32,741 bases of DNA from a virus: positions 1-32,741 of IMG/VR virus record IMGVR_UViG_3300009079_000066. One strand, 5' to 3'. This document shows, piece after piece, positions 1 to 32,741 of this stretch; within the stretch, counting starts at the first letter, position 1; each line of letters opens with the position of its first letter. A model generated the notes under the pieces. The model searched no databases. It was not told the DNA's origin and was given only the letters and a program-made list of their open reading frames with translations. The position numbers and the translations under genes are program-made.

Positions 1-1128
1 CTGGAGTACAACCAGTTCACCGGGGCGACGTGGCAGCGTACTGCCTTGGCAGAGGACACCTTTGTTAACTACTATGTGTTTGCTGCGACTGCCCTGCCAA
101 CAACTGCGATTACTCCGACCCCGACAGCTACAGCGCAATATTTGATTGTGCCAGGACAACAGACGTTCGCAAGCCAAGCTCTCGCTAGTGCAGCCAGCGT
201 GTCTGCGCTCTCATGGGGCGCTATGCCGTTCCAAGAGATTGCCCCGCTCTATAAGATTACTCTGCGCTACAACACAAGTAATCCTGCCGCATACGCCAAC
301 ACAGCACGCTGCGCTATCGTGGGCTTTGTACGCATCGTTGGGACATACGCCAGTGTTACACAGACAGCGCAGACTGACCACGGGGCACTGTCAGGGCTCG
401 CTGACCCAGATCACCCAGCATCAGCCATCATCTTCACGCCTACTGGCAACATCGCTGCTACAGACGTTCAGGCAGCTATTGCAGAACTCGACTCTGAGAA
501 ACAGGCAACGCTTGTCTCTGGCACAAGCATCAAGACCATTAACAGCACTTCGTTGTTGGGTTCTGGTGACATAGCAATCGTCGGTGGCGTCACTGTCTCG
601 GATACCGCGCCCACCAGCCCATCAAACGGGCAAGGCTGGCTGGATATTACTTCTGGCATTGGGTACATCTGGTTGGATGATGGCGACTCAGCGGCATGGG
701 TAGAGTCCGGTGCGGTTGGGTCTGCCACCATCGCAAGCATCACAGGGCTGCAAACCGCACTCGACGCCAAGGCTGCACTGTCGTCGGCCCAGACATTCAC
801 AGGCGCACAGCGTGGCAGCGTAACCACCCTGACAAGTTCTGGTGCGGCTATGGCAATTGATCTTGCCGCGAACAATAACTTCGCACATACAACGACAGAG
901 AACACAACTCTGTCTGCACCAAGCAATCCGGTGGCGGGGCAGATGTCACAGATTTACATCACCCAAGGCGCAACGCCTCGGCTGTTGGCTTACAACACGT
1001 TTTATAAGTTCCCCGGCGGCACAATCCCTACGCTTACCGCTACTGCAAGTGCAGTTGATCTATTGGTTTTGACCGTACCGCCCGGCGCTGCCTACGCGAT
1101 ATGCCAACTCATCAAGGACGTGAAATGA
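1..1128 (+). CDS. Tail-fiber-like protein, first copy (5' end outside window)
   Basis: The reading frame is open from base 1, so the gene starts left of the window; the TTG at 46 is probably only an internal codon. Visible signatures are typical of phage fibers and distal tail proteins: DHGALSGLADPDHP, then GNIAATDVQAAIAELD, a collar-like segment also seen in many fiber genes, and TINSTSLLGSGDIAI. The last ~110 residues (from about FTGAQRGSV to CQLIKDVK) are a clear paralogue of the C-terminus of the protein at 1869-2420. The stop overlaps the start of the next gene as ATGA (1125-1128), which implies coupled translation with the LamG-like protein. The role in receptor binding or fiber shaft formation is inferred from these motifs and position; no enzymatic domain is seen. 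Confidence 0.8.
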   Translation: MEYNQFTGATWQRTALAEDTFVNYYVFAATALPTTAITPTPTATAQYLIVPGQQTFASQALASAASVSALSWGAMPFQEIAPLYKITLRYNTSNPAAYANTARCAIVGFVRIVGTYASVTQTAQTDHGALSGLADPDHPASAIIFTPTGNIAATDVQAAIAELDSEKQATLVSGTSIKTINSTSLLGSGDIAIVGGVTVSDTAPTSPSNGQGWLDITSGIGYIWLDDGDSAAWVESGAVGSATIASITGLQTALDAKAALSSAQTFTGAQRGSVTTLTSSGAAMAIDLAANNNFAHTTTENTTLSAPSNPVAGQMSQIYITQGATPRLLAYNTFYKFPGGTIPTLTATASAVDLLVLTVPPGAAYAICQLIKDVK

Positions 1129-1841
1129 TCCTGATGAACCCAATGATGTTTGGTGGGGCTGCGGCTCCTGCGGGTGATCCTTATGCCGCAAATGTTGTTC
1201 TGCACCTGATTGGTTCTGGGGCAAATGGCTCGACGACTTTCACAGATACCAGCCCAACGCCAAAGACGGTGACAGTGTTTGGCGATGCACAGATCAGCAC
1301 AGCGCGATCCAAGTTGGGCGACTCAAGTATGCTGTTTGACGGAGTTGGTGACTACGCATCTCTTACTGATTCCGCAGATTGGGATTTTGCCGCTGGCAGC
1401 GGGACAATAGAGGCATGGGTTTATATTGCCACTGGAACCCCCGCACTTCGGAGATTCTTAGCACAGACTGATACAGGAGGGGCGTTTGGTGTTAATTTAT
1501 TTGGCACAGAGGGAACTGGGAAATTTCAAGCAGCAAGCCTCACCTCCGATGCATCGACTTATATCAACTGTGTGGGTACTACCGTAGCTGCTGCGAACAC
1601 TTGGCACAAAGTTTCGTGGTCTGTCGATGCGGTATCTGCGCGGCTGCACGTTAATGGCATCCTTGAGTCCACTGTGGCACGGGCTGGCCTTACCTTCTAT
1701 AACAGTACATTTCCATTGCACATCGGACGCAACGGCTCGTTCAATGGATTTTACTGGAACGGCAATATAGAACGCCTACGCATCACAAAGGGCGTGGCCC
1801 GGTATTCATCATCCAACTATGACCCGTTAACGGTTCCATAA
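1125..1841 (+). CDS. LamG/concanavalin A-like putative adhesin
   Basis: 238 residues. I chose the ATG at 1125 because it overlaps the preceding stop (ATGA); an in-frame ATG at 1101 would lie deep inside the upstream gene. The N-terminus (MILMNPMMFGGAAAPAG) resembles that of the propeller protein at 2417. From about residue 24 the protein reads as a single laminin-G type 3 domain: a hydrophobic first strand, SMLFDGVGDYASL, GTIEAWVYI, a WHKVSWSVD strand, LHVNGI, LHIGRNG, and the C-terminal GNIERLRITKGVARY signature common in phage virion proteins. This beta-sandwich fold usually binds glycans or other surface ligands. Role as a distal tail adhesin is inferred from fold and neighbourhood. Confidence 0.85.
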   Translation: MILMNPMMFGGAAAPAGDPYAANVVLHLIGSGANGSTTFTDTSPTPKTVTVFGDAQISTARSKLGDSSMLFDGVGDYASLTDSADWDFAAGSGTIEAWVYIATGTPALRRFLAQTDTGGAFGVNLFGTEGTGKFQAASLTSDASTYINCVGTTVAAANTWHKVSWSVDAVSARLHVNGILESTVARAGLTFYNSTFPLHIGRNGSFNGFYWNGNIERLRITKGVARYSSSNYDPLTVP

Positions 1842-1843
1842 TC

Positions 1844-1867
1844 ATGTACCTACTCAACAGTAATTAA
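1844..1867 (+). pseudogene. 7-codon relic of the gene start at 3766
   Basis: Between the LamG gene and the second fiber gene lies ATGTACCTACTCAAC followed by AGT AAT TAA, which would read MYLLNSN-stop. The first 15 bases match the beginning of the gene at 3766 (ATGTACCTACTGAAT, MYLLN) at 13 positions. The simplest reading is that a copy of that gene once followed the LamG gene directly and was cut off near its fifth codon when the 1869-3782 segment arrived. A short functional leader peptide is the alternative. Confidence 0.5.
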
Positions 1868-1868
1868 C

Positions 1869-2420
1869 ATGCCAAACATTAATTTCCCCACATCACCAAG
1901 CCTGAACCAGACGTACTCCTTCGGGGGTAAGACTTGGACATGGAACGGCGTTGGCTGGGTGTTGAACAGCGCCTCTAGTACGCTTGCCTCGGCGGTCACG
2001 GTTACCCCTGCCGGGAACATCGCCTCGACTGATGTGCAAGCGGCGTTGGCAGAGTTGGACGCTGAGAAGGCCAAGCTAACCGCGAACACCTTCACAGGTG
2101 CCCAGATCGGTACTGTCACCGCCCTGACCAGTAGTGCCGCAAGCATCGCCATCGACTTGGCAGTGAACAACAACTTCAGCCACACGACCAGCGAGGACAG
2201 CACGCTGGCGGCGCCCTCTAACCCAGTGGCGGGGCAGTCTGGTGTCATCACGATCACGCAAGGCGCGACAGCGCGATTGCTGGCCTACAACACGTTCTGG
2301 AAGTTCCCCGGCGGCACCATCCCGACTCTGACCGCAACAGTCGGCGCTGTTGATACGCTGGCCTACAGCGTTGAGAGTGCCACCCGTGCAACGTGCCAGC
2401 TTATCAAGGATGTGAAATGA
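1869..2420 (+). CDS. Tail-fiber-like protein, second (short) copy
   Basis: 183 residues. The N-terminus (NFPTSPSLNQTYSFGGKTW, then WNGVGWVLN) is a small aromatic head motif found at the start of many phage fiber or fiber-associated proteins. A GNIASTDVQAALAELD segment follows, then ~110 residues closely similar to the C-terminus of the gene at 1-1128, including NNNFSHTTSEDSTL, TQGATARLLAYNTFWKFPGG and the identical final CQLIKDVK. The stop overlaps the next start as ATGA (2417-2420), the same junction as in the first copy. No strong Shine-Dalgarno is seen upstream (AGTAATTAAC), so initiation may rely on readthrough from upstream translation. It is probably a structural stalk or connector for the propeller protein; that role is inference. 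Confidence 0.8.
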   Translation: MPNINFPTSPSLNQTYSFGGKTWTWNGVGWVLNSASSTLASAVTVTPAGNIASTDVQAALAELDAEKAKLTANTFTGAQIGTVTALTSSAASIAIDLAVNNNFSHTTSEDSTLAAPSNPVAGQSGVITITQGATARLLAYNTFWKFPGGTIPTLTATVGAVDTLAYSVESATRATCQLIKDVK

Positions 2421-3466
2421 TCGTCAGCGGCGTGCCCATGTTGTTAGGCGGCGAGGCTGCAGCACCGCCGCCTGCCGGGACGAAAGCCCTCATAGTGGCG
2501 CATGATAGCTACCCGTTCGTCAAGACTTACGCTTGGAGTGCAGCCGGGTTTGGCGCAGAGAGTGCATGGCCGACAGGTATATTAGGGAACCTGCGAGCCG
2601 TCGCGGCTTCGCCCGCCAAAACAGAAGTTGTCTTTGGGGAGGCCGCATCCCCGTATGCCCGTGCTTATCCGTGGGACGGAGAAAACTACGGCACTCAGTT
2701 CGCCAACCCCGCAACACTTCCAGGGGGGGCCGTCCTCGGCCTAGCGTTCTCCTCTGACGGCACTCAGCTTGTCACGGTTCATAGCGGTTCGCCATACACC
2801 ACGGCATACGCATGGTCATCCTCGGGCTTTGGTGCTAAATACGCCAACCCTGCGGTACTACCGCAGTCATCTGGACAGGTGAATGGTGTGTCCTTCTCAC
2901 CTGCTGAAGATGCGGTGGTAATGGCGGTGGGCTGGACACCCGGCGTAGTGGCCTACCAGTGGAGCGCAGCGGGATTTGGCACCATGTTTGCTAACCCTAC
3001 AACATTGCCATCTACCACAGGCTATTCGGTTGCATTTACCCCTGCCGGTGACTTCGTTGCAGTGGGGCATGATGCCGATCCACGCGTGTCGGTCTACCAC
3101 TGGAGCGCGGCTGGTTTCGGCGCGAAGGTTGCCAACCCCGCCACAAAACCCGCTGCTCATGGACTGGGCGTGAAGTTTTCTCCTGCGGGTACAGAGCTTG
3201 TGGTTGCCCACATTACCGCGCCCCATGTGTCGGCCTACCCGTGGTCAGCAGCGGGCTTTGGCACCAAATTTGCCAACCCTGCAACGATACCCCCTGCGGC
3301 GGGGCGCGGGGTATCTTTTTCCTTGGAGGGGGATGCGGTCGCCATCGCCCACAGTGCCTCCCCATACATATCCGTCTACCCGTGGTCGCCCGCAGGCTTC
3401 GGCACCAAGTTTGCTGACCCTACGGGTCTGCCAATTAGCACAGGCCACGCGTGCCTCTTTGTCTGA
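2417..3466 (+). CDS. Seven-bladed beta-propeller putative adhesin
   Basis: 349 residues; the ATG at 2417 overlaps the previous stop. After a linker rich in Gly, Ala and Pro (about residues 9-22), the rest is seven copies of a ~46-residue unit. Each has an aromatic strand (YPWSAAGFGTKFANPATLP or a variant) followed by a FSPAGDxVVVAH-like strand and an SPY/APH turn. The last unit is short by one strand, and the N-terminal KALIVAHDSYPF supplies it, which is how velcro-closed propellers such as WD40 repeats are built. The N-terminal peptide resembles that of the LamG protein at 1125. I infer a virion surface lectin or receptor-binding head carried on the short fiber upstream. No catalytic motif is visible. 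Individual blades are very alike, suggesting recent internal duplication. Confidence 0.8.
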   Translation: MIVSGVPMLLGGEAAAPPPAGTKALIVAHDSYPFVKTYAWSAAGFGAESAWPTGILGNLRAVAASPAKTEVVFGEAASPYARAYPWDGENYGTQFANPATLPGGAVLGLAFSSDGTQLVTVHSGSPYTTAYAWSSSGFGAKYANPAVLPQSSGQVNGVSFSPAEDAVVMAVGWTPGVVAYQWSAAGFGTMFANPTTLPSTTGYSVAFTPAGDFVAVGHDADPRVSVYHWSAAGFGAKVANPATKPAAHGLGVKFSPAGTELVVAHITAPHVSAYPWSAAGFGTKFANPATIPPAAGRGVSFSLEGDAVAIAHSASPYISVYPWSPAGFGTKFADPTGLPISTGHACLFV

Positions 3467-3473
3467 GAAAACT

Positions 3474-3782
3474 ATGTACACCATCCACACAAACCACCAG
3501 CTCAAATCCGCCGTCACATCGTTGATCCAACGCGAGAGCGAGGTCGCGCAGTACCAGGTCAATATCGACAACTACCGTGCTGCGCTCACGCTCATCGCCA
3601 ACAAGTCGGGGGCCGAGCAAGCTGAGCTTGATGACTTCAGGCAGATGATCAACAAGCTGCTGGCATCCGAGCTTTTGGAGCAGAAGAAAGTACAGGTCAT
3701 GCTTGAGGTCGCTTTGCTTCAACTCGCCGGACAAGACATCACCACACTGGTCAAGGAGGCCCAAAATGTACCTACTGAATAA
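3474..3782 (+). CDS. Small coiled-coil protein, unknown
   Basis: 102 residues beginning MYTIHTNHQLKSAVTSLIQR, starting 7 bases after the propeller stop. The frame is open further upstream, but a longer version would overlap the propeller gene extensively, so the ATG at 3474 is preferred. The sequence is predominantly helical with heptad-like spacing of Leu, Ile and Val (IQRESEVAQYQVNIDNY, then LLASELLEQKKVQVMLEVAL). Its 3' end contains the Shine-Dalgarno of the next gene, and the two overlap by 17 bases. The family is not recognised. Position suggests a fiber-associated accessory or chaperone protein, which is inference. Confidence 0.65.
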   Translation: MYTIHTNHQLKSAVTSLIQRESEVAQYQVNIDNYRAALTLIANKSGAEQAELDDFRQMINKLLASELLEQKKVQVMLEVALLQLAGQDITTLVKEAQNVPTE

Positions 3783-4281
3783 CCTCAAGTTCAACGAACG
3801 GATTGCACGCACGCTGGGTGACGTGCAGTACCCAAAGGGCTGGTTCCTCAACGCCATTCACCGCGATGCTGTGGGCGTCGTAGAAGTGCCTGACCCGGTG
3901 CTGCCCGACCCCGAGCTTTACACCTACGTCGAGAACGCTGATGGATCACTGACCGTCACCGAGCGCACGGCAGAGGACATCGCCGAGCGCCAAGCCAACG
4001 CACTGGCAAACTTTCAAGCGGGCATCGTCTACCAGACGCAAGAACGCCTCGATACCTTCGCACGCACGCGGGGCTATGACAACATCCTGTCAGCCTGCAC
4101 CTACGCCACCGGCGGCGTACCCAAGTTTGCCGCAGAGGGTCAGTACGCTGTGGCTGCCCGTGACAACACTTGGGCCGCGCTCTACACGCTGCTGGCCGAT
4201 GTGCAAGCAGGCACCACACCGATGCCAGCGGGCTTTGCCGACATTGAGCCGCTGCTACCAGTGCTGGCTTGGCCGAACTAA
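3766..4281 (+). CDS. Putative tail-fiber assembly/accessory protein
   Basis: 171 residues starting at the ATG at 3766, chosen because AAGGAGG (3753-3759) sits 6 bases upstream. The C-terminal half carries a pattern widespread next to phage fiber genes: YQTQERLDTFARTRGYDNI, LSACTYATGGVPKFAAEGQY, ARDNTWAALYTLLADVQAG and PMPAGFADIEPLLPVLAWP. The N-terminal half (YPKGWFLNAIHRDAVGVVEV, then LYTYVENADGSLTVTERT) resembles the short linker region of fiber-assembly proteins that precede a DUF4376-like helical domain. It closes the fiber module, and a truncated copy of its start lies at 1844. An assembly chaperone or minor tail role is inferred. Confidence 0.65.
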   Translation: MYLLNNLKFNERIARTLGDVQYPKGWFLNAIHRDAVGVVEVPDPVLPDPELYTYVENADGSLTVTERTAEDIAERQANALANFQAGIVYQTQERLDTFARTRGYDNILSACTYATGGVPKFAAEGQYAVAARDNTWAALYTLLADVQAGTTPMPAGFADIEPLLPVLAWPN

Positions 4282-4314
4282 GTTTCCAGTGACCTCAGTT
4301 CAATCTGAATACCA

Positions 4315-4366
4315 GCAGGGGGTGTAGGTCGCGCTCGGAGTAGTGCCCGGTTTCCCAACCCCCTGC
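4315..4366 (+). other. Inverted repeat (possible RNA stem-loop) before the next gene
   Basis: GCAGGGGGT (4315-4323) and ACCCCCTGC (4358-4366) are perfect 9-base complements enclosing 34 bases. They occupy most of the 92-base gap between the fiber module and the gene at 4374, and the second arm ends 7 bases before that start codon. There is no T-run after it, so a standard intrinsic terminator is unlikely. A structure shielding the start codon, or a recombination scar, fits equally well. Confidence 0.45.
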
Positions 4367-4373
4367 AATTTAT

Positions 4374-5843
4374 ATGATAAAAGTATTACTCACCGGAACC
4401 GTAGATGCAGCACGTAGAGCAAAGCTGACAGCACTCGGGATGATGTTCGGGCGCCGGGCCGCGAACAGCGGCAGTAAGACCCTCACTGCATACACAATGG
4501 ACGCGGCTACTTTCTTGATACGTAAGATAGTAGGGACGGACGTAATACAAGTGACCATCACTGCCAGAAAGGTGGCCGGACAGGAATGGGGCTGGATGAC
4601 AGGAGGAGACGGGAAGCGCCTGATTGTTCCAAACGAGGTCAACTATCTTTACCCACTAGCAAGGTTCGACCCCGTCGGCGTCATCTACCCAGAAACCGGC
4701 GTGGCTTATGGGCATCTTGTCTTCTATCCTGAAGGCGTAACTCTGTCGCCTCTCACCGACAGAGTTAAACAGGCTGTGTTTGTAAGCGTGCACGGTGATA
4801 GCACATCAAACTTCATTGTGTTTTCCCCTGACGGAACTAAAGTCCGCGAATACACGCTCAGCCTCATTTTAACTTTTGGTGGAGGGTATATTTTCTACCG
4901 CGGCTCTACTGGGGAGCTCATACTGGGCCCAACATATATCGACTCATCAGGGCCACGAATCAGCTGGTATGAGTTCGAAACAATCGTAGATTCGTCTCAA
5001 GACGGAGCAGGGGGGGATGACGCAGGCCCCACCAACAGCCACACCATATCGCAATCCACACTTGTCATGTATGACGAGAGCTCGTCTAATATCGGGTCAA
5101 TGGTTGTGAATAAAACCGAACAACGACTCTATGCCCCATTTGCAAGTTCGCTAACTACTACATGGGGGTACAACGCCCTCACCGACATTGTGTTGTTTCC
5201 AGATGGCAGCATAGTTCAACACAACATTGAATTTTGGGAAGAGCTTAGTACCTCCACCGGTCTGTCTACGAGCACGCATGACGACCAGGCTCTGATACTG
5301 CAGTATATGTACGTAGGGCCTGATGATGTCCGCCTCGGCGCCATCGTCAGGATCCCTTATTACCCATACGCGAGGACGGTGATAACAACAACCAACGGAG
5401 TTACCACCACCACCACCACGCCTCATGCTGCTCCGGAGGTCGAAATAATTACGTTTACCGACACGGTTAGTTTGTTTGGCGGCGCCACGATAGGGATCTG
5501 CGCTGTGCGTTTTGTGTCAATGTACGAGGGGGTTGTACCGCTGAACGCAATCTATTTAGTGACTGGCGACAGGGATGAACCGCTCGTCAAGGTCGAGATC
5601 GAGGAAGACAGCGATAGCCCATTAATGCAGGCCGCAGAGAAGTTTTCGACCGACGGGGATATTCTGCAATTTCTCAGTGTTGCGGGGGCCACCCGGATAG
5701 ACCCCGCAGCAAACAGGACTCAAGCGCAAACCACTGGAGGGGTAGGCGTCTTGGTGTCTTCCGGAAACGGCCTAGAAAGGGTGGGCGAAGAGGGTGGCCA
5801 ACCCTTTATCAGCTTCATCGATCCGAACCCCAATGACGATTAG
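4374..5843 (+). CDS. Virion-associated protein of unknown function, 489 aa
   Basis: The start ATG at 4374 has no recognisable Shine-Dalgarno and follows an inverted repeat, so the start is uncertain. The protein is not one I recognise. An N-terminal basic part (about 1-60: TVDAARRAKLTALG, MFGRRAAN) is followed by a long beta-rich region with one FSPDGTK-type strand, aromatic-rich turns (YIFYRGSTGELILGPTYI) and a Thr run near residue 345 (TTTNGVTTTTTTP). The C-terminal ~80 residues are acidic and Gly-rich. It has no signal peptide or catalytic motif I can name. Compared by eye with the flanking genes it uses more ATA and AGG codons and has a lower GC content. Placement between the fiber module and other virion genes suggests a structural or adhesin role. 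Confidence 0.65.
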   Translation: MIKVLLTGTVDAARRAKLTALGMMFGRRAANSGSKTLTAYTMDAATFLIRKIVGTDVIQVTITARKVAGQEWGWMTGGDGKRLIVPNEVNYLYPLARFDPVGVIYPETGVAYGHLVFYPEGVTLSPLTDRVKQAVFVSVHGDSTSNFIVFSPDGTKVREYTLSLILTFGGGYIFYRGSTGELILGPTYIDSSGPRISWYEFETIVDSSQDGAGGDDAGPTNSHTISQSTLVMYDESSSNIGSMVVNKTEQRLYAPFASSLTTTWGYNALTDIVLFPDGSIVQHNIEFWEELSTSTGLSTSTHDDQALILQYMYVGPDDVRLGAIVRIPYYPYARTVITTTNGVTTTTTTPHAAPEVEIITFTDTVSLFGGATIGICAVRFVSMYEGVVPLNAIYLVTGDRDEPLVKVEIEEDSDSPLMQAAEKFSTDGDILQFLSVAGATRIDPAANRTQAQTTGGVGVLVSSGNGLERVGEEGGQPFISFIDPNPNDD

Positions 5844-5894
5844 ATTACTGTTAGAATCGGTGAATCTAACCTGGATACAAGCTTGGGCGCGAAC

Positions 5895-7064
5895 ATGAGA
5901 TATACGGAAGTTTCTGCAGTTAACGGCGTCAGAAATGACGTTGATGCAGAACGCTTTGTCTCCGGCGACCTCCAGAGTGCCACAAACATCGATATCGACG
6001 AAACAGGCAAAGCTCGCCGCCGCGCAGGCACAAGCGTCGTGTTCCCCGGCAGCGCCCACTCCGTCTGGGGCGACAAGACCCAAGGGTTCTTCGTTCAGGG
6101 CGGCTGGCTCCACCGTTTTCTCCCAGACAGAACCACGACCGCGCTGGTTGAGGTTCTCGGTGACAGAGTAAGTTACGTGGGAGTGAACTCAGACGTATAT
6201 TGGACTGACGGAGTGGCTGCAGGGGTTGTCTCCCAAGGCGTCTCGTACCCTTGGGGAATTGCCCCACCCCCACGACTGGGCGGCATAGCCACAACCGGGA
6301 ACGTCTCCGGACAAATCCTGGGCACGATGACTTACGTAGATGCCAACGGGGTTGAGTCTGGCGCCCCACAAACATCAGCGTTCGAGGGCAGCATCAGTCT
6401 GTCGCTGCCGGTGTCAGGTGACCCACGAGTGACACACAAACACATCTACATGAGCGCCGTCGGTGGCGACGTCCCCCTTCTCAGCATGGTCGTGCCGAAC
6501 AGCGAGGTCACGGTGCAGCTAACCGACATGATGCCCCGGCAGACTGTTCCCGTCAGAACCCAATTCTTAACACCCCCACCCGCCGGCACAGTGCTCGGGT
6601 ACTACCGGGGGCGTACGTACGTCGCAGTCGGACCGTTCCTCATGTTCAGCCAGCCTTATGAGTACGCCCTGTTCGATCTGCGGTCTGACTTCCTCACATT
6701 CAGCGCAGACATCCAGACGTTTGCGGCCGTCAGTGACGGGATCTTCATTGGCACCACCAACGAAACATTTTTCCTGCGGGGGACAAACCCCGCAGAGTTC
6801 ACCATGCAACTCGTTGCCCCACACGGCACGATCAGGGGGACAGAGCAGATAGTCGCCGGAGATACAACGGGGGCTGATGATGAGCGAGGCAAGGCGGTCG
6901 TCGCGCTCTGGATGGCAAAGACCGGACTAACCCTCGGCAACACAGGGGGGACAATCGAAGGACTTACAGCCCGTAAGTTCACCCCTCCCGCTGCATCGAC
7001 CGGTGCCGCGCTCATAAAAAAGCGTGGCTCGACCCCCCAATACATAACTTCGCTATTTAACTGA
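5895..7064 (+). CDS. Beta-rich virion/tail protein, conserved phage type
   Basis: 389 residues. I prefer the ATG at 5895 (MRYTEVSAVNGVRNDVDAER) over a TTG 12 bases upstream. The segment SATNIDIDETGKARRRAGTS near the N-terminus, followed by HSVWGDKTQGFF, is a pattern I associate with podovirus virion proteins that open with an 'N-D-D-G-x-x-R-R-R-x-G' strand and continue as repeated beta-strands resembling a propeller or stacked beta-sandwich. A Fn3-like stretch (QILGTMTYVDANGVESGAP ... THKHIYMS) lies in the middle. It ends 13 bases before the next gene. It is likely a neck or tail component; the exact position in the particle is unknown. Confidence 0.65.
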   Translation: MRYTEVSAVNGVRNDVDAERFVSGDLQSATNIDIDETGKARRRAGTSVVFPGSAHSVWGDKTQGFFVQGGWLHRFLPDRTTTALVEVLGDRVSYVGVNSDVYWTDGVAAGVVSQGVSYPWGIAPPPRLGGIATTGNVSGQILGTMTYVDANGVESGAPQTSAFEGSISLSLPVSGDPRVTHKHIYMSAVGGDVPLLSMVVPNSEVTVQLTDMMPRQTVPVRTQFLTPPPAGTVLGYYRGRTYVAVGPFLMFSQPYEYALFDLRSDFLTFSADIQTFAAVSDGIFIGTTNETFFLRGTNPAEFTMQLVAPHGTIRGTEQIVAGDTTGADDERGKAVVALWMAKTGLTLGNTGGTIEGLTARKFTPPAASTGAALIKKRGSTPQYITSLFN

Positions 7065-7077
7065 AAGGTAAGTCATC

Positions 7078-7518
7078 ATGGCTGCTCGTCTCTCTACTGG
7101 TCTCGTCAACAAAATGATGGGTACCTCCAGCTTCAAGGATACATTCGCCCTTGGATTTATCGACATCTATACTGGGGTCCAACCCACAAGCGCCGATGCC
7201 ATCCCGACAGGTACGCGGCTCGGCACGCTGTACTCTGACGGTACCGCCACAGGACTCAGTTGGGGAGATGCTCTATTGGGGGCCCTGCCAAAAGCTACAG
7301 GCGAGACTTGGTCTACTATCCTCGTCAATACAGGCACCGCCGGCTGGTTCCGCCTTCGTGAAGCCACAGACACTGGCGTTGACGCCTCGACCACTGCTGC
7401 TCGATACGACGGCGCCATCGCCACAAGCGGCGCAGAAATGAACCTCGGTACTTTGGCGCTCTTGACTGGTGCGCCATTCGTTATCTCGGCGGCAAACTTC
7501 ACCCTCCCACGCGCATAA
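7078..7518 (+). CDS. Small virion-associated protein, paralogue A
   Basis: 146 residues, ATG at 7078, with AAAGGTAAG at 7065-7073 as ribosome site. The layout is IDIYTGVQPTSADAIPTGT, LGTLYSDGTATGLSW, NTGTAGWFRLREATDTGVD, then a C-terminal strand series ending FTLPRA. The same order (IYTGTAPASADDVATGT, then DTGTAGWARWTDG) is present in the protein at 7945, so the two are paralogues separated by an unrelated gene. The family occurs in phage structural regions; I would guess a small beta-sandwich decoration or tail protein. No functional residue is identifiable. Confidence 0.7.
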   Translation: MAARLSTGLVNKMMGTSSFKDTFALGFIDIYTGVQPTSADAIPTGTRLGTLYSDGTATGLSWGDALLGALPKATGETWSTILVNTGTAGWFRLREATDTGVDASTTAARYDGAIATSGAEMNLGTLALLTGAPFVISAANFTLPRA

Positions 7519-7528
7519 GGGGATAAAG

Positions 7529-7936
7529 ATGACACTAAAAGTACCAACCGTCGGCGAGGATGCAATGCTGAAGGATCTCTTGGGGGTCACGACCCCCGGG
7601 GCGCTGACCTTGAAGCTGTACATGAACGATGTAACCCCCGGCGATACCGATACCGCCGTGACCTACACCGAAATGTCCGGACAAGGATATGCATCCAAAG
7701 CCCTGGCAGCAGGGTCTTGGGTCGTCGCTCAGAACGCCGGGGTGGCCGAGGCCACCTACGCTAAACAGACATGGACGTTCACTGGCGGTGCCGCCGTCCC
7801 CGTCTATGGTTATTACGTGGTTGACGCTGGCGGCGTACTGCGCTGGAGCGAGCGGTTCGTCGCAACATATTCCGCAGAGTTCGCGAATGATGCAGTCTCG
7901 GTGACCCCGAAGTTCACATTCAGTTCTGCTAACTAA
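7529..7936 (+). CDS. Small virion-associated protein, unknown
   Basis: 135 residues; the ATG at 7529 is preferred because AAGGGG (7517-7522) lies 6 bases upstream and overlaps the previous stop region. An upstream in-frame ATG at 7469 would overlap the preceding gene by 50 bases. The content is LTLKLYMNDVTPGDTDTAVT, YTEMSGQGYASKAL, a central WTFTGGAAVPVYGYYVVD strand pair and a FSSAN end. It looks like a compact beta-sandwich and is common in structural gene clusters as one of a group of small proteins. Function in the virion is not known. Confidence 0.7.
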   Translation: MTLKVPTVGEDAMLKDLLGVTTPGALTLKLYMNDVTPGDTDTAVTYTEMSGQGYASKALAAGSWVVAQNAGVAEATYAKQTWTFTGGAAVPVYGYYVVDAGGVLRWSERFVATYSAEFANDAVSVTPKFTFSSAN

Positions 7937-7944
7937 GGGCCACC

Positions 7945-8328
7945 ATGACTATCAAATTCAACACCGCGATCCGTAATATTATCGTAGACAACCTCACGAT
8001 AACCGTAGGGACAGAACTACGGATATACACAGGCACTGCGCCTGCTTCTGCCGATGATGTCGCCACAGGAACATTGCTCTGCACTATTACCATCGCCAAC
8101 GGGTTTACCGCATCCGCCGCCGGCTCGTCCGGCCTCGTCGCGACAGAAAGCGCAGTAGCAGTTGACACCGGTACAGCTGGGTGGGCAAGATGGACCGACG
8201 GGTTTACTTATCAGGTCGACGGCTCAGTCGGTGTGTCCGCAGCTGACTTCATCATTAACAGCACGGCGATCACCTCCGGCGGTACGGTCACTCTCACCGA
8301 AATGACTATCACCCAACCAGCGAGCTAA
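7945..8328 (+). CDS. Small virion-associated protein, paralogue B
   Basis: 127 residues, starting 8 bases after the previous stop with a weak AAGGG ribosome site. It aligns by eye with the protein at 7078: LRIYTGTAPASADDVATGT, TIANGFTASAAG, VDTGTAGWARWTDG, and a final strand series ending LTEMTITQPAS. The N-terminal 20 residues differ. The pair probably arose by duplication with the gene at 7529 lying between, or that middle gene may be a far-diverged third copy. A structural role is inferred from context. Confidence 0.7.
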   Translation: MTIKFNTAIRNIIVDNLTITVGTELRIYTGTAPASADDVATGTLLCTITIANGFTASAAGSSGLVATESAVAVDTGTAGWARWTDGFTYQVDGSVGVSAADFIINSTAITSGGTVTLTEMTITQPAS

Positions 8329-8332
8329 CACC

Positions 8333-9898
8333 ATGGCGTGGCTCGTCCCAAAACAGACAGTCGTCGGTAATCTAATCGGCCCGGCGACTGTCGTTGGGAC
8401 GATAGGCATCCCGCCGATGGTAGTCGCTGGAAATATAACCGGCCCGACGACTATCGTGGGAACGGTGGGAATCCCACCGATGGTAGTCGCGGGTAATTTA
8501 TATCAGCCGAACACGATCGCGGGAACGGTGGGGATTCCGACCCAACAGGTTTCAGGTGGGCTGTTTGCCCCGATCCCTATCCTGATCCAAGGCACGATCG
8601 TAATCCCGTCGATGAACCCCCCAGACGTTATTGACGTCGACATGGTCGGTGGCGCACAAACCACCGCCGTGTCTGCCCCGCTCGTATTCGGAGGTCACTG
8701 GGACGTCGAGGCATCAGGGGGCGGCATCGTCGCTTCAGGGGAGACTGCCCAAGGCGGGGCCCTCGGCAGCGGCGCTGCGGCACACGACAACCTTATACCG
8801 AACAGACTACAGGCTGTCGGTTTAGGCGGGGCCCTCGGCAGCGGCGCCGCCACGGCCAGTTCCTTCCGCCCAGGGTTCTACAGTACCCTCACCTTGATCA
8901 GCGCGCAGCTAACGGCGGAAACAGACTACATCAAGGGCGACCTCCCTCTAGTCCAGAGCAGCATCGACGCGCCCCCAACGAGGATCGCCGTTATAGATGC
9001 CCGGTTGACCCGCGTACAAGCCAGTGCAGTAGGCGGCGCATCAGAAATCGCAGGAACACTGCCACTGATCTATGCCGAGGTTACTGCTATCGCTGGGGCC
9101 GAGGGGGAGATAGACGTCACGCTGCCCACTGTGGCTGCCTCTATCCAGGGGATTGTCGGCGCGACCGTCACGATCAACGCGCGGCTCCCACGCAGCACGG
9201 CGGCACTGACAGGACAATCGAGTCCTCCCGCAACCATAGATGCGTCGCTCCCGGCCCTCAACGCAAAACTCAACGGACACGCAGGCGCTGCAGCCACAAT
9301 CAATTCCGTACTGCCGCTGCCAACCGCCGCGATCACTGCGGGGGTTGGCGGATTCGGAACTATAAACGCGGAACTGCCGCGGGTCACAGCACAGCTGGCG
9401 ATCAAAGCGGGCCTGCTCACACAGCAGATTGTCATGGTGGTGAACACAGAAACTAATGCGGTTTCGACGTACGAGAACTACCAGTTCAATTCCTTCTGCG
9501 AGCTCGCGGGCGTGTACTATGGAGCAGGGCCGCAGGGCGTATCCCAACTCGACGTCGGAGACGACGACGGCCTAGGGGTACCGATCCCAGCCGAGATAAC
9601 AACCGGGCTGCTCGACTTGGGGGAAGGGTACCAGAAGCGCGTCATCGACGCGTACATGGCATTGCGCACATCTGACGAGCTGGCGTTGACAGTGTCAGTG
9701 GACGAAGAAACATTCTTTGACCCGGTCACAAGGCCAATCCCGACATACGCACGGTTTGATCTTGTACAGCGCAAGGTAGCGATCCCGAAAGGGCTCCGAG
9801 GGCGAGTGTGGCAGTTCAGCGTCAGCAATACAACCGGCGGTGACTTCGAGTTCGGCCACCTCGGCCTCAATTTGTCCACAAGCCCCCGCAGAATATAG
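8333..9898 (+). CDS. Repeat-built virion protein with conserved C-terminal domain
   Basis: 521 residues. Residues 12 to about 92 hold four copies of a 21-residue unit (GNLIGPATVVGTIGIPP plus MVVA and variants). Residues 200 to about 364 hold eight copies of a second unit, also mostly 21 residues, with the pattern IxAxLPxxTAxLxG (for example INARLPRSTAALTGQ, IDASLPALNAKLNG, INAELPRVTAQL). Between them is a Gly-rich linker in which a 24-base segment is repeated exactly (8752-8775 and 8824-8847). The C-terminal ~145 residues (MVVNTETNAVSTYENYQFNS, VIDAYMALRTSDELALTV, RGRVWQFSVSNTTGGDFEFG) form a domain I recognise as recurrent in phage structural proteins. It is likely a long, fibrous virion component with a globular end; function inferred only. 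Confidence 0.75.
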   Translation: MAWLVPKQTVVGNLIGPATVVGTIGIPPMVVAGNITGPTTIVGTVGIPPMVVAGNLYQPNTIAGTVGIPTQQVSGGLFAPIPILIQGTIVIPSMNPPDVIDVDMVGGAQTTAVSAPLVFGGHWDVEASGGGIVASGETAQGGALGSGAAAHDNLIPNRLQAVGLGGALGSGAATASSFRPGFYSTLTLISAQLTAETDYIKGDLPLVQSSIDAPPTRIAVIDARLTRVQASAVGGASEIAGTLPLIYAEVTAIAGAEGEIDVTLPTVAASIQGIVGATVTINARLPRSTAALTGQSSPPATIDASLPALNAKLNGHAGAAATINSVLPLPTAAITAGVGGFGTINAELPRVTAQLAIKAGLLTQQIVMVVNTETNAVSTYENYQFNSFCELAGVYYGAGPQGVSQLDVGDDDGLGVPIPAEITTGLLDLGEGYQKRVIDAYMALRTSDELALTVSVDEETFFDPVTRPIPTYARFDLVQRKVAIPKGLRGRVWQFSVSNTTGGDFEFGHLGLNLSTSPRRI

Positions 9899-9911
9899 AT
9901 AGGACAGAACC

Positions 9912-11726
9912 ATGGCATTCACATTTGACACCCCCGTCAAGACGCAAGCTGAGATACTCCAAAAGGCAGCAGACACTCAGGCGAAATATTATGCGGGGCG
10001 GCTCGACATAATATTAGACAATTTGTTTATGCTTGGGCTCCCAAGCACTAAGGCCCCTCCCGGCCCCGTAGAAGGCGAATTCGACATAGAGAAAGTCTAC
10101 TCCGAGCTTGCAAAGCTGGCCGAATCGGCGCCTCTGATGCCCGACATCCCTCAGTTGGTTGGGCCCCCACCAGAGACGACAATCCCCAAACTTGATGCTC
10201 CCAAGTTTGCCAGCGTGCCGCCCGCGACACCCGCGCCTACGGCCCCCACGTTCACGTTCAGGAACCCACCAAACATAACCTCCGCACCTTTCGGCGGAAC
10301 CGTACCGGTTATGAAGGAGCCTCCCGTTCCAGGGCGCCCAGAGCTCCCCACGCTGCCCGCGCCTACGTTCGAGAACATCGTGATTCCAACAATCACAGAT
10401 GCTGTGTTTCCGGTATTTACAGGGGTGGCACCGAAGAACGACTTTACGGCCCCCACGGAGCTCTTCGTGTATGCGGAGAAGCCCTACGAGTCCGCCCTTG
10501 CAGATGCGGCAACTGCCAAGCTGATGAACGACTTGATGTCGGGCGGGTATGGCATTGAGATAGCCGATGAGATTGCCCTATGGGACCGAGCCAGAGACAG
10601 AGAAATCCGCGGCGCCGACGCAGCAACAGCCGAGATGTCCCGACAGATGGCCAGCCGGGGGTTCTCCCTGCCGCCAGGAACAATGCTGGCCCAACTGGCC
10701 AGCATACAACAGGGCGTGACTGAGAAGCTCAGCACCCTGTCGCGCGACATCGCGCTGAAACGAGGCGACATGTACGTGGAGAACCGCAAGTTCACCATCG
10801 AGCAAGTTCGCCAGTACGAGAAGATTGCCGTCGACATGCACGTGTCGCTGATGGAACGGACCCTGAACGCAGCGAAGGCTGTGGTCGAGTTGGGGCTGGC
10901 TGTCTACAACGCGAAGATCGTGATGTTTAATGCAGGGTTGGAGGAGTTCAAAACCCTCGCCTCTGTCTATGAGGCGGAAATCCGGGGAGCGTTGGGTATG
11001 CTCGAAGGGCAGAAACTCAAACTCCAGACGGTGGACTCCACGATCAACATCCAGAAGAACAAAGCAGAGCTGTACAAAGCGGAGCTCGACGCGCAGAAAC
11101 ACATAGTCGAGATGTATCGCGTTGACATCGAAGCAATGAAAGCGCTACTTGGGGCCGAAGGCATGAAGTTTGATGTGTTCCGCACAGAGGTGATGGCGTA
11201 TGGAGAAATGCTGAAAGCGGGCACTTTGAGTATGCAGGGGTATGAGACCCAGATGAGGGGCGATGCCATCCGTGCTGATGTGTACAAGACCCTCGTGAGT
11301 GCGCAAGCAATCGACATGGAGCGCAGCAAAACCGCCGCGTCGATCATCGAAGGTAACAACAAAATCGCCATCGAGCACGTGCGCACTGCGGCCCAGGCGG
11401 TTACTGCAGAGGCCGACGTGTTCCGCTCCAAGGCACAGGGCATCTCCGCGAACAACGAGGCCAACGCGAAAGCCTTCACCGCACGTACTGAGGCGTTCAA
11501 GGCGCTGGCGAGTGTCTATAAATCCATCGGCGAGATCGACCTGTCACGACTAGATGCCAGTACCCGTGTGGCTCTCGAGAACGCCCGCATTACGGTCGAG
11601 CGCGAGAAATTAGAAACTGACAGACGAGTAAGAGCGACCATCGCTGGATCTGAAGGTAACTCAAAAGCGATGCAGGCAGCCCTGAACCAAGTGATCAGTA
11701 TTGCTTCCGTCACAGCGTCAGCCTAA
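9912..11726 (+). CDS. Proline-rich/coiled-coil internal virion protein candidate
   Basis: 604 residues; AGGA (9901-9904) precedes the ATG at 9912. Residues about 50-165 are Pro-rich and low in complexity (TPAPTAPTFTFRNPPN, PVPGRPELPTLPAPTFEN). From about 180 to the end the chain is almost entirely helical and Ala/Glu/Lys-rich, with heptad-like spacing, interrupted near 250 by SRGFSLPPGTMLAQ. This segment resembles a loop found in other phage proteins of this type. It is followed by two further large proteins, as the internal core or ejection proteins of podoviruses usually are. It probably assembles as an extended helical bundle. No lysozyme, protease or transmembrane signature is seen. Confidence 0.7.
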   Translation: MAFTFDTPVKTQAEILQKAADTQAKYYAGRLDIILDNLFMLGLPSTKAPPGPVEGEFDIEKVYSELAKLAESAPLMPDIPQLVGPPPETTIPKLDAPKFASVPPATPAPTAPTFTFRNPPNITSAPFGGTVPVMKEPPVPGRPELPTLPAPTFENIVIPTITDAVFPVFTGVAPKNDFTAPTELFVYAEKPYESALADAATAKLMNDLMSGGYGIEIADEIALWDRARDREIRGADAATAEMSRQMASRGFSLPPGTMLAQLASIQQGVTEKLSTLSRDIALKRGDMYVENRKFTIEQVRQYEKIAVDMHVSLMERTLNAAKAVVELGLAVYNAKIVMFNAGLEEFKTLASVYEAEIRGALGMLEGQKLKLQTVDSTINIQKNKAELYKAELDAQKHIVEMYRVDIEAMKALLGAEGMKFDVFRTEVMAYGEMLKAGTLSMQGYETQMRGDAIRADVYKTLVSAQAIDMERSKTAASIIEGNNKIAIEHVRTAAQAVTAEADVFRSKAQGISANNEANAKAFTARTEAFKALASVYKSIGEIDLSRLDASTRVALENARITVEREKLETDRRVRATIAGSEGNSKAMQAALNQVISIASVTASA

Positions 11727-11732
11727 GCCACA

Positions 11733-11738
11733 TATAAT
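11733..11738 (+). promoter_or_regulatory. TATAAT, possible -10 box
   Basis: A perfect TATAAT lies in the short gap before the gene at 11762, in otherwise GC-rich sequence (CATATAATATAAGC). No convincing -35 hexamer is found at 16-18 bases upstream, so this is weak evidence for a promoter serving the two largest virion genes. Confidence 0.25.
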
Positions 11739-11761
11739 ATAAGCAAGATCGGAGTCACCGT

Positions 11762-14386
11762 ATGAAACAAAAATCTAACAGCCTCAGAATGGCCAATGGC
11801 AGCGAGCTGACACACCGATTTGCCAAACAGCAGACCCTGCGCATGAACGACGGCGGCGAGGCCCCCACAGGAAGCTTCAAGTGGATGTACCAGCAGGCTC
11901 AGAAAGCTCTGGCCCCTTCGCCACAACAAAGACCGGCCGCACAAGCACCCGTGCAAGCCCCTGCCCCAGTGCAAGCCCCTGCCCAGGCACAGCCGCCGAC
12001 GTTGCGCGCCATCTCTGAGTATTCAGGCAACAGCGCACTCGATCGCCGCATGGCGGCTGCCGAAGTAGGGATGAACGATGGCGGTGAACGACCTAAGCAT
12101 GAGTTCCCTGACGGTCTACCGGGCCACGCCCGTGGGCTTGGCGGGGAAGTCAAAGGCAAAGGAGGCATCGACATGAACCCGTCGTTTTATACGAAGGGCG
12201 AGGTTGTAGCGTCCGTCGATATGCTCGAGGAGGTACCGGGGCTGCGTGAAGACTTGCTCGACCTACGCGAGAAGGTCTTGGCCAAGAAGGGCATGACCCC
12301 AGAGGAAGCCGACGCAAAAGCTATGAGCGGCGGGACGCTGCGCGCAAACGATGGCGGCAGAGCAAGGTTCCACGCCCGGGTTGGCGAGAGGCTGACAGCA
12401 AAGGAAGCAGCGGCAGCCGCGGCTAATGCGGAGCAGGCCCGTGTTCAGGCTGCAAGACAACAAGTGGCCCCCTACGTTAACCATCGCCCACCGAACTCCC
12501 CATACGTCGAACCAATCAAACAGATCGGCTACACACCGAAGCCCGTAAGTACGGCTGTCGCAACTCGCCCATATACCCCCGACTTCACCTTCGCAGATAA
12601 CGATGTTCGCCAAGCGCCTCGAGCCGAGCGCACAGGGAAGTACGACTCGCAGCCTGTCCCCAAGTCAGCCCCAGCGTCGTCCCCCACCCGCATGTCGACA
12701 GAAGGTAAGGCTTTTTCCGCGCAGCACTCAGCGCAGTACCCCCCGAAGGTCGCTCCCGCCGCTCCCGCCGCCGCTGTCCCAGTGTCTAAGGGGGCGGCCA
12801 CACTGCGCTCCCTCGGCCGTGGCGCTGCAGGCGTAGGCCTGGCCCTCGAAGCCAAAGACGTTTACGACGTTGCCAGAGACCCGAACGCGACAAAAATCGA
12901 CGTAGGTACTCAGGCTGCAGAGGGAGCAGGAAAAATTGCTTCCGGCTATCTCGGGGCCAAAGCCGGCGCTGCTCTCGGCACACTCGGCGGTCCGTTCGCC
13001 CCAGTTACTGTCCCGCTAGGTGCGGTAGCGGGCGGCGTGGCCGGGTATTTTGGCGGCGAGAAACTTATAAGCACCCTGCGTGGGGCGGCGGACCTCGACC
13101 CCCGGTCGCCAGACGCACAGATCAACGCACGTAAAGCACAGACGCGCGTGCCCCAGGCCCCGAGGCTCTCCGGCACCAATGTTGTTGGCGGGGATGCGCC
13201 CGGCGCGCAGCAGCAGGCTGCCGCCCCGATGGCAGCCCCACGCTCGGAGTATTTCGCACCAGGCACCGCACGTAACCGAGAAGCCAGCGCGATGATTGAT
13301 AGCGGAATGGGATATATCCCTAACCGCGGCGAAGGCATGCTCCGTTCGAGCTCCGGCGGGATCGTAAAGCTCAACACGAGCGGCGACTACACTCCGCCAC
13401 CCTCTGCAGATATGCTGCGCCGCCAGTACGCACCCACGGACTATGCAAACAGTGCTACCGCCAGAGCCGCCGCCATCCCAAGTACCGCCGAAATGATTCC
13501 GTACTCCCCACCCCCGAGGGCGAGGGCGGGGAGCTGGGCGGGGGAGCTCATGGACATAAAACGTGACAGGGAAGATGCCAACCGTGAGGTTACAAGGCGC
13601 GGCCAAGACCTGACGTATGCATCGTCGAGCGAGACTAACCGCCGACAGGAGGATATCGCTGCAGCAACGAACCGCCGACAGGAGGAAATCGCTGCAGCAA
13701 CGAACCGTACGACTCTACGTGGACAGGACATGGAGCTCGAACAGCGCCGGATTGCAGCGCAAGGTACAGCCGCCACTGCAGCGCAGGCTCAGTCCAATTG
13801 GGAACGGACCCATAACCTCGCGGTGGGGAACCAGAAGCAGACATTCAAAACCGCGGAAGAGGCCAGCATCGCGAAGAAAAACGAGGAATGGGACAAGTCG
13901 GCCAGCCGGCTGTTCATGACACGTGATCCGGAGACAAAAGAACCGATCGTGGACAAGGCCACGATCGCTGCATTTACAAAGGACACCGACAACACGATCA
14001 AGGCAATGGTCAGGGACCTACTAAAGAGTAGCGATCCGGCCGAGGTCGAATATGCCGAACGCCTAGCGAAAGAGGGCAGAAGCGCGCTCGACGAAAATGA
14101 CCGAGCAGAGATGCTCCAAAACTTCCGCATTAGTCAGGCGCACGAGAGAGGACAAAAAAACTCAAGCAGTGCGTTTGGTCTTGGCCCTACTGGCGCGAAA
14201 GAGTCCGACCTTCGTAAATACGCCCTGACTGGCAAACCAGTCAATAGCATGCAACGGCGTTTTGCTACCACCGGCGGGCATACAATCCCTGAAGTTGATC
14301 TGACACACGGCCCTGATGCCAACCGGATTTTCTGGAATTCCGGCCCAGGCACAAACGAGCTGCTCCCACCCAAACTGAGGAACTAA
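11762..14386 (+). CDS. Large internal virion protein with glycine-rich hydrophobic segment
   Basis: 874 residues; GGAG (11751-11754) is the ribosome site. The first 200 residues contain four short motifs of the type L-R-M-N-D-G-G (at about 8-14, 26-32, 103-109 and 193-199). They also hold a segment (GGEVKGKGGIDMNPSFYTKG, then EVVASVDMLE) similar to the Gly/Lys motif found in phage internal and tape-measure-like proteins. Pro/Ala-rich linkers follow. Near residues 340-440 is a hydrophobic, glycine-zipper-like stretch (AGKIASGYLGAKAGAALGTL, then PLGAVAGGVAGYFGG) able to insert into a membrane. A 33-base tandem duplication encodes TNRRQEDIAAA twice. The C-terminal third is charged and helical. 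It is probably an ejection protein; that function is inferred from position and the hydrophobic segment. Confidence 0.7.
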   Translation: MKQKSNSLRMANGSELTHRFAKQQTLRMNDGGEAPTGSFKWMYQQAQKALAPSPQQRPAAQAPVQAPAPVQAPAQAQPPTLRAISEYSGNSALDRRMAAAEVGMNDGGERPKHEFPDGLPGHARGLGGEVKGKGGIDMNPSFYTKGEVVASVDMLEEVPGLREDLLDLREKVLAKKGMTPEEADAKAMSGGTLRANDGGRARFHARVGERLTAKEAAAAAANAEQARVQAARQQVAPYVNHRPPNSPYVEPIKQIGYTPKPVSTAVATRPYTPDFTFADNDVRQAPRAERTGKYDSQPVPKSAPASSPTRMSTEGKAFSAQHSAQYPPKVAPAAPAAAVPVSKGAATLRSLGRGAAGVGLALEAKDVYDVARDPNATKIDVGTQAAEGAGKIASGYLGAKAGAALGTLGGPFAPVTVPLGAVAGGVAGYFGGEKLISTLRGAADLDPRSPDAQINARKAQTRVPQAPRLSGTNVVGGDAPGAQQQAAAPMAAPRSEYFAPGTARNREASAMIDSGMGYIPNRGEGMLRSSSGGIVKLNTSGDYTPPPSADMLRRQYAPTDYANSATARAAAIPSTAEMIPYSPPPRARAGSWAGELMDIKRDREDANREVTRRGQDLTYASSSETNRRQEDIAAATNRRQEEIAAATNRTTLRGQDMELEQRRIAAQGTAATAAQAQSNWERTHNLAVGNQKQTFKTAEEASIAKKNEEWDKSASRLFMTRDPETKEPIVDKATIAAFTKDTDNTIKAMVRDLLKSSDPAEVEYAERLAKEGRSALDENDRAEMLQNFRISQAHERGQKNSSSAFGLGPTGAKESDLRKYALTGKPVNSMQRRFATTGGHTIPEVDLTHGPDANRIFWNSGPGTNELLPPKLRN
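13637..13702 (+). repeat. 33-bp tandem duplication inside the 874-aa gene
   Basis: Two adjacent 33-base units (13637-13669 and 13670-13702) differ at a single base (T versus A in GGAGGATATC/GGAGGAAATC). They encode NRRQEDIAAAT and NRRQEEIAAAT within a helical region, so the frame is kept. This is a recent in-frame duplication and a likely site of length variation between relatives. Confidence 0.9.
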
Positions 14387-14388
14387 TT

Positions 14389-17300
14389 ATGGGCATGTTT
14401 GCTGACTATGTACGCAGGGCTAACGAATCAGAGCAGACCGTTAAAGATCAGTCCCTCTCTGGTGAGTTCAGCGCCGGGCTCCGTGGGGCAGGCAATGCCA
14501 TCGCCGGGCAGCTTAACTCGTACGCGGGGCTGGCTGCAGAGAACCTCGGAGCAGACGAGTTTGCGGCCGACCGGCGCAGGTCAGCAGACGAGTACATGCA
14601 GCGCTCGAACGAGCTCGGCGAAGGTGCGGTACCACTTGAAGACGCACTGGACAGCCCGAGCAACGCGCTGCGCTGGGGCGCACGTACAGCTGGAAGTGTG
14701 TTGCCATACTTGGGCTTGACGGCTGCAGGTACGATGGCAGCCCCTGCCGCTCTCGGCACCGGCATCGCCCGAGGCATCGTCGGCGGTGGTATCGGTATGG
14801 CTGGCCCGTCTGCTGGTGCAATCGTGCAGCGGCAAGAGGCTGACCCAGAAACAATGCAGGACAGCGCCGGTGACCGCTTCGGTCGCGCTACAGGTGGCGG
14901 TCTGCTTGCTGGTGGCGCCTTGTCCCTGCCATTCGGCAGTGTGCTTGGCAAAGCTGGCAGCGGCGCCCTGATGGGCGTTGGCAAACGTGTGGCCGCATCT
15001 CCGTCCCTGCTTGGTGCAACAGCCAAGAACTTGGGCGAAGGCGCAGCCACAGCCGGTATCGGTATGGGCGGCGGCAACGTCGTCGAACAGAAGTTCACGA
15101 ACTTCAACAACGACATCGACTGGAACGAAGCCGGGCAGATGGCCAAAGAAGGCGCGGCCATGGGCGCGTTCCTCCACGCCCCGCTTATCCCGGGCGCGTA
15201 CATGCGCGGACGTACCAACCAAGTCGGCGATGCTATCGTCGGCGCCAAAGATCGTGTGATCGAGGGCATGAAGACAGAGGAAGGCCGCTGGAAAGGTTTC
15301 AGCCAAGCCGCAGATATCGCCGGTGATATCAGCAAGAACACATGGGACGCCACCAAGAAGGCGATGCCCGAAGGTTGGCAAGAGCATGCCACCGCCGCCG
15401 GTGAGTGGGTCAAGGCCAACTACAAGACGAACTTCGACGAAGCCAAGGCGACAGTAAAGCAGTGGGCTGCTGACATTGCTATCGATGAGAACACTTTGCC
15501 TTCTATCAAAGCCGCCGTCGCAGAGGCAGTCAAGAACCCGCGTGACCGTACGAACCAGACGATCATCGCGATGGCGAACTTCGCCAAAGAAGGGTTCAAG
15601 AAATTCAACGAAGAGCCTACCGTCGTCAAGCCACGCGTGTCGCCACTGGAACGACTCAACGAGATCAAAGACGTTGACCGTACCGACGACGCTGACGTGG
15701 CGGCGATCGCCAAGGGCGAGCCAGCCGGCGGCATCAAACAGTTCATCGGCAAGTCAGTTGAGCAAGTCAACGAGCTGCTCAACCTGTCTGAGAACAAGAC
15801 GGTACAGAAGGTGCAGAAGTGGGGCGAGGAGCTACTGAATGACAACGGCTTGAACCCCACTGAGCGCGCACGTATCGCCGAGACTCTACGGAATGAGGGC
15901 GACGCTGCCTCGGCCCGAATCATTGCCGAAGCCACCCGCGCCGCGCGCGTGTCACGCAAGTACCTGAACAAGGCCAAGGCGCTGGCCGACACATTCAAAA
16001 AGAGACCAGACGACGGCACGAAGAAGTCGGAAGACCTCGAAGGGTTCCGAGCCGCTCTGCGGCAGGGCGTTCTCCCCTACCTGTATAAGAACATGCCGGA
16101 GCTGTTCGCCGAGAACGGCCAGGAGTTCCGCCACCCAGCTGCACTGAAAGTAACGGCCGATAACCTGAACCGTGCAATCGAAGACATGGCTCGCGGTGAA
16201 ATGTCTTCGGGCTCGATGGCGCGACTGATCGACATGCTCGGTGAGCACACCATGCCCGTGATGGAGCGCCTGATGGCAGCCACTGGCCGGTCACTCGGCC
16301 AAGGCAAGGATGCCAACCGCGTGTTCCTCGATGGCCAACAGCGCGCGCCGACCAACGGCAAAGGCGCGATGGGCGAGAACAACACGATGCAGGATCAGCT
16401 CACGAACCTCATGCGTGACCGCGAGGCGATGCCAAGCGACCTGTTCACTCAGCAGTTCATGCAGCTGGCGCGACTGTCAAACAAAGACGCTGAGATTTCC
16501 CAGATCGTCCGCCATGCCCTGACACCAGAGTGGCAAGAACGCCTGACGATGGACGAGGTCCGTGACATTAGCAAACAGTTCACACAATGGGCCGAAGGGC
16601 TGCACTTGACGAAGGTATCTGGCAGTAGAAAAGGAGCTTCCCGTCTCTCAGCAGCTCTCCCCGAGACACCAGATATGTTCGGCAGAGACGTGCCCCATCT
16701 CGGGAACCGGATGTGGCCTGGAGACAACCCCGTTGAAAAAGTCAACTACACTGGCATCGCTGACCCGCTGGCATCGCGCCCCGCAGGTAAAGCCGAAGGC
16801 GGCAAGGGGCCAAACGATGCCGAGCCAGGCACACCACTCTTCCAGACCGATGCCGGGCTGTACAACGAGAAGGGCGTACGCGAGAAGTTCGCCGACTACT
16901 TCGGCGAGAGCGCAGACCAAGTGTCTGAAGCATTCGAGAAGCTCGCCCGGGACCGCTACCTCAAAGAGCCGACCCCAGTGGACCGCTTCGATGCAGACGG
17001 CAACCGTATTGAGGAAGCCGAGTTGGAGCGCGTTGTCCGTGGCGGCAACTTCGTGGGCAAGGGCGGCAAAGCCAAAGCAGCCAACGAAGAAGGCGGTATA
17101 AAGAAACGCGGCGAACACCAGACCGACGGCGACGGTAAGATGATTCGTGAGCCCGACCAAGTGGAGTCGATGCTGCAGAACCCTGCCAAATGGCAGGCAG
17201 GCGGCAGAAAAGGATTCAACAAAGCCAGCCAACTCATGATGGAGATGGAAGCCGAGTTCCCTGCCCACCGCGTGTTCTGGGAACAGGCCGACGGCGCAGG

Positions 17301-20300
17301 AAAGGGCTGGGGTTATATCATCGCTGAGCGCGAGAAGGTTCCTGGCCGGCTTGACCACAATGACATTCAGAGCATGCTGGCTGACCGCAGCGTCAGCAGA
17401 GACGGCATCCCACGTATCCGCAAAGCGGACACAGTTGTCGTCGAGTTGTCTTCGGGCACCCGCCTTGAGTTCGACGCTACACGCGTCGCTTGGCACGCAG
17501 CGAAGAAACTGCCCTACATTGACGGTGAGAGCAGCGCTACACGTCAGGCGAAGGCGGCGGTCGAGGGCATAGCCAGCCTCTTTGATAAGTACGGCGACCA
17601 GCTCAAGAAGGGAGCCGAGATCAAGATCGACCCTGAAGCCGTCGTCGGCAAACTTGGCACCACCAAAGAAGGCGACACTGTCCCTCTCTTGTGGAAAGAC
17701 GTTAAGAACTACATGGCACGTGATGCCAACTACGAACGCACACAGGAGTTCGAGCGCAACGCTGCCGACCTCAATGAGCGCGAGCGGCTGGCGGACGAGG
17801 ACTTCACAGAGAGCCAGACACTCACTGAGGCCGACGCTGCTGGTGGGAGCTTCGAAGGGCGCGGCGCGCGCCGGGGCGGAGCTACGAAACTTTCGTACGA
17901 CACAACAGACATGGACTGGCGTGATCAGTGGCGCGCAGACAACGACCAGGCGGGCGAACTGAGCTTTGAACCGGGCACGATCAAGGAGAACTTGTCTACG
18001 AAACTCCTCCGCGAAGAGGGCAAGTATGAAGGACAGGACTCCGACAACATCCACCGTGCTGCACTCGAGCGCGGTAGCAGCTCGGAGCGCAAGGGCGACG
18101 CCGATCGTATCGGCGAGACTTCTGCCAAGTTAAAGCACACGTCGAACCCAGACGGGACGGCGAGCTCGAGCCTCAAGGTGCTCTCACGGGAACAGAACGC
18201 GCACATCAACAAGATCAACAAGACGCTTGACTATTGGTACGAGATCGGGACTCCGGCTGCACATGCGCTGGTCAACAAGGTCGACGCACTGCTCAATCCA
18301 CGCAGCGATAAAAACCTTGCGGCTGGTAGCGCACGCAACGCCATGTCCGCACGGGATTTGACTGAGTTGCTCAGCATCCGTAACACGCTCTCTCCAGGGC
18401 CAGCGGCTGCCATCGTCAACAAGATGTACGCGAAATACAAACGGTTTCTGCCAGAGGCGGTGCAGGACGTTGTTGCCACGAAAGGCCCGATCGGTAAGAG
18501 CAAGACCAAGTTCGTCGACGGGAAAGTCGTCGACAAGAACGGCAAACCTCTCGTCCAAAGTCCTCAAGAATGGGAGTCAGGCCTTAACAGGAACCAGGAA
18601 GCCAAGCGCATAGCCGCCGCCAACAAAGTACCAGCTGCGCGCCCCGAGTTTGGCGTGTTCACTTCGTTACCTGAGCTGGGCCTCGCTGATCAAGGCGACC
18701 TGTTCCCCATAGGCGTACCGAAAAGTGCACGACCTGGAAGCGCCGATACACGGAGCAACGCCCTGAAGAAGAGCCGCGAAATCATCGAGGCGGAGATCGA
18801 CACAATCCGCTTTGAACATGGCCGCGACCCTGACCTGATGCCGCCTGCTGTGCAGGAACGATACTTCGAGCTGCAGGACCAGCACCGTAATCTCAAGAGT
18901 ATCGAGAACGGGAAGCTCGTTGGAGAAACCGAAGCAAAAGTGGCGCCCAAGCCAGAGTTCGGTGATCCTGTGGGGTTATGGGAATTGCAGAGGGCGGAGG
19001 AAAGAGCACCGGACGCGGAAATCCGCAAACTTTATGACGCTGCGCGCCGCGGGGACATAGACTACGAGTACATTAATAAGGAAGGACGCTTCTACATTAA
19101 AAACCGCGGCCCCGAAGGAGACGTCGTACATTTTGCCCCAAGGTTGGAGGGCTCCCCCGACCCAAAAGCACCAGCCGCCAAAAAGGCGGCGCTCCTGAAA
19201 GCAGCTTCCTCCTCTGACCCAGCCCTGCTCAAAGAGCTCAGCACGTCGACAGACGTGAAGGGGCTGCAGCGCACGCTCGAAGTTCTGAACGATGCATACG
19301 GTAGCCGACTGACCGAACGCGTAGCTGCCAAAGTTGGCCCGAACAAGTTCCGTCAGTTGGGCGCGGACATGGACGAGCTGTTGAACTACTTCGCAGAGAA
19401 GGACAACTTCTCCCGTAGTGCACTTCGTGAGAACCCTGTCATCAAAGCCGGGATGGAGAAGCTGCGGGAAGCACGTCGGAACGGCGACGCAGAAGCTACC
19501 GAAGCCCTGCACTCGTTCCTCCAGAAAGAGCACCAGTTCTTCAGTCTGGAAAATGCGCGTGACACACAAGCCGCCGTGGTCGACGGTCTGAACAAGGCCA
19601 AGCCACGTACGCTGTCCAGCTACATGGACATTGTCATCAACTCTAAAGACGTGCCGTCGATCATCCGTGAAGTGGCCCGGGCAGTAAAAGATGTGTCACC
19701 AGACACGAAGGTCTCCAGCGTCCATGACTTGAAGGACCTGGGGGTGTTCAACTCTGCAGACAACACTATCAGCGTCCGTGGTGGCTTGAAGGGGCCGACC
19801 CAGATCCTCCTGCATGAGGGTGTGCATGCAGCAACTGTAAAAGCTCTCGTCAAAAATCCGGAGCTTAGCAACGCCGTGCTCGAGTTGATGGACCACGTAG
19901 CGAAGACCAACAAGGAGCTGGTCGATGCCTACGGGATGAAGGACTCAGGAGAGTTCTTGGCAGAAGGGCTGACGAACCGCGGATTCCAGAAAAGCCTCGA
20001 AGCAATCCCTGCGAGTGACGCGGTGCGCAAGTACCTCGGGAAGCACGTTGCGAATGCGTGGCAAGCGTTTGTCGCGATAACCCGCAAGGCCCTCGGCTTG
20101 CCAGAAGGCAAAGACACAGCCCTGACCCAACTGCTCGATCTGGGCAGACAGGCAATGTACGAAACCAAAAAGGCGGGTGACAACACTGTGACCCCGAAAG
20201 AGTACGCAGACTGGGTGGCGCGCCCCATTGAACCGGTGGGCGATCTGGTGCAGTCGATCAACCGTGTGAAAGCACGCCTGCCTGACAAAGCCATGGCTGC

Positions 20301-23202
20301 AGAACTCGACGCTCTGGTCACCAAGGCTGAGCAGGAAGGCGGCGCAGCGTACGCTACTGTCTTCGCCGCTGAAAAAGCAGCCCAAGTGTTTGACAACTGG
20401 ACGCGCAACGGGCGGGAGATGGGCGCAGACGACGTGCGCAAGACAGTCGATAAAATCCTGGGTGCGCATCTGGACGTGGAAGAAGCACGCGTTGCTTCCC
20501 GCTCTGGCGAGGAGGCTGCTATCGACGCCACCAACAAGCGCATTGCCGAGCTGATCAAGGAGAACCCAGACATTACGTACGGCATGCAGCTCGAGAGTAA
20601 GAAGAGCCTGGCCAACAACACAGCTGGTCCGCACGGCCCGTTAGTTCAAGCCAAGATCGAACGCCTGGCCAAGAAACTCCTCGGTCCGACAGTAAAAGCT
20701 TCGTTGGAAGCCATGGGGCACGCTGGTGATTTCCGCCGCGACTCGCAGCTGCACGTTGACGTGCTACGGGTTTCGACGACAGCGAAGAACCCAATGGGGA
20801 CTCTGCACCACGAAGCACTGCATGCATTCTTCGGCCATCTGCGTAATGCCAAGATGAATGATGTGACACATCTGCTGGAGAAGTACAGCGCCTCGCCGCA
20901 CATCATGAAGCAGCTGCGTGAGCGCCTGAAGGACTCCCCTGAAGCACTCAAACAACTCCGTGAGCCAGAGGAGCGCGCGGCCTACATGTTCCAGTTTTAT
21001 AAAACTGACAAGTCGTTCAAGATCATGCCGCAGACACGTACGCTGTTCGCCAAGATCAACGACATGCTGCACAAGGTGATGGGGCTCTGGACGAACCAGT
21101 CGCGTGCCATTGAAATCATGGACTACTTCGGCCGTGGCGATTTCAAGAACGACATGGGTGACATGAACGTGGTGCATGCCAAGCTGATGGAGACGAACCG
21201 GATTGCCGCCGTCGAGTCAATGAAGAAACACGTTGGTGCCCTCGGCCGGCTCGGCGACAGTATGCTCGGCATGGGCGGTCACCGCCTTCGTGATACGGGT
21301 ATACCCTCACTGATCAAGATCGCTGATCTTGTGAAGTCCGACAGCCGGGGACAGGGCGGCGATCGCGGCCACTTGCCGGCAGCTCGTGAGGCGCGCGCCC
21401 AAGTTATGAACAAGTACGCCGACGAGATGAGTCGCTACACCAAAGAGGAACACGCAGCCGCACTTGAGGCCATGCAGAAAGGTGTCAAAGCCACTGGCAA
21501 GGCTCGTCAGGTGCAGAGGCTCACTGAGCGGACTTTGGGCGGCGTTGACCCCTCGACTGGGGCCCTCACCGGCATGTTCGGCTACATGGTCGACAAGGGT
21601 GTGAACATCGGACTGCTCAAAGACAAGAACGGTGCCCACTACTTCCCACGTGTCTGGGACGCCCACTACATCTCGAAGAATCAGGCCGCGTTCACAGCGA
21701 TGATGGACAAGTACGTGCAGTCTGGCCAATTCAAGGGTGACCCACAGGCCATGATGCGCAACCTCATGGTTGGAGACGGCAGCACGTATGGCATTGAGAC
21801 TCGTCAGCCCGGCATGCAGTTCAAGAAGGAACGCCATCTGCAGTTCATCGATCATGCCGACGCCGCTCCGTTCCTCAACAAAGACCTGCTCGGTACGATC
21901 GACAACTACGTGACTCAAGGCACCCGGCGCGCTGAGTGGGCTTCGCGGTTCGGCGATGACGCCAAGATACTCACGGGGCTGCTCGAGAAAGCTAAAAAGG
22001 AAGGCGCAACACCGCTCCAGATCATGCAGGCTGAGACCTATCTGCGCGGTATCGATGGTACTCTGGGCGACAACATCGACCCGGGCTTGCGCCGTATGTT
22101 CGGTAATGCAATCATCTACCAGAATATCCGGTTGCTTCCGCTGGCGCTGTTCAGTTCGCTTGTCGACCCGCTCGGCATTGCAGTCCGTGGTGGTACTCCG
22201 AAGCAAGCGTTCGGCGCCTTCGTCAAGGGGATGAAAGAGATACCCAACGGATTCCGGGACATCCAGAACCGTAAAGTCTCTCCAGAGGAGCGCACTGCTG
22301 AGTTGCTCGGAGTTATAGACAACGCTTGGCTTCACTCGACCATGGGCTCGCTGTACACGCAGGGTCTGGTGGGCGAGACAGGGCGCAAGATCAACGACAC
22401 CTTCTTCAAGTACAACATGATGGAGGGCTTCAACCGGAGCATGCGCTCTGCAGCTTCGGCGGCGGCGATCAAGTTCATTGAAACCCATGCTGACGGCAAG
22501 GCCTCCACTCACAGCTCGCGCTGGATGCAGGAGCTGGGGTTCGGCGTGGGCGCGGACAGCGCTATACATCTGAAGGCCGACGGATCCCTGAAGTTAACCG
22601 AAGCTGATGGGCTCACACCTGCCCAGGCGGCCAAAGTTAGACAGGCTGTTAACCAGTGGGTTGACGGGGCGATTCTCCGTCCAGACGCTGCAGACAAGCC
22701 AATGTGGATGAATGACCCACACTGGGCTCTGGTTGCGCACCTGAAGCAGTTCACTTGGAGCTTCCAAGAGACCATCCTCAAGCGGATTGGGCACGAGTGG
22801 AAGAACGGTAACTTCAGCCCTGCTCTGGCCATGGCCTCTTATATCCCCATGATGATCGCTGCAGACAGCGCGAAAGGCCTCATCCAAGGCGGTGGTTCCC
22901 AGCCTGACTGGAAAGACAACTGGGGGCCTTCTGAGTACTTCTGGTCAGGGGCTCAACGCACCGGGGTTTTTGGGGTTAGCCAGATCGGTATCGACTCCAT
23001 GTCTTCCATCCAGCGGGGTGGTGCCGGGGTTGGAAACCTTGCCGGGCCAATGCTCGAACAACTGGGCGATGGCATAAGCGTAATCGGCGGCAGAAAGCAG
23101 TTCGACTCTTTCGCCATGCGCGCACTTCCTGCCAACGCGGTCTATTCCCAGTGGGTAAAAGAAGGGGTTGACCCTCCACCGGAGTTCAATTTTCAGGAGT
23201 AA
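14389..23202 (+). CDS. Giant virion/polyvalent-type protein with two HExxH motifs
   Basis: 2937 residues; GAGGA (14377-14381) lies 7 bases before the ATG. The first 240 residues alternate amphipathic helices with glycine-rich hydrophobic stretches (GIARGIVGGGIGMAGPSAGA, ATGGGLLAGGALSLPFGSVL). Most of the centre is helical with charged linkers. Two zinc-peptidase-like motifs are visible: H1809-E-G-V-H1813 with a downstream GEFLAEGL (E1855, E1859), and H2141-E-A-L-H2145 with E2194/E2195 before RAAYMF. Each therefore has a plausible third ligand. The last 650 residues include HYFPRVWD and a C-terminal region of a kind shared by large phage and mobile-element 'polyvalent' proteins. I infer that it is packaged and delivered into the cell with the DNA, with protease activity against host or virion targets. 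No phage RNA polymerase or methylase motif was found. Confidence 0.75.
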   Translation: MGMFADYVRRANESEQTVKDQSLSGEFSAGLRGAGNAIAGQLNSYAGLAAENLGADEFAADRRRSADEYMQRSNELGEGAVPLEDALDSPSNALRWGARTAGSVLPYLGLTAAGTMAAPAALGTGIARGIVGGGIGMAGPSAGAIVQRQEADPETMQDSAGDRFGRATGGGLLAGGALSLPFGSVLGKAGSGALMGVGKRVAASPSLLGATAKNLGEGAATAGIGMGGGNVVEQKFTNFNNDIDWNEAGQMAKEGAAMGAFLHAPLIPGAYMRGRTNQVGDAIVGAKDRVIEGMKTEEGRWKGFSQAADIAGDISKNTWDATKKAMPEGWQEHATAAGEWVKANYKTNFDEAKATVKQWAADIAIDENTLPSIKAAVAEAVKNPRDRTNQTIIAMANFAKEGFKKFNEEPTVVKPRVSPLERLNEIKDVDRTDDADVAAIAKGEPAGGIKQFIGKSVEQVNELLNLSENKTVQKVQKWGEELLNDNGLNPTERARIAETLRNEGDAASARIIAEATRAARVSRKYLNKAKALADTFKKRPDDGTKKSEDLEGFRAALRQGVLPYLYKNMPELFAENGQEFRHPAALKVTADNLNRAIEDMARGEMSSGSMARLIDMLGEHTMPVMERLMAATGRSLGQGKDANRVFLDGQQRAPTNGKGAMGENNTMQDQLTNLMRDREAMPSDLFTQQFMQLARLSNKDAEISQIVRHALTPEWQERLTMDEVRDISKQFTQWAEGLHLTKVSGSRKGASRLSAALPETPDMFGRDVPHLGNRMWPGDNPVEKVNYTGIADPLASRPAGKAEGGKGPNDAEPGTPLFQTDAGLYNEKGVREKFADYFGESADQVSEAFEKLARDRYLKEPTPVDRFDADGNRIEEAELERVVRGGNFVGKGGKAKAANEEGGIKKRGEHQTDGDGKMIREPDQVESMLQNPAKWQAGGRKGFNKASQLMMEMEAEFPAHRVFWEQADGAGKGWGYIIAEREKVPGRLDHNDIQSMLADRSVSRDGIPRIRKADTVVVELSSGTRLEFDATRVAWHAAKKLPYIDGESSATRQAKAAVEGIASLFDKYGDQLKKGAEIKIDPEAVVGKLGTTKEGDTVPLLWKDVKNYMARDANYERTQEFERNAADLNERERLADEDFTESQTLTEADAAGGSFEGRGARRGGATKLSYDTTDMDWRDQWRADNDQAGELSFEPGTIKENLSTKLLREEGKYEGQDSDNIHRAALERGSSSERKGDADRIGETSAKLKHTSNPDGTASSSLKVLSREQNAHINKINKTLDYWYEIGTPAAHALVNKVDALLNPRSDKNLAAGSARNAMSARDLTELLSIRNTLSPGPAAAIVNKMYAKYKRFLPEAVQDVVATKGPIGKSKTKFVDGKVVDKNGKPLVQSPQEWESGLNRNQEAKRIAAANKVPAARPEFGVFTSLPELGLADQGDLFPIGVPKSARPGSADTRSNALKKSREIIEAEIDTIRFEHGRDPDLMPPAVQERYFELQDQHRNLKSIENGKLVGETEAKVAPKPEFGDPVGLWELQRAEERAPDAEIRKLYDAARRGDIDYEYINKEGRFYIKNRGPEGDVVHFAPRLEGSPDPKAPAAKKAALLKAASSSDPALLKELSTSTDVKGLQRTLEVLNDAYGSRLTERVAAKVGPNKFRQLGADMDELLNYFAEKDNFSRSALRENPVIKAGMEKLREARRNGDAEATEALHSFLQKEHQFFSLENARDTQAAVVDGLNKAKPRTLSSYMDIVINSKDVPSIIREVARAVKDVSPDTKVSSVHDLKDLGVFNSADNTISVRGGLKGPTQILLHEGVHAATVKALVKNPELSNAVLELMDHVAKTNKELVDAYGMKDSGEFLAEGLTNRGFQKSLEAIPASDAVRKYLGKHVANAWQAFVAITRKALGLPEGKDTALTQLLDLGRQAMYETKKAGDNTVTPKEYADWVARPIEPVGDLVQSINRVKARLPDKAMAAELDALVTKAEQEGGAAYATVFAAEKAAQVFDNWTRNGREMGADDVRKTVDKILGAHLDVEEARVASRSGEEAAIDATNKRIAELIKENPDITYGMQLESKKSLANNTAGPHGPLVQAKIERLAKKLLGPTVKASLEAMGHAGDFRRDSQLHVDVLRVSTTAKNPMGTLHHEALHAFFGHLRNAKMNDVTHLLEKYSASPHIMKQLRERLKDSPEALKQLREPEERAAYMFQFYKTDKSFKIMPQTRTLFAKINDMLHKVMGLWTNQSRAIEIMDYFGRGDFKNDMGDMNVVHAKLMETNRIAAVESMKKHVGALGRLGDSMLGMGGHRLRDTGIPSLIKIADLVKSDSRGQGGDRGHLPAAREARAQVMNKYADEMSRYTKEEHAAALEAMQKGVKATGKARQVQRLTERTLGGVDPSTGALTGMFGYMVDKGVNIGLLKDKNGAHYFPRVWDAHYISKNQAAFTAMMDKYVQSGQFKGDPQAMMRNLMVGDGSTYGIETRQPGMQFKKERHLQFIDHADAAPFLNKDLLGTIDNYVTQGTRRAEWASRFGDDAKILTGLLEKAKKEGATPLQIMQAETYLRGIDGTLGDNIDPGLRRMFGNAIIYQNIRLLPLALFSSLVDPLGIAVRGGTPKQAFGAFVKGMKEIPNGFRDIQNRKVSPEERTAELLGVIDNAWLHSTMGSLYTQGLVGETGRKINDTFFKYNMMEGFNRSMRSAASAAAIKFIETHADGKASTHSSRWMQELGFGVGADSAIHLKADGSLKLTEADGLTPAQAAKVRQAVNQWVDGAILRPDAADKPMWMNDPHWALVAHLKQFTWSFQETILKRIGHEWKNGNFSPALAMASYIPMMIAADSAKGLIQGGGSQPDWKDNWGPSEYFWSGAQRTGVFGVSQIGIDSMSSIQRGGAGVGNLAGPMLEQLGDGISVIGGRKQFDSFAMRALPANAVYSQWVKEGVDPPPEFNFQE

Positions 23203-23225
23203 AAAGTTCAATTTGTTGAACTTTT
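23202..23225 (+). terminator. Hairpin terminator candidate after the giant gene
   Basis: AAAAGTTCAA (23202-23211), a four-base TTTG loop, and TTGAACTTTT (23216-23225) make a perfect 10-bp stem starting at the stop codon of the giant gene and ending in four T. The stem is A/T-rich, so it is weaker than a classic terminator. Its two arms are copies of the 10-bp element that recurs through this junction. Confidence 0.5.
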
Positions 23226-23472
23226 GGGCCCTTGGAACCCGTACTCAGAGAGACCCTACAGACTCCCGGGCTATTCGCGGCGTGCCAAACGCATGGAAAT
23301 TGAAGAAAAAGTTCAATGGAGATCAACCGTTCAACAAAAGTTCAACAGCGGTTTCTCCTATGAAAACTATCTAAAGATTGAAGAATTGAACTTTTTTCTT
23401 ATAAATTTGTATGTAAAAAATAAAATTAAAGCAATGTATTAATTACATATAGAAAAGAAACTGAAAAAAAGT
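23203..23472. repeat. A/T-rich convergent junction with six copies of AAAAGTTCAA
   Basis: No convincing gene is seen in these 270 bases. The element AAAAGTTCAA occurs on the + strand at 23202-23211, 23307-23316, 23336-23345 and 23467-23476, and on the - strand at 23216-23225 and 23387-23396. The stretch 23398-23464 is about five-sixths A/T, far above the rest of the window. Multiple copies in both orientations next to an A/T-rich run resemble an origin or a protein-binding array. Back-to-back transcription termination is the simpler explanation. Confidence 0.6.
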
Positions 23473-23484
23473 TCAATTCTTCAA
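23378..23484. terminator. 20-bp perfect inverted repeat, possible two-way terminator
   Basis: TTGAAGAATTGAACTTTTTT at 23378-23397 is exactly complementary to 23465-23484, enclosing 67 A/T-rich bases. The right arm covers the last codons and stop of the - strand gene at 23473-23925, so transcripts from that gene would run through the structure, and + strand transcripts would enter from the other side. Each arm ends in a run of T in its own reading direction. Confidence 0.5.
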
Positions 23485-23925
23485 CGCCTGCTCATCGTGC
23501 CTGAAGTCGGCGGCAACATGGTTGAGCAAGATGGTGGCCTTGCTGATGTTGATAGGGTGGAGGCCGAGCAGTAGGTTTTCTGCTGCTTCCAGTGCCTTGA
23601 CCATTGCCACGGTCTGCAGTATTTCCCATTTGTCATGCTTTGCTAATTGAGTAGCTGCGCTAATACCGCCTCGTACGATGCCAAAAGCAGCAATTGCCTC
23701 GGGGTTCGATACAGGCGTTGTAAGCCTCTCAATCTCATAAGCCTTCCCAACCACAGCTAGGACGAAAGTTATCTCCTCCAGCAGCTCAATACAGGGCTCG
23801 CCGGGCTGCATGGATAGCACCCTGATCTTGCTTGCGATCATCTGCTTGCGAAACTTGTCCCGAAACACCGCTTGGGCGATAGGGTTCAGGCCGACATTAC
23901 GGGAAACACGGATGGATTTGCGCAT
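23473..23925 (-). CDS. Hypothetical helical protein, 150 aa
   Basis: The protein begins MRKSIRVSRNVGLNPIAQAV and is almost all helical, with a basic N-terminus, a hydrophobic middle (LLEEITFVLAVVGKAYEIER) and an Ala/Leu-rich C-terminal half (VAMVKALEAAENLLLGLHPI, then NISKATILLNHVAADF). I do not recognise the family. It is the last gene of the - strand block. A consensus Shine-Dalgarno (GGAGG, 23952-23948) is 22 bases from this ATG, with the palindrome GTGACCATGGTCAC in between. The same site is ideally placed for an out-of-frame 18-codon ORF starting at 23942, so translation may be controlled. The start codon is therefore less sure than the frame. Confidence 0.65.
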   Translation of the reverse strand: MRKSIRVSRNVGLNPIAQAVFRDKFRKQMIASKIRVLSMQPGEPCIELLEEITFVLAVVGKAYEIERLTTPVSNPEAIAAFGIVRGGISAATQLAKHDKWEILQTVAMVKALEAAENLLLGLHPINISKATILLNHVAADFRHDEQALKN

Positions 23926-23934
23926 AAAAGGGCT

Positions 23935-23948
23935 GTGACCATGGTCAC
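23935..23948 (-). promoter_or_regulatory. Palindrome between ribosome site and start codon
   Basis: GTGACCATGGTCAC is a perfect 14-base palindrome 9 bases before the start codon at 23925. On the - strand it directly follows GGAGG. As RNA it can fold into a 5-bp stem with a CATG loop, which would shorten the effective spacing between the ribosome site and the ATG. It may instead be a repressor operator. A relative, GTGACCGGAGTCAC, sits before the small gene at 24406. Confidence 0.45.
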
Positions 23949-23995
23949 CTCCAGAAGTTAAAAGAGGTTAACTACCGTGACGCCCGCGGGGCATC

Positions 23996-24205
23996 GGAGC
24001 TAAAGAGCTATTCAGCTTTGGACGGGCGGCCAGGCCAAGAAGTTAATGATCGTCTAGCTTTTAATACTACGTCAGCTAGTTGACCGCATGTTTCGGTCCA
24101 ACCAGTCCAACCAGTCCAACCATTTTTACACGGGACAAGAACCCCGGGTCGTCGGGAGTTAAAGAGCTATTCAGCTTCAGCCTGGTGACCAGGCCAGAAA
24201 GTTAA
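23996..24205. repeat. 51-bp direct repeat, two clear copies plus degenerate ones
   Basis: Copies at 23996-24046 and 24155-24205 match at 42 of 51 positions without gaps. The first third is nearly invariant (TAAAGAGCTATTCAGCTT is identical) and both end in CCAGGCCA then AAGTTAA-type sequence. A degenerate third copy starts near 24198 (AAGTTAAAGGGTTTTCAGCT). Because each copy ends with the same GTTAA motif with which the next begins, the array looks like a decayed tandem series. Confidence 0.75.
24096..24122. repeat. Three perfect tandem copies of a 9-mer
   Basis: GTCCAACCA is repeated three times head to tail with no mismatch. It lies in the middle of the non-coding region, between the two 51-bp repeat copies. 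Iteron-like short direct repeats bind initiator or repressor proteins in many replicons; that function here is inference. Confidence 0.85.
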
Positions 24206-24208
24206 AGG

Positions 24209-24256
24209 GTTTTCAGCTGCGCCCGCAGGCGCCGGCCAGCAGGTGCAGTTGAAAAC
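24209..24256. other. Long GC-rich inverted repeat
   Basis: GTTTTCAGCTGC (24209-24220) pairs with GCAGTTGAAAAC (24245-24256) at 11 of 12 positions, and the remaining one is a G-U pair in one transcript. The 24 bases between are very GC-rich and include GGCGCC, so the loop may fold further. No T-run follows on either strand. Confidence 0.55.
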
Positions 24257-24356
24257 TCTCGATACAGGGCTTCTAGAGGGAGTTCCGGGGAAGTTAAAGC
24301 TTGCTTTAGCAGGACAGATCCTCTTCTCCGGCGAAGTTAAAGGAACGGACAACTTG

Positions 24357-24395
24357 AAGGAAAACTCAAGGAGGAAATTTCCTTGAGTTTTCCTT
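24357..24395 (-). terminator. 16-bp perfect stem-loop after the 65-aa gene
   Basis: AAGGAAAACTCAAGGA (24357-24372) and its exact complement (24380-24395) enclose a 7-base loop. It begins about 10 bases past the stop codon of the - strand gene at 24406-24603. The descending arm ends in TTTTCCTT, and no long T-run follows. It is a strong candidate for transcription termination or 3'-end protection. Confidence 0.6.
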
Positions 24396-24405
24396 GATTT
24401 CCTTC

Positions 24406-24603
24406 TTACGCTTTGACGTTGGCATTGAGCCAATCGAGCAGGGGCCCTTTGGAGGTTGGGACTTCGATGGTCTGGGTCTCAGCCTTCTTGCCATCTTTCT
24501 TTGCGGCAGAACGAGCTTGGCTGGATTCAGTCAACGAGCCTTGGAAGCTGACAGCAACGCTGCCTGTCTCTTTGTCGGTGGCAAAAGTTTTATAGAGTTT
24601 CAT
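24406..24603 (-). CDS. Small hypothetical protein, 65 aa
   Basis: The protein runs MKLYKTFATDKETGSVAVSF, then a Ser/Ala/Lys-rich middle (SSQARSAAKKDGKKAETQ) and ends VPTSKGPLLDWLNANVKA. It has a compact beta start and a C-terminal helix like several small early phage proteins, but I cannot name the family. It starts 36 bases after the ligase stop; a GTGAC-type inverted repeat fills part of that gap and no good Shine-Dalgarno is visible. The strong hairpin at 24357-24395 lies just past its stop. The conserved-looking end suggests a real gene. Confidence 0.6.
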   Translation of the reverse strand: MKLYKTFATDKETGSVAVSFQGSLTESSQARSAAKKDGKKAETQTIEVPTSKGPLLDWLNANVKA

Positions 24604-24621
24604 GGGTACTTTCAGGGTTAT

Positions 24622-24635
24622 GTGACCGGAGTCAC
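24622..24635 (-). promoter_or_regulatory. Inverted repeat between ligase and small gene
   Basis: GTGACCGGAGTCAC has 5-base complementary arms (GTGAC/GTCAC) around four bases. It lies 18 bases before the start at 24603 and resembles the palindrome at 23935-23948. The shared arms and shared position before small - strand genes suggest one binding protein or a common RNA fold. Confidence 0.35.
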
Positions 24636-24639
24636 GGGA

Positions 24640-25581
24640 TTACATATCCTGCTTCAAACGCAGGGACACAAACGTCGGAAAACGCGGGAGGTCTTTCACG
24701 CCATGCGTCATGGTCTTGATCTTCGCGTAGTGTCCGACGATAGTGCTCGGGTTCTGGAAGTAAGCTGCAGCTTCAGCTTTGGACATCTCCCCGCTGCCAG
24801 CGGTGATCGCCAGTCCAGCTTTGAACAGGAGCTCACCGGTGATAGGGCTGTGGAAGTCCTTGACCAGTGTGCCCTGAATTGAGCCTACCTCGCCGTTGGG
24901 CTTCATGCCAGCTTGCGCACTGCTGCGCTCGGAGCGGCCCAAGCTGTTGGTGGTCTTCTCGTTCCAGTTCTCATTGCCTTCGGTGATGCCGGTGACAAGG
25001 ATTTCAAAGTCGCCCCACGGCTTGACGCGCCACAGTTCCTGCCTTTTGAGGGTGGCCCGGCCTTCTTTGTATTTCGCATTCAGGTTGCGGATAATGGCAC
25101 CCTCGTATCCATCGGCGAACAGCTCAGCGATAGCTGCGTCCAGTTCATCGCGATTGTTCACAACGATCATTGGAACGTACTTGATACGTGGGTGGTTGAG
25201 TGCGGTAACGCCCCAGATTACTTTGTCGTGGCGTTCTGCGTAGGGCAGGTTTATTGTCTCCTCGGTTATCCGGTCGAATATCCACCACGTCAGATCAGCC
25301 ATTTCGGTGACGCCGTTGAAGCGTCCCATCGCCCCGGTGGTCATGCTGCATAGTCGGTTGGTGCAGTTGGGTTTGCTCCCCAACGTCATCTCGCCATCGC
25401 CGCCTGGGAACAGGCCGGTAAAGTAGTCGGTGATACCGTACCCTTCAAACGGGTCGAGGCTACGACCAGTAAGGCAGCGGTTTATGTCCAGTGCTCGGAC
25501 GCCGTCAATCTTGGGCTGAACGCCACAAGGGAAAATGACTTTGTCGAGGATGGCGTCTTTGGCGAGTTGAGGTTTGATCAT
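24640..25581 (-). CDS. ATP-dependent DNA ligase
   Basis: 313 residues. It seals nicks in phage DNA using ATP through a lysyl-AMP intermediate. The nucleotidyltransferase motifs are all visible: motif I QPKIDGVRAL with the adenylated lysine at K24, GDGEMTL (E64) as motif III, WWIFDRI as motif IIIa, DGYEGAIIR (E160) as motif IV, and LWRVKPW (K187) as motif V. The C-terminal ~115 residues, with VGSIQGTLVKDF, fit the OB-fold domain. The size matches compact phage ligases that lack extra DNA-binding domains. I chose the ATG at 25581, which overlaps the upstream stop as ATGA; the frame extends 57 codons further without support. It acts with the polymerase and exonuclease of the same block on lagging-strand or repair nicks. 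Confidence 0.93.
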   Translation of the reverse strand: MIKPQLAKDAILDKVIFPCGVQPKIDGVRALDINRCLTGRSLDPFEGYGITDYFTGLFPGGDGEMTLGSKPNCTNRLCSMTTGAMGRFNGVTEMADLTWWIFDRITEETINLPYAERHDKVIWGVTALNHPRIKYVPMIVVNNRDELDAAIAELFADGYEGAIIRNLNAKYKEGRATLKRQELWRVKPWGDFEILVTGITEGNENWNEKTTNSLGRSERSSAQAGMKPNGEVGSIQGTLVKDFHSPITGELLFKAGLAITAGSGEMSKAEAAAYFQNPSTIVGHYAKIKTMTHGVKDLPRFPTFVSLRLKQDM

Positions 25582-25832
25582 TGTAGTGAGGCGGTTATGA
25601 GTTGGATGGCGCGACGGCAAAGCGGGTCGCCGTTGCGTGCGTTTTGTGTAAGGAGGTCGACTAGCATTCGCGGTTGAACAACCCCGACTGTCGCGTATGG
25701 GTATAGCGATACACGCTTGCTGGTAACGTCGAATGTCCAGCAGAGTTCCCATCCAGCCTGACGCGCCCGAATCTTCTCCTCGGGTGTCAGTTCAGTAAGG
25801 TCGGCGTCTTTGGTTTTGCGTTTGGTCTTCAT
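25578..25832 (-). CDS. Hypothetical protein, 84 aa
   Basis: The protein starts with a very basic segment (MKTKRKTKDADLTELTPEEK), followed by ARQAGWELCWTFDVTSKRV, LYPYATVGVVQPRMLVDLL and a helical tail. Family not recognised. Its stop overlaps the ligase start by 4 bases, which supports co-translation. The start overlaps the end of the small 25792-25959 frame by 41 bases, and there is no clear ribosome site, so either this start or that smaller gene may be wrong. Confidence 0.55.
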   Translation of the reverse strand: MKTKRKTKDADLTELTPEEKIRARQAGWELCWTFDVTSKRVSLYPYATVGVVQPRMLVDLLTQNARNGDPLCRRAIQLITASLQ

Positions 25833-25959
25833 ATACGAGTGGCTTTTGTTTCATTACCCGATTCATGATGTAGTACATCAAGATTGCGGTGGTAGCCACT
25901 CGGTATGTAGTCCGAACGACGCGTGCGGCGAGGAAGAAGTTGGTTAGATTGGCTTGCAT
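25792..25959 (-). CDS. Possible small membrane protein, 55 aa
   Basis: The protein would begin MQANLTNFFLAARVVRTTYR, followed by a hydrophobic run (VATTAILMYYIMNRV) long enough for one membrane crossing, then a polar tail ending QNQRRRPY. The start at 25959 overlaps the end of the nuclease gene by 16 bases, the usual spacing in this block. An upstream in-frame ATG at 26040 would lie deep inside that gene. Only a distant AGGA is available as a ribosome site. Without it, 25833-25943 would be empty. No family recognised; a lysis or membrane role is speculation. Confidence 0.4.
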   Translation of the reverse strand: MQANLTNFFLAARVVRTTYRVATTAILMYYIMNRVMKQKPLVYEDQTQNQRRRPY

Positions 25960-26336
25960 AGTGTGTCGATGTACGTTCCTAGTTCTTTCACAGTAAACAG
26001 GTGAAGTTTGAAATTCACAGTAGTCATCCCTGTTTCCCATTCTGCTGGGAACTCGAAGACTGTTCCGCCTTCTTTGCAGCCAACTATCACCCTAGCGCAG
26101 CCGGTATTCTTGTCGCATCGGCGTAGCCACGCCTTCTGCAGCTCTGATAGTTCGGGAACAATCAGGGTGGTATTCCGTTTGGGCAGGAGGATGAACTTGT
26201 ATTCAACCCATAAGTGAAAACTCCCCTCGTAGTAGACGTCTGGCGTCCCACCACGATAGGGATTGTTTGTCTTCTCCTTGTACGAGCGAACGTGTTTGTT
26301 CACTCGTCCAATGAAGTTGTTCTCAGGTGTAGCCAT
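25944..26336 (-). CDS. PD-(D/E)XK nuclease, VRR-NUC-like
   Basis: 130 residues. The nuclease core is clear: RGGTPDVYYEG supplies the catalytic D33 and WVEYKFI supplies E45-x-K47, the D...ExK triad of the PD-(D/E)XK superfamily. It is preceded by a helix (PENNFIGRVNKHVRS) and followed by LSELQKAWLRRCDKNTG and VIVGCKEGG strands, the typical order of VRR-NUC and Holliday-junction-resolvase-like phage nucleases. Such enzymes cut branched or structured DNA during replication and packaging. The gene overlaps the end of the kinase gene by 14 bases. Substrate specificity cannot be read from sequence. Confidence 0.8.
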   Translation of the reverse strand: MATPENNFIGRVNKHVRSYKEKTNNPYRGGTPDVYYEGSFHLWVEYKFILLPKRNTTLIVPELSELQKAWLRRCDKNTGCARVIVGCKEGGTVFEFPAEWETGMTTVNFKLHLFTVKELGTYIDTLCKPI

Positions 26337-26862
26337 TGGTTTTCAGCGCCGTTGCGACATAGTCCTCGAGCCGGTCAAGCCCTCGGTGGTTCATGATCAC
26401 GCCGTCGCCCTTGTGGAACTCGAGTTCACGTTCAGACTGGTGGAGGGCGTCTATGCCAGTGACAGTAGTCGCCCGTCCTTGGACGTGGAACACCTTGCCA
26501 TGTCTCCGGATAGCCGTGGCTTCGTTCTCAAACCGGACGTCCGAGATAACGTAGTTGGTGCGGCCAGTGATCTGCATCAGTGCCAGCTTGACCCAGATAT
26601 CAGGGTCGAGTGAGCGGCCCCACTCGGTGCCCAGCGTCTGTGCTGCACGCCGCCACGTGAAAGTGAGGCCTGGGATTTCCTTCTCCTTCATCTCGCGTGA
26701 AGGTTCAGGCATCCCACCAGCGGCCATCATTGCCTTGAGAACACGAGCGAACGAAATCTTCGTGAACCCGTACTTGTTCACAAGAATATCCGCCACGGTA
26801 TCTTTGCCAGAGCCGGCCCTGCCTGTTAGCCCGATAACGATTGCTTGTGGTGGGATGATCAT
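26323..26862 (-). CDS. Deoxynucleoside monophosphate kinase
   Basis: 179 residues. It phosphorylates dNMPs to dNDPs, feeding dNTP synthesis from degraded host DNA. The P-loop is GLTGRAGSGKDT (K20, T22); the dNMP-binding and lid regions include FTKISFARVLKAMM, WRRAAQTLGTEWGR and the diagnostic VISDVRFENEA (D108, R110, E112) shared with phage T4 gene 1-type kinases. I chose the ATG at 26862 because the stop of the preceding 48-aa gene overlaps it (ATGA). An in-frame ATG lies 15 bases upstream at 26877. It ends overlapping the nuclease start by 14 bases. Confidence 0.88.
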   Translation of the reverse strand: MIIPPQAIVIGLTGRAGSGKDTVADILVNKYGFTKISFARVLKAMMAAGGMPEPSREMKEKEIPGLTFTWRRAAQTLGTEWGRSLDPDIWVKLALMQITGRTNYVISDVRFENEATAIRRHGKVFHVQGRATTVTGIDALHQSERELEFHKGDGVIMNHRGLDRLEDYVATALKTNGYT

Positions 26863-27005
26863 GGTTTTAGCACCCATAGTGTTTCCATTACGGCTTGAGC
26901 AAGTTCGACAACTCGTTCTGCCGTTTCATCCTTGGTGCCCCATGCGAGGGCAGGGTTAGCTAGCGCTGCCAGCGTTAGGGCGAACAGTTTTTCTTCTTCG
27001 GTCAT
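26859..27005 (-). CDS. Small coupled protein, 48 aa
   Basis: A short frame, MTEEEKLFALTLAALANPAL then AWGTKDETAERVVELAQAVM, ending LWVLKP. It overlaps both neighbours by exactly 4 bases (ATGA): its start shares bases with the exonuclease stop at 27002-27005 and its stop overlaps the kinase start at 26859-26862. Such double coupling is strong evidence that it is translated. The sequence is one amphipathic acidic helix pair with no recognisable motif. Function unknown. Confidence 0.65.
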   Translation of the reverse strand: MTEEEKLFALTLAALANPALAWGTKDETAERVVELAQAVMETLWVLKP

Positions 27006-27535
27006 TGTAGTGCTCCAAATAGTTTGGCTTCGATTGCGATTACCGTCTTGGCTTGATGTAGTGCATCAGCCAGAGCGTTGTGCTTGGTACCGAGGAACGG
27101 GATGTTGACTGCGTTGGCGCCGGGCAACTTCTTGTACGTACGGAAGCAGCGACTGTTCCAGTATTTCCATGGGATTGGCTGGCCGAGCTGTGTATATGCA
27201 AGCGGCATCATAGGCAGATCAAAGTCAGCGCCGTTGCTCCACATAGTCGGAGTGTCGGGGAGCCATTCTTTGAAGTCAGTGAGGCCACGGGCCAGAGAGA
27301 CTTTGTTTTCTTCGAACACGTCTTTCGCGTCCGCGCCTTGCTTCATCCAGAACCTGAGTGTGTCTTCGGAGATACGACGACCGATTTCCAAGTTTGATTC
27401 GATTGAGATTGAGCGGTAAAAACCACTGTCGCTAATCTCTCCAGTTTTAATGTCGAAGATGACCGCACCGATACTCATGATCACGGAATCGGCGGTTGTT
27501 GCCAACGTCTCCAAGTCAACCATTACGTCTTTCAT
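27002..27535 (-). CDS. DnaQ-like 3'-5' exonuclease
   Basis: 177 residues of the DEDDh exonuclease superfamily. Motif ExoI is VDLETL (D7, E9), ExoII is WSNGADFDLP (D104 or D106), and ExoIII is KHNALADALHQA (H152, D157). The pattern VMVDLETLATTADSVIMSIG plus RRISEDTLRFWMKQG closely resembles the 3'-5' exonuclease found in many phages and distantly exonuclease VIII/RNase T-like proteins. I chose the ATG at 27535 because GGGAG stands 5 bases upstream; another ATG lies 12 bases further up. It likely trims or degrades DNA ends. The fused polymerase exonuclease at 30076 is a separate active site, so this one serves a different task such as recombination or host DNA degradation. Confidence 0.9.
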   Translation of the reverse strand: MKDVMVDLETLATTADSVIMSIGAVIFDIKTGEISDSGFYRSISIESNLEIGRRISEDTLRFWMKQGADAKDVFEENKVSLARGLTDFKEWLPDTPTMWSNGADFDLPMMPLAYTQLGQPIPWKYWNSRCFRTYKKLPGANAVNIPFLGTKHNALADALHQAKTVIAIEAKLFGALQ

Positions 27536-27555
27536 ACCTACTCCCAATTTTGATG

Positions 27556-27582
27556 AAAAAGAGGCCCCAGTTACGGGGCCTT
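27556..27582 (-). terminator. Intrinsic terminator after the Lys/Ala-rich gene
   Basis: On the - strand AGGCCCC (27581-27575), a six-base loop, GGGGCCT (27568-27562) and then CTTTTT make a textbook rho-independent terminator. It separates the upstream replication genes from the exonuclease-kinase-ligase group, so that group either has its own promoter or depends on readthrough or antitermination. Confidence 0.88.
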
Positions 27583-27598
27583 GGTCGTTGACCGGAGA

Positions 27599-28009
27599 TT
27601 ACAGCATTGTTGCTGTGGCACCCGCAGGGGTTTTGGTCTTCGCTTTTGCGATGGCATCCTTGGCAACTTTCTTCGCCGGTTCAGCTTTGGCGACTGGGGC
27701 GGCTTTCACCTTTGCTACGGTGAGCAGCGGTGCAGCTTCGATGCCAGCGAGTTTGGCGTCCAGCTTGGCATTGCCCAGTGCGCTCGCAGCAGAGAACTTC
27801 GCGACCTTGGCGTTCGCAGTGTCACGCACTTTGGTCAGTTCCTTGATGCGGTTGGCAGCTGCCTTGGTTGCCGCAACGAGATCCTTCTCAGCGGCTTTGG
27901 CAACGGCAGTTGCTTCAACGATTGGGGCGCGCAGCATGCCACGAGCTGTTTTGATGTCGGCGATTGCGAGGGATTTCTCGGCTTTGGTGAGTGCTTTAGC
28001 TTTAGCCAT
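27599..28009 (-). CDS. Lys/Ala-rich, histone-like basic protein
   Basis: 136 residues made mostly of Ala, Lys and Val, with two regions. Residues about 1-85 are a helical, mixed-charge segment (MAKAKALTKAEKSLAIADIK, EKDLVAATKAAANRIKELTK). The rest is a loose tail of AKA/KKVAKDA repeats with Pro (VAKVKAAPVAKAEPAKKVAK) similar to histone H1-like or AlgP-like tails. It probably binds nucleic acid non-specifically, perhaps compacting or protecting phage DNA. Its start overlaps the previous gene by 8 bases, and an intrinsic terminator follows its stop. No enzyme motif is present; the low-complexity composition makes family assignment unreliable. Confidence 0.7.
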   Translation of the reverse strand: MAKAKALTKAEKSLAIADIKTARGMLRAPIVEATAVAKAAEKDLVAATKAAANRIKELTKVRDTANAKVAKFSAASALGNAKLDAKLAGIEAAPLLTVAKVKAAPVAKAEPAKKVAKDAIAKAKTKTPAGATATML

Positions 28010-28220
28010 GATACTTTTCTTTCAGAGAGTTTTTGAATTTCAGCTCATTGAGCCGGACTGCTTTGGAAATCAGACGGTCGATAGTCGATCGTCTGCGGCG
28101 AGATGCAGCCTCGAGGTTGAGGCATGCATATACTTCTTCCTCTGTTAGCTCGCCGATGACTTTACTTAGCGACTCGAATGTGTCGAGCGCTGCCTGAATG
28201 TAGTTTTGGCGAACTGACAT
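28002..28220 (-). CDS. Small hypothetical protein, 72 aa
   Basis: Starts MSVRQNYIQAALDTFESLSK and continues with an acidic helix (GELTEEEVYACLNLE) and a basic one (AASRRRRSTIDRLISKAVRL). It begins 6 bases after the stop of the Cys-containing protein and ends overlapping the next gene by 8. The helix-turn-basic-helix layout would fit a small nucleic-acid binding protein, but I recognise no family. No clear ribosome site is visible; coupling to upstream translation is likely. Confidence 0.6.
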   Translation of the reverse strand: MSVRQNYIQAALDTFESLSKVIGELTEEEVYACLNLEAASRRRRSTIDRLISKAVRLNELKFKNSLKEKYHG

Positions 28221-28226
28221 GGAATG

Positions 28227-28964
28227 TTACCGACGCTTGGGAGCCGCGCGACGGGACACAGGCGCTGCAACTGGGCGCTCTGTCATATCAGGGGGAGTCG
28301 CCAAAATCGCCTGAGCTTCACCTTGACGGGAGAAGTGCAGGTTCATGTTGGGGTTCGGCACTGGGTTGCTGAACTGCAGCGACGCAAACGTCTTCGAGGG
28401 GTTGAAGCTCAAAGTTGTGATCACGCCGAATGGAGGCACGCGGTGGGTGTTCATCACGCCGTTGACGTATGCATCGAAGCCGCCGATGGCAGTGGGTGAC
28501 ACTTTGATCGTCATGATCGGTGTGTCCTTCGTTGCGTTGGCCGGTAGTACCGCAAGGTAGCGCTGATTCTTGCATGCCTTGGCCGGGCCAGACGAACCGA
28601 ACACATTCTGAGGGCAGCTCTTGCAGTCATCAGCTTGTTTGTTCGGGCTACTGGCTTCAGGGGCTAGTTCATCGATGTCAGTACCGATAGCGGAGCAGAC
28701 AGGGCCAGTGATGTTGTTAGCATCGTACGCACCCTCGTAGTACTCATAGCGGTTATTGAAGTCGACGATGACCACGTCCAGCTCAGTAGCCAGGGTGCCG
28801 TCAGGCATCTTGAACTTCTTGTCCTGCGTAATACGGATTGCAGCACCGGTGGGGGCAGCAGTGCGCTTGGACAGCGTAGCAAGTTGACGCTGAATTTCGT
28901 CAGCTAGGGAAACCACAGCGGTGGATGTAGATGCTTTTGCTTTGGGTGCGGTTTTGGTAGCCAT
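28227..28964 (-). CDS. Conserved phage replication-region protein with Cys cluster
   Basis: 245 residues; AGGAG with 10-base spacing precedes the ATG at 28964. The order is SLADEIQRQLATLSKR, RITQDKKFKMPDGT, a strand TELDVVIVDFNNRYEYYEGA, then C90-SAIG...C114-K-S-C117...C131-KNQRYLAV, and a C-terminal strand region ending in a basic tail (SRRAAPKRR). The four cysteines (spacing 23, 2 and 13) could bind one zinc or iron-sulfur centre. Proteins with this exact plan are frequent in podovirus early regions next to family A polymerases. A single-stranded DNA-binding role has been suggested for such genes by position; I regard that as unproven. Confidence 0.7.
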   Translation of the reverse strand: MATKTAPKAKASTSTAVVSLADEIQRQLATLSKRTAAPTGAAIRITQDKKFKMPDGTLATELDVVIVDFNNRYEYYEGAYDANNITGPVCSAIGTDIDELAPEASSPNKQADDCKSCPQNVFGSSGPAKACKNQRYLAVLPANATKDTPIMTIKVSPTAIGGFDAYVNGVMNTHRVPPFGVITTLSFNPSKTFASLQFSNPVPNPNMNLHFSRQGEAQAILATPPDMTERPVAAPVSRRAAPKRR

Positions 28965-28967
28965 GAG

Positions 28968-29402
28968 TTAGATGCTCCTGAGATTAGTTCGACGTTTAAT
29001 GAACGGCGTAGCGCCGGGGACCACTTTGCCCAAATCCAACAGCTCGCGGTAAGCGGGGTCGCTCACACGGCGCTGCAGAAGATGACCAAATTTGTTTTCG
29101 TAGACAAACTCAAGGAACTCGTCCCAGTTGTCTACGTTTGCGACGGTAGTGCTTGTGAATGACACCGTCGCTTTTTTGCCACTGGCTTTTTCGACGCCCT
29201 GCTTATCCATTTCGGAGATCAGGGCTTCTTCCAAGCCAGCGTAGTCTGCATCAAGCAGCTTGATTTGTGCTTCGAGCTCACGCTTGCTGGCGCGTAGTGC
29301 TTCCATCTTGTCGATACGCGACCCGATGGTATCGACCAGCCGCGATGTAACCGCTTTGATCTTGGAAGTACGAGCTGAACGCTCTTTAGTAATGCTTGCC
29401 AT
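28968..29402 (-). CDS. Conserved phage coiled-coil protein, 144 aa
   Basis: An AAGGA site lies 7 bases before the ATG at 29402. The N-terminal half is a long charged helix (KMEALRASKRELEAQIKLLD) likely to form a coiled coil. The C-terminal half carries MDKQGVEKASGKKATVSFT, NVDNWDEFLEFVYEN and HLLQRRVSDPAYRELLDLGK, followed by VPGATPFIKRRTNLRSI. This last part is a very widespread phage signature of unknown biochemistry; similar proteins are often annotated as nuclease-inhibitor or Gp157-like. It overlaps the upstream gene by 17 bases and ends 3 bases before the next start. Its location in the replication block suggests DNA metabolism, which is inference. Confidence 0.75.
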   Translation of the reverse strand: MASITKERSARTSKIKAVTSRLVDTIGSRIDKMEALRASKRELEAQIKLLDADYAGLEEALISEMDKQGVEKASGKKATVSFTSTTVANVDNWDEFLEFVYENKFGHLLQRRVSDPAYRELLDLGKVVPGATPFIKRRTNLRSI

Positions 29403-29823
29403 TATGTTTTCCTTTACGTAGTATAACAGAATCTTGAATAGATTCCCGTTTTCCGACTAATTTAAGGGTTACTTTGTACGAAATAAATTCCCTTAAAGCC
29501 TTGGGGTAAGCCCCAATAAACACCTTCTCGATCTTACGCATGCCTTCATATCTGGCCACGAAACGCTTCTTGCCTACACGGGTCAGAACGAGTCCTTTAC
29601 TCCAGTCGACCGGGAGCCCGTCCTGGCCCCATTCGTCCATGATGACGTGTGTGGGTTTTACGCCATTTATTTTTGGGCCCCACAACATAGTCGCGCCGCT
29701 GCCACTGAGGGCTCGGTCTATCAGTACCTTATCTAGTGCCAAATCGAGGCTACTGGCGAACCACTCGTTCAGCTTCCCTTTAGTTTCGGCTCGGAAAGCA
29801 GAAGCGAGTTTATTTTTGTCCAT
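29386..29823 (-). CDS. Hypothetical protein, 145 aa
   Basis: AGGAG (29835-29831) with 7-base spacing supports the ATG at 29823. The protein opens with a helix (MDKNKLASAFRAETKGKLNE) and moves to beta strands (MLWGPKINGVKPTHVIMDEW, VLTRVGKKRFVARYEGMRKI), then a basic tail (KRESIQDSVILRKGKHNG). Family not recognised. It overlaps the DNA-binding candidate upstream by 14 bases. The many Lys and Arg residues fit a nucleic-acid interaction, but nothing diagnostic is visible. Confidence 0.65.
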   Translation of the reverse strand: MDKNKLASAFRAETKGKLNEWFASSLDLALDKVLIDRALSGSGATMLWGPKINGVKPTHVIMDEWGQDGLPVDWSKGLVLTRVGKKRFVARYEGMRKIEKVFIGAYPKALREFISYKVTLKLVGKRESIQDSVILRKGKHNGKHY

Positions 29824-30073
29824 TTATTTTCTCCTGTACCTCTGCCCACCATTTCTGTGCGACTTTGTGTGGGTACCAGCTGACTAGTAAACCGCTGCTG
29901 CTTGTTTTGATTATGAATGCAGGGACGGGGAAAGGGAACCTTCGCATGTACCCGTTGAGCTGTGCTGTACTAATACCAAATTCTTCGCATAGTTCGGCGT
30001 GGGTACGACTAGGTTCCCGGCGTTCGCCCCGTGCGTCCCTCGTAGTTGTTGAATATCGGTCAAGCCTGTGCAT
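29810..30073 (-). CDS. Small HTH-type DNA-binding protein candidate
   Basis: 87 residues. After an unstructured basic N-terminus (RDARGERREPSRT), the segment HAELCEEFGISTAQLNGYMR has the spacing of a helix-turn-helix (Ala-Glu-Leu, Gly at the turn, Ile-Ser as the cap of a recognition helix). It is followed by FPFPVPAFIIKTSSSG and YPHKVAQKWWAEVQEK, which resembles the wing of excisionase- or MerR-like small proteins. It starts 2 bases after the polymerase stop with no visible ribosome site. A regulator or replication accessory role is inferred. Confidence 0.6.
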   Translation of the reverse strand: MHRLDRYSTTTRDARGERREPSRTHAELCEEFGISTAQLNGYMRRFPFPVPAFIIKTSSSGLLVSWYPHKVAQKWWAEVQEKINGQK

Positions 30074-30075
30074 AA

Positions 30076-32229
30076 TTATTTGCTGTAGTTCTTGGCCCAG
30101 CCGCCTTCGCAGTTGAGCGGGATATCAGGACACCACGCAGGGGCGCGGCGGAATGCTGTCTCCATCAGGCTGAACGCGTAGTCGGCATTCTCCTCACGTA
30201 CGCATGACACAGCCTCGTCATGAGTGATCATCACAACGTGCTGCTGCTCAGCGATCTCTCGGACTTGGTCAGCCACGATGTTTCGAGCGAGGCACTGGAC
30301 TAGGTTCTCGCAGAGCAAGCCTCCGTAAATCTTCGTGCGGCCGAACTTGTTGCGGTATGACCACTGTGTACCCCGCTCTCCGGCCACGCCTTTGAGGTCT
30401 GGGTAATGTAGCGACATGCCACTGGGTAACCAGATGCGTTCCTTCTCCCAGCTTAATGGGCCGAACTCGCCGCAAGCACCAGTTGACATGTCTTCGATAA
30501 TCTGGCTGCAGATGTTCCAGCCGTTGACGATCATCGCGTTGGTAGTGCGGTACGCGTTGACGATGCCGTAACACTGGTTGAGACCGAAGTTCACTGGTGG
30601 GCCGCCGAGCGCGCCCTTAGCCAGTGTCATCTGGAACTTGGCAGCCCCCATCTGGAAGCCGAGGCCGAGCACGCAGACCTTGCCCACGAAGCGTTCGAGT
30701 TTGTCTTCTGTGGTGACCTCACGACCGTAAACTTTGTCACCGAACTTGCAGTACGCGTCACGGTCAACGCCGCGCGCGGTACCCATGGCTTTGTCCCAGC
30801 CGTCTGAGGCACGGAACGAGTCAAGGAGGTCTTGTTGTCCCCAGAGCCAGCCGTTGACCCGGGCTTCGATCTGTCCGGAGTCCACGACGCACATGACGTA
30901 ACCGTCTGGCGCTTCGATAGCTTGCCGTAGCTCCCCACCGCGCTTAAGGTTCTGCATGTTCATCTTGTTGTTACCGCCCCACCGGAGAGTGTGTGCTCTA
31001 GCGTACGCGTACCCGCATGGCAGTGGCATGTCGTTGGCGCCGGCCGTCAGGAACCGCTCAGCCCGTGTGATGTTCGTAGTCGACTTCACAGCCAGCCGCG
31101 CCTCTACCAGCGTCTCGATCATCGTCCTGCGTATCTGCGCACGGAATATGTCGCCCTGGCTCTCGAGGTCGAGCCCTTGTGTCCACAGCCGGGTATTGTC
31201 GACCATGCCGTTGAACTCAATATCGTCCTTGCTGAATGCGAAGACCATCTGGGCTTCTTCGCCGGGTGCTGTCTGGCCAGAGATGCGCTTCTTCAGCCAC
31301 GTCGGGGAAATCTTCCGTGGTATCTGGTTGTACGGGATTCCGGCTTTGACCAACAACTGAGCGTATATCTCGTTGGAGCCGCAGACCTTCTTAACGACGC
31401 GGTTCTGCAGATCTTCTGGCGGTAAAGCCTGCTCAGCTTTGGTAAGTTTAAGTGCCTTGATATCGTGCCCCATGTTGAACACGCGCTGGAACACTTCTTT
31501 GCGCTCATCCAGCTCTCGCTGCAGCTCCGCCTCGACTCGTGGGATGTTTACCTTGAGCATCGGCCGGGTGAACATCTTCACTGTCAGATTTACTAAGTCC
31601 ATCTCCTCGGCGGGGAACTTGGTGTGCATGTCCTTGAAGATTTCGAGAGTTAGGTCGACGTCTTGTGCGCAATACACAGCGACGGCTTTGTATAGTTTGG
31701 GGCTCCAGTCGCGGATGCCCTTAGTCTGCTCGAGTACGCCAGCTACTTTGTTTCCTTTGCCGAGGAACTGAGCAACTTCGTCCAGCCCCGCGCCAATGTC
31801 GTTGCTATAAAGACCCCGGGCCATAGACAGAGTGTCGTAGCAATACCGAGGATAGAAACCGTAATGATGACTAAGGATAAAACCATCAAAGGCAGTATTG
31901 TGAGCAAGGAGGTCAAGGCCCTGTCCGTCAAGAGTACGCAGATAATCAGCAATTTCTTCATGGGGCACCAGTATCGTTTTCTTGTTGCCGATTTTCACGC
32001 CCATCATTTGCGCTTTGAACCGGGGGTCTCGGATGTACTCTGAGGTCGATAGTTTGCTCAGGGTGTAGTCCTGATCGTAGTAAGTTTCGAAGTCGATGAC
32101 GACGAGATTTTTCCAGTCAACTGTTGCCGGGATAATTGTCGGGCGTTTGGCTCTGTGTAGTCGTACTGGCGACGGGAACTTTGTAAGCTTCTCCGTCGTA
32201 GCGATTTTCATTGCACTTGTCCAGCTCAT
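30076..32229 (-). CDS. Family A DNA polymerase with 3'-5' exonuclease
   Basis: 717 residues: replicates the phage genome with proofreading. Exonuclease motifs are VIDFETY (D46, E48), HNTAFDGF (N111, D115) and YCAQDVD (Y186, D190). Polymerase motifs are MNMQNLKR (N424-N427), motif A VVDSGQIEARV with D450, motif B R513-x3-K517 in RFVGKVCVLGLGFQMG, and motif C ITHDEAV (D671, E672). The position equivalent to E. coli Phe762 is Leu521 and that of Tyr766 is Phe525; the catalytic residues are all present. There is no 5'-3' exonuclease domain. The size matches phage PolA-type enzymes. The ATG at 32229 overlaps the helicase stop (ATGA), so the two are co-translated. No accessory primase is visible in the window. 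Confidence 0.95.
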   Translation of the reverse strand: MSWTSAMKIATTEKLTKFPSPVRLHRAKRPTIIPATVDWKNLVVIDFETYYDQDYTLSKLSTSEYIRDPRFKAQMMGVKIGNKKTILVPHEEIADYLRTLDGQGLDLLAHNTAFDGFILSHHYGFYPRYCYDTLSMARGLYSNDIGAGLDEVAQFLGKGNKVAGVLEQTKGIRDWSPKLYKAVAVYCAQDVDLTLEIFKDMHTKFPAEEMDLVNLTVKMFTRPMLKVNIPRVEAELQRELDERKEVFQRVFNMGHDIKALKLTKAEQALPPEDLQNRVVKKVCGSNEIYAQLLVKAGIPYNQIPRKISPTWLKKRISGQTAPGEEAQMVFAFSKDDIEFNGMVDNTRLWTQGLDLESQGDIFRAQIRRTMIETLVEARLAVKSTTNITRAERFLTAGANDMPLPCGYAYARAHTLRWGGNNKMNMQNLKRGGELRQAIEAPDGYVMCVVDSGQIEARVNGWLWGQQDLLDSFRASDGWDKAMGTARGVDRDAYCKFGDKVYGREVTTEDKLERFVGKVCVLGLGFQMGAAKFQMTLAKGALGGPPVNFGLNQCYGIVNAYRTTNAMIVNGWNICSQIIEDMSTGACGEFGPLSWEKERIWLPSGMSLHYPDLKGVAGERGTQWSYRNKFGRTKIYGGLLCENLVQCLARNIVADQVREIAEQQHVVMITHDEAVSCVREENADYAFSLMETAFRRAPAWCPDIPLNCEGGWAKNYSK

Positions 32230-32741
32230 TTCTTTGCCCTCGGTTTACGGGTTGTTTTGGCCGGTACGGGCGGCGGCGATGTAACTTCGAACAGACTGAG
32301 CAGGTGCTTCATCCGCTCGTTCTTACTTTCCATCCGCTCGTACGCACGCTCATCGATAGTGTCCTTGGCCACGACGACGATCGTCTCAGTCTTCTGTGTC
32401 TGGCCAAGCCGGTGCTGACGCTTAGAGCCTTGAGCGTAGTGCTCGAGGTCGTACGTCGGGCTGGCCCAGATCGTCGCGGTGCCTTTGGTCAGTGAGAGGC
32501 CGTGCCCTGCAGTCTTGGGGTGAGCGAACATGACCTGATATTCGCCACGTTGATACGCAGCCACGTATGACTCGCGTTCCTTGTCACTGGTCTTGCCGTC
32601 GAACACGCAGAAGGTCAAACCTCGTCGTGTAGCTTCGGCAATCAGTTCCTGCTTCTGGTGGTCCCACAAGAAGAAGACAAGGGAGTGTTTACGCTGCTGC
32701 ACCATGTCGAGGATCATCTCGTAGCGACCGTTGTCCACCAG
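32226..32741 (-). CDS. SNF2-type helicase, C-terminal part (5' end outside window)
   Basis: 171 residues visible; the frame is open to the right edge, so the ATP-binding N-terminal half is missing from the window. Motif IV-like HSLVFFLWDHQKQELIAE, motif V VMFAHPKTAGHGLSLTKG and motif VI QGSKRQHRLGQTQKTE (arginine finger region) are the second RecA-like domain of SF2 SNF2/Rad54-like proteins. The tail is Pro/Lys/Arg-rich. In phages such proteins are commonly encoded immediately before a family A polymerase and are thought to unwind or remodel DNA ahead of it. The stop overlaps the polymerase start. Confidence 0.9.
   Translation of the reverse strand: MVDNGRYEMILDMVQQRKHSLVFFLWDHQKQELIAEATRRGLTFCVFDGKTSDKERESYVAAYQRGEYQVMFAHPKTAGHGLSLTKGTATIWASPTYDLEHYAQGSKRQHRLGQTQKTETIVVVAKDTIDERAYERMESKNERMKHLLSLFEVTSPPPVPAKTTRKPRAKK

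Follow-up and report, generated by a model that had tools for sequence, protein, structure and literature searches.

To our knowledge, the role of the HExxH domains that are widespread in phage ejection proteins is unsettled. Among the closest described systems are the polyvalent proteins, 36% of which were found by Iyer et al. in 2017 to carry between one and five MPTase domains, drawn from 12 clades and present in more than one copy in ∼8% of those proteins; cleavage both of the protein itself and of host proteins was proposed for them, with P1 DdrB being processed before packaging and the N4 virion RNA polymerase (vRNAP) being packaged unprocessed (PMC5512222). The N4 authors noted an HExxH motif in C1 of this polymerase, gp50 (PMC12633501), and residues 268-528 of the PhiM1 ejection protein gp48 were called endolysin/exotransglycosidase-like by the authors of that work, who placed a lysozyme-like domain elsewhere (OEP) (PMC11440229). 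A further point of reference is KPP25, described as a podophage in the title of a work cited in PMC13340246.

Here we report the analysis of a 2937-aa protein with two HExxH domains, encoded in a virus record of 32,741 bases (IMG/VR record IMGVR_UViG_3300009079_000066), the whole of which was analysed and is referred to below as the window. We put at about 0.68 the probability that this is a large internal ejection protein of a KPP25-like podophage, whose two zincin-type peptidases act at or after ejection on the protein itself or on host proteins.

The gene and its surroundings

The gene and its two candidate partners are arranged as follows:

9912..11726, plus strand: 604-aa gene, matching family phrog_10969; candidate partner ejection protein, a role suggested by position
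11762..14386, plus strand: 874-aa gene adjoining the 2937-aa gene upstream; candidate partner ejection protein, likewise by position
14389..23202, plus strand: giant virion (predicted ejection) protein, 2937 aa, with both HExxH domains; open reading frame with ATG start and no internal stop

The protein sequence holds exactly two HExxH motifs, HEGVH at residues 1809-1813 and HEALH at residues 2141-2145, which are spaced 332 residues apart and followed by GEFLAEGL at 1854 and EERAAYMF at 2194, respectively. This confirms the pair of motifs, each with a distal Glu (E1855 and E2195), on which the original prediction was built. HExxH occurred on average 0.06 times in a shuffled protein of the same composition, and 0.35% of the shuffles held two or more, but the conservation of both sites is a more telling argument than such counts. 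We rejected chance motifs because both sites are conserved across homologues, and an inactive relic because the general-base Glu is retained throughout. Pfam offered no credible match to the whole protein or to pieces of it, nor did NCBIfam match the whole protein.

The location of the gene among late virion genes is one of the marks of polyvalent proteins: a head-closure-type protein (5883-7064) and virion proteins (7078-8328) are encoded upstream, and genes for DNA ligase, exonuclease and DNA polymerase lie downstream on the opposite strand. The protein matches the virion structural protein family phrog_30152 with an E-value of 1.1e-129, and its residues 2126-2923 share 33% identity with a KPP25-type structural protein; podophage annotations list KPP25 ORF088 and its relatives as structural proteins. 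The layout is similar in the KPP25-like phage CRPAP1904, in which a gene of 809 aa is followed by one of 2107 aa, the former being the positional counterpart of our 874-aa gene, for which a PHROG scan gave no family match.

Several further observations concern the virus as a whole. The genes at 7078-7518 and 7945-8328 both match the structural family phrog_3758 and are apparently paralogues, and 1101-1841 encodes a protein with a lectin-like Laminin_G_3 domain that is perhaps a tail or receptor-binding part. A megablast search of window bases 1-25000 against phages returned zero matches. Nearly the same virus has been sampled again in a separate contig of 5610 bases (L010), in which the C-terminal 442 residues of the protein are encoded at 100% identity. 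Scanning of genome contigs produced a single locus (L123, from a Burkholderiales MAG), which is too little for a host call.

The two HExxH domains

The two domains and their predicted active-site residues map to the following positions:

19612..20196, plus strand: domain 1, about residues 1742-1936, zincin-type HExxH domain with a lethal-factor-like/N4-C1-like fold (profile, model and structure comparison)
19813..19827, plus strand: HEGVH, residues 1809-1813, in which H1809 and H1813 are the predicted zinc ligands and E1810 the predicted general base (invariant in 59 rows)
19930..19953, plus strand: YGMKDSGE, Y1848 to E1855, with E1855 the predicted third zinc ligand (alignment)
20671..21393, plus strand: domain 2, about residues 2095-2335, zincin-type HExxH domain at the core of the protein family (alignment, model and profile relation to domain 1)
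20809..20823, plus strand: HEALH, residues 2141-2145 (invariant in 27/27 rows)
20968..20994, plus strand: EERAAYMFQ, residues 2194-2202, with E2195 the predicted third zinc ligand (alignment)

Across 59 aligned rows of domain 1 there is no variation at H1809, E1810, H1813 or E1855, and Y1848, seven residues before E1855, is at least 90% conserved. These rows were collected in part by the HExxH pattern and are biased towards it; a fair sample is provided by plain tblastn with no motif filter, which gave relatives in crAss-like phages as well as pradovirus internal virion proteins, a Vibrio vRNAP and a DarB-like protein, and the HExxH is retained in all eight of the relatives that were read. No domain 1 was found in plasmids. 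Against solved chains the domain 1 profile matched an internal virion protein (9sfn, E 2e-22), PhiM1 gp48 (8vb2, 8e-14) and gp10 (23sg, 1e-13), a sequence relation to proven ejection proteins that is confined to domain 1, as well as lethal factor (8e-4) and the N4 virion RNA polymerase (PDB chain 11fw, 0.004). The domain 1 region also matched phrog_2206, the N4 vRNAP C1 HExxH region, with an E-value of 8e-6. The predicted model (pLDDT 85) shares the zincin fold with PhiM1 gp48 (VIA Z 10.2), N4 vRNAP C1 (9pnr, Z 7.0) and lethal factor (Z 6.5), and the HExxH with a Glu in a later helix is the arrangement of the zincin superfamily. By profile and model, domain 1 is a zincin of a type already known from phages.

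Domain 2 has no matching Pfam family, and its relatives were collected by scanning viral contigs with the peptides EER[AI]AYM and [FL]FKYN[ML]M, which produced 33 related loci. Each of the 27 distinct rows, one of them that of the window, carries H2141, E2142, H2145, E2195 and A2198, and R2196, Y2199, M2200 and Q2202 are each present in 26 of the 27. Since neither scan peptide contains HExxH, the conservation of the His residues is not an artefact of selection, but that of E2195, which falls within one of the peptides, was partly selected for. Loss of the active-site H or E in close homologues was thus looked for, and none was seen in the 59 domain 1 rows, the eight unfiltered relatives or the 27 domain 2 rows.

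The model of domain 2 has a pLDDT of 74 overall, rising to 85-97 across most of the active-site half, and places both the HExxH and the Glu region in helices, again as in zincins. Its best VIA match is the catalytic domain of lethal factor, at a Z of 6.2 over 124 residues that lies in the range allowing chance similarity, and with Foldseek alone this model had no significant match. Profile comparison of the two domains with hhalign brought their HExxH motifs into register, and their Glu regions likewise (P 1.3e-6); alignments were needed, as degenerate scans with the single sequence of each domain found nothing. Taken together, the support for domain 2 as a predicted zincin is good but not complete.

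The two centres that the original prediction called independent are indeed separate zincin-type centres, but the hhalign match indicates that they are not independent in origin. A recent tandem duplication of one domain was considered and rejected, domain 1 being nearer to the N4/PhiM1-type domains than to domain 2. Since both domains keep the H, E, H and distal Glu, each is likely to bind a metal ion and to be catalytically competent; for both, metal binding is inferred from the conserved ligands, and proteolysis, substrates and timing are predictions.

Architecture across the family

The domains are set within a larger architecture, the other parts of which are:

14389..15183, plus strand: N-terminal module, residues 1-265, Gly/Ala-rich and hydrophobic (profile hits)
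19141..19329, plus strand: conserved linker, first half, residues 1585-1647, SPDPKAPAAKKAALLK...DVKGLQRTLEVLN (40-67% identity to the linkers of L011, L015, L017, L023, L026, L032 and L033)
20485..20589, plus strand: conserved linker, second half, residues 2033-2067, AIDATNKRIAELIKENPDITYGMQ (junctions of L017 and L015)
21385..23172, plus strand: C-terminal module, residues 2333-2928, strongly conserved in the family (profile comparison)

The N-terminal module hits KPP25-type proteins (E 3.7e-34), tf_51 (1.3e-18) and Phriendly_045 (7.5e-15) in profile comparisons, and no solved relative of it was found; the C-terminal module, which has no credible Pfam or PDB match, makes up most of the compact tf_51 and Phriendly_045. 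These two proteins (1021 and 919 aa) consist of the end modules only and have no HExxH. The same modules (1-265 and 2333-2928) are also common to L051 and phiA008, and in the 2937-aa protein the ∼2000 residues between them hold both zincin-type domains. In relatives without domain 1 the linker halves are adjacent and form one linker, ...AAKKAALL...KGLQRA...L...AINKRL..LV.NPD.AYGLQ, whereas in the window protein they are split by ∼385 residues that include domain 1. The two domains occur together only in the window, L016 (on a contig shared with L044) and L043, and these three do not group in a tree of domain 2 plus the C-terminal region, which forces at least two gains or losses; L016 instead adjoins L015, a relative without domain 1. 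The split linker and the lack of grouping indicate that domain 1 comes and goes at the linker. As judged from these alignments, the two predicted peptidases are not equivalent: domain 2 is fixed, the conserved and near-universal peptidase of the protein family itself, and domain 1 is a patchy, optional cassette in the interdomain linker.

Other members carry other combinations. L051 combines domain 1 with the end modules and lacks the domain 2 HExxH, phiA008 (P0003) has the end modules with a different domain (HELGH...FDEWFADQF at residue 1079), and L014 has HEFGH...FDEYFANQF at ORF residue 751 together with domain 2, from which it appears that several zincin types are set between the same two ends. 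We consider it tentative, and on balance rather unlikely, that the family as a whole represents a podophage ejection scaffold in which different zincin clades (domain-1, domain-2, HEFGH and HELGH) are swapped or stacked between the two conserved ends; the window, L016 and L043 would then unite a standard self-processing peptidase with an acquired one directed at the host, both within a single injected polypeptide.

The variable middle regions of the relatives gave nothing convincing in Pfam. One cassette, FAATHDSP..FDW..H.G.GEG...GAGTYLS ... NYVIYDDSKI, recurs between the linker and domain 2 in L043 (ORF residues 2050-2330), L015 (1550-1850), L011 (1090-1416) and L026 (1475-1895), also with no convincing Pfam match. 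In phiA008 (P0003), residues ∼10-110 precede the same N-terminal module and look by eye like a staphylococcal nuclease type, for which an NCBIfam scan gave nothing.

Function and comparison with known systems

The relation to KPP25-type structural proteins and, in the case of domain 1, to solved ejection proteins makes it most likely that the 2937-aa protein is packed in the head and ejected with the DNA. Packaging and ejection would follow by analogy, in a role comparable to that of T7 gp16, PhiM1 gp48 and N4 gp50. The scaffold would consist of the two end modules (1-265 and 2333-2928), which the peptidase-free compact relatives also have; domain 1, set in the linker just upstream of domain 2, is of the same type as the domain in the N4 virion RNA polymerase and T7-like internal virion proteins. 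Cleavage would most likely take place upon ejection or later. Domain 2 would free or reorganise segments of its own giant polypeptide, and domain 1 would carry out further processing or cut host proteins. A self-directed role is more likely for domain 2 because it is fixed, and that of an added effector for domain 1 because it is optional.

The strongest competitor, to which we give somewhat less than an even chance, is a self-processing machine in which both domains cut the 2937-aa polypeptide at its interdomain linkers, whether ahead of packaging, within the capsid or inside the host. Self-processing has been proposed for polyvalent MPTases by Iyer et al., P1 DdrB being cleaved before packaging (PMC5512222), and it would suit both the siting of optional domain 1 within a linker that joins conserved modules and the size of the protein, which may hinder threading through the tail channel. 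However, the N4 vRNAP is packaged unprocessed despite its domain-1-type MPTase (PMC5512222), so self-cleavage before packaging is not general; tf_51 and Phriendly_045 have the end modules without the domains, which argues that the scaffold needs no processing; and no cleavage site was identified.

Less probable again is that one or both domains are injected effectors that cleave host defence, envelope or transcription factors after entry. The lethal-factor-like fold of domain 1, its patchy gain and loss and the swapping in of other zincin types (HEFGH in L014, HELGH in phiA008), both of which look like the behaviour of arms-race cassettes, and the annotation of one relative as a DarB-like antirestriction protein all fit this reading, but domain 2 is kept in essentially all members from diverse phages, more like a core function, and nothing points to a host target. 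The original prediction put forward host defence or envelope proteins as targets, or maturation of other virion proteins, and any of these may apply.

It is improbable that the domains lack catalysis and serve the ejectosome only as structural parts, whether by binding metal or simply through a zincin fold. The PhiM1 gp48 domain is inserted in the hub and modelled within the assembled ejectosome (PMC11440229), and in some ejectosomes the role of domain 1 could be solely structural, but the H-E-H-E set is fully conserved in homologues of both domains and a purely structural site would not need the general-base Glu. Slightly less probable still is a role on peptidoglycan or cross-bridges during ejection, as suggested by the endolysin/exotransglycosidase-like description of the matching PhiM1 gp48 domain (268-528) and the lytic transglycosylase annotation of pradovirus proteins with a domain-1-type domain, since the conserved residues are a zincin HExxH plus Glu, the fold matches lethal factor and N4 C1 and not lysozyme, and the PhiM1 lysozyme-like domain is elsewhere (OEP) (PMC11440229).

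The family offers a useful series: compact members have no peptidase, most have one fixed peptidase and a few add an optional second peptidase at a defined linker, so that the roles of the two domains should be separable by mutation.

The analogy to polyvalent phage proteins drawn in the original prediction fits, as this is a giant multidomain phage virion protein in a late-gene context with interspersed MPTase domains, sometimes more than one. It differs in having no recognised Pfam family and no recognised enzymatic partner domain: besides the two MPTase-type domains there are other modules, among which a second enzymatic class was not recognised with Pfam or NCBIfam. KPP25 ORF088 and the Kochitakasuvirus structural proteins have the same domain 2 (HESMH, EERIAYM) and a related N-terminus, but the CRPAP1904 protein, at 2107 aa, is without domain 1 and has another middle region. 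C1 of N4 gp50 resembles domain 1 in sequence and fold; in contrast to gp50, the window protein has an extra zincin downstream, another C-terminus and no recognised polymerase domain. The vRNAP family match covers only the C1 HExxH region, with no RNAP-module match in a whole-protein PHROG scan at E 0.001 and no Pfam match to a T7-like RNAP domain. The catalytic domain of anthrax lethal factor, with its HExxH and distal Glu, is the best or near-best fold match of both domains, but at ∼13-15% identity and with no further domain in common, implying no toxicity to people.

The best structural match of domain 1 is the PhiM1 tetrameric ejection protein gp48 (8vb2; 142 residues aligned at 3.6 Å), whose sequence likewise has an HExxH and distal Glu, although gp48 is 1263 aa long against 2937 and has one such domain. 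Pradovirus relatives labelled peptidoglycan or lytic transglycosylase (L124, L126, L129 and L131) match the domain 1 type and keep the HExxH and distal Glu. The comparison links zinc peptidases to domains that carry endolysin or transglycosylase labels in several phages, and on sequence and model the labels given to those in PhiM1 gp48 and the pradoviruses are probably wrong. The original prediction regarded two such centres in one protein as unusual; they are uncommon, but phage proteins with multiple MPTases were already documented by Iyer et al. in 2017 (PMC5512222), and what is less expected here is the fixed-plus-optional arrangement of the two domains and the apparent mislabelling of domain-1-type domains in PhiM1 and the pradoviruses.
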